Positions 1 to 49,516 of a stretch of DNA of 49,516 nt are shown here, piece after piece. The position numbers were made by a program, and so were the translations under genes. The notes beneath the pieces were generated by a model. It ran no database searches and was not told where the DNA came from. It was given only the letters and a program-made list of their open reading frames with translations. The number at the start of each line of letters is the position of its first letter. The first letter of the stretch is position 1. This stretch comes from Candidatus Peregrinibacteria bacterium GW2011_GWF2_38_29 (GTDB lineage: Bacteria; Patescibacteriota; Gracilibacteria; UBA1369; UBA12463), in the NCBI GenBank assembly GCA_000992695.1, contig LBUS01000004.1, forward strand, positions 81,454-130,969, written 5' to 3'.

Positions 1-3000
1 TAACACTTTTCCCGTCCAAATCAACGCTCTCGCTCGCATCCCAAGCAAAATCACCTTTATCTTGAAGTTCAATCGCAAGAGTTTCTTTCTTTATATAATC
101 AGCAAAATCAACAATCGCTTTCTTTATAACAGCATCTTCACATTCAGCGAAAACGTAGATTCTATCATTGACGTTATAATTGGCCTTCTTACGCATTTCC
201 TGAATAAATCTGACAATGTCTCTGGCATAACCCTCGCTCGTGAGTTCTGGTGTAATATGTGAATCCAAAATAACGGTAATTCCGTCTGCGCTTTCAACGT
301 CAACTTCACCGGCACCAATATAGCCAATCACAAATTCATCAGCATCAAGCGTAAATCCGGCGACTTCAAGCTTTCCATTATCTTTAATTTTAAATTCAAA
401 GCGTTTGCATGCATCAATGATTTTTTGCGTATCAGAGCCATATTTTGGACCAATCGCACGTGAATTAACCGCAACAGTCTGTTTTATGTCACCGCCAACT
501 TCCGTAACAAATTCAAGCGCTTTAACATTCAATTCCTCCAGAATAATATCGTTATACATTGCAATCGTTTTTGAACTTACAGAATGTGGAAGCGCAACCT
601 GAATTTTTGATAAAGGCTGTCTGACTTTGATTCCGGCATTTGAACGACCGGCAAGACCAAGATTAACAATTGTTCTAACAACCTTCATCTGTTCATTCAA
701 ATCTTTATCAATCAATTTCTTATCGAATTTTGGCCAATCTTCCAAGTGAACGGATTCCTTTGCTCCCACGACTCCACTTGTAAGATTTTTATACATTTCA
801 TCAGCGGCAAATGGCGTAAACGGCGCAATCAATTTTGAAAATGTAACAAGCACGGAATAAAGCGTTGAATAAGCCTCCATCTTGTCCGTATCATTTTCAG
901 ATTTCCAAAAACGCCTTCTGCTTCTGCGAATATACCAGTTCGATAAATTATCAACAAAACCAATCGCAGGGCGACACGCCTTGCTCAAATTATAATCATC
1001 CATCGCAACCGTCACATCCGCAACAAGTGCATTCAATTCAGATAAAATCCATCTATCAAGAAGATTTTTTGGCTTAATTTTCAAATCAACTTCTTTTGGC
1101 TGGAAATTATCAATATTTGCATACATCACAAAGAACGAATATGTATTCCACAGAATCAATAAAAATTGCTTCAAAATTTCATCAACATGACGTTCGGAAA
1201 AGCGCACATCATCAGCCAAAACCGCAACAGAACTAAGTAAAAAGAAGCGAACCGCATCAACGCCTTTATTCTCAAAAAGCTCATTTGGATCAGGATAATT
1301 CTTTTTCCTTTTTGATAATTTTTCACCATTTGCAGCAAGCAAAATTCCATTTACGATAACGTTCTTAAACGCAGGTTCGTTAAATAAAATTCCGGCCAAA
1401 ATATGAAGCGTATAAAACCATCCACGCGTTTGGTCCAAGCCCTCGGCGATAAATTGCGCAGGAAAATTATCTTCAAATTCCTTTTTATTTTCAAAAGGAT
1501 AATGAAGTTGCGCATATGGCATTGAGCCGCTTTCAAACCAACAATCCAAAACATCAGAAATTCTTTTCGCATTTTTACCGCATTTTGGACATTTGATTTC
1601 AATTTCATCAATATATGGCTTATGCAAATCAATTACACCATTTCGCATTGGTACTTTTCCACCGGATAACTTTTTTAATTCCTCAACAGAACCAACGCAA
1701 GTTTTTTCACCACATTCACATTCCCAAATCGGAATTGGCGAACCCCAATAACGATTTCTTGAAATAGCCCAATCACGCGCATCCTCAAGCCATTTACCAA
1801 ATCTACCGGGACCAATATGCTCAGGTTGCCAATGAATTTTTTTATTATTTTTAATAAGATCTTTCTTGATATCTGTAACGCGAATAAAAAGCGATTTTGT
1901 CGCATAATTCAAAAGCGGCGTATCACATCTCCAGCAATGCGGATAACTATGTTTATATGGTTCAGTCCACAATGCCTTTCCGGCTTTTTTTAAATTTTCA
2001 AGAATCTCTCTATTGGCGATAAGAACCGACTCGCCGGCATAATCCGTAACATGCTCTCGATAAACACCGCTCATATCCACTGTATTCGTAAAAGGCACTC
2101 CATATTTTGCACAAACACGCATATCGTCTTCACCAAAATCAGGAGAAGAGGTAACGAACCCGGATCCATCTTCATCAGTCACAAATTCATCTACGAGAAC
2201 TTTAAACGCCCATTTTGAATCCTTTTTCTTATTAGCGTTATAAGGGAATAAAGGCTCATACGACCTACCTTCCAACTCTTTTCCTTTTTTCTTTTCAATA
2301 GTTTTATAGGGGCGATCTTTTAAAATTGCTTCAACTCTATTTTCAATAATCCAATAATATTCACCTTCACTTTCCACTTTTACATAAGTTTTATCCGGAT
2401 GAACTATCACTGCGATTTGTCCCGGCAAGCACCATGGAGTTGTTGTCCAAGCCAAATAATACGTATTATCTTCTTCATCTGATTTAAATTTGACAACAAG
2501 ACTGGAATCAATAACGTCTTTATAGCCTTGCGTTACTTCAAAATTACTCAACGCGGTTTCACATCTCGGACAAATATGCATACTTTTATGCCCCTCATAA
2601 ACCATACCTTTGTCCCAAATTTGCTTAAAAATCCACCAAATCGATTCCATATAAGGCATATTCAAAGTCGCATAAGAATGCTCAAAATCAACCCAACGCC
2701 CAATTCTCTTTAAAGTCTCTTCCCACTGCTTTGTATAGCGAAAAACGCTTGCTCGGCAATCGTCGTTAAATTTTTCAACACCATATTGCTCAATTTGTTT
2801 ACGGCCCGAAATCTTCAATTCTTTTTCAATCTCATATTCAACCGGAAGACCATGGCAATCCCAACCATTGGTTCGCGGTATGTAATAGCCTTTCATGGAA
2901 AAATATCTAACAACCGCATCTTTCAAAACATTTGCCAAAATATGACCATAATGAGGAAGCCCATTAGCAAACGGAGGACCATCAAAAAACACAAATTTCT

Positions 3001-3115
3001 TCTCCCCTTCTCTTTGCTTCACGGATTTCTCAAAAATCTTATTATCATCCCAAAATTTAAGCACCTCGTGCTCCATTTCCGGAAAATTTTTCTTCTGGTT
3101 TACAGGATTAAACAT
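1..3115 (-). CDS. ileS: Isoleucyl-tRNA synthetase, 3' end cut by window edge
   Basis: Charges tRNA-Ile with isoleucine in the cytoplasm. I translated this frame by hand from the ATG at 3113-3115; it stays open to base 1 (about 1038 codons), so only a short C-terminal tail is missing. The class I HIGH motif is seen as PHYGHIL (residues about 54-60) and the KMSKS-type motif as KLSKRKKNYPDP near residue 599, with Leu in place of the usual Met. Two Cys-rich segments (CECGEKTC and CPKCGK) precede ISDVLDCWFESGSMPYAQ. This arrangement is typical of the long, eukaryote-like type 2 IleRS, the form often insensitive to mupirocin (family knowledge, not tested here). The start codon is followed by MFNPVNQKKNFPEME, typical of the family N-terminus. 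It is transcribed in the same direction as purB, purE and purC, with a 76-nt gap downstream of purB. Confidence 0.95.
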   Translation of the reverse strand, partial: MFNPVNQKKNFPEMEHEVLKFWDDNKIFEKSVKQREGEKKFVFFDGPPFANGLPHYGHILANVLKDAVVRYFSMKGYYIPRTNGWDCHGLPVEYEIEKELKISGRKQIEQYGVEKFNDDCRASVFRYTKQWEETLKRIGRWVDFEHSYATLNMPYMESIWWIFKQIWDKGMVYEGHKSMHICPRCETALSNFEVTQGYKDVIDSSLVVKFKSDEEDNTYYLAWTTTPWCLPGQIAVIVHPDKTYVKVESEGEYYWIIENRVEAILKDRPYKTIEKKKGKELEGRSYEPLFPYNANKKKDSKWAFKVLVDEFVTDEDGSGFVTSSPDFGEDDMRVCAKYGVPFTNTVDMSGVYREHVTDYAGESVLIANREILENLKKAGKALWTEPYKHSYPHCWRCDTPLLNYATKSLFIRVTDIKKDLIKNNKKIHWQPEHIGPGRFGKWLEDARDWAISRNRYWGSPIPIWECECGEKTCVGSVEELKKLSGGKVPMRNGVIDLHKPYIDEIEIKCPKCGKNAKRISDVLDCWFESGSMPYAQLHYPFENKKEFEDNFPAQFIAEGLDQTRGWFYTLHILAGILFNEPAFKNVIVNGILLAANGEKLSKRKKNYPDPNELFENKGVDAVRFFLLSSVAVLADDVRFSERHVDEILKQFLLILWNTYSFFVMYANIDNFQPKEVDLKIKPKNLLDRWILSELNALVADVTVAMDDYNLSKACRPAIGFVDNLSNWYIRRSRRRFWKSENDTDKMEAYSTLYSVLVTFSKLIAPFTPFAADEMYKNLTSGVVGAKESVHLEDWPKFDKKLIDKDLNEQMKVVRTIVNLGLAGRSNAGIKVRQPLSKIQVALPHSVSSKTIAMYNDIILEELNVKALEFVTEVGGDIKQTVAVNSRAIGPKYGSDTQKIIDACKRFEFKIKDNGKLEVAGFTLDADEFVIGYIGAGEVDVESADGITVILDSHITPELTSEGYARDIVRFIQEMRKKANYNVNDRIYVFAECEDAVIKKAIVDFADYIKKETLAIELQDKGDFAWDASESVDLDGKSV

Positions 3116-3191
3116 ATTCGAAAATATTATTAAAACTAAAATTAAATTACCCGTACAAAATACAAGAAAACGAGCTTTAAATCAAATATTT

Positions 3192-4529
3192 TTAAGCTTT
3201 TCCAATATATTTTTCAGGCGTAAGCCCCATTAACCTTTTCTTATCCTCTTTTGGCAAATCCAAAGAAGCTACAAATTTTTTATAGCCCTCCGCGTTAATC
3301 TTTTGTCCACGAGTAAATTCTTTTAATTTTTCATATGCGCCTTTAACTTTGTTTTTTCGAAGAACTGTTTGAACAGCTTCTGCCAAAACTTCCCAATTAT
3401 TATCCAAATCTTGTTGAACAACTTTTTTATTCAGCTCTACTCTTTCAAGTGCAGTTAAAGTGCTTTTATAAGCCAAAATCGTTAAAGCAAAAGCATAGCC
3501 TAAATTACGCAAAACTGTTGAGTCCGTGAGATCTCTTTGCATCCTCGAAATTGGAAGTTTTTCAGAAAAATGGGAAAGCAAAGCATTCGCAACGCCAAGA
3601 TTCCCTTCGCTGTTTTCAAAATAAATTGGATTCACCTTATGTGGCATTGCGCTAGAACCAACCTCTCCTTTCACAACCTTTTGCGCAAAATAATTCATAC
3701 TAATATACATCCACATGTCGCGATCAAAATCGATTAAAATCGTATTCACTCGCCTGACAGCATCGCAAATTTCCGCAATAAAATCATGCGGCTCAATTTG
3801 AGTCGTATAAAGATTTGAAACCAAACCCAAGCTCTTAACAAATTTCTCGGACTTCTTTGCCCAATCAATATTCGGATAAGCAATCGTATGAGCATTGAAA
3901 TTTCCTGTCGCGCCATTCATTTTCCCAAGGACTTCTTGACTTCGGAGTAAGCGGTTCTGCCTTTCAAAACGAGCAACAACATTCATAAACTCCTTACCAA
4001 CTGTCGTCGGACTTGCCGGTTGTCCATGCGTATGCGAAAGCATCGCAACCCCAGCATACTTTTTCGCCATATTTTTCAAAACCGAAATCAATTCATCCAA
4101 AACAGGATAAAATTCGGAGTCACCAAATTCTTTTAAAGATAGAGCATAGCTCAGATTATTAATATCTTCGGAAGTGCATCCAAAATGCACAAACTCGACA
4201 TATGACTTCAAGGATGAAGGCATCTTTTCTTTAATAAAATACTCAATCGCTTTTACATCGTGATTTGTTGTTTTCTCAATATCCTTAACCCTTTGCGCTG
4301 ATTTTTCATCAAATTTCAAATACAAATCACGCAAATTCTTGACTTCTAATGCGCTCAAAACCTTTGTACCATCAAGCTTCAAATCATTACAAAGAAAAAC
4401 AAACCATTCAATTTCAACTCGCACTCTATATTTCATTAAAGCAGATTCGGAAAAAAATCTCGCCAAGCCTTCGACTTTTCCTCTATATCTTCCGTCGATC
4501 GGCGATATGGCATTCAATGTTGTGAGCAT
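3192..4529 (-). CDS. purB: Adenylosuccinate lyase
   Basis: Cleaves SAICAR to AICAR plus fumarate and adenylosuccinate to AMP plus fumarate, so it acts twice in purine synthesis. The 445-residue product has the fumarase/aspartase superfamily signature GSSAMPHKVNPI, the HTHGQPASPTTVGKE segment and the N-terminal ISPIDGRYRGK typical of the E. coli-like PurB branch. The length is normal. It lies 19 nt downstream of purE on the same strand, and purC and purE precede it, so the three are probably cotranscribed. The start ATG has no purine-rich ribosome binding site; the upstream bases are A/T only. Identification is secure. Confidence 0.96.
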   Translation of the reverse strand: MLTTLNAISPIDGRYRGKVEGLARFFSESALMKYRVRVEIEWFVFLCNDLKLDGTKVLSALEVKNLRDLYLKFDEKSAQRVKDIEKTTNHDVKAIEYFIKEKMPSSLKSYVEFVHFGCTSEDINNLSYALSLKEFGDSEFYPVLDELISVLKNMAKKYAGVAMLSHTHGQPASPTTVGKEFMNVVARFERQNRLLRSQEVLGKMNGATGNFNAHTIAYPNIDWAKKSEKFVKSLGLVSNLYTTQIEPHDFIAEICDAVRRVNTILIDFDRDMWMYISMNYFAQKVVKGEVGSSAMPHKVNPIYFENSEGNLGVANALLSHFSEKLPISRMQRDLTDSTVLRNLGYAFALTILAYKSTLTALERVELNKKVVQQDLDNNWEVLAEAVQTVLRKNKVKGAYEKLKEFTRGQKINAEGYKKFVASLDLPKEDKKRLMGLTPEKYIGKA

Positions 4530-4548
4530 AATATTTAAATTTTAAAAA

Positions 4549-5004
4549 TTAGATTTTAAAACTCGCTTTCACTTTTTTAATTTTTAACGCAATTTTTTCA
4601 CGCAATTTTTTATCTTGAAGCGCAAGAATTCGAATTGCCGCAAGTGCCGCATTTTTCGGATCCATAACTGCTAAAACAGGCGTATCTGAAGGCATTTGCA
4701 AGGTCGAATGAATATTTATCAAATAATCTTCTTTACTGGTAAAAGGCGGGCAAGCAATCACAGGATGAATTGCCGAACCGGCCGTAACCCCGGAAAGCCC
4801 ATTACTGCGCCCTGCAATCGTTATATAACACAAGGGCTCAGTTGATTTATTGAGCTTATTTATAACTTGCAAAACCTTTTCAGGAGCTTTATGGGCAGAA
4901 ACTACGGTAATATTATATTTCACCTTAAATTCATCCAAAACTTGCGTAATTTTAGACGCAAATTCCTTATCGGACTCAGAACCTAATAAGAATTGTACAA
5001 ACAT
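4549..5004 (-). CDS. purE: Phosphoribosylaminoimidazole carboxylase PurE, class II type
   Basis: Acts at the AIR to CAIR step of purine synthesis. The 151-residue protein starts with the PurE phosphate-binding segment (LLGSESD) and has VSAHKAPEKV. The middle reads IAGRSNGLSGVTAGSAIHPVIACPP. The AGRSNGL...HPVI(A/S)CPP pattern is that of the AIR-carboxylase half of animal PAICS and of bacterial class II PurE, rather than the AGxAAHLPGM pattern of class I N5-CAIR mutase. I therefore infer direct, PurK-independent carboxylation of AIR. No purK is seen in the window. It is 10 nt downstream of purC, so the two neighbouring enzymes correspond to the two halves of PAICS, in separate genes. Confidence 0.92.
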   Translation of the reverse strand: MFVQFLLGSESDKEFASKITQVLDEFKVKYNITVVSAHKAPEKVLQVINKLNKSTEPLCYITIAGRSNGLSGVTAGSAIHPVIACPPFTSKEDYLINIHSTLQMPSDTPVLAVMDPKNAALAAIRILALQDKKLREKIALKIKKVKASFKI

Positions 5005-5014
5005 ATTTTTAAAG

Positions 5015-5980
5015 TTAAATATTTAACAATACTTTTTCAACGCGAGGCAAAACAGGCTCAACCTGAGCATCAAACTTTTGGCCTGTAATAAGCTCAAAAG
5101 CTTCAATATACCTACGAGCTGTTTCGGCTTTTATATCTTCCGGAATCGCAGGGATCTCACCTTCTCCTCGAAATCCTCTCTCGGCCAACCATTCACGCAA
5201 ATATTCCTTATCAATCTTTTTCTGCTCTTCACCAGCGGCAAATCTTTTTTCATATTCATCTGCAAACCAAAATCTTGAAGAATCCGGGGTATGAATTTCA
5301 TCGATCAAAACGATTTTTCCTTCAGGGGAAATACCAAATTCATATTTAGTATCCACAAAAATAATCCCCTGCTTTGCAGCAATCTCAACGCCACGCTGAT
5401 ATAGTTTTAAACATGCACTAGCCAAAGTATCATATTGTTCTGCGGTTAAAAGTCCGCGTTCAATAATCTGATCTCTTGAGACTGACTCATCATGTCCGCC
5501 ATGTTCAGCTTTTGTTGAAGGCGTAATGATAGGCATAGGCAATTTTTGATTTTTCTTAAGCCCTTCAGGCAAAACATTTCCACAAAAATTTCTCACACCT
5601 TTTTCATAGTTATACCAAGCAGAAGTTGAAGTTACACCAGTAATATATCCACGAACAACCATTTCGACAGGCAAAGGCTTGCATTCACGTCCAACAATCA
5701 CATTTGCGTCCGGATATTCAATAACATGGTTTTCAATAATATCTTTTGTTTGTTCAAACCAAAATTTCGCCATCTGATTCAAAACCTGACCTTTAAAAGG
5801 AATCAAGCAAATAACGCGATCAAATGCACTCAAACGGTCTGTGATAACAATAATTCTCTTTCCATCGGCCGTCGTATAATTATCACGCACTTTACCCTCA
5901 TATCTTTTGCCAAGATTCGCAAAATTGGTTCCCGCAAGACAGTTCGGGATTTGTTTTTTAATTTCTTCAATAAAAATCAT
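5015..5980 (-). CDS. purC: SAICAR synthetase (phosphoribosylaminoimidazole-succinocarboxamide synthase)
   Basis: Joins CAIR and aspartate with ATP to form SAICAR. The 321-residue product shows the N-terminal nucleotide-binding segment RYEGKVRDNY, the VITDRLSAFD motif, the substrate-binding segment EMVVRGYITGVTSTS and the FVDTKYEFG motif. The length and the GKVRDNYTT insert fit the longer, yeast Ade1-like branch rather than the short E. coli type of about 237 residues. It is the first gene of a purC-purE-purB run on the minus strand. Upstream (5981-6205) is a structured inverted-repeat element rather than another gene. Confidence 0.95.
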   Translation of the reverse strand: MIFIEEIKKQIPNCLAGTNFANLGKRYEGKVRDNYTTADGKRIIVITDRLSAFDRVICLIPFKGQVLNQMAKFWFEQTKDIIENHVIEYPDANVIVGRECKPLPVEMVVRGYITGVTSTSAWYNYEKGVRNFCGNVLPEGLKKNQKLPMPIITPSTKAEHGGHDESVSRDQIIERGLLTAEQYDTLASACLKLYQRGVEIAAKQGIIFVDTKYEFGISPEGKIVLIDEIHTPDSSRFWFADEYEKRFAAGEEQKKIDKEYLREWLAERGFRGEGEIPAIPEDIKAETARRYIEAFELITGQKFDAQVEPVLPRVEKVLLNI

Positions 5981-6044
5981 AAGAAAAATGATTAAATGGT
6001 ACTTTTATAATAATGAAAATTGGGTTTTTTAGCAAGTAATGTTA

Positions 6045-6196
6045 GAGGAGAGGCTTTGCAAGGCTTTTTGAAAACAGTCGTGAGGTTTGCACGGGCACGG
6101 TTTCGCTATTGCGAAGAGTGCAAACCGAACGCTAGCGCAAATTTGCTCGCTGGGCAAATTAAGCGTGTTTGAAAAAAATTTGCAAAGCCTCTCCTC
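6045..6196. repeat. Three-way-junction inverted-repeat element, copy 1
   Basis: A perfect 17-bp outer stem (6045-6061 with 6180-6196, GAGGAGAGGCTTTGCAA and its complement) encloses two inner hairpins. The first is 6084-6092 with 6118-6126 (GGTTTGCAC/GTGCAAACC), containing a smaller TTCGC...GCGAA hairpin. The second is 6139-6145 with 6154-6160 (AATTTGC/GCAAATT). It fills the gap between the 3' end of the deacetylase gene and the 5' end of purC. A second element with the same architecture and a shared TTAAGCGT segment lies at 26519-26652. It could act as RNA in a deacetylase-purC transcript or as a DNA repeat; the sequence does not decide. Confidence 0.8.
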
Positions 6197-6205
6197 AATT
6201 CTTTA

Positions 6206-7171
6206 CTAAAAAATCTCAATTCTTCTCGCAAAAGCAGAAATCGTATCTTTATAACTCGACCTAACTCTGTCTTGGATAAACGGGAACTCTTTGCGATGAA
6301 CATATCCATAATAAACCGTGAAAGCACTTCTATAACCCGCCTCCTGAACCGCCGCAACGACGCTCGTATAATTCAAATCACCATAAGGATAACAAAAATA
6401 ATTGATTTTTTTACCAAGCAATTTTTCAAGAGCCGCCTTACTATCAACGACTTCCTTCTTTAACCTTTCCTTGTCAACTCTTGTCAAAAACGGATGTGAC
6501 ATGGAATGTGACTCGAAATCAACAAGCCCACTTTTATTTATTTCCAAAATCTGCGCTTCTGTCATATACCTATTTGTACCAATATAATTAACAATCAAAA
6601 ACGAAACAGCTTTAATGTTATATTTTTTGATTATCGGAAAAGCATTGGTATAAAAATCCTCATATCCATCGTCAAAAGTAAGCATTATTGGTTTTTTTGG
6701 CAAAACGGATTTCCCGTCCAAAGCATCCATCATTTCATCAGGGAAAACAGTCGTAAATCCATTTTCGTTCAAATAAATCATTTGCGCATCAAATTCTTCC
6801 GGAGTTAAAGAAAGTCCCCTATCAAGTTCTGTCATTTTAGGGTTAAGTGGACGAATATAGTGATACATCAAAATCGGCAATTTAACCTGGCCTTCAGGAA
6901 GATTTACATTTTTTACATCAAAAGACTTCGTGCCTTGAAGTGGCAATCTCCCAAGATTGTCATCTGGTGGCATTGTAAAGCCAGCAGTCTGAAAGATGCT
7001 TATCTCGCCTTTGCTTGAAGAAGTTTTAATTTCCTGTGTGTTTTCAGCGACAGCCTTGTATTCCGCTTTTTCATCATGAACATTTTTTGGATCGCTATTT
7101 TCGACGTTATTAAAGCCAAAAAACAAAACGACTAAAAAAATTACCGGAATTAAGATAATATATTTACGCAT
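6206..7171 (-). CDS. Membrane-anchored polysaccharide deacetylase (NodB domain)
   Basis: Probably removes acetyl groups from a cell-surface polysaccharide such as peptidoglycan. The 321-residue product has an N-terminal hydrophobic segment (residues about 4-20), which acts as a signal or anchor. A low-complexity linker to about residue 95 is followed by a NodB homology domain. Catalytic and metal ligands are visible as TFDDGY (165-170) and HSMSH (222-226), followed by YPYGD. The YHYIRP segment at the domain start is common in the PgdA/YadE-like branch. It is divergent from purA, with a gap of only 32 bp between start codons, so the two promoters must overlap each other or the coding regions. 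Its substrate cannot be named from sequence. Confidence 0.92.
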   Translation of the reverse strand: MRKYIILIPVIFLVVLFFGFNNVENSDPKNVHDEKAEYKAVAENTQEIKTSSSKGEISIFQTAGFTMPPDDNLGRLPLQGTKSFDVKNVNLPEGQVKLPILMYHYIRPLNPKMTELDRGLSLTPEEFDAQMIYLNENGFTTVFPDEMMDALDGKSVLPKKPIMLTFDDGYEDFYTNAFPIIKKYNIKAVSFLIVNYIGTNRYMTEAQILEINKSGLVDFESHSMSHPFLTRVDKERLKKEVVDSKAALEKLLGKKINYFCYPYGDLNYTSVVAAVQEAGYRSAFTVYYGYVHRKEFPFIQDRVRSSYKDTISAFARRIEIF

Positions 7172-7203
7172 AGTGATCGTTAATATATCTTAAAAAATTA
7201 AAA

Positions 7204-8478
7204 ATGCCAACAACTAAGCCTATTTCAACAATCATTGGAATGCAATGGGGAGATGAAGGTAAAGGAAAACTCGTCGACATTTTAACGCAAAAATTCGATA
7301 TCATCGCAAGGGCAACAGGAGGCGCAAACGCAGGTCACACGATCTATCGAAACGGCAAAAAAGTGATTTTTCATTTAATCCCATCCGGCATGATGCATGA
7401 AGGAAAAATATGCGTTATCGGAAATGGCGTTGTTATTCATATTCCAACAATGATGGAAGAAATTGATGAACTCAAAAAACTCGGCATTAATTTGGAAAAC
7501 AGATTCTTCATTTCAGATAGAGCGCATATAGTTTTTGAATATCACAAAACAATCGACGGACTTCAAGAAGAAATGAAAGGCGGTAAAAGCGTTGGTACAA
7601 CAAAGCGCGGAATTGGACCTGCTTATGCAGATAAAATTCAAAGAATCGGAATCAGATTTGGAGAACTTCAAAACTTTGAAGAATTTGAAAAAAGATACAT
7701 GGCAAATTTAGAGATGCATAAACGTATGTATGGCAATTTTGAACATGACGAAAAAAAGGAATTGGAATATTTAAAATCAGTTCTTCCAAATATATTACCT
7801 CTAATCAAAAATACTGAAGAATACCTACATAATGAGCTTAAACAAGACAAAAGCATACTTATAGAAGGCGCAAACGGCACAATGCTGGATATTGACCACG
7901 GAACATATCCTTTCGTCACTTCCTCAAACGCATCAATAAGTGGAATTTCATCCGGAACCGGAATTCCGGGATCTTTAATTACAGATGTAATTGGAATTTT
8001 AAAAGCCTATACAACTCGTGTTGGAAGCGGCCCATTCCCAACAGAATTAAAGGATGAAACCGGAAACTATTTACGTGAAAAAGGCGGCGAATATGGCTCA
8101 ACAACAGGTCGCCCAAGAAGATGCGGCTGGTTTGATACATTTGTCGCAAAATGGACAGGCGTGATAAACGGAATAACGAAAATCAATCTCACGAAATTGG
8201 ACGTTATGACAGGTCTCGAAAAAGTTAAAATTTGTGTCGGATACAAGTTAAACGGCAAAGAGCTCTCATCAATGCCATTTACGGCAGAAGATCTTGAAAA
8301 AGTTGAACCAATTTACATTGAAATGGACGGCTGGAAAGAAGATATTTCACAAGCTAAAAAAATGGACGATCTGCCTGAAAATGCCAAAAAATACATCAAA
8401 AAACTCGAAGAACTTGTTGAAATTCCAATTAAATACATTGGAACAGGAGTCGGAGCGGAAGATATGATCTATTGCTAA
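7204..8478 (+). CDS. purA: Adenylosuccinate synthetase
   Basis: Forms adenylosuccinate from IMP, aspartate and GTP, the first committed step to AMP. The 424-residue protein begins with the GTP-binding and catalytic segment GMQWGDEGKGKLVD, followed by GGANAGHTI. It carries TTKRGIGPAY, EGANGTMLDIDHGTYPFVTSSN and the GRPRRCGWFD segment, all diagnostic for PurA. The length is as expected. Together with purB on the other strand it gives the full IMP to AMP branch. It reads alone on the plus strand; the next gene, typA, has its own strong promoter in the 59-bp gap. Confidence 0.97.
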   Translation: MPTTKPISTIIGMQWGDEGKGKLVDILTQKFDIIARATGGANAGHTIYRNGKKVIFHLIPSGMMHEGKICVIGNGVVIHIPTMMEEIDELKKLGINLENRFFISDRAHIVFEYHKTIDGLQEEMKGGKSVGTTKRGIGPAYADKIQRIGIRFGELQNFEEFEKRYMANLEMHKRMYGNFEHDEKKELEYLKSVLPNILPLIKNTEEYLHNELKQDKSILIEGANGTMLDIDHGTYPFVTSSNASISGISSGTGIPGSLITDVIGILKAYTTRVGSGPFPTELKDETGNYLREKGGEYGSTTGRPRRCGWFDTFVAKWTGVINGITKINLTKLDVMTGLEKVKICVGYKLNGKELSSMPFTAEDLEKVEPIYIEMDGWKEDISQAKKMDDLPENAKKYIKKLEELVEIPIKYIGTGVGAEDMIYC

Positions 8479-8485
8479 TTACCAT

Positions 8486-8514
8486 TTGACAGCCCAATAT
8501 TTCACTTGTATAAT
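8486..8514 (+). promoter_or_regulatory. Consensus sigma-70-type promoter of typA
   Basis: TTGACA (8486-8491), a 17-bp spacer and TATAAT (8509-8514) match the consensus exactly. Expected transcription start is near 8521, giving a leader of about 17 nt before the typA ATG at 8538. Confidence 0.85.
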
Positions 8515-8537
8515 CTACGAGCTTTAGTTTTATATTT

Positions 8538-10337
8538 ATGGAAATACGAAATATCGCCATTATTGCCCATGTTGACCACGGGAAAACAACGCTAGTTGAT
8601 GCGCTTTTAAAGGCTGGCGGTGCATTCAAAGATTATCAACATGTTGAAGAACGCGTTATGGATAGCAACGAGCTTGAAAAAGAACGCGGAATCACAATTT
8701 ATGCAAAAAATGCGGCAATTACATATAGAGGTACAAAAATTAACATCGTAGATACTCCGGGACATGCCGACTTTGGATCTGAAGTAGAACGCGTGCTTCG
8801 AACAGTCGATGCAACCGTTTTGCTTGTTGATGCTTTTGAAGGACCAATGCCACAAACAAAGTTCGTATTAAAAAAATCCCTTGAACTGGGCTTAAAAGTT
8901 CTTGTCGTTATTAATAAAATCGATCGCCCAATGTCACAACCAAATAAAGTTGTTGATGAAGTTTTTGATTTGTTTGTAAAACTTGGCGCAAGTGAAAAAC
9001 AACTCGACTTCCCGTACATATTTACAATCGCCAAAGAAGGCGTTGCTATGCGCAAATTGGACGATCCAAGAATAAGCATAACTCCTCTTTTGGACTTTAT
9101 TATTGAAAATGTACCACCGGCAAACGGCAATACTGAAGCTGAATTCCGCATGCAACCGGCAACCCTTACATATGATAACTTTCTTGGAAGAATCGCTGTA
9201 GGCAGAGTTTATGAAGGAAAAGTAAAAGCCGGACAAAATGTCTTTATCATAAATGCAGATAATGAGAGAAGAACAGGAAAAATAACAAAAGTTTTCACAT
9301 TTCAAGGAATACAAAGAATTGATAGCCAAGAATCTGTCGCTGGAGATATCGTCGCAATTGCAGGAATTCCAGATATTTACGTTGGAGAAACTTTAACAAC
9401 TTCTGAAACTGCGGAAAAACTTCCGGCAATCAAAATTGACCCGCCGGCGCTTGCAATGGAATTTATGGTAAATACATCACCTTTCGCAGGACGCGAAGGC
9501 AAATATGTCACAAGTCGTCATATACGCGAAAGATTAGACAAAGAGCTTGAAACAAACGTTGGATTAAAGGTTGAAGAAGCATCCGAAGGCGGAGAAGCAT
9601 TCAAGGTTTACGGCAGAGGTGAAATGCATTTAACTGTATTAATCGAAGGAATGCGCCGTGAAGGATTTGAATTGCAAGTTTCACAACCAAAAATCATAAC
9701 ACAAGAGATAAACGGCAAAACATATGAACCAATTGAAACAGCCGTCATTAACGTACCGGATGAAATGTCCGGAAAAATCATTGAAGCTTTAAACAAACGT
9801 CGCGGCGAAATGAAAAACATGAGATCTGAAAATGGAAACACATTGCTTGAATTTGAAATACCAACACGCGGGTTACTTGGATTTCGCTCGTCATTCATCT
9901 TGCTCACGCGTGGTGAAGGAACTTTATATCACTCATTCGAAAAATTTGATGAATGGAGAGGTGAAATTGAAAAACGAAGTGTTGGGTCACTTATTTCCGG
10001 CGAAACCGGAGCGACAATGGCTTATTCTCTGTGGAAATTGCAAGAACGCGGATCTTTATTTGTGCATCCTGCAACAGAAGTTTATGAAGGAATGATTATA
10101 GGCGAACATAATCGCGGAACGGACTTGGTTGTTAATCCAAACAAAAACAAGCAACTCACGAACATGCGCTCTTCAAGCTCAGATGAAGCATTGTCTTTAA
10201 GCCCAATCGTAGAAATGACGCTCGAAAAAGCGGTTGAATATATCAAAGAAGATGAATACGTGGAAATCACTCCAAAAAGCATTCGTTTACGCAAAAAACG
10301 TCTTACTGAGAATGAAAGAAAAAGAGCAAAAGATTAA
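8538..10337 (+). CDS. typA: Ribosome-associated GTPase TypA/BipA
   Basis: A translational GTPase of the EF-G/LepA superfamily that binds the ribosome and helps ribosome assembly and stress adaptation. The 599-residue product shows G1 AHVDHGKTT, the ERGITI switch I segment, G3 DTPGHADFG and G4 NKIDRP, then the BipA-specific C-terminal region ([26 protein letters not shown]). The length is typical. A perfect consensus promoter directly precedes it. Its stop codon overlaps that of the convergent metallopeptidase gene by 3 bp within the bases TTAA. Confidence 0.97.
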
Positions 10338-10867
10338 GGTTTAAAATTACGAAGTTCTTTTCTGCGCGCCTTATAATCCGGTACAGTCTTTTTTACCAAA
10401 TCCCAAAATTTACTTGAATGATTCATCTGTTCAAGATGGCATAGCTCGTGCACAACAAGATAATTCGCAAGCTTTTCCGGCAATTGCGCAATCTTATAAT
10501 TAAAATTAAGATTCCCCTTTTTACTGCAACTACCCCATCTCGATTTTGTATTTCTAATCGCAATTCTTCGCACATTAAAATTATAAAATTTATTAAATTC
10601 AGCAATTTTTTCTTCAGCAACTTTCCTTGCACGAACTTTATCTTCCAAATACTCTTTTCGACTTCCTTTAAGCTGAAAAACGGGTCCTTTTAACCTAACT
10701 TTTTCCAAATTATCCAAAATCCATTTTGAATTCTTCTTCACAAATCGATCAGCAAAAAATTCCGGCATAAGTCGTGGAATCGTAACCATAACGCGCGACT
10801 CATGATTTATCGAAATTCTAATGGATCGCGCGCGCTTGCTTTTGCGAAAAGTGTAGGTGATTTTCAT
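10334..10867 (-). CDS. YgjP-like (DUF45) zinc metallopeptidase
   Basis: A predicted zinc-dependent hydrolase of the WLM/SprT-like group; the biological substrate is unknown. The 177-residue protein has the N-terminal beta-rich region of DUF45 (KSKRARSIRISI...VTIPR), a conserved NTKSRWGSCS segment, and the metal site VVHELCHLEQMNHSSKFW, where HExxH plus a downstream His supply the zinc ligands. The length is slightly short for the family. It is convergent with typA and shares its stop codon bases. tRNA-Val(CAC) lies about 75 bp upstream. Confidence 0.9.
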   Translation of the reverse strand: MKITYTFRKSKRARSIRISINHESRVMVTIPRLMPEFFADRFVKKNSKWILDNLEKVRLKGPVFQLKGSRKEYLEDKVRARKVAEEKIAEFNKFYNFNVRRIAIRNTKSRWGSCSKKGNLNFNYKIAQLPEKLANYLVVHELCHLEQMNHSSKFWDLVKKTVPDYKARRKELRNFKP

Positions 10868-10895
10868 ATTTTCAGCTTTCAGATTTGAAATTTAT

Positions 10896-10941
10896 TTTGG
10901 ATTTTGAACTTTGGATTTTGAATTTGCCGCCAAAGGCGGCG
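10896..10941 (-). repeat. tRNA 3' trailer hairpin and AT-rich repeat
   Basis: Directly after the CCA of tRNA-Val(CAC), reading on the minus strand, comes a GC hairpin (GCCGCC TTT GGCGGC), then CAAATTCAAAATCCAAAG given twice with small changes. The same hairpin-plus-AAATTCAAAATCCAAAG arrangement follows tRNA-Ala(CGC) at 32580-32624. It may act in 3' processing or termination, although there is no clear T-run. Confidence 0.6.
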
Positions 10942-11017
10942 TGGTGGGCATTACTGGATTCGAACCAGTGACCTTTCGAATGTGAATCGAACGCTCTACC
11001 AACTGAGCTAAATGCCC
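10942..11017 (-). tRNA. tRNA-Val(CAC)
   Basis: A 76-nt cloverleaf read on the minus strand with a GGGCATT/AATGCCC acceptor stem, anticodon arm TTCGA TTCACAT TCGAA giving anticodon CAC, a GGTTCGAATCC T arm and an encoded CCA end. Confidence 0.95.
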
Positions 11018-11031
11018 TTAAATTAAACAAA

Positions 11032-11712
11032 TCAAAGATCTTTCAATGTTTGCAAGCTATAAATATAAATATATTTATACAAATCCACATTTTCCTCAGC
11101 ACCCCTTAAAGCTGATTCATAAAACTTATAATCCTTACCATGCATATAAATATTCAAAGTTTTAAAACCTTGTGCGCCTCTTGCCCAAACCAAAATCGCA
11201 TCATGATCCCCTATTTTCATTGTCGTTTTATCAACAATCAATTTTTCATAAGTTGAAGTCCTCCACTTAACAAAATCATCAAGCGTAAAAATCTTTTGCG
11301 GTTGAATTTCAGGCATTTTTTCGCCTTTTTTAAGAGTTTTTGGATCAATTGCTTCAGGAATCGCAGACCAAACATAAAGCGCATAAAGAACGTTGTCACG
11401 ATCCGTATAAAACCCATTGCCCGTCTTTGTTTTATTCACAATCCAGCCCTTTGGAAGTTGGACTGAAAACCACCCTTTCTGATCACTGGAAACCTCGTCT
11501 AAAAGCCCTTCCCACTTTGCAACCGTTTTGCTTGGAAAATACGAAGGAGCAACTCCAACTAAGTCCATAAAGGCAAATTTCGGCGCAGGGATATACTTAA
11601 AAACAAAATTTCTAAAGTGAAATAAATTCGTTATAAAAAGAACAACCAAAATAGCGATAACGGCAATGATCACAATCAAAAAAATAAAAAACTTGTTACT
11701 TTTACGAGCCAT
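11032..11712 (-). CDS. Unknown single-pass membrane protein with extracellular domain
   Basis: Not recognised. The start chosen is the ATG at 11710-11712 (MARKSNKFF), preceded by TTAACCCAATTTTTATG; a TTG seven codons upstream would be unlikely. The 226-residue product begins with basic residues and one strong membrane helix (about residues 6-28). The mostly hydrophilic domain has many aromatic residues and a GWFSVQLPKGW segment, the kind of hydrophobic 'P-x-GW' start seen in PsbP/DcrB-like domains, but the similarity is too weak to name a family. It resembles in plan the lipoprotein at 48741-49328, which has SYPQDWDL at the equivalent place. It ends in TGA and lies 14 nt from the tRNA-Val gene. 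Confidence 0.75.
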   Translation of the reverse strand: MARKSNKFFIFLIVIIAVIAILVVLFITNLFHFRNFVFKYIPAPKFAFMDLVGVAPSYFPSKTVAKWEGLLDEVSSDQKGWFSVQLPKGWIVNKTKTGNGFYTDRDNVLYALYVWSAIPEAIDPKTLKKGEKMPEIQPQKIFTLDDFVKWRTSTYEKLIVDKTTMKIGDHDAILVWARGAQGFKTLNIYMHGKDYKFYESALRGAEENVDLYKYIYIYSLQTLKDL

Positions 11713-11762
11713 AAAAATTGGGTTAAATTGCACAATAAAAATACCAAGATTTGATACTTATA

Positions 11763-12608
11763 TCAAGCCGGATCAAGATGGTTTGTTAAAATAGCCTGAA
11801 AGATAGAACGTGTCGTAAAAACGTGAATACAATTTGGATCATTAGGGTCAAAAGATTTATCTCCAAGAGCCTCAAGCACTTCGTGCACCATTGGAAGCAA
11901 AAGCTTATCAAGTTGATCTTGCGACATTTGATCAAGATTATTAGCAACATGGCTAATTTTTGAAAATATCAAATCAACAAGCAAATCTTGAGCGGCGGTA
12001 TGAACAGTATGATGAAAAACACGAGCCTGAATATATCCAATAACAGAAGCATAATCATGCCTATTCAAAGAATCATCAAGAGCATTTTTTAAAGCATAAA
12101 TTCGGCCTTGAATTTTAGGATCTTTAAAAAACAATTGTATAGCCCTATACCACTCATCATCGTGTCTTTTTTTCATAGCATGAATCTCGTTCCAGGTCTT
12201 AACTCTTTCTTTAACAGGATGAACTTCATTAAACATCCGAAGCTCAGACAAAGCGACACGATAACTCTCTGTATGAACAGGATCATCGTTTTTACTTGTA
12301 ACAAACGCCAAACTTGAAAACCTGCCTCTAAGTTTACGTCTTTCAATTTCAACAGCAGTATCAAAATGATCACCGGACCCATCGACATTTGCGTCAGCAT
12401 CTGAAGTAGCCTTCCAATTATTTCTAAAACGCTGATAGCAAACATAAAGCGTTTCAAGCTCGGTGATACAAGAATGCAACGCATTATCGCGCTCGCGCCT
12501 CTCTAAATTAGACAAGACGGTATCGTCGCTAAAAAGATCTATTCCACCCGATATAACATGGACGCCACCCTCGTCATCGCGAGAACTTTTATCCAAAAAA
12601 TCATTCAT
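11763..12608 (-). CDS. Unknown cytoplasmic protein
   Basis: Not recognised. The ATG at 12606-12608 is preferred (MNDFLDKSSRDD); the longer frame would start with TTG. The product is about 281 residues, strongly charged, with no membrane segment or signal and predicted mostly helical (KKRHDDEWYRAIQLFFKDPKIQGRIYALKNALDDSL). There are no conspicuous catalytic motifs. It ends in TGA. It is on the same strand as the neighbouring membrane protein (50-nt gap), but no functional link is apparent. Confidence 0.7.
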   Translation of the reverse strand: MNDFLDKSSRDDEGGVHVISGGIDLFSDDTVLSNLERRERDNALHSCITELETLYVCYQRFRNNWKATSDADANVDGSGDHFDTAVEIERRKLRGRFSSLAFVTSKNDDPVHTESYRVALSELRMFNEVHPVKERVKTWNEIHAMKKRHDDEWYRAIQLFFKDPKIQGRIYALKNALDDSLNRHDYASVIGYIQARVFHHTVHTAAQDLLVDLIFSKISHVANNLDQMSQDQLDKLLLPMVHEVLEALGDKSFDPNDPNCIHVFTTRSIFQAILTNHLDPA

Positions 12609-12703
12609 CTTTGACTTATAATTAAAAACTAAGCTCAAATATTATACTAGAGTTTTTAAAAAAGTCAAATGCTAATTTCAAAGCAAATATCGAATCCAAA
12701 AAC

Positions 12704-12733
12704 AGATGCCGCACTGCGCTTCGCTTCGTGCGT
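12704..12733 (-). repeat. tRNA-Val(UAC) 3' trailer hairpin repeat
   Basis: Reading on the minus strand, the encoded CCA is followed at once by a CGCAC...GTGCG hairpin and then GCATCTG. The same layout (ACGCAC, an inner A/G-rich hairpin, GCG, then GGTATCTG) follows tRNA-Leu(GAG) at 12861-12891, so the two trailers are homologous. Confidence 0.6.
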
Positions 12734-12810
12734 TGGTGGACGTTGGGGGATTCGAACCCTCGGCCTTCTCGGTGTAAACGAGACGCTCTAACCAACTGAG
12801 CTAAACGTCC
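12734..12810 (-). tRNA. tRNA-Val(UAC)
   Basis: A 77-nt cloverleaf on the minus strand with a GGACGTT/AACGTCC acceptor stem, anticodon arm TCTCG TTTACAC CGAGA giving anticodon UAC, GGTTCGAATCC in the T arm and an encoded CCA. Confidence 0.95.
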
Positions 12811-12860
12811 GCGAATAAACTTCAAAGCTCAAATTTCAAATTCCAAATTTCAAACGAATA

Positions 12861-12891
12861 CAGATACCGCGCTAAGCAAAGCTTTGTGCGT
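12861..12891 (-). repeat. tRNA-Leu(GAG) 3' trailer hairpin repeat
   Basis: Homologue of the trailer at 12704-12733. It has CGCAC after the CCA, an AAGC TTT GCTT hairpin, GCGCG and then GTATCTG. The conserved flanks with changed interior suggest a maintained structure. Confidence 0.55.
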
Positions 12892-12977
12892 TGGTGCCGG
12901 GGAAGGGACTTGAACCCTTACAGCCTTTCGGCCACTACCACCTCAAAGTAGCGTGTCTGCCATTTCACCACCCCGGC
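12892..12977 (-). tRNA. tRNA-Leu(GAG)
   Basis: An 86-nt class II tRNA on the minus strand with a GCCGGGG/CCCCGGC acceptor stem, anticodon loop TTGAGGT giving GAG, a long variable arm (TGGCCGAAAGGCTG), T arm GGGTTCAAGTCCC and an encoded CCA. Confidence 0.95.
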
Positions 12978-13047
12978 AACTAAATACTGAATTTCAAATA
13001 ATCGCGAAGAAATTTTACAAGCAACCGACTAAAATCGCAAGTATTTG

Positions 13048-14307
13048 TTATTTATCACCAGCTCCACCGTCCGACTCACCCAGCTTCAACTCTTTTTCCA
13101 AAGTCTCTCCGCTCCTCCAAGTCTTTAATTTAATCGTATCTCCGGGCTGTTTATTCCTTATTGCTTGCTGAAGAGTATAATCGATCGAAATATCTTTACC
13201 ATCTATTTGCAAAATCACATCACTCATTTTAAGCCCGGCTTTATCCGCAGCGCTTCCCGGAACAACAGCAAATTTGCCTTGAGCATTTTCTCCAACAAGA
13301 AGCGCTCCACTGTTCACTTTAATCTGAAGTTCTTCAGCTTTTTCAGGCGTAAGCATCAAATATCTAACTCCAAGCATTGGGCGAATAATTTTCCCGTTTT
13401 TCTGCAAACTTTCCAGAACAGGCTTAACATCATTTATAGGTATTGCAAAACCAATCCCCTGCGCATTTGCAGCAATCGCAACATCAACTCCAATCACCTG
13501 CCCTTTCATATTTATAAGCGGACCACCGCTATTTCCACCATTAATCGCCGCGTCCGTTTGTATCAAACCGGACAATGTTTCGGCACCTACGCCGGAACCG
13601 CCAGCCGTAATTTCTCTACCCTTTGCGCTAACAATACCTTTCGTAACAGTATTTTGATATTCACCAAGAGCATAACCAATGGCAAGGACGCTCTGTCCTA
13701 TTTGCAAAGTATCGCTATCACCAAATTCAACAATCGGAAATGTTTTTACTTTTGGCGATTTATCATCTTTCTGGACAATTCTGACAATCGCCAAATCGTT
13801 CATTGGGTCTTTGCTAACAACTTTTCCACCATATTCAACCCCATCATTTGTAATAATCGTATAACTGGCACTATCGTCTAAAACAACATGCTTATTCGTT
13901 ATAACCAAGCCATCCGCAGTAACAATAAATCCGGTTCCACCACCAACCTTCTGGCGTTTTGTTTCAGATTGACCTTGTTGAGGCGCATATTGTTGACCAA
14001 AAAACTGATTAAAGAAAGGATCGCCTTCAAAAGGAGAATTAAAAAATTGATAAGGGGAATTTTTATAAACCTTTACATCTTTTGTAAGAACAATCGACAC
14101 AACCGAAGCACTAACTCTTTTTATAGCATCAATTGAATCAGACTCTTCAACATAAGTCTTTTCTTCAGTCACTTTTTGTACAACTGTATTAGTTGCTTTA
14201 TCCACATTACTTTTAACAAATTCATTAGTTATAATCCCGCCTAAAAGACCTGAAAAGAAAGACACAAAAACAATGAAAACTACAAATTTTTTTGACATTG
14301 GTTGCAT
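13048..14307 (-). CDS. HtrA/DegP-type serine protease with PDZ domain
   Basis: A membrane-anchored protease and chaperone acting on misfolded envelope proteins. The 419-residue product has an N-terminal membrane anchor (about residues 7-26) and a trypsin-like domain with catalytic His140 (ITNKHVV), Asp171 (MNDLAIV) and Ser260 (GGNSGGPL). One C-terminal PDZ domain contains AADKAGLKMSDVILQIDGKDI. A Gln/Phe-rich linker near residues 84-115 may be flexible. Start: MQPMSKKF has TTAACCAAATTTTATATG before it, matching the motif seen at other starts here; the second ATG is three codons in. It is divergent from the formyl-THF cyclo-ligase gene (99-bp gap). Confidence 0.95.
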   Translation of the reverse strand: MQPMSKKFVVFIVFVSFFSGLLGGIITNEFVKSNVDKATNTVVQKVTEEKTYVEESDSIDAIKRVSASVVSIVLTKDVKVYKNSPYQFFNSPFEGDPFFNQFFGQQYAPQQGQSETKRQKVGGGTGFIVTADGLVITNKHVVLDDSASYTIITNDGVEYGGKVVSKDPMNDLAIVRIVQKDDKSPKVKTFPIVEFGDSDTLQIGQSVLAIGYALGEYQNTVTKGIVSAKGREITAGGSGVGAETLSGLIQTDAAINGGNSGGPLINMKGQVIGVDVAIAANAQGIGFAIPINDVKPVLESLQKNGKIIRPMLGVRYLMLTPEKAEELQIKVNSGALLVGENAQGKFAVVPGSAADKAGLKMSDVILQIDGKDISIDYTLQQAIRNKQPGDTIKLKTWRSGETLEKELKLGESDGGAGDK

Positions 14308-14406
14308 ATAAAATTTGGTTAATTTTTAACAGTGTTTAAAATTTTAACTCTAACCAAAAAAAATTCAAGCTGACATATTTTTGACTATGTGCTTTAATAA
14401 GTCTGC

Positions 14407-14970
14407 ATGGAAAACAAGCAAACACTTCGCGAGAAGATTTTGAAGCTTAGAAAAAGCCAAAGCACTAAAATAAAACTCAAAAAAGACAAAAAAATACTTT
14501 CCAAAATAACGAAGAATCCGCTATACAAAAGCTCAAAAGGCATTTTATTTTTCATGCCCATTCACGGCGAACCGGATTTAACACCATTAATTGAAACCGC
14601 ATTAAAAACCGACAAAAAAATATTTCTCCCGCGCACGGATAAAGAAAATAATTCCATCCACATTCATCAAATAAAAAGTTTAGAAGAGCTAAAAATTGGC
14701 GCATATAACATAAAAGAACCTCATCACGCATGCCCAAAAATCGATCCAAAAAAAACCGATCTCGCATTTATTCCCGGAGTGGTTTTTAGCAAAACATGCG
14801 GCAGAATTGGCTTTGGCAAGGGCTTTTATGACCGGTTTTTAAAACAAACAAAATGCTACAAAATCGGCCTTGCTTATGAGTTTCAAATAGTTGAAAATAT
14901 GTCTTGCGAAGTTCACGACGTCCCAATGGACGAAATAATAACAGAAGAAAAAACAATCAAAAACCTTTAA
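14407..14970 (+). CDS. 5-formyltetrahydrofolate cyclo-ligase
   Basis: Converts 5-formyl-THF to 5,10-methenyl-THF with ATP, returning a dead-end folate to the one-carbon pool. The 187-residue protein has an N-terminal basic helix (LREKILKLRKSQ), the substrate loop FFMPIHGEPDLTPLI, FLPRTDKENN and the family signature FIPGVVFSKTCGRIGFGKGFYDRFL in two adjacent parts. The length fits the YgfA/MTHFS family. glyA starts 11 nt downstream. The pairing makes sense because serine hydroxymethyltransferase forms 5-formyl-THF as a side product and is inhibited by it. Confidence 0.93.
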   Translation: MENKQTLREKILKLRKSQSTKIKLKKDKKILSKITKNPLYKSSKGILFFMPIHGEPDLTPLIETALKTDKKIFLPRTDKENNSIHIHQIKSLEELKIGAYNIKEPHHACPKIDPKKTDLAFIPGVVFSKTCGRIGFGKGFYDRFLKQTKCYKIGLAYEFQIVENMSCEVHDVPMDEIITEEKTIKNL

Positions 14971-14981
14971 CAATAAATAAA

Positions 14982-16229
14982 ATGACAAACCTACAACAAA
15001 CCGACTCGGCAATATTCGACGCACTTGCAGGTGAATCCAAAAGGCAAATGGAGGGAATTGAACTTATCCCGTCAGAAAACTATGTTTCTCCGGCGGTTTT
15101 GGAAGCATTAGGCTCAATTTTCACAAATAAATACTCAGAAGGATACCCTGGAAAGCGTTATTATGGCGGACAAAAATACACAGATATTATTGAAACACTG
15201 GCTATAGAAAGAGCAAAACAATTATTTGGAGCGGAACACGCAAACGTACAACCATATTCAGGAAGCCCGGGAAATACAGCGGTTTATTTTGCACTTTTAA
15301 ATTATGGAGACACTGTTATGGGACTCAAACTTGATCATGGTGGACACATCACACATGGCTTGCCAATAAGCTTTTCAGGAAAATCATATAAATTCATCCC
15401 ATACGAAGTTGATGCAAAAACTTTAAAACTCGATTATGACAAAATCCGCACAATGGCACTTGAGCACAAACCAAAAATGATCGTTGCCGGTTATACCGCT
15501 TATCCGCCGGAAATTGATTGGAAAAAATTTAGAGAAATTTGTGACGAAGTAGGCGCAATCGCATTCGCAGACATTTCACATACAGCAGGCTTAATTGCAG
15601 GCAAAGCTTTGCACAACCCGGTCCCCTATTTTGACGTTGTAATGACAACAACTCACAAAACTCTTCGCGGTCCACGTGGCGCGATAATTATGTGCAAAAA
15701 ACAGTATGCGGCAGCAATTGATAAAGCAGTATTTCCCGGACTTCAAGGTGGCCCACATGAAAACGCAATCGCGGCAAAAGCCGTAGCATTTCAAGAAGCG
15801 CTTCAACCATCATTCCAAGAATACGCAAAACAAATCATAGTTAACGCAAAAGCTTTAGCAGCAGAGTTAAAAGATAATTATGGCTTTTCTCTTGTTAGCG
15901 GCGGGACAGAGACACACTTGATCCTTGCGGATCTTACAAATAAAAACATTCCGGGCAAAGAAGCTCAAGCGGTTCTTGATGAAGTTGGCATTACTCTCAA
16001 TAAAAACACGGTTCCATTTGATACACGCTCACCATTTGATCCAAGCGGCATAAGATTTGGCACACCCGCTGTAACAACTCGTGGCTTTAAAGAGCCTGAA
16101 ATGAAATTGATTGCAAAATGGATGAACGATGTAATTTCAAATCCAAAAGATGAAGCGACTTTAAAAAGAGTAAAAGCCGAAGTCACGGAAACCTGCCTAA
16201 AATTCCCAGTGCCAGGAATAAAGGTGTAA
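14982..16229 (+). CDS. glyA: Serine hydroxymethyltransferase
   Basis: A PLP enzyme that interconverts serine and glycine while charging THF with a one-carbon unit. The 415-residue product starts at the ATG at 14982 (MTNLQQTDSAIF), 11 nt after the cyclo-ligase stop; a longer in-frame extension overlaps that gene and is not needed. Motifs seen: ELIPSENYVSPAVLEA, NKYSEGYPGKRYYGG, the PLP-lysine segment VVMTTTHKTLRGPRGA, and FDPSGIRFGTPAVTTRG. The length is normal. It probably shares an mRNA with the cyclo-ligase gene and converges on the phosphatase gene. Confidence 0.97.
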   Translation: MTNLQQTDSAIFDALAGESKRQMEGIELIPSENYVSPAVLEALGSIFTNKYSEGYPGKRYYGGQKYTDIIETLAIERAKQLFGAEHANVQPYSGSPGNTAVYFALLNYGDTVMGLKLDHGGHITHGLPISFSGKSYKFIPYEVDAKTLKLDYDKIRTMALEHKPKMIVAGYTAYPPEIDWKKFREICDEVGAIAFADISHTAGLIAGKALHNPVPYFDVVMTTTHKTLRGPRGAIIMCKKQYAAAIDKAVFPGLQGGPHENAIAAKAVAFQEALQPSFQEYAKQIIVNAKALAAELKDNYGFSLVSGGTETHLILADLTNKNIPGKEAQAVLDEVGITLNKNTVPFDTRSPFDPSGIRFGTPAVTTRGFKEPEMKLIAKWMNDVISNPKDEATLKRVKAEVTETCLKFPVPGIKV

Positions 16230-16353
16230 TAATCAATAATCAATTCGTCTACAATTATCAAATAATTTATAATTATCAATTTTATAATTAACTAAAAATT
16301 GCAAATTCAAAATTGATAATTATTTGATTATTGAGACTTAATTATTGAAAATT
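16230..16353. other. AT-rich convergent intergenic region
   Basis: No gene. It consists of repeated AATTATCAA/TTGATAATT words on both strands, so it can fold in either orientation. A similar tract lies at 34440-34503 between two other convergent genes. Confidence 0.5.
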
Positions 16354-16388
16354 CCTTGATTGTTATTTTCTCTTTATAACAATCAAGG
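16354..16388. terminator. 13-bp inverted repeat over the phosphatase stop codon
   Basis: CCTTGATTGTTAT (16354-16366) and ATAACAATCAAGG (16376-16388) form a perfect 13-bp stem with a 9-nt loop that contains the stop codon of the minus-strand phosphatase. It is AT-rich and lacks a clear T-run, so a terminating or mRNA-end-protecting role is likely but not certain. Confidence 0.5.
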
Positions 16389-17934
16389 TTATATCATCCA
16401 TCTGCTTGTATCCCCCAATATATTCTTTCACATCACTCAAAACCGCATTTCTAATGGCGAGCGCAGAAGAAAGGCTCGCATAATCACTAAACGCTCTTTT
16501 AAGCCTGCTCATGCCATAATTTTCACGTTCATTCTTCCAAGCCTCGGGAATACCGTCACTATAAGCCAAAATTGTATCACCGCTTTGCATTTCAATCTCC
16601 TGAGATTCAAGGTGTTTTGAAATATCCGGAAACATACCAAGCGCAATACCTTTTGATTCAATTGAAGTAACTTTTTTATCTTTCGCGCTGTAATAAAGCA
16701 AAGGCTCATGACCGGCATTCACATAAATCATCTTTTTCGTTTCTTCGCTATAATCCATCATCCCAAGCGTCATAAACATGTTTGGCATTGTCTTAGCCTT
16801 AAGAACCTTATTTGCTTCAATCAAAATTTCTTTCGCGGCCGCTTTATCGGAAAAACTATAAATAACCGCATTCGCAACAGCAGCAACAAGACCGGAAGGC
16901 ACACCATGACCGGTAACATCACCAATATACATAAGCAAACGACTTCCCATTGTAATAAAATCATAACAATCACCTCCGATTTCTTCCGCGGGAATAAGCC
17001 CAGCCGCAATATCAAGAGTTGGAGTTTGCGGAATCTGTTTTGGCAAAATTTCTTTTTGAATCTTCGAAGCAAGCTCAAGTTCTTTTGTAACACGTTCTTT
17101 ATAAATCATAGCCTTTGTACTCTTTTCAATTTCACGAGCCATCCCATTAAATGCATTAGCCAAAATTTCAAGTTCATCACCTGTTCGAACATCAACCAAA
17201 TAATTAAAATCACCCTTGGCAAGAATTGCCGCACCCTGCGTGATTTTTGTAATAGGCTTTGTGATTCTTTCAGCAAACAAATAAGCCATTGTGATACCAA
17301 GCATAATACCAAAAAGTCCAAGCAATAAAATTCTTTTCTTTAAAGTGTTAAGCGCGTCATCAAGACTTGAATAATTCAATTCATAAAAAACAGCATATTT
17401 ATTATCAACGGGAGAAACAAAATATGCGATCCTCTCCCCTCTTTTCAAAGGTTCAATTTCTTTATCATAAGCATCTGTAAACACAACAGATCCACTAGCA
17501 AGTTTCTTTATAAACAGGATTCTCTGATTATTTGTATAAATTGAAGGTCTCTGAGATTGAATTTCCGGAAACATAGCCTGATTTCCAACCATTCTTTTTG
17601 TTCCAACATAAGGTTTTTCACGCTCATCAAGGTAGCTATACAAAATCTCGCCCTGATAACTAACAAGCTTAATTGTATTTATATCCGAATTGTTAGACAA
17701 AAAGTCGTTGATTGCCTTGTTAAAATAAATCACATTCTGATTAACCCAATTAAGCTCATAATTATCAACAATCGCGTGCGCTGTAAACTCCGCAAATGAG
17801 TTTGTATTAGCAAAAATCGCCTGTTCCATTTCTTGCTCTTTTTCACGTATAAAAAGCACTCCGGAAAGACCAAAAAGCACCACAACAAAAGCGGTGAATG
17901 CAATGATCAATTTTGTACGAAGTGTAAATCCCAT
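16363..17934 (-). CDS. Membrane HAMP-domain PP2C-type phosphatase (SpoIIE/RsbU-like)
   Basis: Probably a sensor that dephosphorylates a Ser/Thr-phosphorylated regulator such as an anti-sigma antagonist. The 523-residue product has a first membrane helix (about residues 7-27), an extracytoplasmic sensor region to about 195 and a second helix (LLGLFGIMLGITMAYLFA). A HAMP segment (ERITKPITKITQGAAILAKG) and a linker coiled coil follow. The C-terminal SpoIIE domain carries GGDCYDF, IGDVTGHGVPSG and LAYSDGIPEA, whose Asp residues bind the metal ions. No cognate kinase or STAS protein is seen in the window. It lies 14 nt downstream of the peptide-binding protein remnant. Confidence 0.93.
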   Translation of the reverse strand: MGFTLRTKLIIAFTAFVVVLFGLSGVLFIREKEQEMEQAIFANTNSFAEFTAHAIVDNYELNWVNQNVIYFNKAINDFLSNNSDINTIKLVSYQGEILYSYLDEREKPYVGTKRMVGNQAMFPEIQSQRPSIYTNNQRILFIKKLASGSVVFTDAYDKEIEPLKRGERIAYFVSPVDNKYAVFYELNYSSLDDALNTLKKRILLLGLFGIMLGITMAYLFAERITKPITKITQGAAILAKGDFNYLVDVRTGDELEILANAFNGMAREIEKSTKAMIYKERVTKELELASKIQKEILPKQIPQTPTLDIAAGLIPAEEIGGDCYDFITMGSRLLMYIGDVTGHGVPSGLVAAVANAVIYSFSDKAAAKEILIEANKVLKAKTMPNMFMTLGMMDYSEETKKMIYVNAGHEPLLYYSAKDKKVTSIESKGIALGMFPDISKHLESQEIEMQSGDTILAYSDGIPEAWKNERENYGMSRLKRAFSDYASLSSALAIRNAVLSDVKEYIGGYKQMDDITLIVIKRK

Positions 17935-17948
17935 ATTTATGTTTATTT

Positions 17949-18146
17949 TTACATTATTTCGCTCACGAAGATTCGTCCATCAGCTCGAGGGTCAAACTTT
18001 ATATCTTTGGAAACGCCATATATTATTTGTGTTTCAAACAGGGGGATGCCTATCAAATCATCTTCCGTAATTACTTTCATTATATCTTGAAACGCTTTTA
18101 AACGCTTCACCATATTCATCTCCTGCAAATTTTCTTCTATTACTTT
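17949..18146 (-). pseudogene. Frameshifted C-terminal part of the peptide-binding protein
   Basis: Hand translation gives 65 residues beginning KVIEENLQEMN and containing LKAFQDIMKVITEDD, IPLFETQIIYGVSKDIK and FDPRADGRIFVSEIM. This is what the end of an SBP_bac_5 protein normally looks like, and the upstream gene stops early at 18140 without it. The two frames overlap by 7 nt and differ by -1 (the run ATAAAG). A shift there would give ...FGMI-KVIEENLQ. The usual family segment of about 6-8 residues before this helix (YSNPxVD) seems missing, pointing to a small deletion or a sequencing/assembly error. An ATG inside, preceded by AGGAG, could restart translation, but that may be chance. Confidence 0.75.
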
Positions 18147-19510
18147 ATCATGCCAAATGATTTTTTTTCATCTTTTGAATGAACAATTGCGTGCAAAAAG
18201 TCATAAGCATCACCCATGTCAGACTTCCATCCCATCAGATATAGATCAACAGAATCGTCGTTAAACGACGCCTCAAATTCCTCAGGTGCTTTAGATAAAA
18301 TAGTCACAGCAAAACCGGACTGATCAAGCATGCTTGCAATCTCTTTTCCAACATCAACCATTCCGGCAGGAACAACAAGTTTAATCGGAATGCTTTCAAA
18401 TTCAGAAATCACACTAATTGATTTAACGGCTTTTTCAGAATCATATTGAACGCCCAAAATGCTTTGATTAAAGCCAAAAACTCCACTGCTAACAAATTGA
18501 TTAACGGCTTTTGTATAACCAACTGAAGAAAGCATGAATCTCTTTTTATCAATGCTCATTGCGGCCGCTTCTCTCATTTCTTTTTTAGAAAAAACACCGG
18601 AATTCATATTAAACATAAGGAATGTGACTTCCAAGCTCGGCATTGTTTTAATATCAACTTTTGATTTATTTAAACTCTCAATATAAGACGGCGGAACATT
18701 GGCAAGCAAATCAACTTGACCACCGGAAATAGCCTTAATCCTCTGTTCAGGATCAGGCATGATAACAAATTTCAAATTTTTAACATAAGGCTTTTCGCCC
18801 CAATAATTATCGTAACGAGCAAAAGTCATTTGTTCATGTTTGCGCCATTCAACGAATCTATAAGATCCTGTCCCAACCGGCTTAACACTCTCACTATCAG
18901 CGGCATCTTTTGGCATTATTAGAACAAAAGAAAGCTTTTGTAAAAATAAAGGATCCGGCACATCTGTTGTAATTTTCAAAGTATCTTTATCAACAACTTC
19001 AATATGCATTCCGGCAACAAGATTTTTCATTTGCGACTTGGAAAAATTCTGAGCTCGCATAAAGCTTGCATAGACATCGTTCACATCAAGAGTTTTTAAA
19101 TTATGAAAACTCACATTTGGTCTAATTTTAAACGTCCACGTTTTATCATCAATTTGACCATAGTTCATAGCCAAAGCCCCTGAAATATTCAAAAACCTAT
19201 CTGTTTTAACAAGCGGTTCATATATTTGAACAAGTCTATTTCTGGTTTCAGGATCCATAAAAGTCGGCTCAAGTTCTTCAATCGGTTGAGCAAAAGCAAT
19301 TGTTAAATTTTCACGCTCAGCAATAACCGGCGCAGAATTGCTCGCAGTATCCACTCCAACACTCTCGGCTACAGGCTTTAAATAAGGCAAAAACTGAGCC
19401 TCAAGCTTTTTGTACATCTCAGGAAAAAATAAATTCAATGTAAGCCATATAAATAGCCCTATTACAGCAACTATCAACAAAAATTTGACTATTTTGCCTA
19501 AAAAATTCAT
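18140..19510 (-). CDS. Membrane-anchored peptide/substrate-binding protein (SBP family 5), C-terminally truncated by a frameshift
   Basis: An extracellular solute-binding protein of the oligopeptide/nickel ABC-importer class. The start chosen is the ATG at 19508-19510 (MNFLGKIVKFLL), preceded by AACCAAAATG. The product is 456 residues with an N-terminal membrane helix (about 6-28) and no lipobox, then the SBP_bac_5 fold: FMDPETRNRLVQIYEPLV, KIRPNVSFHN, LDVNDVYASFMRAQ, GTGSYRFVEW and IMPDPEQRIKAI. It stops at GMIK, about 60-70 residues short; the rest is in another frame at 17949-18146. No permease or ATPase genes are adjacent, so its transporter partner is not visible. It follows lepA with a 67-nt gap. 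Confidence 0.88.
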   Translation of the reverse strand: MNFLGKIVKFLLIVAVIGLFIWLTLNLFFPEMYKKLEAQFLPYLKPVAESVGVDTASNSAPVIAERENLTIAFAQPIEELEPTFMDPETRNRLVQIYEPLVKTDRFLNISGALAMNYGQIDDKTWTFKIRPNVSFHNLKTLDVNDVYASFMRAQNFSKSQMKNLVAGMHIEVVDKDTLKITTDVPDPLFLQKLSFVLIMPKDAADSESVKPVGTGSYRFVEWRKHEQMTFARYDNYWGEKPYVKNLKFVIMPDPEQRIKAISGGQVDLLANVPPSYIESLNKSKVDIKTMPSLEVTFLMFNMNSGVFSKKEMREAAAMSIDKKRFMLSSVGYTKAVNQFVSSGVFGFNQSILGVQYDSEKAVKSISVISEFESIPIKLVVPAGMVDVGKEIASMLDQSGFAVTILSKAPEEFEASFNDDSVDLYLMGWKSDMGDAYDFLHAIVHSKDEKKSFGMIK

Positions 19511-19577
19511 TTTGGTTTTTATTTTTCTTTTACTTCTTATTATTATTATAACACAAAACACATTCAAAATCAATCCC

Positions 19578-21395
19578 CTATTTCTTCAAAATCGCCATGA
19601 ATGCATCCTGCGGCAAAGTCACTCTTCCAACCTGTTTCATACGTTTTTTACCTTCTTTCTGTTTATTCAAAAGCTTATCTTTTCGAGTGCGATCACCACC
19701 ATAAAGCTTTGCGGTAACGTCTTTTTTATAAGCGGAAATCGTTTCACGAGCAACGACTTTACTGCCAATTGCAGCCTGAATTGCAATTTCAAACATCTCT
19801 TTTGGAATAACGTCTTTAAGTTTTTTTGCGAGAGCTCCACCAACATAATGCGCCTCACTTTTATGAACAATCGCGGAAAGCGCATCAACTTTTTCACCAG
19901 CAATCAAAATATCCAACTTCACCAAATCCTCCTCACGAAATTCAATCATTTCATAGTTCATAGAAGCATAACCGGAACTAATGCTTTTTAATTTATCGTA
20001 AAAATCAATAATTATAGAAATAAGAGGAATTTCAAAAAGCAAAATAACGCGATTTTCATTGATATATTGCATACTTTGATAAATGCCACGACGCTTTTGC
20101 GTAAGCTCCATAAGTTCACCGATATATTCTTTTGGCGAAACAATCTCAAGCTTTGCCCATAGCTCTTTTACCCCATTTATAAAAGATCTATCAGGCATTT
20201 GAGACGGTGTGCTGATTGTGGCTTCATGGCCATCCGTATACATAAGAATATGTGAAACACCAGGAGCCGTAACAACAAGATTCAAATTATATTCACGCTC
20301 AAGCCTTTCCTGAACAATATCAAGATGAAGGAGTCCCAAAAATCCGCATCTAAAACCCTGTCCAAGAGCGGTTGACTGTTCCGGCTCAAAAGTTAAAGCC
20401 GCATCATTCAAGCGTAATTTTTGAAGAGCTTCACGCAAAGCCGGATAATCGTCTCCATCAACGCAAAAAACACTGGCAAAAACATATGGATTCACCTCTT
20501 TATAACCGGGCAACGGCACAGCGTCTTTTATATCAATATGTAAATTTCCCGGAGACCAAACTGTATCACCAACTCTGGCCTGCGCAACTTCTTTCAAACC
20601 CGTAACGATATATCCAACTTCACCGCTGGAAAGTTTATCAGCCGCAAAATAAGTCGGTTTAAAATATCCGACTTCAAGAACCTCGACTTTTTCTCTATTT
20701 GAAATAAAATAGATTGTATCACCGCGTTTTACCTCACCGGACTTAAGCCTAACATAAGCCACAACTCCGCGATACGAATCAAAAACAGAATCAAAAATCA
20801 AACCCTTAATTTCATTATTTTCATTCAAAGAAACAGGCGCCGGAACTTTTTTGATAACCGCTTCCAAAACCTTTTCAACATTTGTTCCATCTTTTGCAGA
20901 AACCGCAATAACATCTTCAGGTTTAATCCCAAAAGCATTTTCGAGTTCCTTCAAAACCTTTGGAACATCCGCCGCCGGCAAATCAATTTTATTTATAACC
21001 GGAATAATCGTTAAATCATGCTCAATCGCCATATAAGAGTTTGCAAGTGTTTGCGCTTGAATCCCCTGCGTAGCATCGATAAGCAAAATAGCACCTTCAC
21101 AAGCCGCCAAACTACGTGAAACTTCATACATAAAATCCACATGTCCGGGCGTATCAATCAAGTTCAAAATATAATTTTCACCTTCGTACGTCCAATCCAT
21201 GCGAACAGGCGTCAATTTGATCGTAATTCCCCTTTCCTGCTCCAAGTCCATAGAATCAAGCATTTGCCCATGCTTCATATTGCGCTTTTCGATGGTTCCC
21301 GTAACTTCCAAAAACCTATCCGCCAAAGTCGATTTTCCATGATCAATATGCGCAATAATACAAAAATTCCTGATGTTTTTAAGATGATTTTCCAT
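19578..21395 (-). CDS. lepA: Elongation factor 4 (LepA)
   Basis: A ribosome-binding GTPase that acts in initiation and elongation quality. The 605-residue protein starts at MENHLKNIRNFCIIAH (ATG 21393-21395); an in-frame TTG further up would add residues not found in the family. G1 AHIDHGKST, ERGITIK, G3 DTPGHVDF and G4 NKIDLP are present, as are the LepA-specific C-terminal segments (LCGFLGLLHLDI-like CGFLGLLHLDIVQERL, and RKDKLLNKQKEGKKRMK). It is preceded by a two-hairpin leader at 21403-21461. Confidence 0.97.
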   Translation of the reverse strand: MENHLKNIRNFCIIAHIDHGKSTLADRFLEVTGTIEKRNMKHGQMLDSMDLEQERGITIKLTPVRMDWTYEGENYILNLIDTPGHVDFMYEVSRSLAACEGAILLIDATQGIQAQTLANSYMAIEHDLTIIPVINKIDLPAADVPKVLKELENAFGIKPEDVIAVSAKDGTNVEKVLEAVIKKVPAPVSLNENNEIKGLIFDSVFDSYRGVVAYVRLKSGEVKRGDTIYFISNREKVEVLEVGYFKPTYFAADKLSSGEVGYIVTGLKEVAQARVGDTVWSPGNLHIDIKDAVPLPGYKEVNPYVFASVFCVDGDDYPALREALQKLRLNDAALTFEPEQSTALGQGFRCGFLGLLHLDIVQERLEREYNLNLVVTAPGVSHILMYTDGHEATISTPSQMPDRSFINGVKELWAKLEIVSPKEYIGELMELTQKRRGIYQSMQYINENRVILLFEIPLISIIIDFYDKLKSISSGYASMNYEMIEFREEDLVKLDILIAGEKVDALSAIVHKSEAHYVGGALAKKLKDVIPKEMFEIAIQAAIGSKVVARETISAYKKDVTAKLYGGDRTRKDKLLNKQKEGKKRMKQVGRVTLPQDAFMAILKK

Positions 21396-21402
21396 GTGCG
21401 GT

Positions 21403-21461
21403 GTTTGCTTCGCAAACAACTTTATTTATATAGACCTGTGTTCACTTACAGCGAACGGTCT
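21403..21461 (-). promoter_or_regulatory. Two-hairpin leader element upstream of lepA
   Basis: On the minus strand, hairpin 1 (21432-21461) is AGACC-GTTCGCT-GTA-AGTGAAC-ACA-GGTCT and hairpin 2 (21403-21417) is GTTTGC-GAA-GCAAAC; lepA starts 7 nt later. A homologous pair lies at 31302-31355 before the small membrane protein. Its stem bases differ but pairing, the GTA loop, the ACA bulge and the GAA loop are kept, which supports a conserved RNA structure. Confidence 0.7.
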
Positions 21462-21567
21462 GGCGGAAAGATTTTAACACGGGAACAGAGGCAACGGCAA
21501 CCATTAAGTTTTGAATTTCAACTTGTAGTTTTAACTTTTGAGCTTTGACATTTGAGCTCTTTCACCC

Positions 21568-21596
21568 TTGCTATTTTCCCCAAAATTTGCTATAAT
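21568..21596 (+). promoter_or_regulatory. Promoter of the prgI-like gene
   Basis: TTGCTA (21568-21573), a 17-bp spacer and TATAAT (21591-21596). The expected start lies about 16 nt before the ATG at 21619. Confidence 0.7.
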
Positions 21597-21618
21597 GATA
21601 TGAAAAACAAAAATAAAT

Positions 21619-22059
21619 ATGTCTACATACAAAGTCCCATCGGACGTACAACGTGAAGATACGATCGTAGGACCTCTTACAATGCGTCAATTGATTATAT
21701 GCGGCGCAGGAGGCGCGATATCTTACGTTATTTATGTTACATTAGCCAAAGACTACTATGTGGAAGTTTGGCTTTTACCTGTCGCTTTTTCAGTTATTTT
21801 AACAGTCACATTCGCGTTCGTAAAAATACACAATTTAAGCTTTTTCAGATACATACTTTATCTGATTGAATACATGGTTTTGCCTAAAAAAAGAGCATTC
21901 ATAAAAGGCTCAGGCGATGTATTCGCTTTTGAACCAATGGCAACACAAACGCAAAAGAAAGAAATAAAAGAAGTGAAAGACACAAAGCCAAAGAAAAGCA
22001 TTGACGAACTTGTCCACATTTTAGACCATCAAGGAATGATTAAAAAACCGCAGACATAA
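21619..22059 (+). CDS. PrgI-family membrane protein
   Basis: A small membrane protein of the type found next to VirB4/TraC genes in Gram-positive conjugation systems and in most CPR genomes; it is probably part of a type IV secretion- or pilus-like envelope complex. The 146-residue product has the family start (YKVPSDVQREDTIVGPLTMRQLI), two membrane helices (about residues 27-45 and 52-70), the segment SFFRYILYLIEYMVLPKKRAF, and a hydrophilic Lys-rich tail. It is followed after 35 nt by the TraC-like gene on the same strand. Exact role unknown. Confidence 0.85.
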   Translation: MSTYKVPSDVQREDTIVGPLTMRQLIICGAGGAISYVIYVTLAKDYYVEVWLLPVAFSVILTVTFAFVKIHNLSFFRYILYLIEYMVLPKKRAFIKGSGDVFAFEPMATQTQKKEIKEVKDTKPKKSIDELVHILDHQGMIKKPQT

Positions 22060-22094
22060 AACGAAAATATAAAAATAAAATTAACTAAAATATT

Positions 22095-22799
22095 ATGCCG
22101 GAATACGAAGACAGCGTGAAAAAAAGAAAACAAGGTCCTCAAATGAGCACTCAAATGTATATGCGCGTTTCCGAAATACACGACGATACGGTTGTGCTTA
22201 AAAACGGCGGCCTTAGAACTATTTTAAAGTGTACAGCTTTGAACTTTAACCTCAAATCCGAACAAGAACAAAACGCTTTAATTTCCGGTTATCAAGCATT
22301 TTTAAACACTCTCGATTTTCCTGTTCAAATCGTCGTTCGATCAAAGAAAATGGATATTGACCAATATATCGAAAAGTTAAAAAAACTCAGCGAAGGTCAA
22401 CAAAATCCCCTTCTTAGACAACAAACTTTTGAATACGCGGACTTCATCCAAAAACTTGTCGAATACGCGGATATTATGGCAAAAGAATTTTATGTCGTTG
22501 TGCCTTTTAACCCTTTTAGAGCGGAAAAAGCCAATTTCTTCGACAAATTCTTAGCCCGCCTCCGCCCGGCTGATTCAACTGCAGAAATCAAAAAACGCCA
22601 CTCCGAATTCGAACAATTAAAAAAAGACCTCACTCAACGCGTTAATGTCGTCAAATCAGGTCTCGAAAACTGCGGCGTCAAAAACGACCAGCTCTCCACC
22701 CAAGAACTCATCGAACTCTTTTATAACACCTACAATCCCCAAGCCTCACGAAATCAGAAGGTTAAGGATGTTGGACAATTGAATTTGGAGGTAAATTAA
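22095..22799 (+). CDS. TraC-like protein (VirB4 N-terminal-like domain)
   Basis: Resembles the stand-alone TraC-like domain that in CPR genomes usually sits between prgI and a VirB4-type ATPase gene. The 234-residue protein has MRVSEIHDDTVVLKNGGLRTILKC, a long helical middle rich in charged residues, and FYVVVPFNPF near residue 138. There is no Walker motif, so it is not itself an ATPase. The expected virB4 gene does not follow; the next genes are on the opposite strand and form a restriction-modification system. The start ATG is preceded by TTAACTAAAATATTATG. Confidence 0.75.
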   Translation: MPEYEDSVKKRKQGPQMSTQMYMRVSEIHDDTVVLKNGGLRTILKCTALNFNLKSEQEQNALISGYQAFLNTLDFPVQIVVRSKKMDIDQYIEKLKKLSEGQQNPLLRQQTFEYADFIQKLVEYADIMAKEFYVVVPFNPFRAEKANFFDKFLARLRPADSTAEIKKRHSEFEQLKKDLTQRVNVVKSGLENCGVKNDQLSTQELIELFYNTYNPQASRNQKVKDVGQLNLEVN

Positions 22800-22807
22800 G
22801 ATTGAAC

Positions 22808-23857
22808 CTATTTTAAAACCACGCAAGTATCGTCAGCAACAAGCTCACGAGTTAAAACACCTTTCTCTCTTTTTAGATTATTTAAATCTTCTTTTATTTT
22901 TCTTGCGATAGCAAATGCAAAATTTACAGGTACGGCATTACCAATCATCTTATACCCGTCAGCAACCTTTTTATATCTAAAAACAAAGCTATCTGCAAAT
23001 GTTTGAATCCTTGCACATTCGCGCACAGATAGTCGTCTATACAAATGCTCTTTACCTGGTATAAAAACTCTTATATCTTGCTCTATAAATTTCATCTTAG
23101 GCGCTTTGGGATGGATTGGAGCATGCCTGCCACCAGCCTGTATCGTGAATGACGGTTCATCCCAACTTCTGACTCTATTTCTAGACATATATATAGTTGA
23201 AAAACCACCATTCATGTATTCATGATTTGGTAATTTTAAAGAATTAGGATCATTTGCATTATTATATTGCAACGCTTCTTTTGGCTCAGGCATATCAAAA
23301 ATAGCATCTTTAAGAGTCAATTTTTTATTTTCTGCTTTCGGAAATTCAAAAGTTTTTCCTATACTTTTATGATAACCAACTATAATCACTCTTTTTCTAT
23401 CTTGCGGAACACTATAATCATAAGCATTAAGCAATTTATAAGTAACATTATAATTCAAACTTTTAAATTGATTTATTATTTCATGAAAAGCCTCTTTATG
23501 CCTTGGAAGTAAAATCCCTGATACATTTTCTGCCAAAAAAAATAACGGCTCTTTATCCTTAAGAACCCTTATATATTCATAAAACAATTTCCCTCTTTTA
23601 TCATTTATGCCGCGACCTGCGCCTGCCTCACTCCAACTTTGACATGGAGGCCCTCCGATTATTCCAATTGAACTTGGAATATCGATCGAAGGCACGTCTA
23701 CAATGCTTCTCTTGTCCAATATAGTATTTGGGAAATTTATTTCAAAAGTTTCCCAAATCGTTTCATCATATTCATTCGCCCAAATCGTATTAAAACCAGC
23801 CTTTTCAAATCCAAAATCTAAACCTCCTGCACCTGTAAATAATGAAATAATATCCAT
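22808..23857 (-). CDS. DNA cytosine-5 methyltransferase
   Basis: Modifies cytosine in the recognition site of the neighbouring restriction enzyme, using S-adenosylmethionine. The 349-residue product shows m5C motif I (DIISLFTGAGGLDFGFEKAG), motif IV with catalytic Cys near residue 72 (GGPPCQSWSEAG), motif VI (FLAENVSGIL), motif VIII (QDRKRVIIVGY) and motif X (GNAVPVNFAFAIARKI). All are intact, so the enzyme is probably active. It starts 3 nt after the endonuclease stop codon, so the two genes form one operon with the nuclease first. By linkage to an NgoPII-like nuclease I infer a GGCC target. It is convergent with the TraC-like gene, 8 nt away. Confidence 0.94.
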   Translation of the reverse strand: MDIISLFTGAGGLDFGFEKAGFNTIWANEYDETIWETFEINFPNTILDKRSIVDVPSIDIPSSIGIIGGPPCQSWSEAGAGRGINDKRGKLFYEYIRVLKDKEPLFFLAENVSGILLPRHKEAFHEIINQFKSLNYNVTYKLLNAYDYSVPQDRKRVIIVGYHKSIGKTFEFPKAENKKLTLKDAIFDMPEPKEALQYNNANDPNSLKLPNHEYMNGGFSTIYMSRNRVRSWDEPSFTIQAGGRHAPIHPKAPKMKFIEQDIRVFIPGKEHLYRRLSVRECARIQTFADSFVFRYKKVADGYKMIGNAVPVNFAFAIARKIKEDLNNLKREKGVLTRELVADDTCVVLK

Positions 23858-23860
23858 AAT

Positions 23861-24703
23861 TTATTTTGAAAATTTAATTAATTTTGCTTCTAACAATTTT
23901 GCGGGATTATTTGGTGATTTTATTTTTATATCACTTATACTTAAACTCGAGTTTACTAGTTTTTCCAAGCCTACTCTGTCTTTTTCCGGGAATGAATCGT
24001 ATTTTTCTTTTAACATTATCGCATTTACCGTTAATTCTTTATTGCTTTCAATACCAGCGATATAATCAAAAACTTTTGCTGGATTTTCTATCCCCCACAT
24101 ACCCCTTATTCTTAAATATGTTATACCCAATGGATCAACTTTATTTACACGACCTAGCTCTTCTGTATCTGAAAGCTCAACCCCATCTAATTCGTTAAGC
24201 CCAGTAGAAATACGTGTTTTTATTCTTTCATATATGTCTTTATTCGCAGCATAACAATTGCCGTAAACAAACCAAAGAGCAATTAACCGATTGTTCTTTA
24301 TAATTCCGATGCAATATATAATATCTTTCTCTTTCCATGCTTCACATAACCTACAATCTTTTGTAATCATAGGACTATCTACATATAATTTATCTTTTGG
24401 ATAAGAACTATTTAATGCAATCCCAGACCTCAAACTCTCAATTTTTTTCACTTCCAAAGCATCTCCTCCTTTAATAATCAAATCAGGTGGATTATTTTGA
24501 TTCCCTAAATAAGAAAAGTGATTGTTATAGATTAAATCTTTTTCTTCCCGCTTTGCATTTGATGATCCACAAAATAAGTCCCTTATATAAATTTCTAAAG
24601 CATCCCCCATGCTATTTGCTCGATTAGAAGACTTGCTATAAGCCTCTATATCAGCTGATTGAATCATTATTAGATTCTTCAAAGCAATCAATAAGTTAGT
24701 CAT
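23861..24703 (-). CDS. NgoPII-like type II restriction endonuclease
   Basis: A 280-residue protein resembling the NgoPII family of type II restriction enzymes. It has the segments NRANSMGDALEIYIRDLF, FSYLGNQNNPPDLIIKGGDALEVKK (given in two halves here: FSYLGNQNNPPDL and IKGGDALEVKK) and GRVNKVDPLGITYLRIRG. The PD...(D/E)xK pattern is visible as PPDL followed by ALEVKK, the expected metal-dependent nuclease site. NgoPII cuts GGCC, which is the likely but unproven specificity here. The gene is AT-rich with many ATA codons compared with the core genes, consistent with transfer. It is first in the operon; a minus-strand TATAAT lies about 35 nt upstream. Confidence 0.85.
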   Translation of the reverse strand: MTNLLIALKNLIMIQSADIEAYSKSSNRANSMGDALEIYIRDLFCGSSNAKREEKDLIYNNHFSYLGNQNNPPDLIIKGGDALEVKKIESLRSGIALNSSYPKDKLYVDSPMITKDCRLCEAWKEKDIIYCIGIIKNNRLIALWFVYGNCYAANKDIYERIKTRISTGLNELDGVELSDTEELGRVNKVDPLGITYLRIRGMWGIENPAKVFDYIAGIESNKELTVNAIMLKEKYDSFPEKDRVGLEKLVNSSLSISDIKIKSPNNPAKLLEAKLIKFSK

Positions 24704-24918
24704 GTTTTTTAGTTATTTTTTTCAATTCGATCGTAATTATATCATGCAAATATTAAATCCTTATAAAAAAATATTAAATTTTTCATAAACAATTAATGGT
24801 TATATTTAAAAACAACAATCACAAATTTTTGATAAAATCTCAACCCTGCTCTATTGTTACTCCCCATAAAATGCGCGACGTCTTAATTTATTAAAACCAA
24901 CCAACAAAGCAAACGGTA
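24704..24918. other. AT-rich gap with probable promoter of the restriction operon
   Basis: No gene seen. On the minus strand TATAAT near 24737-24742 is a possible -10 for the endonuclease gene. The rest is A/T-rich without a recognisable repeat. Confidence 0.4.
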
Positions 24919-25977
24919 TTATCTAGCAATATCCTTTACATTTTTAGCTATATTTATTATCTCAGTCGCTGGCGTTGTAACGGTTTGAATTTTAGATTTT
25001 GAATAATTTCCATTAATATTCGAAAAAAGAACGCTAATTCCCTCCTGCAGAACAATGGACCTGCTATTTTCAGACTGAGGAGTTGCTAAAAATAATTGAA
25101 GCGTCTTACCTATATTGCTTCTATGTTTATTTTCAACCTCAAGTTGTTTTTCCACTGAATAATTATTCGTTGCAAAAGACATGCCAATATAAAGCAATAA
25201 CAATACAGCTAAAGACAAAACCCCATATTCAATAATGTTTTCTATTGAAAAAAACCTTGTAAAAAAATTAATTTCAAAAATCTTTAAAACATATAAAATA
25301 ATATTTACAATCAACCACACAGCAATAATACAAAAGAAAATTTTTCTATTATATAACCAACCACCATTCCCATCATCACCAATAGCATTTTTCTCATGAA
25401 TTTTTGACTGTTCAAGGAAAAACTTAGCCAATTCCAAACTACCAACCTCGCCTTTTGAAATGCCAGTCTCTTCGACACCTTTTTTCGCCTCTTTAACATA
25501 ATTTTCCATCTTCGTCTTAATCTCCTCTATTCTATTCGAATCTTCATTCGCCTTCGTCAATAAATCATCTAGAGAATCCGCCGCTGGATCAGACAACAGG
25601 TTGTCTATTTTAACGTTTCTCAATATAGCATAAATTTTTCCGTATTGATTGCTATAGAAACTTTGTATATTAGCTATTACACCTTGCCTTATCTGAGTTG
25701 AATTAGCTTGACTAATGTCAAAATCCTGTATTTTAATAAAATTATTTTTTATATCATTTCTAAAATTTTCAACACGATCCCTGTCTTCCGGAAATAAAAT
25801 AGCGCGAAAATCTCGCAACTCTAATTGATATATAATGTCTAGCATATTTGAAAACACCTCTTCAACTTCAGAAAAATTCAACTTACCATGGCTAGGATTA
25901 TTAAGAATTTCTGTAAATTCAAATTGCGATATACTATCAGGATATTTATCTTTTACTTTAGAAAAATCCATATTCAT
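24919..25977 (-). CDS. Unknown two-helix membrane protein with coiled-coil segment
   Basis: Not recognised. The 352-residue product has a hydrophilic, helical N-terminal half, including a charged stretch around residues 150-165 (SNRIEEIKTKMENYVKEAKK) likely to form a coiled coil. Two membrane helices follow (FFCIIAVWLIVNIILYVL, and LSLAVLLLLYIGMSFA), then a C-terminal region of about 90 residues with VEKQLEVENKHRSNIGKTLQLFL. It starts ATG-AAT-ATG, so two starts are possible, two codons apart. It lies between the restriction operon and a HicB-like gene and shares their AT-rich composition, suggesting part of the same acquired island. A phage-defence role would be guesswork. Confidence 0.75.
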   Translation of the reverse strand: MNMDFSKVKDKYPDSISQFEFTEILNNPSHGKLNFSEVEEVFSNMLDIIYQLELRDFRAILFPEDRDRVENFRNDIKNNFIKIQDFDISQANSTQIRQGVIANIQSFYSNQYGKIYAILRNVKIDNLLSDPAADSLDDLLTKANEDSNRIEEIKTKMENYVKEAKKGVEETGISKGEVGSLELAKFFLEQSKIHEKNAIGDDGNGGWLYNRKIFFCIIAVWLIVNIILYVLKIFEINFFTRFFSIENIIEYGVLSLAVLLLLYIGMSFATNNYSVEKQLEVENKHRSNIGKTLQLFLATPQSENSRSIVLQEGISVLFSNINGNYSKSKIQTVTTPATEIINIAKNVKDIAR

Positions 25978-26109
25978 GTAAATAAATTAAAAAAATACTG
26001 TATTCAACTCCTTTTTATACGCATTCCCAAAAAAATACAAACATTTTATCGTTCTCACTCACAATAAAAAAACAATAAAATCTCTATAATCCTTCCGTTT
26101 GTAGGATAA

Positions 26110-26394
26110 TTAGCCATTGTTCGCGCAACATAAAGTCTTTTTTATCTCCCAATACTCATGTTGTTTGGAATTTTCATTTTTCACCTTATCAAACGATTCT
26201 TGCATCTCTTCAGGCAAATTCGGAATATGAAGCTTATCTCGATTTTTATCGTTTGCATAAGACTTAATCTCATATAGCAACCTATACACAACGATTTCAT
26301 GATCTTCATCATCTATGACAAGTCCAAGTTGAGGACAGATGCCATAAATGGATCCATTTTGCTTCAACGTTACTATTTCAAATGTTTTTTTCAT
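26110..26394 (-). CDS. HicB-like small protein, orphan
   Basis: A 94-residue protein whose first half (FEIVTLKQNGSIYGICPQLGLVIDDEDHEIVVYRLLYEIKSY, here split: IYGICPQLGLVIDDEDHEI and VVYRLLYEIKSY) fits the partial RNase-H fold of HicB antitoxins. In that fold a beta hairpin ends in CPxLG and is followed by a helix. No HicA toxin gene (a small dsRNA-binding domain) is visible beside it, and no DNA-binding domain follows; the C-terminus is instead a charged tail with two adjacent cysteines. It could be an orphan or a domesticated antitoxin. Family assignment is tentative. Confidence 0.6.
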   Translation of the reverse strand: MKKTFEIVTLKQNGSIYGICPQLGLVIDDEDHEIVVYRLLYEIKSYANDKNRDKLHIPNLPEEMQESFDKVKNENSKQHEYWEIKKTLCCANNG

Positions 26395-26518
26395 ATTAAT
26401 TGGGATTTGGCTTATTATATTATACCTCGAAATTCAAAAACGCAATAAATTTGTTAAAAAAATGATTTTCGTGCTCACGCGCACGACAAAAAACCAATAA
26501 ATTCTATTGGCTCTAAAA

Positions 26519-26652
26519 GCGTTTGCAAAAATGTTTAGGCAATGAGACTTTAGTCGAATTGCCGTTAGCACAGCGAGCGATTTTTGCAGTTAGCCATGAG
26601 ATTAATGGCGCTGCAAAAATCGCGAGCTTAAGCGTAAAACATTTTCGCAAAC
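26519..26652. repeat. Three-way-junction inverted-repeat element, copy 2
   Basis: The outer stem pairs 26519-26536 (GCGTTTGCAAAAATGTTT) with 26637-26652 (AAACATTTTCGCAAAC). The first inner hairpin is GGCAAT/ATTGCC (26538-26543, 26558-26563) with an inner GAC/GTC. The second is a 17-bp near-perfect stem (26573-26589 with 26611-26627) capped by GCCAT/ATGGC. It has the same architecture as 6045-6196 and shares TTAAGCGT before the closing strand. It lies between the 5S terminator and the HicB-like gene. Confidence 0.8.
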
Positions 26653-26674
26653 TCAGTCCGGAGAAAAAAGTATG

Positions 26675-26697
26675 AAAAAAGGACCCAATGGTCCTTG
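26675..26697 (-). terminator. Intrinsic terminator of the 23S-5S unit
   Basis: On the minus strand AAGGACC-ATT-GGGTCCTT is followed by a T-run, about 20 nt after the 3' end of 5S. Confidence 0.85.
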
Positions 26698-26716
26698 TTT
26701 CATCTTTTTAAAAAGC

Positions 26717-26842
26717 ATTGTGCTGGCAACGTCCTACTTTCCCGCGAGCTCTGCTCAGAGTATCATCGGCGAAGAATGGCTTAACTTCTGTGTTCGAAAT
26801 GGGAACAGGTGTAGCCCACTCTCTAAAATTACCAGCACAATG
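26717..26842 (-). rRNA. rrf: 5S ribosomal RNA
   Basis: Minus strand. Terminal helix TGTGCTGG/CCAGCACA; internal conserved segments CCCATTTCGAACACAGAAGTTAAGC (as CCCATTTCGAACACAG and GAAGTTAAGC) and GGGAAAGTAGG. It lies about 150 nt downstream of 23S, so it belongs to the same transcript. Ends are approximate by a few bases. Confidence 0.93.
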
Positions 26843-26884
26843 CCTTTTATAAGAATACAATATTTTAAATAACGTTTAAATGAA

Positions 26885-26911
26885 CATTTTTTTCATAGAT
26901 CGCTAGTTAAA
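26885..26911 (-). other. 23S processing stem, 3' strand
   Basis: On the minus strand TTTAACTAGCGATCTATG and the following A-run pair, with three mismatches, to the leader segment at 30733-30759, giving the long helix that RNase III normally cuts to release 23S rRNA. Confidence 0.7.
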
Positions 26912-27272
26912 CAGCGATATAAAGACCAAACCTGCGAAATAAACCGCAAGCTTAGTCTCTATATGCCGCCGCCTAAGCGAAAATAAATAGAAAAAGTACA
27001 GTCATCTATTAGTACTACTCGACTAAAATTATTACTAATCTTACATCTGTAGCCTATCAACCCGGTGGTCTACCGGGAGATTAATTGGGAGCTCTAATCT
27101 TGGGTACGGCTTCACGCTTAGATGCTTTCAGCGTTTATCCAGACCAAACATAACTACTCTGCTATGCCACTGACGTGACAACAGATATATCAGAGGTTTG
27201 TCCACCCAGGTCCTCTCGTACTATGGGCAGATTCCCTTCAAAGCTCCAACGATCACGGAGGGTAGAGGCCGA

Positions 27273-28022
27273 CAGTTTTGTTACATTTAATTCACAAATG
27301 TGAAATAAACGGATCAGTCATTTCTGCTGATCTCTCTTCATCGCTGAAGAGCTCGGACTATATCTTTATCTCGTTTTACCGAGAGTTTGGCGTATAGTCT
27401 CTGAGGATTTCAAATAATGAACGAATCAAGATTATACTTTGTTCTATATTTGCCTTTACGATTCATACTAAAAGCAACTTTCAACATCTTTTCAAATTCA
27501 TCCTTTACAAGATGTTCCCCGTTTTTCATTCTTCTTATAATATCGGCAAATTTCTTAAAATCGTTGTTTTTACCTGATATTAAAGGAAATTTTTCGAAAA
27601 ACGGAATGATTTTATTATATAGATCATCTCGATTCCTAACTACATAAACATAGTTTTTGTCGTTTGTGTGACGATGATTAGGCTTTATTATTCCACATCC
27701 GAAAGTCTTTTTAATGATTCTGAGCATATTGATGCGATCTTTATGCTGAGAAACTCGAAATTCCGGAATTAATTGCCATTTCAAACGCATTGAATTTCTA
27801 CGTTGAATTGCAATATGGAAACTACCTTCTCCGTCAACAAAACCTGCTATGTAATTATATAATCCACCATTTGATCTTTCCTGCTGATTGTCTGCATTCA
27901 TATATTTTCACCTTATCATAAACTTTACGACACGGTAATATGAAATACTCAGATTTTCCAGCATTTAGCCAAATTTATAGACAGCAATGGCCGTTTTTTA
28001 GCTTGTATAAGCCAAAATTTCT
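27273..28022 (-). mobile_element. Group I intron in the 23S rRNA gene (probably at the E. coli 2593 site)
   Basis: Comparing with the universal exon GTGAGACAGT|TCGGTC sets the splice sites: the 5' exon ends in T at 28023 and the intron ends in G at 27273. The internal guide GCTGTCT (27979-27985) pairs with exon AGACAGT, giving the required U-G pair at the splice site. The P7 strands ACTATACG and AAGATATAGTCC are visible near the 3' end. The insertion point matches the position used by the Chlamydomonas chloroplast intron that encodes I-CreI. The open reading frame 27410-27901 occupies the middle. It is probably self-splicing and mobile. Confidence 0.92.
27410..27901 (-). CDS. LAGLIDADG homing endonuclease, I-CreI-like
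   Basis: Intron-encoded site-specific DNA endonuclease that spreads the intron to intronless 23S genes. The 163-residue product carries one LAGLIDADG motif, YIAGFVDGEGSFHIAI at about residues 17-32, so it should work as a homodimer like I-CreI, which is the same length. A REIIP-like region (RNRDDLYNKIIPFFEKFPL) follows near residue 110 in the place expected for this subgroup. The catalytic acidic residue (Asp/Glu in DGEG) is intact. The start is supported by AAGGTG about 8 nt before the ATG, one of the few purine-rich ribosome binding sites in the window. Confidence 0.93.
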   Translation of the reverse strand: MNADNQQERSNGGLYNYIAGFVDGEGSFHIAIQRRNSMRLKWQLIPEFRVSQHKDRINMLRIIKKTFGCGIIKPNHRHTNDKNYVYVVRNRDDLYNKIIPFFEKFPLISGKNNDFKKFADIIRRMKNGEHLVKDEFEKMLKVAFSMNRKGKYRTKYNLDSFII

Positions 28023-28066
<44 letters not shown>

Positions 28067-28649
28067 TGGCGAACAGCCAAACCCTTAGGACCTTCTCCAG
28101 CCCTAGGATGCGATGAGCCGACATCGAGGTGCCGAACCGAGCCGTCGATATGAACTCTTGGGCCCGACTAGCCTGTTATCCCCGGAGTAGCTTTTGTCCG
28201 TTGAGCGATAGTACACCCACGTGTAACTATCGGATCACTAACGCCTACTTTCGTATCTGCTCGACTTGTTTGTCTCGCAGTTAAGCTGGCTTGTGCGTTT
28301 GCACGACCACTTCGATTTCCATCCGAAGCTAGCCAACCATTGCGCGCCTCCGTTACTCTTTAGGAGGCATCCGCCCCAGATAAACTACCCGCCAAACACT
28401 GTTCCCACGTTTTGCGTGGGTTAGAAACAAAATAAGTTCAGTGTGGTATTTCACTGTCGACTCCGTCCCACCCAGAAGCGGAACATCAAAGTCTCCCACA
28501 TATGCTACGCAAAACATATCTCGTGTCAATGCCAGGTTATAGTAAAGCTTCACGGGGTCTTTTCGCCCTCCCGCGATAAATCGGCATTTTTACCGATACT
28601 GCAATTTCACCGAGTACTTCCCTGAGACAGTCATCAGACCGTTACGCTG

Positions 28650-28715
<66 letters not shown>

Positions 28716-29597
28716 GCGTTCACCAGGGCTTAGATTCGGAGCATACACCCCTCCTCGTGACCTTCTGGCACTGGCCAAGCGTCAGCCCCTATACATATTC
28801 TTACGAATTTGCAGAGACCTGTGTTTTTGATAAACAGTCGCCCGATGTCTTTAACTGTGGCCTCACAGACTAAACATTGCTGAATAATCCATAAGGCAAG
28901 GCTTATCCCGAAGTTACGCCTGCTGTTTTGCCGAGTTCCTTGGGGAAGCATTACTCGATCGCCTTAGGATCCTCTCCTAGCCCACCTTAGTCGGTTTACG
29001 GTACGATAACTTTGGAATCTCGATTTTGAAGTTTTTCTTGGCAGATGAACTCACACGACTCGTCCTACTTGCGTAGGGTATTCGGCGTCACCACTCACTA
29101 ACTCTTACGGATTTGCCTATAAGAGCATAAATTTATGGTTTACACGTAAATTCATTAATACGCTCACGTTATCCATCTGCGTCACTCCCAATCTAGCGCG
29201 ACCTTCCGTTCGCAGGTGTCAATTATTTCAACCGAAGTCGAAATAACCAACTTCTGCTCCCTTCTAGTTTTGCTCTGGCGATTCCAAAGTTGTACGGGAA
29301 TATTAACCCGTTATCCAGTCAGCTTTGCCTTTCGGCTAAACCTTAGGATCGACTAACCCCAAGCCGATTATCGTTGCTTGGGAAACCTTGGGCAATCGGC
29401 GGCCGGATTTTTCATCCGGCTAACGTTACTCATACCAACATTCTCTCTTCCTGACGCTCCACACAACCTCACAGTTATGCTTCGTTGCTGACAGGAATGC
29501 TCCTCTACCACTTTACTAAAAAGTAAAGTCCATATCTTCGGTTGAGATTTTAGCCCCGATATATCTTCGGCGCGAAATCACGTAGACCAGTGAGCTG

Positions 29598-29631
<34 letters not shown>

Positions 29632-30732
29632 AAACCTCCTGGTTGTGTAAGTAATCTCACATCCTTCAACACTTAAATCTCATTAGGGACCTTAGATGAT
29701 GGTGCGGGCTGTTCCCCTTTTGACGACGGTACTTGACTATCATCGTCCGACTCCTGGTAATTCACCAAGGGTATTCGAAGTTTGTCTAGATTTGGTAAGC
29801 TTATTTCGCTCCCTAGTCTAAACAGAGCTCTACCCCCCTTAGTTTCGAAACCAAGGCTAGCCCAAAGACTATTTCGAGGAGAACCAGCTATCGCCGAATT
29901 CGATAAGAATTTCTCTAGCCTACCCTCAGGTCATCACCCAGTCTTGCAACACTGGTGTGTTCGGTCCTCCCTCTAGGTTTCCCTAGAGTTCAACCTGCCC
30001 AAGGGTAGCTCATCCGGCTTCGGGTCTAGTATGTGACACTAAACGGACTATTCGTCCTCGCTTTCACTACGGCTTCGGGTATTACTCCCTTAACCTAGCG
30101 CCACACAGCTAACTCGTTGGTTCGTTCTCCAATAAGCACCCAGTCATCCCTTGCGGGACTCCTGGTCTATGTATGCATAAAGTTTCAGGTTCTATTTCAC
30201 ACCCCTCACAGGGGGTCTTTTCACCTTTCCCTCGCGGTACTAGTTCACTATCGGTCACTTAACCTATTTAGCCTTGGAAGGTGGTCCTCCCAGATTCAAA
30301 CCGGATTTCACGTGTCCGATCCTACTCAGGATACTTCTAGATTTTTATTTTCTTTTCACCTACGGGACTATCACCCTCTATGGTGGCTTTTTCCAAAGAC
30401 CTTTGATTAAGAAAATATAGATCACATCGAAGTCCTACAACCCCATCTCGTCGAAACAAAATGGTTTGGGCTTTTCCCTCTTCGCTCGCCACTACTAAGG
30501 GAATCTCATAATGATTTCTTTTCCTCGGTTACTAAGATGTTTCAATTCGCCGAGTAACTCTCTCCTTGCGGAGTAATTCGATATAAATCGAATTGGGTTT
30601 CCCCATTCGGAAATTTCCGGGTCATAGCTTGCTGACAGCTCGCCGAAACTTATCGCAGTTAGCCACGTCCTTCATCGAAGTTAAGTGCCAGGGCATCCGC
30701 TCTATGCATTGAGTAACTTTTTAAATTTATTT

Positions 30733-30759
30733 TTTAACTAGCTATCAATAAAAAAAATG
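30733..30759 (-). other. 23S processing stem, 5' strand
   Basis: Minus-strand CATTTTTTTTATTGATAGCT followed by AGTTAAA lies just before the 23S 5' end and pairs with the trailer at 26885-26911. Confidence 0.7.
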
Positions 30760-30792
30760 CCATTTATACATTAATTAAAATTATCGTTGTTT

Positions 30793-30821
30793 CTTATACT
30801 TTACATGAACCTAATTTTCAA
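30793..30821 (-). promoter_or_regulatory. Promoter P2 of the 23S-5S unit
   Basis: On the minus strand TTGAAA (30816-30821), a 17-bp spacer and TATAAG (30793-30798). It lies downstream of the terminator at 30844-30869, so it can drive 23S directly. Confidence 0.75.
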
Positions 30822-30843
30822 TGGACTTCTTTCGTAACTGCAT

Positions 30844-30869
30844 AAAAAAAGGTGTGCCTTCTGCACACC
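30844..30869 (-). terminator. Strong intrinsic terminator upstream of 23S
   Basis: Minus strand GGTGTGC-AGAAG-GCACACC followed by seven T residues. It separates promoter P1 (30972-31000) from the 23S gene. Confidence 0.9.
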
Positions 30870-30966
30870 CTCAAGTTTAAAGATTTTGGAATTTCGAGCT
30901 TCCTAAGGACCTTTAAATTTAAGGGTATACAGACTTGTAATTTGCATTAATTATTTTTAAATTGCT
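30844..30966 (-). ncRNA. Putative small RNA of about 120 nt upstream of the 23S promoter
   Basis: A complete transcription unit: a strong promoter (30972-31000), then a short region with no convincing gene, then a canonical terminator (30844-30869). The predicted RNA can close with CAAGT/ACTTG (around 30933-30937 and 30872-30876) around two small hairpins, ACCCTT...AAAGGT and GGAA...TTCC, followed by the terminator. A 14-codon ATG frame (MQITSLYTLKFKGP) lies inside but lacks a ribosome binding site. Alternatives: an attenuated rRNA leader or a leader peptide. It does not match 6S, SRP, tmRNA or RNase P RNA as far as I can tell. Confidence 0.55.
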
Positions 30967-30971
30967 AAAAC

Positions 30972-31000
30972 ATTTTATATAGTGGTCGAATGTAAGTCAA
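30972..31000 (-). promoter_or_regulatory. Promoter P1 upstream of the 23S unit
   Basis: Minus strand TTGACT (30995-31000), a 17-bp spacer and TAAAAT (30972-30977). The same TTGACT -35 is used before 16S. Confidence 0.75.
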
Positions 31001-31041
31001 GGGATTTTTTAACTTTCTTTTCAAAATCGCGTTTTTAGCTT

Positions 31042-31284
31042 TTATTCGCCAAAAAGCGGTCCTAAAAATGACGTACTCCATGACTGCCAAGTCCCCATCG
31101 CATACATTAATGAAAAAATAAAAATTCCAACCGCAAAAAATATAATAAATTTATGCGTTCCACCAATGCCCAAATATTTCTCCGCAAACGGAATATCTCC
31201 AATAAAATCTTTTATCTGCCTTCTATAATAAATAATCACAAAAGCCGAAGGCATTCCGATTATGGCAACAAAGAATTTATCCAT
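31042..31284 (-). CDS. Unknown small membrane protein
   Basis: Not recognised. The 80-residue product has an N-terminal hydrophobic stretch (FFVAIIGMPSAFVIIYY), a short polar loop (RRQIKDFIGDIPFAEKYLG) and a second helix (FIIFFAVGIFIFSLMYAMG), so two membrane passes. It starts 17 nt after a two-hairpin element and is probably transcribed with the tRNA-Ile(GAU) gene just upstream. The same two-hairpin leader precedes lepA, suggesting shared post-transcriptional control. Confidence 0.7.
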   Translation of the reverse strand: MDKFFVAIIGMPSAFVIIYYRRQIKDFIGDIPFAEKYLGIGGTHKFIIFFAVGIFIFSLMYAMGTWQSWSTSFLGPLFGE

Positions 31285-31301
31285 GAGAGGCTTATTAAGG
31301 T

Positions 31302-31355
31302 GTCGCTTCGCGACGTTTTTTCATATCCGCCTGTGTTCTGCTACGCAGAACGGCG
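31302..31355 (-). promoter_or_regulatory. Two-hairpin leader element between tRNA-Ile and the small membrane protein
   Basis: On the minus strand, hairpin 1 (31328-31355) is CGCC-GTTCTGC-GTA-GCAGAAC-ACA-GGCG and hairpin 2 (31302-31314) is GTCGC-GAA-GCGAC, with an ATATGAAAAAA linker. It begins 2 nt after the tRNA CCA end. It is homologous to 21403-21461 with compensatory changes in all three stems. On the plus strand hairpin 2 followed by TTTTTT could also work as a terminator. Confidence 0.7.
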
Positions 31356-31357
31356 TG

Positions 31358-31434
31358 TGGTGGGCGAACGTGGATTTGAACCACGGACCTCAGTCTTATC
31401 AGGACTGCGCTCTAACCAACTGAGCTATTCGCCC
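31358..31434 (-). tRNA. tRNA-Ile(GAU)
   Basis: A 77-nt cloverleaf on the minus strand with a GGGCGAA/TTCGCCC acceptor stem, anticodon arm CAGTC CTGATAA GACTG giving GAU, GGTTCAAATCC in the T arm and an encoded CCA. A structured element lies directly 5' of it. Confidence 0.95.
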
Positions 31435-31438
31435 GCTA

Positions 31439-31571
31439 AGTGCGAGTTTTCCGGTCCGAAGCGTAGCGAACGCGTATTTAGCGTTCACGAAGCGAAGGAG
31501 GTCGAATCAAAAATTAGGTGAACGAACGTGAAACTTATTTTTGAATGAGACCAGGAAAACCCTCTTGCAAA
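31439..31571 (-). ncRNA. tRNA-leader three-way-junction element A
   Basis: Outer stem GTTTTCC (31446-31452) with GGAAAAC (31554-31560). First inner hairpin GAACGC/GCGTTC (31468-31473, 31481-31486). Second inner stem GGTC (31500-31503) with GACC (31549-31552), continuing through CAAAAAT/ATTTTTG. It ends 4 nt from the tRNA-Ile 5' end. Homologues lie before tRNA-Ala(CGC) and tRNA-Ala(GGC), with compensatory changes in every stem. Promoter-like sequence (TTGACT at 31599-31604) lies beyond it, so the element is probably transcribed as the tRNA leader. Confidence 0.75.
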
Positions 31572-31624
31572 AAATAACTTAATAGAAAAACGCCTCGTAG
31601 TCAATATAACTTCTATTTTTCACC

Positions 31625-32572
31625 TTAAATCACCGCATTAAACAAATACCCGGTAAAAATAATTCCCGCCGCAACGATTCCTGCAAAAATCAAAATCAAC
31701 TTTAATTTCATCACTCTTTTCAAAATCATAAATTCCGGCAAAGAAAGTCCAGTAACGGCCATCATGAAAGCAAGCGAAGTTCCAATGCTCACACCTTTTT
31801 CGGTTAATACGCTCACAAAAGGAATAACTCCGGCCGCGTTTGAATATAAAGGAACACCCAAAAGCACAGCAAAAGGAACCGCATACCACTTATCGCTTCC
31901 GGCATACTGCGCAAGAAAATCCGCCGGCACATATCCGTGCATAAACGCGCCAAGGAAAACTCCAACGACTATATAAATCCAAACTTTTCCCAAAATACCT
32001 AAAGTATAATTTTTCGCATAATTAAGGCGTAATTTCCAATTGAAATTGGCAAATTCATCCTCTGCTCCTTTATTTTTATAAACAAATTCTTCAACCAAGT
32101 TTTCAACTTTCATATGGCCAATCAAAATTCCGGAAACAATCGAAATAACAAGTCCGCTCAATATATAAATAAGTGTAATTTTTAAACCAAACATAGAGAG
32201 TAGCAAAACAATCGCAACTTCATTTATCATCGGTGAAGCAACAAGAAAAGAAAACGTAACTCCAAGCGGCACGCCGGCCTCGATAAATCCCAAAAATAAT
32301 GGAATCGCGCTACACGTGCAAAATGGCGTAAATATACCAAAAACCGCCGCCAAAACATTCCCAACATATTTATTTTTATGCGCCAAAATATTTCGTATTT
32401 TCACAGGCGAAATAAAAGATCGAATAATTGAAACCGCAAAAATGATCACGATTAAAAGCAAAAAAATCTTTATCGTATCCGCAATAAAAAAATTCAAACT
32501 ATCCGCAAAATGCGTTTTTGGGATAAGCTTTAAAATGTCATATGTAAGCCAATCTGAAAAGGTTTGAAGCAT
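31625..32572 (-). CDS. ArsP-like (DUF318) membrane permease
   Basis: A predicted polytopic permease of the YraQ/ArsP family; some members export organoarsenicals, but the substrate here is unknown. The 315-residue product has about eight membrane helices and the family signature FGIFTPFCTCSAIPLFLGFIEAG (split: FGIFTPFCTCSAIPL and FLGFIEAGVPLG), with the paired cysteines thought to bind the metalloid, then VASPMINEVA. A second signature-like segment, LLGVPLYSNAAGVIPF, begins the C-terminal repeat. It is on the minus strand between tRNA-Ile and tRNA-Ala(CGC). No ArsR regulator is adjacent. Confidence 0.85.
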   Translation of the reverse strand: MLQTFSDWLTYDILKLIPKTHFADSLNFFIADTIKIFLLLIVIIFAVSIIRSFISPVKIRNILAHKNKYVGNVLAAVFGIFTPFCTCSAIPLFLGFIEAGVPLGVTFSFLVASPMINEVAIVLLLSMFGLKITLIYILSGLVISIVSGILIGHMKVENLVEEFVYKNKGAEDEFANFNWKLRLNYAKNYTLGILGKVWIYIVVGVFLGAFMHGYVPADFLAQYAGSDKWYAVPFAVLLGVPLYSNAAGVIPFVSVLTEKGVSIGTSLAFMMAVTGLSLPEFMILKRVMKLKLILIFAGIVAAGIIFTGYLFNAVI

Positions 32573-32579
32573 TTTTTTA

Positions 32580-32624
32580 GATTTTAAACTTTGGATTTTG
32601 AATTTGCGCCGTTTTTTAGGCGCG
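32580..32624 (-). repeat. tRNA-Ala(CGC) 3' trailer hairpin and AT repeat
   Basis: Minus strand after the CCA: GCGCC TAAAAAAC GGCGC, then AAATTCAAAATCCAAAGT. Homologous to 10896-10941, although the hairpin bases differ. Confidence 0.6.
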
Positions 32625-32700
32625 TGGTGGACCTGGGCGGACTCGAACCGCCCACCTCAGCAATGCGAATGCTGCGCTCTACCAGATGAGCTACAGGCCC
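32625..32700 (-). tRNA. tRNA-Ala(CGC)
   Basis: A 76-nt cloverleaf on the minus strand with a GGGCCTG/CAGGTCC acceptor stem (one G-U), anticodon arm CAGCA TTCGCAT TGCTG giving CGC, GGTTCGAGTCC in the T arm and an encoded CCA. A structured leader element lies directly 5' of it. Confidence 0.95.
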
Positions 32701-32703
32701 AAA

Positions 32704-32834
32704 GTAGCGAGTTTTGTGGTCCGCAGCGTAGTGAAAGCGGAATGCTTTTCACGCAGCGAAGGACGCCGAATCAAAAATTATTCGAGCAAAGCGAGAATTA
32801 TTTTTGAATGAGGCGAACAAAACCCTATTGCAAG
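32704..32834 (-). ncRNA. tRNA-leader three-way-junction element B
   Basis: Outer stem GTTTTGT (32711-32717) with ACAAAAC (32817-32823). First inner hairpin GTGAAAGC/GCTTTTCAC (32731-32738, 32744-32752). Second inner stem CGCC (32764-32767) with GGCG (32812-32815), then CAAAAAT...ATTTTTG. It abuts tRNA-Ala(CGC). A minus-strand TATAAT at 32868-32873 (with TTGGAG 17 bp upstream) is a plausible promoter beyond it. Confidence 0.75.
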
Positions 32835-32919
32835 AAATATATCAAAGATACCCTTTCTTGCGCCACGATTATAAACCAGCACCAAAAAATCTCCAAATTT
32901 TTACAAAATTTTTCCAAAT

Positions 32920-32947
32920 TTGACCTCAAAATTTTCCGTGCTAAAAT
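32920..32947 (+). promoter_or_regulatory. Promoter of the six-helix membrane protein gene
   Basis: TTGACC (32920-32925), a 16-bp spacer and TAAAAT (32942-32947), about 33 nt before the ATG at 32981. Confidence 0.7.
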
Positions 32948-32980
32948 TCATACGTCACTTATTTTCTAACAATTTTTACT

Positions 32981-33652
32981 ATGAATGAAAATCTCAAAAA
33001 AATCGCTTTCATAAGCGCTTTCGTGCTCATCGGATTTCTTGCGATGCAAGTCCCCTTTTCAAACATCCTCGGTGTCACAAATTTAAAATTCAATTTATTT
33101 GATTTCTACGGACCAATCGCCGGAAGCTTCATTGGATCAGTTTGGGGAATGGTTATTGTTGCAGCAATGCAAATCATTAACTGGGCATTTCATGGCTTTG
33201 CAACCGATGCCGGCACATTAATACGATTTCTCCCAATGCTGCTCGCGCTCATCTATTTCGCCAAAAAAACTCCATGGATTTTAATCGCCCCGGGACTCGC
33301 AATGATTGCATTTTGGATACATCCGGAAGGCAGAACCGCTTGGTATTATGCGATGTATTGGATCATTCCATTCGCAATGTATTTCTTCCGCGATAAATTT
33401 GTTTTCGCACGCGCACTCGGCGCAACATTCGTCGCACACTCAGTCGGCAGCGTCGCATTTTTATACGCATTCAATCTCAAGGCAGCCGTATGGACAAGCC
33501 TTATTCCAATAGTTTGGCAAGAAAGAATGTTAATGGCAATCGGAATCACGCTTACGTATATGCTTTTCAATTTCTTGTTAAGCTTAGTTGTAAAAGCAGG
33601 TTTTAAAATGCCTTTTATAAAGTTAAATCCACGCTACTCAATAAAAATTTGA
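32981..33652 (+). CDS. Polytopic membrane protein, possibly an ECF-transporter S component
   Basis: A 223-residue, very hydrophobic protein with about six membrane helices. The early segment VTNLKFNLFDFYGPIAGSFIG, with a conserved-looking polar kink between helices 1 and 2, followed by WGMVIVAAMQIINW, resembles the substrate-specific S components of energy-coupling factor importers (vitamin uptake). The match is to the general plan, not to a named vitamin. No ECF A or T genes are nearby, as is usual for S components that share one module. The TGA stop overlaps the TTGACA of the next promoter. Confidence 0.65.
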   Translation: MNENLKKIAFISAFVLIGFLAMQVPFSNILGVTNLKFNLFDFYGPIAGSFIGSVWGMVIVAAMQIINWAFHGFATDAGTLIRFLPMLLALIYFAKKTPWILIAPGLAMIAFWIHPEGRTAWYYAMYWIIPFAMYFFRDKFVFARALGATFVAHSVGSVAFLYAFNLKAAVWTSLIPIVWQERMLMAIGITLTYMLFNFLLSLVVKAGFKMPFIKLNPRYSIKI

Positions 33653-33678
33653 CAATCGCTCTAGCAATAAACTACAAT
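33649..33678 (+). promoter_or_regulatory. Promoter of the leader-peptide operon
   Basis: TTGACA (33649-33654), an 18-bp spacer and TACAAT (33673-33678). The expected start is around 33685, only a few bases before the leader-peptide ATG at 33688, so the mRNA would be nearly leaderless. Confidence 0.75.
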
Positions 33679-33687
33679 TAAACCAAT

Positions 33688-33750
33688 ATGAATATCCTCG
33701 ATAAATCAATTATGTTTTTCTTTGCAAAGCTTAAAAGCCCGAGGATTTAA
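33688..33750 (+). CDS. Phe-containing leader peptide 1
   Basis: A 20-codon frame starting MNILDKSIM and continuing FFF-AKLKSPRI, ending in TAA. It lies just after a strong promoter and before a terminator hairpin. The last codons (AGCCCGAGGATT) can pair with the 5' arm of that hairpin, as expected for a ribosome-controlled attenuator. A homologous peptide (same MNIL start, a Phe run, SPxI end) is at 33999-34067. The run of Phe codons recalls the pheA and pheST leader peptides of enteric bacteria. Too short to be proven by sequence alone. Confidence 0.6.
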   Translation: MNILDKSIMFFFAKLKSPRI

Positions 33751-33763
33751 TTTGTAAAACATT

Positions 33764-33793
33764 ATCCCGGGCCACAAGCTCGGGATTTTTTTT
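33764..33793 (+). terminator. Attenuator terminator 1
   Basis: ATCCCGGGC-CACAA-GCTCGGGAT followed by a run of eight T residues. The 5' arm can instead pair with CCCGAGGAT at the end of leader peptide 1 (33738-33746). Confidence 0.8.
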
Positions 33794-33820
33794 AAAAAAT
33801 TATTATTAACCAAAAATAAT

Positions 33821-33988
33821 ATGAAACCAGGTCCAAACACATATCACGATCCATCGGACGCACCGGAAGTCGCCCCAGCTTTATCACTTGGAGCGGAAAC
33901 AGCAATAGCAACAGCAGTTGCGTCAGACAAAGACTGGCAAAACCATGGAGCAGCCGCATTAAGCGTATTAGATAAAGAAGCAAAATAA
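33821..33988 (+). CDS. Small unknown protein behind attenuator 1
   Basis: Not recognised. A 55-residue frame (MKPGPNTYHDPSDAPEV...) with a Pro/Asp-rich start and an Ala-rich helical rest (SLGAETAIATAVAS), without signal or membrane segment. The start has TTAACCAAAAATAATATG, matching the motif found at other starts, which supports it as a real gene. It is the first gene of module 1; module 2 begins 10 nt after its stop codon. Confidence 0.6.
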   Translation: MKPGPNTYHDPSDAPEVAPALSLGAETAIATAVASDKDWQNHGAAALSVLDKEAK

Positions 33989-33998
33989 ACTTAAACCA

Positions 33999-34067
33999 AT
34001 GAACATTCTCGGCACCAAAAATACTTTTTTCTTTTACTTTTTTGGACACTTAAGCCCGGGAATTTAA
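33999..34067 (+). CDS. Phe-rich leader peptide 2
   Basis: A 22-codon frame starting MNILGTKNT, then FFFYFF, then GHLSPGI, ending in TAA. Five Phe codons in a stretch of six. The final codons contain AGCCCGGGA, perfectly complementary to the 5' arm of the following terminator hairpin. The start is TTAAACCAATG. Homologous to leader peptide 1. There is no separate promoter between the 55-residue gene and this frame, so it is probably transcribed by read-through of attenuator 1. Confidence 0.65.
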   Translation: MNILGTKNTFFFYFFGHLSPGI

Positions 34068-34088
34068 CGTGAAAAATAACAATCACAA

Positions 34089-34117
34089 ATCCCGGGACTA
34101 AAATCTCGGGATTTTTT
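34089..34117 (+). terminator. Attenuator terminator 2
   Basis: ATCCCGGGA-CTAAAA-TCTCGGGAT followed by a T-run. The alternative pairing of CCCGGGA (34055-34061, inside leader peptide 2) with TCCCGGG (34090-34096) would prevent this hairpin. Confidence 0.8.
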
Positions 34118-34146
34118 ATATATTAAAAACTTTAACCAAAAACAAT

Positions 34147-34434
34147 ATGGAAACCAAAATGGAAACCGAAATGGCAGTGCTAATAATCGAACAAGCATCT
34201 CAAGACGTTGAATTCATAATGTGGCTCACGGGACTCAAGCCAATCGATGAACCAATAACGCAAATGCGAACAAAGGTTCTTAAGGCATTATCACCAACAA
34301 CAGAACTGACAGAGCCAATCAACGCGCCTGAAATCGCCGATCAAATCGCAACGCTTATGGAGATGATGGAAAAAACTAGAACGGCAATGACAATCGTAAA
34401 ACAAGGATCAAGTGCGCCAATCTGGCCAACCTGA
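34147..34434 (+). CDS. Small unknown protein behind attenuator 2
   Basis: Not recognised. A 95-residue, mostly helical, acidic protein (METKMETEMAVLIIEQASQDVEF...) with no signal or membrane segment. TTAACCAAAAACAATATG precedes the ATG. It is the second module of the leader-peptide operon and ends in TGA. The following 70 bp are AT-rich and lead into the convergent macB-type permease gene. Confidence 0.65.
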   Translation: METKMETEMAVLIIEQASQDVEFIMWLTGLKPIDEPITQMRTKVLKALSPTTELTEPINAPEIADQIATLMEMMEKTRTAMTIVKQGSSAPIWPT

Positions 34435-34503
34435 ACCACATTTTTTTGAAAATTAAAAAATTAATAATTAAAAATTATTTGGTTATTGAAGTTTGATAAT
34501 TGA

Positions 34504-35742
34504 TTATTCATACCTTAGCGCTTCCATTGGACTCTTTCTCGCCGCCTGTTTCGCAGGATACAAACCAAAAACAAGACCAACCATTCCGGAAACAAAAAGT
34601 CCAATCAAGGTCGCGGACAATGGGAACACAAATTCCCAAGAAAGCCCAACAACATTACTCAAAATCAATGCAACTAAAAACGATAAAATTGCTCCAAGAG
34701 CAATACCAATTGCGCCACCTGTACCGGTCAATAAAACCGATTCCAATAAAAATTGAAATAAAACATCTTTTTCCGTAGCGCCAACGGCTTTCCTAAGCCC
34801 AATTTCACGAGTTCTTTCCGTAACGGAAACAAGCATAATATTCATAATCCCAATTCCTCCAACAATTAATGAAATCGCGGCAACCGCAATCAAAAACATC
34901 GTCAAAACATCTGTAACAACGCTCAATCTCGAAGCAATATCCTCTTGCGTTTCAATATGAAAATCGTCCTTTTCCGGATCTGTAATATCGTGATTATTTC
35001 TTAAAGTGGTTTCAACATCTCTAACCGTACGTTTAATATTGGCCTCGGAATCCGCCTGAATTATCAAACGCTGATAATATTTCACTCCCAATATATATTG
35101 CTGAGTCGTTGTATAGGGAATAACCGCAATATCATCAAAATTAAAAAATGAAACTTGTCCTTTTTTTGGCATAGTTCCAACAATTCGAAATGTTCTATTT
35201 TTAATTTTAACTCTTTGACCAATTGCATCAGAAGAGCCAAAAAGCTCATCCTTAATGTTTGCACCTATAACAGCAACATCTGCCAAACTTTTCACGTCCT
35301 CATCCGTAAAAAACTCACCTTTATCAACATCCAAATCAAAAATTTCAGAAATCATAGGTGAAGCTCCAAATATCGTCATTCTATAAGTTTCACTCCCGTA
35401 AACAGCGGTCTCAGCCCCAAAAACAACAGGCATAATTCTTGAAATCGTTGGAGCGTTTGATTTTTTCGAAAGAGAATCAAAATCTTTTTCCCTTAAAGAA
35501 TCTGTAAACATTTGTGCGCTATCGCTTGCACCTTTTGGTTGTCTTCCCGGCAAAACAATAACTGTTTTTGAACCCATCCCTTGGATTTGATCCAAAATCA
35601 AATTCTGTGCGCCTTTGCCAAGCGAAGCAATAAGCATAATAGCTGTAATCCCAATAACGATACCAAGGACAGTCAATATAGAACGAGATTTATTCGTTCG
35701 AAGCCCTGTAATCGCTGTTTTTAATGTATATTTTAAAATCAT
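34504..35742 (-). CDS. MacB-like ABC transporter permease
   Basis: Membrane subunit of a tripartite-type efflux or lipoprotein-type ABC system. The 412-residue protein has the MacB/FtsX plan: an N-terminal helix (SILTVLGIVIGITAIMLIASLG), a large extracytoplasmic MacB_PCD domain (about residues 45-270), and three C-terminal helices starting FLIAVAAISLIVGGIGIMNIM, with the conserved ERTREIGLRKAVGAT loop. It lies 2 nt after the ATPase gene; together with the HlyD-like adaptor and MarR regulator upstream it forms a four-gene operon. Confidence 0.94.
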   Translation of the reverse strand: MILKYTLKTAITGLRTNKSRSILTVLGIVIGITAIMLIASLGKGAQNLILDQIQGMGSKTVIVLPGRQPKGASDSAQMFTDSLREKDFDSLSKKSNAPTISRIMPVVFGAETAVYGSETYRMTIFGASPMISEIFDLDVDKGEFFTDEDVKSLADVAVIGANIKDELFGSSDAIGQRVKIKNRTFRIVGTMPKKGQVSFFNFDDIAVIPYTTTQQYILGVKYYQRLIIQADSEANIKRTVRDVETTLRNNHDITDPEKDDFHIETQEDIASRLSVVTDVLTMFLIAVAAISLIVGGIGIMNIMLVSVTERTREIGLRKAVGATEKDVLFQFLLESVLLTGTGGAIGIALGAILSFLVALILSNVVGLSWEFVFPLSATLIGLFVSGMVGLVFGLYPAKQAARKSPMEALRYE

Positions 35743-35744
35743 AA

Positions 35745-36461
35745 TTATTTTATAAATTGAGTTGCTTTAAGGCGATGTTTAACCGCTTCATCACTCGCTA
35801 TTTTCCCATCATGCAATTTAATAATTCTAGTTGCATGTTCGGCGGTATAAGTTTCATGCGTAATCAAAATAATTGTATTTCCATGATCTTCATGTAAGCG
35901 TTGAAGCGTTTGCATAACAATCTGTCCGGATTTTGAATCAAGGTTACCGGTTGGCTCATCCGCAAAAATAACTGAAGGATTAAGTATAAGCGCTCTTGCA
36001 ATTGCGACTCTTTGTTTTTCACCACCGGACAACTGCGAAGGTTCATGATTTATACGATGCATCAATCCAACCGAATCAATAGCTTCCATGGCAAGCGCAT
36101 CCCATTTGCTTTCCGGAATATCCGAATATAAAAGTGGAAGTTTCACATTTTCCAAAACAGTTGTTCTTGGAAGCAAATTAAAAGCCTGAAAAACAAACCC
36201 CATTTTATTATTTCGAAGTTTTGCCAAATCATCTTCCGTATAAGACTCAATCTTTTTACCTTCAAAATAATATTCACCGCCAGTATGTTTATCCAAAAAT
36301 CCAAGAACATGAAGAAGCGTTGATTTTCCTGATCCGGAAGCGCCCATAATAGCTACAAATTCGCCTTTTTTTATATCAAATGTAACACCGTCCAAAGCCG
36401 TTGTTCTGGCATCTCCTTCGCCATATATTTTTTCCAAATTTTTTACCTCAATAATTTTCAT
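35745..36461 (-). CDS. MacB/LolD-type ABC transporter ATPase
   Basis: Energises the neighbouring permease. The 238-residue protein contains Walker A GASGSGKST, Q-loop FVFQAFNLLPRTT, signature QLSGGEKQRVAIARAL, Walker B VIFADEPTGNLD and the switch His in ILITHE. Length and motifs are typical of the MacB/LolD/FtsE group. It starts 1 nt after the adaptor gene stop. Confidence 0.96.
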   Translation of the reverse strand: MKIIEVKNLEKIYGEGDARTTALDGVTFDIKKGEFVAIMGASGSGKSTLLHVLGFLDKHTGGEYYFEGKKIESYTEDDLAKLRNNKMGFVFQAFNLLPRTTVLENVKLPLLYSDIPESKWDALAMEAIDSVGLMHRINHEPSQLSGGEKQRVAIARALILNPSVIFADEPTGNLDSKSGQIVMQTLQRLHEDHGNTIILITHETYTAEHATRIIKLHDGKIASDEAVKHRLKATQFIK

Positions 36462-36462
36462 A

Positions 36463-38199
36463 TTAGTTATTCATAATGACGATCTTATCCCCCGCCTTAA
36501 CTCCTTCCAAAATTTCCATATTCCCATTCACATCACGAATTCCAGCTTTAACTTTAACATCGTAAATTTTTCCATCTTCATCTTGAATTTTCACAAACCT
36601 TTCTCCGTCAATCGCAAAAACCGCTCTCTGAGGCACATAAAGAGCATTTTCACGCGTTGCAGTCACAATATCGATGTTTGCCGTCATACCGGATTTAACT
36701 CGTTCATCTTCTTTATCAAAAGCTAATTTAACTTTATAAGTCGGGACACCTTCAATAACGGTTTCCGCAGGGTCAATAGAAATAACTTTTGCTAAAAAGA
36801 CGTCATTGTCACCATAAGCATCAAGCGTTATGCGAGCCACGTTTTCAACTTTGATTTTAGCAATATCGACATCCGGAATATCAACTTCAACTTCAAATTT
36901 TGCATCACTCATAACAGAAAGAACAGGAACGGCTACTGAAGAAGTCTCACCTGCTTCGAGATTCTTTTTCGAAATAACTCCATTGATTGGAGACTTTATA
37001 ATTGTTTTTTCAAATTGTGCGGCAATGTTTTGATAATTGGCCGCCGCAGAATTAAGCTGTGCACCATAAAAATACACATTAGCCTCGGAAGATTTAACCT
37101 GCGCCTCAGCCGCAGAAATTTGATCAACCGTATTCCCAGCCTTTTTTAAAAGTAAATTGTTTTGAGCGACTGTTAATGCAGACTGCGCAGTTGCCAAATT
37201 CGTTTGATTTGTAATTTTCTGTGCATCAATTGCTTGAAGTTGTCCAACGACTGATGAAATTGCAGTATTAACACCCGTGCGACCAAGCGTAATATAAGTT
37301 TTATAAGACACGGAAGTCGCAGAAGACAAATCTGAAGCATAACTAACAGCAAGCATCAAATTATCCAAAAAAGCTCTAACAATCGATAAATGATATTTTG
37401 CTTTAATCATAGCTTGATTTAAAACCATTTCAGAAGGTGAAACATTTGCTTTTAAAGCATCCAATTCAATGCGCCATGTGTTTAATTCATTTCCGGAAAG
37501 CATTCTCTGCCATTCGGTATCAATTTTAACTTGTGAATTTGAAACAGAAAAAGTTAAACCCGGAGTCGAAGTTTCAGAATTTGAAAACATCCCATCTGTT
37601 TGCTTTCGAACAGCATCATCAGCTTTTGTAAAAGCATCAGCCAAAACATCATTAACGTCGTCCTTCAAAGAAGTGAGATCGTTTTCAGCCTTTGTCTCAG
37701 CATTTCTAAGGCTTGTCATGGCACTATCAACACTTGCCTGTGCTATTTGCAATTCTTCATCGCGAGTTCCCTTCTTTATAGATTCAAAATTTGCTTTTTG
37801 ATAATCAAGACTTGCTTTCGCCTGCATCAACTGCCCCCTTGCAGCTTCAACGCTAGCGCCGGCTTGCCTAACCTGAGCGGAAAAATCGTTATTAACAAGC
37901 GCGGCCAAAACCTGGCCAACTTTCACTTTATCTCCAACCTTAACATTGATATAAGCAACTTTAGCGGCTTTATCAAAAGTAAGATCAATAGTTTCAGCAG
38001 ATTTAACTTTACCGGTAACGGAAACTTCTTGGCTCATATTGCCGATTTTTGCTTCAACCGCTGTAAAATCAAGCTTTGCAGCCTTTGGAATCATTGCGTA
38101 AACAATGATCAATAAAACAAGTCCAATAGGAAGCGACGTCTTCCATTTTATTTTTAGAAACTGCAAAATCGCACGTATCTTATTAAAAATTTTAGTCAT
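36463..38199 (-). CDS. HlyD/MacA-like efflux adaptor protein
   Basis: Membrane-fusion-type adaptor linking the ABC permease to substrate release. The 578-residue product has an N-terminal membrane helix (about residues 19-36), a first half-lipoyl domain (KVGDKVKVGQVLAALVN), a long helical region interrupted by a large Ser/Ala-rich insertion, the second lipoyl half (IKSPINGVISKKNLEAGE), then beta-barrel and membrane-proximal domains. It is longer than E. coli MacA (about 370) because of the extended helical part. Its start overlaps the end of marR by 8 bp, indicating coupled translation. In a cell with a single membrane its partner outside the membrane is unclear. Confidence 0.92.
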   Translation of the reverse strand: MTKIFNKIRAILQFLKIKWKTSLPIGLVLLIIVYAMIPKAAKLDFTAVEAKIGNMSQEVSVTGKVKSAETIDLTFDKAAKVAYINVKVGDKVKVGQVLAALVNNDFSAQVRQAGASVEAARGQLMQAKASLDYQKANFESIKKGTRDEELQIAQASVDSAMTSLRNAETKAENDLTSLKDDVNDVLADAFTKADDAVRKQTDGMFSNSETSTPGLTFSVSNSQVKIDTEWQRMLSGNELNTWRIELDALKANVSPSEMVLNQAMIKAKYHLSIVRAFLDNLMLAVSYASDLSSATSVSYKTYITLGRTGVNTAISSVVGQLQAIDAQKITNQTNLATAQSALTVAQNNLLLKKAGNTVDQISAAEAQVKSSEANVYFYGAQLNSAAANYQNIAAQFEKTIIKSPINGVISKKNLEAGETSSVAVPVLSVMSDAKFEVEVDIPDVDIAKIKVENVARITLDAYGDNDVFLAKVISIDPAETVIEGVPTYKVKLAFDKEDERVKSGMTANIDIVTATRENALYVPQRAVFAIDGERFVKIQDEDGKIYDVKVKAGIRDVNGNMEILEGVKAGDKIVIMNN

Positions 38200-38611
38200 G
38201 TGAATATTTTTTAAGTTTTATAAGAATTTTTTCAAGATCGATAAGCTCTTTATCGGTTAAAGAATCAAGCGCAAGAAAGCCTGCAACATTATTTTTCCAT
38301 GCCGCATCAATAATTGAATCCGCCTTTTTTGTGACAGAAAGATTCACCTCACGCCTATCTTTTTTATCATGCTTTCTTTGTACATATCCGGCCTTTGTGA
38401 GCCCGTCAATAAGAGAAGTCGTTGAAGCATTTCTGATACCAAGCATATTTGAAATATCCCTCATTTTTGCTTTATTTTCTTTAATAAACATAATGGCAAA
38501 CAATTGCGACATATTAAGCCCCAAACAACATTTGCGCAAAGCGCGCGAACGTATAACTCGTCCAAGTTCAAAGAAAAGCTTTATCACTTTCTCATTTATA
38601 TTTTTTGGCAT
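38192..38611 (-). CDS. MarR-family transcriptional regulator
   Basis: Probable autoregulated repressor of the efflux operon. The 139-residue protein has a winged helix-turn-helix (MRDISNMLGIRNASTTSLIDGL, in two parts MRDISNMLGI and RNASTTSLIDGL), the wing KHDKKDRREVNLSVTKK with the conserved DxRxxxLxLT-like pattern, and flanking dimer helices. It is the first gene of the marR-hlyD-ATPase-permease operon. Its promoter is well defined at 38642-38670, and the bases between the -10 and the start contain repeated TTAGATC/TTTAGATA words that could form the operator. Confidence 0.93.
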   Translation of the reverse strand: MPKNINEKVIKLFFELGRVIRSRALRKCCLGLNMSQLFAIMFIKENKAKMRDISNMLGIRNASTTSLIDGLTKAGYVQRKHDKKDRREVNLSVTKKADSIIDAAWKNNVAGFLALDSLTDKELIDLEKILIKLKKYSHD

Positions 38612-38641
38612 ATTTAGGTATCTAAATAGTTAGGAGATCTA

Positions 38642-38670
38642 ATTATATCATGCCTAAAATAAAAGGTCAA
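38642..38670 (-). promoter_or_regulatory. Promoter of the marR efflux operon
   Basis: Minus strand TTGACC (38665-38670), a 17-bp spacer and TATAAT (38642-38647). Just downstream (38613-38641) the words TTAGATC and TTTAGATA are a candidate MarR site. The promoter lies 12 bp after the tRNA-Ala(GGC) 3' end. Confidence 0.75.
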
Positions 38671-38681
38671 TACGCAGAAGT

Positions 38682-38758
38682 TGGTGGAGCCAATGGGGGT
38701 CGAACCCACAACCTCATCCATGCCATGGATGCGCTCTAGCCAGTTGAGCTATGGCCCC
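38682..38758 (-). tRNA. tRNA-Ala(GGC)
   Basis: A 77-nt cloverleaf on the minus strand with a GGGGCCA/TGGCTCC acceptor stem (one G-U), anticodon arm CATCC ATGGCAT GGATG giving GGC, GGGTTCGACCCC in the T arm and an encoded CCA. A structured leader element lies directly 5' of it. Confidence 0.95.
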
Positions 38759-38760
38759 GG

Positions 38761-38884
38761 TAAGTGCGAGAAAAGCGGTTCGAAGCGTAGTGAATGCGTA
38801 TTTAGCGTTCACGAAGCGCAGAACTCCGAGCAAAAAATAATTTATTTATTTTTTAGCGAGGAGAGCTTTTCCCTCTTGCAAGTA
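38761..38884 (-). ncRNA. tRNA-leader three-way-junction element C
   Basis: Outer stem GAAAAGC (38770-38776) with GCTTTTC (38865-38871). First inner hairpin GTGAATGC/GCGTTCAC (38790-38797, 38805-38812). Second inner stem CTCC (38824-38827) with GGAG (38860-38863), continuing AAAAAATAA/TTATTTTTT. It abuts tRNA-Ala(GGC). The first 17 bases (GTAAGTGCGAGAAAAGC) are repeated with one change at 38883-38899, like the start of a second copy. A possible promoter (TTGTAA, 17 bp, TATATT) lies beyond. Confidence 0.75.
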
Positions 38885-38941
38885 AGTGCAAGAAAAGCAC
38901 AAATATATTTAACATAAAAACAATTTACAAACAATACTCTT

Positions 38942-39685
38942 TTACTCCAAAAGCAAAAGTAGCATCATAATCCCAATCCCAAACACAAAGAATATAAACT
39001 GAAAAAACGCCTTCTTTAAACCACATTCTTTATGTAATTCAGGAATCAAATCTGATCCGGCAATATAAATAAACGCACCTGCCGTAAATGGAACTAAAAA
39101 CAAAGTTAAATTTGAATTCACGGTTCCAACCAAAAATACAACAGCCGCGCCAAGAACCGCTGTTAAAGCTGTTACAAAATTAAAAAACATAGCTTTCTTT
39201 TTTGAAAAACCACCATAAAGAAGAATGCCAAAATCCCCTATCTCTTGCGGAATTTCGTGCAAAACGACGGCCAGTGTCGTTGCAATCCCAACCGGGATAC
39301 TCACCATATAACTCGCGCCAATAACAAGCCCATCGATAAAATTATGCACAGAGTCTCCAACCAAATTCATGAGTGCAACCGGATGCGGATGAGAAGCTGA
39401 AGTTGGCACGTGGCAATGTCTCCAATGAATAAACTTTTCAATAACGAAAAATGTAAGAATTCCACCTATAATATAAAGCGAAGTTTGCAGATTAAAGCCA
39501 TCTTCCGCCGCTTCCGGAAGAAGATGAATAAACACATCACCAAACAAAGCGCCTGCGGAAAAACTAACAAAATAAACCAGAACGTTCTGCAAAGATTTAT
39601 CTCTAAAAAAAATAGCAACAACGCCAACAAGCGACATTGCGCTAACGATAAAAACGCTAACTAGCGAATATAAAAATGGGGTCAT
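38942..39685 (-). CDS. ZIP-family metal ion transporter
   Basis: Imports Zn2+ or related divalent ions. The 247-residue product has eight predicted helices and the ZIP signature residues. Helix 4 carries HNFIDGLVIGASY and helix 5 carries HEIPQEIGDFGILLYGG, forming the binuclear metal site; helix 2-3 has GDVFIHLLPEA. A His-rich loop (HWRHCHVPTSASHPHP) lies between helices 3 and 4, as in the family. Length is normal. It is divergent from the CxxC-rich protein gene (36-bp gap), which is notable because that protein probably binds zinc. Confidence 0.94.
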   Translation of the reverse strand: MTPFLYSLVSVFIVSAMSLVGVVAIFFRDKSLQNVLVYFVSFSAGALFGDVFIHLLPEAAEDGFNLQTSLYIIGGILTFFVIEKFIHWRHCHVPTSASHPHPVALMNLVGDSVHNFIDGLVIGASYMVSIPVGIATTLAVVLHEIPQEIGDFGILLYGGFSKKKAMFFNFVTALTAVLGAAVVFLVGTVNSNLTLFLVPFTAGAFIYIAGSDLIPELHKECGLKKAFFQFIFFVFGIGIMMLLLLLE

Positions 39686-39721
39686 GTTTGTTGATTAAAG
39701 TAAGGATAGTATAATACAGCC

Positions 39722-41377
39722 ATGGCGATACATGCAAAACAATGCAAAACTTGCGCAAAAACTTTTCAAATTCCCGATGAAGACCAAGAGTTTTATATAA
39801 AAATGCAAGTTACAAAACCGGACTTTTGCCCATCATGCAGACAACAGCGCAGGCTCGCTTTCAGAAACGAATTTTATCTTTATCAGCGAAAATGCGACTT
39901 TTCAGGAAAAGAAATAATCTCAATGTATTCACCAGACAAACCTTATAAAATTTATGACCAAGAAACATGGTGGTCTGACAAATGGGATCCAATGCAATTT
40001 GGTCGCGATTTTGACTTTAACAAGCCATTTTTTGAACAATTCATCGACCTGCAAAAAAGCGTTCCACGCATGTCTTTAAACGTAATAAGCAGTGAAAATA
40101 GTTACTATACAAACTATGCATTTCGTAATAAAAACTGTTATATGGTTTTCACAACCGATTATTGCGAAGATTCATATTATGGACGCATAAATTATCACTG
40201 CTTCAAATGTGTAGACTTTGATTACACGAACGATTCAACACATTGTTATGAGGTTTTTGACGCCAAACGGTGTAACAATTGCCACTTCTCTCAAAAAATA
40301 AGCGGATGTAGCAACTTATTATTTTGTTATGACATGAAAAACTGCCACGACTGCATCGGATGCGCAAATTTAAGAAACAAAAAATATTACATTCATAACA
40401 AAGAAGCAACAAAAGAAGAATATGAAAAAATAATAAAAAAAATGGACTTAGGATCATATAAAGGCCTACAAAAAGCCAAAAAACAAACTGATGAATTTTT
40501 ATTAACATGTCCAAAAAAACATCTCGAAAATGTCAACTCTGAAGATTGCATTGGAAACTTTTTAAAAAATTCCAAAAACGCAAAATTTTGTTTCGATAGC
40601 GAAAAACTTCACGACGTTAAATATGCAACACAACTAAACGACGCAAAAGACAGCCAAGATTGGGACTTTGTAGCCGAGGGAAGCGAACTTTGCTATCAAA
40701 TGGTTAGCTCGGCCATCAGAATGATTCAATGCAAATTCTGCATGAATTCCTGGGAAGGCAACTCAAACATCTCATACTGCGATTTATGCCTTGGAAACAG
40801 CAATATTTTTGGATGTGTCGGGCTTCGCAAAAAACATTACTGCATTTTAAACAAAGAATATACAAAAGAAGAATATGAAGAAATAATCCCACGAATAAAC
40901 GAACACATGAAGCAAACAGGTGAATTCAGCCAATTCTTTCCGGCACAAGCATCCCCTTTTGGATATAACGAATCTGTCGCAAGTGAATATTTCCCACTTA
41001 AAAAAGAAGATGCATTAAAACTCGGATTCACATGGAAAGATAACGATAAAAAAGATTATAAAAAACAAACCTATATTATTCCGGATCAAATCACGCAAAT
41101 TCCATCTTCCATAACAAATGAAACGCTCGCATGCGAAGTTTGCGGAAAAAATTACAAGATTACTTCACAAGAATTAGAATTCTATAAAAAATCGAATTTA
41201 CCAATTCCCCATAGCTGTTATTTATGCAGACACAAGACAAGGATGGCAAAAAAGAATCCAAGAAAGCTCTGGGAAAAATCATGCGCAAAATGTGGAATAA
41301 AAACTCAAACAACATATCCTCCGGAAAATCCTTCGCCAATTTTATGCGAAAAATGCTACTTAGAACACGTTGGATAA
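39722..41377 (+). CDS. Large CxxC-rich zinc-ribbon protein of CPR type, function unknown
   Basis: A 551-residue protein with about a dozen CxxC pairs. The N-terminal zinc ribbon (CKTCAKTF...CPSCRQQRR) is followed by a middle region of irregular repeats rich in Asn, Cys, Tyr and Phe (SYYTNYAFRNKNCYMVF, CSNLLFCYDMKNCHDCIGC, NISYCDLCLGNSNIFGC). Two copies of a helical spacer occur (YIHNKEATKEEYEKI and CILNKEYTKEEYEEI), and C-terminal ribbons end it (CEVCGKNY, CYLCRHKTR, CAKCGIKTQ, CEKCYLEH). The repeats could stack as a beta solenoid. Similar proteins are widespread in CPR genomes without known function; this is from memory and needs a search. There is no signal sequence, so cytoplasmic. It sits beside the ZIP transporter and a VIT-like gene. 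Confidence 0.85.
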   Translation: MAIHAKQCKTCAKTFQIPDEDQEFYIKMQVTKPDFCPSCRQQRRLAFRNEFYLYQRKCDFSGKEIISMYSPDKPYKIYDQETWWSDKWDPMQFGRDFDFNKPFFEQFIDLQKSVPRMSLNVISSENSYYTNYAFRNKNCYMVFTTDYCEDSYYGRINYHCFKCVDFDYTNDSTHCYEVFDAKRCNNCHFSQKISGCSNLLFCYDMKNCHDCIGCANLRNKKYYIHNKEATKEEYEKIIKKMDLGSYKGLQKAKKQTDEFLLTCPKKHLENVNSEDCIGNFLKNSKNAKFCFDSEKLHDVKYATQLNDAKDSQDWDFVAEGSELCYQMVSSAIRMIQCKFCMNSWEGNSNISYCDLCLGNSNIFGCVGLRKKHYCILNKEYTKEEYEEIIPRINEHMKQTGEFSQFFPAQASPFGYNESVASEYFPLKKEDALKLGFTWKDNDKKDYKKQTYIIPDQITQIPSSITNETLACEVCGKNYKITSQELEFYKKSNLPIPHSCYLCRHKTRMAKKNPRKLWEKSCAKCGIKTQTTYPPENPSPILCEKCYLEHVG

Positions 41378-41384
41378 AACTCTT

Positions 41385-41864
41385 TTATTGCTTGAAAGCC
41401 ATACCAATCCAATCTCCAACTTGATGCGTCACGGAAATAACCACAATCGCAATCAAAACGTGTTCAAGAATAACATGCAAAGGCTTTGTTTTTTCGGCTT
41501 TTGCTAAAAAATAACTCAAAATCGCGAGCAAAGTTACTCCATATATAACGCTCACATAAATAGCTGTAGTTAAAGGAAAAATCAAAACAGGAATAACGAA
41601 TGTTAAAGCGAAAATTAACTTAAAAACAAACGTAGAAAAAGTCGCCTCCCAAACTTGCTTTGTTGATTTATCACCTGCAGATTCCTGAGAAATGTGTATT
41701 CCCAAAGAATCGGAAAACGCATCAGCAATCGCGATGGTTAAAATGCCACCCAAAACAACATATTTTGATGAAGTAACGGAATCAAGTCCAACCATAAGTC
41801 CAAGGGTCGTGATAATCGCGGAAGTAAGACCAAAACTAAAACCTGTTTTTAAAGATGCTCTCAT
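41385..41864 (-). CDS. VIT/CCC1-like membrane protein
   Basis: Possible Fe2+/Mn2+ transporter. The 159-residue product has about four to five membrane helices. The start GFSFGLTSAIITTLGLMVGLDS matches the GxxxGxxxxIITTLGLVxG-type opening of the VIT1/CCC1 family, followed by ILTIAIADAFSDSLGIHISQES, where the acidic residues correspond to the metal-binding helix 2. It is shorter than typical CCC1 proteins (about 230) because it lacks the large cytoplasmic loop. It is convergent with the CxxC protein gene (7-bp gap). Confidence 0.75.
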   Translation of the reverse strand: MRASLKTGFSFGLTSAIITTLGLMVGLDSVTSSKYVVLGGILTIAIADAFSDSLGIHISQESAGDKSTKQVWEATFSTFVFKLIFALTFVIPVLIFPLTTAIYVSVIYGVTLLAILSYFLAKAEKTKPLHVILEHVLIAIVVISVTHQVGDWIGMAFKQ

Positions 41865-41934
41865 AAAATTATAAAGTTAAATTTAGACAATTAATGCAAT
41901 TCTATATTGCTTATATATAAGCGTCAAACAGATG

Positions 41935-42672
41935 TTATAAAAATGTCAGAAGTGCAGGAATAACAATTCCGGCAGTTTCAGATCGCAGAATCCTTGAACC
42001 AACGTTCAATAAAATAAAATCTGCTTCCTTCACACTCTCAATTTCCTGCTCTGTAAAACCACCTTCAGGTCCAATATAAACATTAATTTGCTCAACTCCA
42101 TCGGCTAAAATTTTTGAAACATCCTTAAGCATTTTTTCAGCTTCAGGATGAGCTAAAACATGAACAACTTTTTTATTCACCTCGCTACTTTTCGCCAATT
42201 TTTCCAACAATTTCTGCATCTTAACAGGCTCTTTCAAAACAGGAATAATTCCTCTACCACTTTGCTCCGCAGATTCTTTCAAAATTCTTTCCAAACGCGG
42301 CAATTTATGCAAACTTTCACGTTCTGTTCTTTTTGTAATTAAAGGCACAAATTCACTCACACCAATCTCAGTCCCCTTTTGCAAAACCATTTCAAATTTT
42401 TCCGGACTTTTTTGAATTGCCTGATAAAGACAAATTTTAATTTTTGCCTCGGCGTTATTTTTTCGTTTTTCCAAGACCTTTCCAACGACCTCTTTTTTAG
42501 AAATCTCCAATAATTCAACCAAATATTCCTCGCCGGAATTATCCAAAATCATAATCTTTTCACCAACTTTAAATCGAAGAACATTAAAAAATTGATGACA
42601 CAATTCTTCAGAAACTATCAAAACCTTCTCGTCATCAATTACATCCGGCTGAAAAATAAAAAATCTATGCAT
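41935..42672 (-). CDS. rsmE: 16S rRNA m3U1498 methyltransferase RsmE
   Basis: Methylates N3 of U1498 in 16S rRNA. The start chosen is the ATG at 42670-42672 (MHRFFI, the usual family start); a GTG two codons upstream is less likely. The 245-residue product has the N-terminal PUA-like domain (HQFFNVLRFKVGEKI) and the SPOUT methyltransferase domain ending in the trefoil-knot signature IGPEGGFTEQEI...LLNVGSRILRSETAGIVIPA. Length is normal. It is divergent from the peroxiredoxin gene. Confidence 0.95.
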   Translation of the reverse strand: MHRFFIFQPDVIDDEKVLIVSEELCHQFFNVLRFKVGEKIMILDNSGEEYLVELLEISKKEVVGKVLEKRKNNAEAKIKICLYQAIQKSPEKFEMVLQKGTEIGVSEFVPLITKRTERESLHKLPRLERILKESAEQSGRGIIPVLKEPVKMQKLLEKLAKSSEVNKKVVHVLAHPEAEKMLKDVSKILADGVEQINVYIGPEGGFTEQEIESVKEADFILLNVGSRILRSETAGIVIPALLTFL

Positions 42673-42769
42673 GAACACATTCTGCCCTTATCAAAGCCAA
42701 AAGTAAAGCAATTTGTATTTATAAAAATTTATAATATAATAATCTATTAACCATATAACCAAAAACAAA

Positions 42770-43309
42770 ATGGTAAAAATAGACGCATACGTCAACGATC
42801 AGATTAAAAAAATAAAATTATCTGATTACAAAGGAAAATGGGTAGTGCTTCTTTTTTATCCTGCGGATTTCACATTTGTATGCCCAACAGAACTTGGAGA
42901 AGCGGAAAAATATTATGAAGAATTCAAAAAATTAAACGCAGAAATTCTAAGCATAAGCACAGACACAGCATTTGTTCACAAAGCTTGGCATGACAATTCC
43001 GAATTAATAAAAAAAGTAACCTATCCAATGCTGGCAGACCCAACAGGCAATATTTGCCGCATATTTGGGACTTATATCGAAAATGAAGGATTATCGCTTC
43101 GCGGGACGTTTATTATCGATCCTGATGGAAAGCTAAAGATGGCAGACATTCACGATAACAGCATAGGTAGAAGTGCAAAAGAAATCTTGCGCAGACTTCA
43201 AGCAGCAGATTTTGTTCGCAAAAATAATGGCGCATTAGTTTGCCCTGCAAGCTGGGAACCAGGAAAAGAAACGTTAAAACCTGGGATTGAATTAATCGGC
43301 AAAATCTAA
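42770..43309 (+). CDS. 2-Cys peroxiredoxin (AhpC/Prx1 type)
   Basis: Reduces hydrogen peroxide and organic peroxides. The 179-residue product has the peroxidatic Cys38 in ADFTFVCPTE and the resolving Cys158 in ALVCPASW, placing it in the typical 2-Cys AhpC/Prx1 group; the catalytic Arg lies in SLRGTFII. Length is slightly short of AhpC (187). No AhpF or thioredoxin reductase gene is adjacent. TATAAT-like sequences lie 25-40 nt upstream and TAACCAAAAACAAAATG marks the start. Confidence 0.95.
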   Translation: MVKIDAYVNDQIKKIKLSDYKGKWVVLLFYPADFTFVCPTELGEAEKYYEEFKKLNAEILSISTDTAFVHKAWHDNSELIKKVTYPMLADPTGNICRIFGTYIENEGLSLRGTFIIDPDGKLKMADIHDNSIGRSAKEILRRLQAADFVRKNNGALVCPASWEPGKETLKPGIELIGKI

Positions 43310-43378
43310 AAACGCTTAATTCTATTGAAGCCTCAAATAATACATGATATAAATAGATAGCAATTTTTCCTAGCACGT

Positions 43379-43455
43379 GGGGTTGTAGCTCAGTTGGCTA
43401 GAGCGCCTGCTTTGCAAGCAGGAGGTCAGGGGTTCGATTCCCCTCAACTCCACCA
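43379..43455 (+). tRNA. tRNA-Ala(UGC)
   Basis: A 77-nt cloverleaf on the plus strand with a GGGGTTG/CAACTCC acceptor stem, anticodon arm CCTGC TTTGCAA GCAGG giving UGC, GGGTTCGATTCCC in the T arm and an encoded CCA. Unlike the other two tRNA-Ala genes here it has no structured leader element. Confidence 0.96.
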
Positions 43456-43485
43456 AAAAAAACGATTCTTTGACTTTACAAGACT

Positions 43486-44457
43486 TTAAACCTGCATTGG
43501 AAAAATCGTTAACTCTCCAAATAACGTGACTTTGACAGGGAAACCTGCAATGGCTTTTTGCATAAATTCACCATCAATTTCCAATTCAATCATTCCATTT
43601 CTCCTCGACGGCAACTCTTTAATCGAAACTTCTCGGATTTCACGACCAATCCATTTATATGCTCTATAATCACCATTCGATTCTATAACACAAGTTCCTT
43701 TACCGTTCTCGTCAATTGCACTTGCGGTTAATAAAAATAACTTACCGCCACTTCCAAGATCAATAGATTTAAGCATATCGAAAAAAGCATTTAAATCAGG
43801 CAAAGTTGTTTCAATCGCTTCTCCTACTAAAATTTGAGCATTTCCATCATCAGAGAGGTCCAAATCAATTTTTAGATATTGCGCAACGCTCGGAAAGGCC
43901 TGTTCTCTCATGAAATATGCCTTTTCTTCACCGGACGTATATATAAAAGGCTTACCTATAAGAAGCTTCAATCTTCCATCCTCTACGGCATTACCAGTTT
44001 CTTCACAAATTAAAGCAACGGATTCAACCGTCACCAATGCGTCAAGATGCAAATATTCCAAAATAGCAACCTTAGTACGATCAATCTCGTCATCACTAAG
44101 TAAATAATTTCCATTGCCGTCTTTTGCAGACCAATTTTTAAAATTATCAAAAAATGACACCAAAGGATGATTCTTAGACAAATCAACTTCGGCCATTTTA
44201 CCAAAAACTTTCATTAAAATTTCTTCTCTTTTTAATCCCCTCAACTGCTCTAACTCAATAATAATAGAGCCCAATAATTTACCTAATGGATCCAAAACCC
44301 GTTTATTTTCAGCAAAATGTCTTAATACGCGCTCGGGAAGCCCTGCAGCACAAAATACGCTTTTCGCCTGCCTACCATTATCGAATCGCTGATTTTTAAA
44401 AGGAGCATCAAGATATGCTTGAGTTCGTGAATCTTCTATTGTAGGAAATTTCTTCAT
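43486..44457 (-). CDS. Unknown cytoplasmic protein
   Basis: Not recognised. The 323-residue product has no signal or membrane segment. The N-terminal half is helical and charged (FKNQRFDNGRQAKSVFCAAG, LERVLRHFAENKRVLDPLG-like in RVLRHFAENKRVLDPLG). The C-terminal half appears beta-rich (GKLFLLTASAIDENGKGTCVI, split here at 20 residues: GKLFLLTASAIDENGKGTC) and ends in ELEIDGEFMQKAIAGFPV. No catalytic motif is clear. It stands between tRNA-Ala(UGC) and the 16S terminator and has its own strand neighbours only in rRNA, so context gives no hint. Confidence 0.7.
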   Translation of the reverse strand: MKKFPTIEDSRTQAYLDAPFKNQRFDNGRQAKSVFCAAGLPERVLRHFAENKRVLDPLGKLLGSIIIELEQLRGLKREEILMKVFGKMAEVDLSKNHPLVSFFDNFKNWSAKDGNGNYLLSDDEIDRTKVAILEYLHLDALVTVESVALICEETGNAVEDGRLKLLIGKPFIYTSGEEKAYFMREQAFPSVAQYLKIDLDLSDDGNAQILVGEAIETTLPDLNAFFDMLKSIDLGSGGKLFLLTASAIDENGKGTCVIESNGDYRAYKWIGREIREVSIKELPSRRNGMIELEIDGEFMQKAIAGFPVKVTLFGELTIFPMQV

Positions 44458-44535
44458 GAAATATTTATATTAAATAAAAAAATAGATAAAAAGATAAATT
44501 ATATTCAATTTTTAGTCAAACTAAAATCTTCCCAC

Positions 44536-44557
44536 GAAAAAAAGACCTTTCGGTCTC
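44536..44557 (-). terminator. Intrinsic terminator of the 16S rRNA unit
   Basis: Minus strand AGACC-GAAA-GGTCT followed by a T-run, 130 nt after the 16S 3' end. Confidence 0.9.
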
Positions 44558-44565
44558 TTCGTAAA

Positions 44566-44598
44566 CCCCTAACATCCATAATGCAGTAGAGAAACTAG
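44566..44598 (-). other. 16S processing stem, 3' strand
   Basis: Minus-strand CTAGTTTCTCTACTGCATTA plus TGGATGTTAGG pairs over about 30 bp, with a few G-U and mismatches, to the leader at 46222-46253. This is the classic long helix around 16S cut by RNase III. Two further UUCG-capped hairpins lie between it and the 16S 3' end. Confidence 0.85.
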
Positions 44599-44687
44599 AC
44601 TTTATTCTCACCCATAAAAGGTAAGATTGAATTCCCGAAGGAATTCGACCTGTGGCATACCCCGAAGGGATAGCCGTGTTTCACTCC

Positions 44688-46155
<1,468 letters not shown>

Positions 46156-46221
46156 TAGATCGAAAATCGATCTTAATTTATCTCTAGATAACACTAGAGA
46201 TAAAAGATAATTTATTAGCTG

Positions 46222-46253
46222 CTAATTTCTCTACTACACCATAGATGTTAAGG
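46222..46253 (-). other. 16S processing stem, 5' strand
   Basis: Minus-strand CCTTAACATCTATGGTGTAG plus TAGAGAAATTAG is complementary to the trailer at 44566-44598. Confidence 0.85.
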
Positions 46254-46318
46254 AACTCGTTAAGGAGCCTTTCGATACAGAAATAAAACCCATCACCTTT
46301 AACTTGATGGCACATAAT

Positions 46319-46346
46319 ATAATATTCAATAAATAGCCAAAGTCAA
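46319..46346 (-). promoter_or_regulatory. Promoter of the 16S rRNA unit
   Basis: Minus strand TTGACT (46341-46346), a 16-bp spacer and TATTAT (46319-46324). A CCATCA...TGATGG hairpin follows in the leader. Confidence 0.8.
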
Positions 46347-46423
46347 GGAGATTTTTATATTTTTTTTAAATAACTAATAAAAGTTATGTCAACGGCATTA
46401 GAATGCGTAAAACCCATTTTTCG

Positions 46424-46459
46424 TGATATAATTTAATAACCAGCGCGGATTCTCCGCGC
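46424..46459 (+). promoter_or_regulatory. Extended -10 promoter and 5' terminal hairpin of clpP
   Basis: TGATATAAT (46424-46432) is an extended -10. The expected start near 46439 would put the hairpin GCGCGGA-TTC-TCCGCGC (46443-46459) at the very 5' end of the mRNA, a position that often stabilises transcripts. TTAACCAAATAAAAATATG marks the start codon downstream. Confidence 0.65.
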
Positions 46460-46491
46460 AAAATATAAACTAAAATTAACCAAATAAAAAT

Positions 46492-47106
46492 ATGACAACA
46501 AGAAAAGCAAAAAGAATGTCTGACATACTCGTTCCAACAGTCATCGAACGCACAAGTTATGGCGAACGAGTATATGATATTTACTCTCTTTTACTTAAAG
46601 AAAGAATTATTTTTGTCGGTACTGCAATCGACGACATTGTTGCAAACACAGTAATTGCACAACTTCTATTTCTTGAAAAAGAAAATCCAAAAAAAGATAT
46701 CACAATGTATATTCATAGCCCGGGCGGACACGTCACGGCAGGTCTTGCAATCTACGACACAATGCAAGCCATGAAATGCGACGTCTCAACTGTTTGCGTC
46801 GGTATGGCGGCATCAATGGGCGCAATCTTGCTCGCAGGAGGCACAAAAGGCAAAAGATATGCCTTACCAAATGCAGAAGTCATGATTCATCAACCACTCG
46901 GCGGCACGGAAGGTCAAGCTTCAGACATAAGGATTCACGCTGAACACATCATCAGAACAAAAGACAGACTCAATGGACTTCTTGCAAAACACACAGGGCA
47001 AGATTTCAAAAGAGTTGAAAAAGATACAGACCGCGACAATTTCATGACAGCGGAAGAAGCCAAGAAATACGGTTTGATTGATGAAATAATTAAAGGAAAA
47101 GATTAG
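46492..47106 (+). CDS. clpP: ATP-dependent Clp protease proteolytic subunit
   Basis: The tetradecameric serine peptidase that degrades proteins fed by ClpX or ClpA/C. The 204-residue product has the propeptide-like start, the [19 protein letters not shown] segment, and the catalytic triad Ser108 (GMAASMGA), His133 (MIHQPLGG) and Asp182 (DTDRDNFM). Length is normal. No clpX is adjacent in the window. Its stop codon overlaps that of the convergent lipoprotein gene. Confidence 0.97.
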
Positions 47107-47348
47107 AACTCAGGGTCAATATCGTAATCCAATAAACATCTACTTTGCGCTGATCTGGATTTCGCTTGCGCTTCTTCAACCGTAACTGAATTCTCAACAC
47201 CACCAAGAGCTTCAATAACATGCAAATAAGTGACATCGGCAATATGCTGACAATGCCTAGTAATACAATCAAAACTCTTATTGCAACCATTAGCACCAAC
47301 AAGAGCGGCAAAAGCCAAAGGCACTAAAAAACTTTTCTTTATTTCCAT
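47103..47348 (-). CDS. Small putative lipoprotein 1
   Basis: Not recognised. The 81-residue product has a basic start and hydrophobic core ([19 protein letters not shown]); the Cys after GANG fits a lipobox cleavage site. The mature part has further cysteines (FDCITRHCQ and SRCLL), an even number that could form disulfides. It is 10 nt downstream of a second small lipoprotein of similar plan, so the two may be diverged duplicates exported together. Confidence 0.65.
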
Positions 47349-47358
47349 ATAAGCTTAT

Positions 47359-47646
47359 TTATTTAGAACAAGCATCAGCTGGCAAACCGGCTGTTCTCAA
47401 GCAAGTTAAACGATCTATTTCCGCTGTAGTATCAACAAATCTTTGAGACATATCACCGCCAGCAGGCATAACACCGGCTCTATTAACTGCATTCAAAGCA
47501 CTATTATGCGTTGCATCTCTACCTTTATTGCATTTTTCGCAAATAGCAGCTCTTTCAGCAGGAGACATTTGAGTTTTATCACTACCACATGCGCCAAATC
47601 CGGCTAAAATAGCAGCGCCGGCAACTAAAGTATTTTTGACATTCAT
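47359..47646 (-). CDS. Small putative lipoprotein 2
   Basis: Not recognised. The 95-residue product has the signal NVKNTLVAGAAILAGFGACG with lipobox AGFGAC, and a mature part with CEKCNKGRDATHNSALNAV and a distal CLRTAG and AC. The spacing CxxC, a helix, then C resembles lipoprotein 1 downstream. First gene of a two-gene run. Possible redox or metal binding is only a guess from the CxxC. Confidence 0.65.
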   Translation of the reverse strand: MNVKNTLVAGAAILAGFGACGSDKTQMSPAERAAICEKCNKGRDATHNSALNAVNRAGVMPAGGDMSQRFVDTTAEIDRLTCLRTAGLPADACSK

Positions 47647-47701
47647 AATTTTTAAATTAAATTAATAAAGGTTTAAATTATTATACAACTTATAATAATT
47701 G

Positions 47702-48628
47702 TCAAGCCTCTTCTTTCGTCAACTTAACAAGCTTTGCTTTTTCAACTGCATATTCAACAATTGCTTTTGCAACATCAACTCCCGTAACTTCTTCGAGGGA
47801 TTTAAAGCCGGGATTTGCGTTGACTTCAAGTACAAGTGGACCTTTCTTGGAACGAATAATATCAACACCACCAATTTCAAGCTTCAAAACCTTAACGGAT
47901 TTAATCGCAACATCAATTTCACGCTTAGTTAAAACCGTTTTTTCGCCCTTTCCGCCAAGCTCAATATTCGATCTAAACTCCCCTTTCTTGGCTGACCTAA
48001 TCATTGTCGCAACAACTTTATTTCCAACGACAAAAACGCGAACATCTTTGCCTTTTGATTCCTTCATATATTCCTGAAGCAAGATAATATTCACGCCACT
48101 TTGCTTCCATAAAAAGCTTAATGCAGACATAACCGCACGTTTGCTTTCCGCAATAACAACGCCGCTTCCATAAGAGCCAAATGGCGTTTTAAGAATAACG
48201 GGAAAAGCATTAACTTGTTTCAAAATATCAGCATTTATATATTTCAAATCACGCACAACAATCGTCTTTGGAATCGGAATGTCAAAGTGATCCAAAATCT
48301 GCATAGTTCTAAGCTTATTTTTCGCTCTCGAAATAGCGTGAAAAGTATTAACAACCGGAAATCCCATCAACTGCAATTGCTTAACAAGTGCCGCCTGAAG
48401 TTCAATGTTTCGAAGAAGTCCAACGCGCGGGATAATGACATCATAATCGGGAAAAACGCTTCCATCGTAAAAAACGCGCGGATTATGCCTATCATAAACA
48501 AGCTGACATTTATCAGCTCTAAAAATTCTTGCTTTATGCCCAAGCTCACGCGCCGCCTGAACAATTCGCGAATCTTCCTTAGACGACTTTCTATCAATCG
48601 ATTCAAACGTTAAAACTGCAATTTTCAT
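47702..48628 (-). CDS. RimK-like ATP-grasp ligase
   Basis: Predicted ATP-dependent amino acid (glutamate) ligase acting on a protein or small-molecule carboxylate. The start chosen is the ATG at 48626-48628 (MKIAVLTFES); the longer frame uses TTG. The 308-residue product follows the RimK plan: an N-terminal domain (KIAVLTF...KARIFRADK), NTFHAISRAKNKLRTMQIL, and the ATP-grasp core with VILKTPFGSYGSGVVIAES. LLQEYMKESKGKDVRVFVVG and the metal site LEVNANPGFKSLEEVTGVDV follow. S6 tail modification, as in E. coli, cannot be assumed. It is divergent from the lipoprotein gene at 48741. Confidence 0.9.
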   Translation of the reverse strand: MKIAVLTFESIDRKSSKEDSRIVQAARELGHKARIFRADKCQLVYDRHNPRVFYDGSVFPDYDVIIPRVGLLRNIELQAALVKQLQLMGFPVVNTFHAISRAKNKLRTMQILDHFDIPIPKTIVVRDLKYINADILKQVNAFPVILKTPFGSYGSGVVIAESKRAVMSALSFLWKQSGVNIILLQEYMKESKGKDVRVFVVGNKVVATMIRSAKKGEFRSNIELGGKGEKTVLTKREIDVAIKSVKVLKLEIGGVDIIRSKKGPLVLEVNANPGFKSLEEVTGVDVAKAIVEYAVEKAKLVKLTKEEA

Positions 48629-48740
48629 AATATTGTTTTTAACGCTCAAACTATATTCAAATTCGAAAAAAATGCAAATAAAAGTTAAAAGTGGTAAAAT
48701 TAAAAAAATAAAAATCTCTCACAAATTTAACTTTCAAAAA

Positions 48741-49328
48741 ATGAAAACCTCACACAAAAAAATTACAGCAACGAGTTTAATAATTGGCTTGCTTATGCTG
48801 TCCGGCTGCGGAAGTAGCACTCCGACAACCGCAACGGTTTCAAATCAAAAATATAAAACGTATGAAACTCAATATATTCAAACTTCATACCCTCAAGATT
48901 GGGATCTGATTGAAGAAAAAGATTTTCCGCAAGGAACGCCAAATTCGACAATCGTTATATTCAAAAGCAATATAAAAAACGAACTTTTCTTAACAAATGT
49001 AAATATCGCACACAGCACGCTTCCTTCTGAAATAGACTCTATTGATTATGGAAAACAAGTTATCGCAAATCAAAAAGCACTCCTCCAAAATTATAACGAA
49101 CTTTCACGAAATGAAATTGAAATTCCAATCAGCGGACAAAATCAAAAAGTCACATTTGTCACATTTGAAGGAAAACGCAGTGCAACCGACCCTGTCATCA
49201 AATTTTCTCAACTATATGCGGTAAAAGGCACGCAAGCATATATTTTAACAGGAGCAATGCTCCCAACTGAAGAAGCGTCTGTTCAAGCTTCCGCGGAAGA
49301 CATAGTCAAATCTTTGAAAGTAAAATAA
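48741..49328 (+). CDS. Lipoprotein with PsbP/DcrB-like domain plan
   Basis: The start is the ATG at 48741 (MKTSHKKITATS); an in-frame upstream TTG would add an improbable Lys-rich tail. The 195-residue product has a lipoprotein signal with lipobox MLSGC (Cys about residue 20), a Ser/Thr linker, and a domain beginning YIQTSYPQDWDL. That domain contains alternating beta strands and ends in a helix (VQASAEDIVKSLKVK), the arrangement of PsbP/DcrB-like folds. Function is unknown; it may resemble the membrane protein at 11032-11712. Confidence 0.75.
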   Translation: MKTSHKKITATSLIIGLLMLSGCGSSTPTTATVSNQKYKTYETQYIQTSYPQDWDLIEEKDFPQGTPNSTIVIFKSNIKNELFLTNVNIAHSTLPSEIDSIDYGKQVIANQKALLQNYNELSRNEIEIPISGQNQKVTFVTFEGKRSATDPVIKFSQLYAVKGTQAYILTGAMLPTEEASVQASAEDIVKSLKVK

Positions 49329-49349
49329 AAAAACCCCACCGAAGTGGGG
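49327..49349 (-). terminator. Intrinsic terminator on the minus strand
   Basis: Minus strand CCCCAC-TTCG-GTGGGG followed by seven T residues. It ends a transcript entering from the right edge and lies directly at the lipoprotein stop codon; the hairpin may serve both directions. Confidence 0.9.
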
Positions 49350-49516
49350 TGAAAGTTTCTGTCAGCCTAAATAAAATAATTTTTGTTTTTGTTTGGCTGT
49401 GAACTTTTTTGTTTTTGTTTGTTTCCTTGCCTATGTGTGGTCGATTTTTTATAGTACCTGCCTTGATACTCCCTGTTTGTGTGTATCGGGTAGAATCCAG
49501 ACCGAAGCCTAGAAAA
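49350..49516 (-). ncRNA. 3' part of an unidentified RNA, cut by the window edge
   Basis: No convincing protein frame in the 167 nt before the terminator, but it looks structured. Minus strand GATAC...GTATC and CAGCC...GGCTG stems flank an A/C-rich single-stranded-looking tract (AAACAAAAACAAAAA twice). The segment GGTCTGGATTCTACCCGATA recalls the 5' part of tmRNA (CUGGAUUCGAC), and a short frame ending in TAG or TGA lies in the A-rich part. No tRNA-like acceptor is seen, so a tmRNA piece is only a weak possibility. Confidence 0.35.

Follow-up and report, generated by a model that had tools for sequence, protein, structure and literature searches.

Control of biosynthetic operons by leader-peptide attenuation is textbook knowledge, and the mechanism has been known since pheA, pheST and trp. 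In the reviewed pheA (pheL) and pheST systems of Escherichia coli (PMC11802643), a leader peptide with a Phe run, a terminator and mutually exclusive RNA segments use ribosome position as the sensor, and the genes controlled serve Phe biosynthesis and encode Phe-tRNA synthetase. In Corynebacterium glutamicum, where aroF encodes DAHP synthase, the Phe-Tyr-Phe leader of aroR controls this gene when Phe is limiting (PMC11802643, PMC4046766). Tandem leader-peptide attenuators acting on non-biosynthetic genes are found at Salmonella mgtCBR, where both ORFs, mgtM and mgtP, lie before one operon and sense ATP and proline (PMC3641672). We found nothing relevant on leader-peptide attenuation in Peregrinibacteria or Patescibacteria in searches of an open-access library.

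Here we describe a locus from a 1.23 Mb Candidatus Peregrinibacteria assembly that, judged from its sequence, very probably comprises a series of two ribosome-mediated Phe attenuators that were retargeted to orphan genes specific to the genus. Within the 49.5 kb of DNA analysed, hereafter the window, the order is an S-component-like gene, a promoter, leader 1, a terminator, ORF1, leader 2, a terminator and ORF2, and the downstream neighbour of ORF2 is a convergent MacB/FtsX-type permease gene (Table 1). The S-component-like gene had no match in Pfam or NCBIfam. Elsewhere in the window the rRNA operon is split, with the 16S rRNA gene about 14 kb from 23S-5S and protein genes between them (26721-30723 and 44692-46154).

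The modules share with E. coli pheA and pheST the Phe-run leader, the terminator, the exclusive RNA segments and the predicted use of ribosome position, but their targets are orphan genes. Against the Rfam Phe_leader family (RF01859), module 2 scored 22.0 bits relative to a gathering score of 55, and no match was reported for module 1. Salmonella mgtCBR likewise has two leader ORFs per transcript, attenuation through amino acid codons and non-biosynthetic targets; unlike that system, both modules here are predicted Phe sensors, each with its own gene, in an interleaved arrangement. The initial annotation had considered two successive copies controlling genes outside amino acid biosynthesis to be new. 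Given mgtCBR (PMC3641672), that breadth is lost, and the novelty narrows to the lineage, to the control of orphan genes by a predicted Phe switch in the apparent absence of the aromatic pathway, and to the leader-gene-leader-gene order; the mechanism is not new.

Table 1. Features of the two-module locus and the ORF1 paralog. Coordinates are window positions unless a contig is named; the sister genome is GW2011_GWC2_39_14.
Feature	Coordinates	Strand	Remarks
Upstream membrane protein gene, ECF-transporter S-component-like	32981-33652		identity by eye
Sigma-70-like promoter, TTGACA-N18-TACAAT	33649-33678	+	11/12 consensus bases
Leader peptide 1 (predicted), MNILDKSIMFFFAKLKSPRI then stop	33688-33750	+	frame kept in sister genome
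Module 1 segment 1, ATCCTCG	33694-33700	+	partner 33740-33746; 6/2000 shuffles equal
Module 1 segment 2, GCCCGAGGAT	33737-33746	+	alternative partners: segments 1 and 3
Terminator 1, ATCCCGGGCCACAAGCTCGGGAT+T8	33764-33793	+	segment 3 (33764-33772), segment 4 (33778-33786), T-run
ORF1, 55 aa orphan, Phe-free	33821-33988	+	dN/dS about 0.12 vs sister genome
Leader peptide 2 (predicted), MNILGTKNTFFFYFFGHLSPGI then stop	33999-34067	+	frame kept in sister genome
Module 2 segment 1, ATTCTCGG	34005-34012	+	partner 34056-34063
Module 2 segment 2, CCCGGGAAT	34055-34063	+	alternative partners: segments 1 and 3
Small spacer hairpin, GTGA..TCAC	34069-34086	+	juxtaposes module 2 segments 2 and 3
Terminator 2, AAATCCCGGGACTAAAATCTCGGGATTT+T	34087-34117	+	segment 3 (34087-34097), segment 4 (34104-34114), T-run
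ORF2, 95 aa orphan, one Phe	34147-34434	+	dN/dS about 0.23 vs sister genome
ORF1 paralog	G000:C9:58239-58598 (L002 1516-1878)		shares PGPxTYxDPSDA start

The basic inventory drawn up in the initial annotation, namely a strong promoter followed by two modules that each consist of a short Phe-run peptide, a hairpin with a T-run and a small gene of 55 or 95 codons, agrees with the ORFs, the folding and the shuffles. The promoter overlaps the 3' end of the S-component-like gene, and from its position transcription is predicted to start at about 33684-33686, which would make the leader 1 mRNA almost leaderless, with a 5' UTR of about 2-4 nt. The end of the -10 box lies 9 bases from the leader 1 ATG (33673-33690). 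Both leaders are short ORFs with codon runs of the kind expected of attenuators, and are predicted to be translated; in leader 2 the codons that would be sensed are five Phe and one Tyr. In both modules an intrinsic terminator lies between leader and gene, with folding energies of -14.8 kcal/mol (z -4.3) for terminator 1 and -15.1 kcal/mol (z -4.5) for terminator 2. The hairpin pattern is restricted to these two sites, and none of 100 shuffles reproduced it. When both strands of the whole window were scanned for short ORFs with a terminator behind them, 3 pairs emerged, and the only 2 with a single-codon run were leaders 1 and 2.

The complementarity noticed earlier between the last codons of each peptide and the 5' arm of its terminator is stronger than chance would give: the duplex of segments 2 and 3 (2:3) reaches -15.6 kcal/mol in module 1 and -15.5 kcal/mol in module 2, and was equalled in 2/2000 and 3/2000 dinucleotide shuffles, respectively. 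This antiterminator is mutually exclusive with the 3:4 terminator in both modules. The switch between 2:3 and 3:4 had been described as a three-segment form; the switch itself stands, but the count overlooked a further pairing between segments 1 and 2, which is significant in module 1 (Table 1) and not in module 2 taken alone (188/2000). Each module thus appears to have a four-segment layout with a putative 1:2 protector, a 2:3 antiterminator and a 3:4 terminator, as in the classical trp and phe leaders. Comparison of the modules reveals compensatory changes from C-G to U-A in helix 1:2 and from A-U to C-G in the terminator, the former lending support to 1:2 of module 2. When the partners were slid by 1-3 columns the double changes all vanished and pairing fell from 98% to 61% or less, in a test of only four sequences that form two near-identical pairs. 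MAFFT alignments of the two modules misplaced segment 3 and were replaced with a model-fitted alignment. The MNIL start and SPxI end, which the initial annotation had listed as peptide motifs, are best read as the imprint that segments 1 and 2 leave on the coding sequence.

With a ribosome assumed to cover 15 nt upstream and 16 nt downstream of the first base in the P site, placing a Phe codon in the A site puts the ribosome front between 33728 and 33734 in module 1 and between 34039 and 34054 in module 2, so that every Phe stall leaves segment 2, which starts at 33737 and 34055, free. When the stop codon occupies the A site, segment 2 is wholly covered and segment 3 is not reached, and the terminator can therefore form. 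Equilibrium folds still favour the terminator at stalls on F11 and F12 of module 1 and on F10, F11 and F15 of module 2; the model thus relies on kinetics, with 2:3 forming before segment 4 is made, as in known attenuators. A stalled ribosome would block segment 1 only in part, and late Phe stalls would require a second, queued ribosome.

We propose the following sequence of events. Transcription would begin at about 33685, with a ribosome entering leader 1 behind RNA polymerase. Were Phe-tRNA plentiful, the ribosome would reach the stop codon and cover segment 2, 3:4 would form, and transcription would terminate at about 33793. Were it scarce, the ribosome would stall at the Phe codons with its front just short of segment 2 and with segment 1 blocked by its own body or by the next ribosome; 2:3 would then form ahead of segment 4 synthesis, allowing read-through into ORF1. 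If leader 1 went untranslated, 1:2 would form and the terminator would win by default. Module 2 would repeat the test on five Phe codons and one Tyr codon before ORF2, so that ORF2 would need read-through at both terminators, likely an AND gate with a steeper starvation response. We infer the response to Phe and the termination from the sequence, and likewise take charged tRNA-Phe to be the signal, an AND gate to be the behaviour and the role suggested below to be that of ORF1 and ORF2. The core of the initial annotation's reading, Phe stalling that disarms the terminator, two modules in series and targets of no known family, is supported by structure, geometry, conservation and a parallel at DAHP synthase genes across the order; the layout and the scope of novelty needed revision, and the response to Phe is a prediction.

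A sister genome, which matches the public record LBWJ01000011.1 (Candidatus Peregrinibacteria GW2011_GWC2_39_14), carries the entire two-module block in synteny, with ORF1 and ORF2 still following the modules. The -35 and -10 hexamers of the leader 1 promoter are unchanged there. Both leader frames and the alternative pairings of the initial annotation also persist in this close relative: segment 2, segments 3 and 4 and the Phe run are retained in both species and both modules. The leaders differ by 2 and 3 bases (5 bases in 4 codons); all 4 codon differences are nonsynonymous and none falls in a Phe codon. A single difference lies in a pairing segment, at the end pair of helix 1:2 of module 1, and this last pair is lost in the sister genome. 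Such a pattern would be expected if the RNA pairing and the Phe run were selected and the remaining peptide were free to vary. The comparison of Phe codons with synonymous change that had been envisaged is informative only in part: no Phe codon is altered, but with modules in only two species and codons identical in both, selection for Phe identity would look the same as selection for a U-rich tract. Synonymous divergence is appreciable in the neighbouring genes, with dS values of 0.65 for ORF1, 0.45 for ORF2 and 0.34 for the upstream gene, the latter having a dN/dS of about 0.05. Because their dN/dS values are also low (Table 1), ORF1 and ORF2 are, on this measure, genuine genes kept by purifying selection.

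The third genome of the genus has no module, ORF1 or ORF2 beside the upstream gene; downstream of that gene it carries genes for a tRNA and a methyltransferase instead (both identified by eye). Relative to window positions 33650-38760, its locus (L088) lacks the leaders, the MacAB-like and MarR-like genes and everything between them. This difference suggests that the block was inserted or deleted.

DAHP synthase had no match in the window genome or its sister, and chorismate synthase had none in these two, in the third genome of the genus or in G001, while four other genomes of the family possess it. Because DAHP synthase and chorismate synthase are missing, Phe auxotrophy of the window genome is likely, a judgement based on these two enzymes only. 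No similar leader was seen at pheST of the window genome.

A covariance model built from the four module copies matched, besides itself, aromatic leaders before DAHP synthase genes in G019 and G034, weakly (E 0.02); one of them reads MNTLNKIFGFWFYFYSPIAVRTF up to its stop. Other weak matches (L021-L024, L027 and L028) were plain terminators without a leader and were taken as chance. Among DAHP synthase loci of the same order (L025, L026 and L031-L085), we examined the 42 genes that had enough upstream DNA, scoring as a leader any ORF in which five or more residues out of eight are aromatic. Such an ORF lies upstream of 27/42 genes, compared with 1/42 on the reverse strand and 12/840 in shuffles, and a terminator follows 25 of the 27 (2/27 when shuffled). 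Significant 2:3 pairing, better than 95% of shuffles, was found in 22 of the 25 terminator-bearing leaders with a revised test that takes in the stem plus loop and allows for a gap; an earlier stem-only test had missed terminators offset by one or two bases. Rfam, run on 11 of the loci, matched no family and left the leaders unannotated. The order thus appears to employ Phe or aromatic leader-terminator switches before most of its DAHP synthase genes, as putative regulators of the same design as C. glutamicum aroR-aroF, which belongs to another phylum and is a single attenuator with a biosynthetic target. The modules share their architecture with these putative DAHP synthase attenuators, and the gene that the latter precede is absent from the window genome. 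Four of the DAHP synthase matches (G034:C6, G052:C5, G065:C8 and G009:C12) contain one in-frame TGA each; these could be pseudogenes or frameshifts, or TGA could be read as a residue.

Three other explanations of the locus were weighed. The leaders might be arrest peptides, in which the nascent chain stalls in response to a ligand, a drug or the EF-P state (in the style of TnaC, ErmCL or EF-P) and not to uncharged tRNA-Phe. The RNA switch would be identical, and both leaders are indeed short and hydrophobic with a common SPxI end at the stop. However, pairing of segments 1 and 2 already explains the common peptide ends, the interior varies across modules and species (D/N, I/F, HL/LS), unlike that of arrest peptides, and the DAHP synthase leaders have aromatic codons in common and no peptide motif; we regard this explanation as very unlikely. 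It is also highly improbable that the modules are relics from a lost aromatic operon, now acting as constitutive terminators or spacers among small genes. The usual targets have gone, in that DAHP synthase and chorismate synthase are missing in the window genome and its sister, but synonymous change is near zero in both leaders where the neighbours are well diverged, and the retention of segments 2, 3 and 4 and of the Phe run in both species and modules also speaks against decay.

That the leader ORFs are functional hydrophobic microproteins, the hairpins plain terminators, and ORF1 and ORF2 served by other promoters would fit the closeness of leader 1 to a strong promoter and the terminator directly after each short ORF. 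Yet between terminator 1 and ORF1, and before ORF2, there is no good promoter (best 9/12, equal to the shuffled rate), the 2:3 complementarity is significant in both modules, and leader changes that are all nonsynonymous are the opposite of what protein-level selection would leave, making this account extremely improbable.

As targets of the two predicted Phe attenuators, ORF1 and ORF2 are, as first supposed, of no recognised family, with no match in Pfam, NCBIfam or PHROGs, and they are absent from every other genome among 353 of the class. A phage origin was considered and dropped, as PHROGs gave no match and viral contigs contained no relatives, and an ORF2-like match in G047 (E 0.0016), whose context contains no corresponding gene, was taken as chance. 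AlphaFold models ORF1 as a single long helix (pLDDT 78) and ORF2 with a pLDDT of 54, and neither model is good enough to search for related folds. One ORF1 paralog occurs in the same genome, encoding 120 aa from its own promoter without leader or attenuator; it was not found in the sister genome. Next to this paralog lie further small orphan genes whose C-terminal half is similar. Together, ORF1 and ORF2 contain 1 Phe in 150 residues against a background of 5.3% (p 0.003), in a post hoc comparison whose background, window ORFs of at least 200 aa, includes membrane proteins. A low content of the sensed residue is expected of proteins needed while that residue is short.

Because such a switch would read Phe in a likely Phe-importing cell, ORF1 and ORF2 are probably turned on during phenylalanine shortage. 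As a bolder reading, less likely than not, we picture a Phe-auxotrophic, host-dependent genus in which attenuators of a lost pathway were retargeted, so that two nearly Phe-free, lineage-specific proteins may be made when external Phe fails, with the AND gate grading the response. The locus suggests that, in a genome that is reduced and probably symbiotic, an attenuator switch can outlive its pathway and be handed on to new genes. The locus offers a handle on how such a cell responds when the host or community supply of an amino acid stops, and the DAHP synthase leaders across the order provide a ready set in which to follow how the switch evolves.
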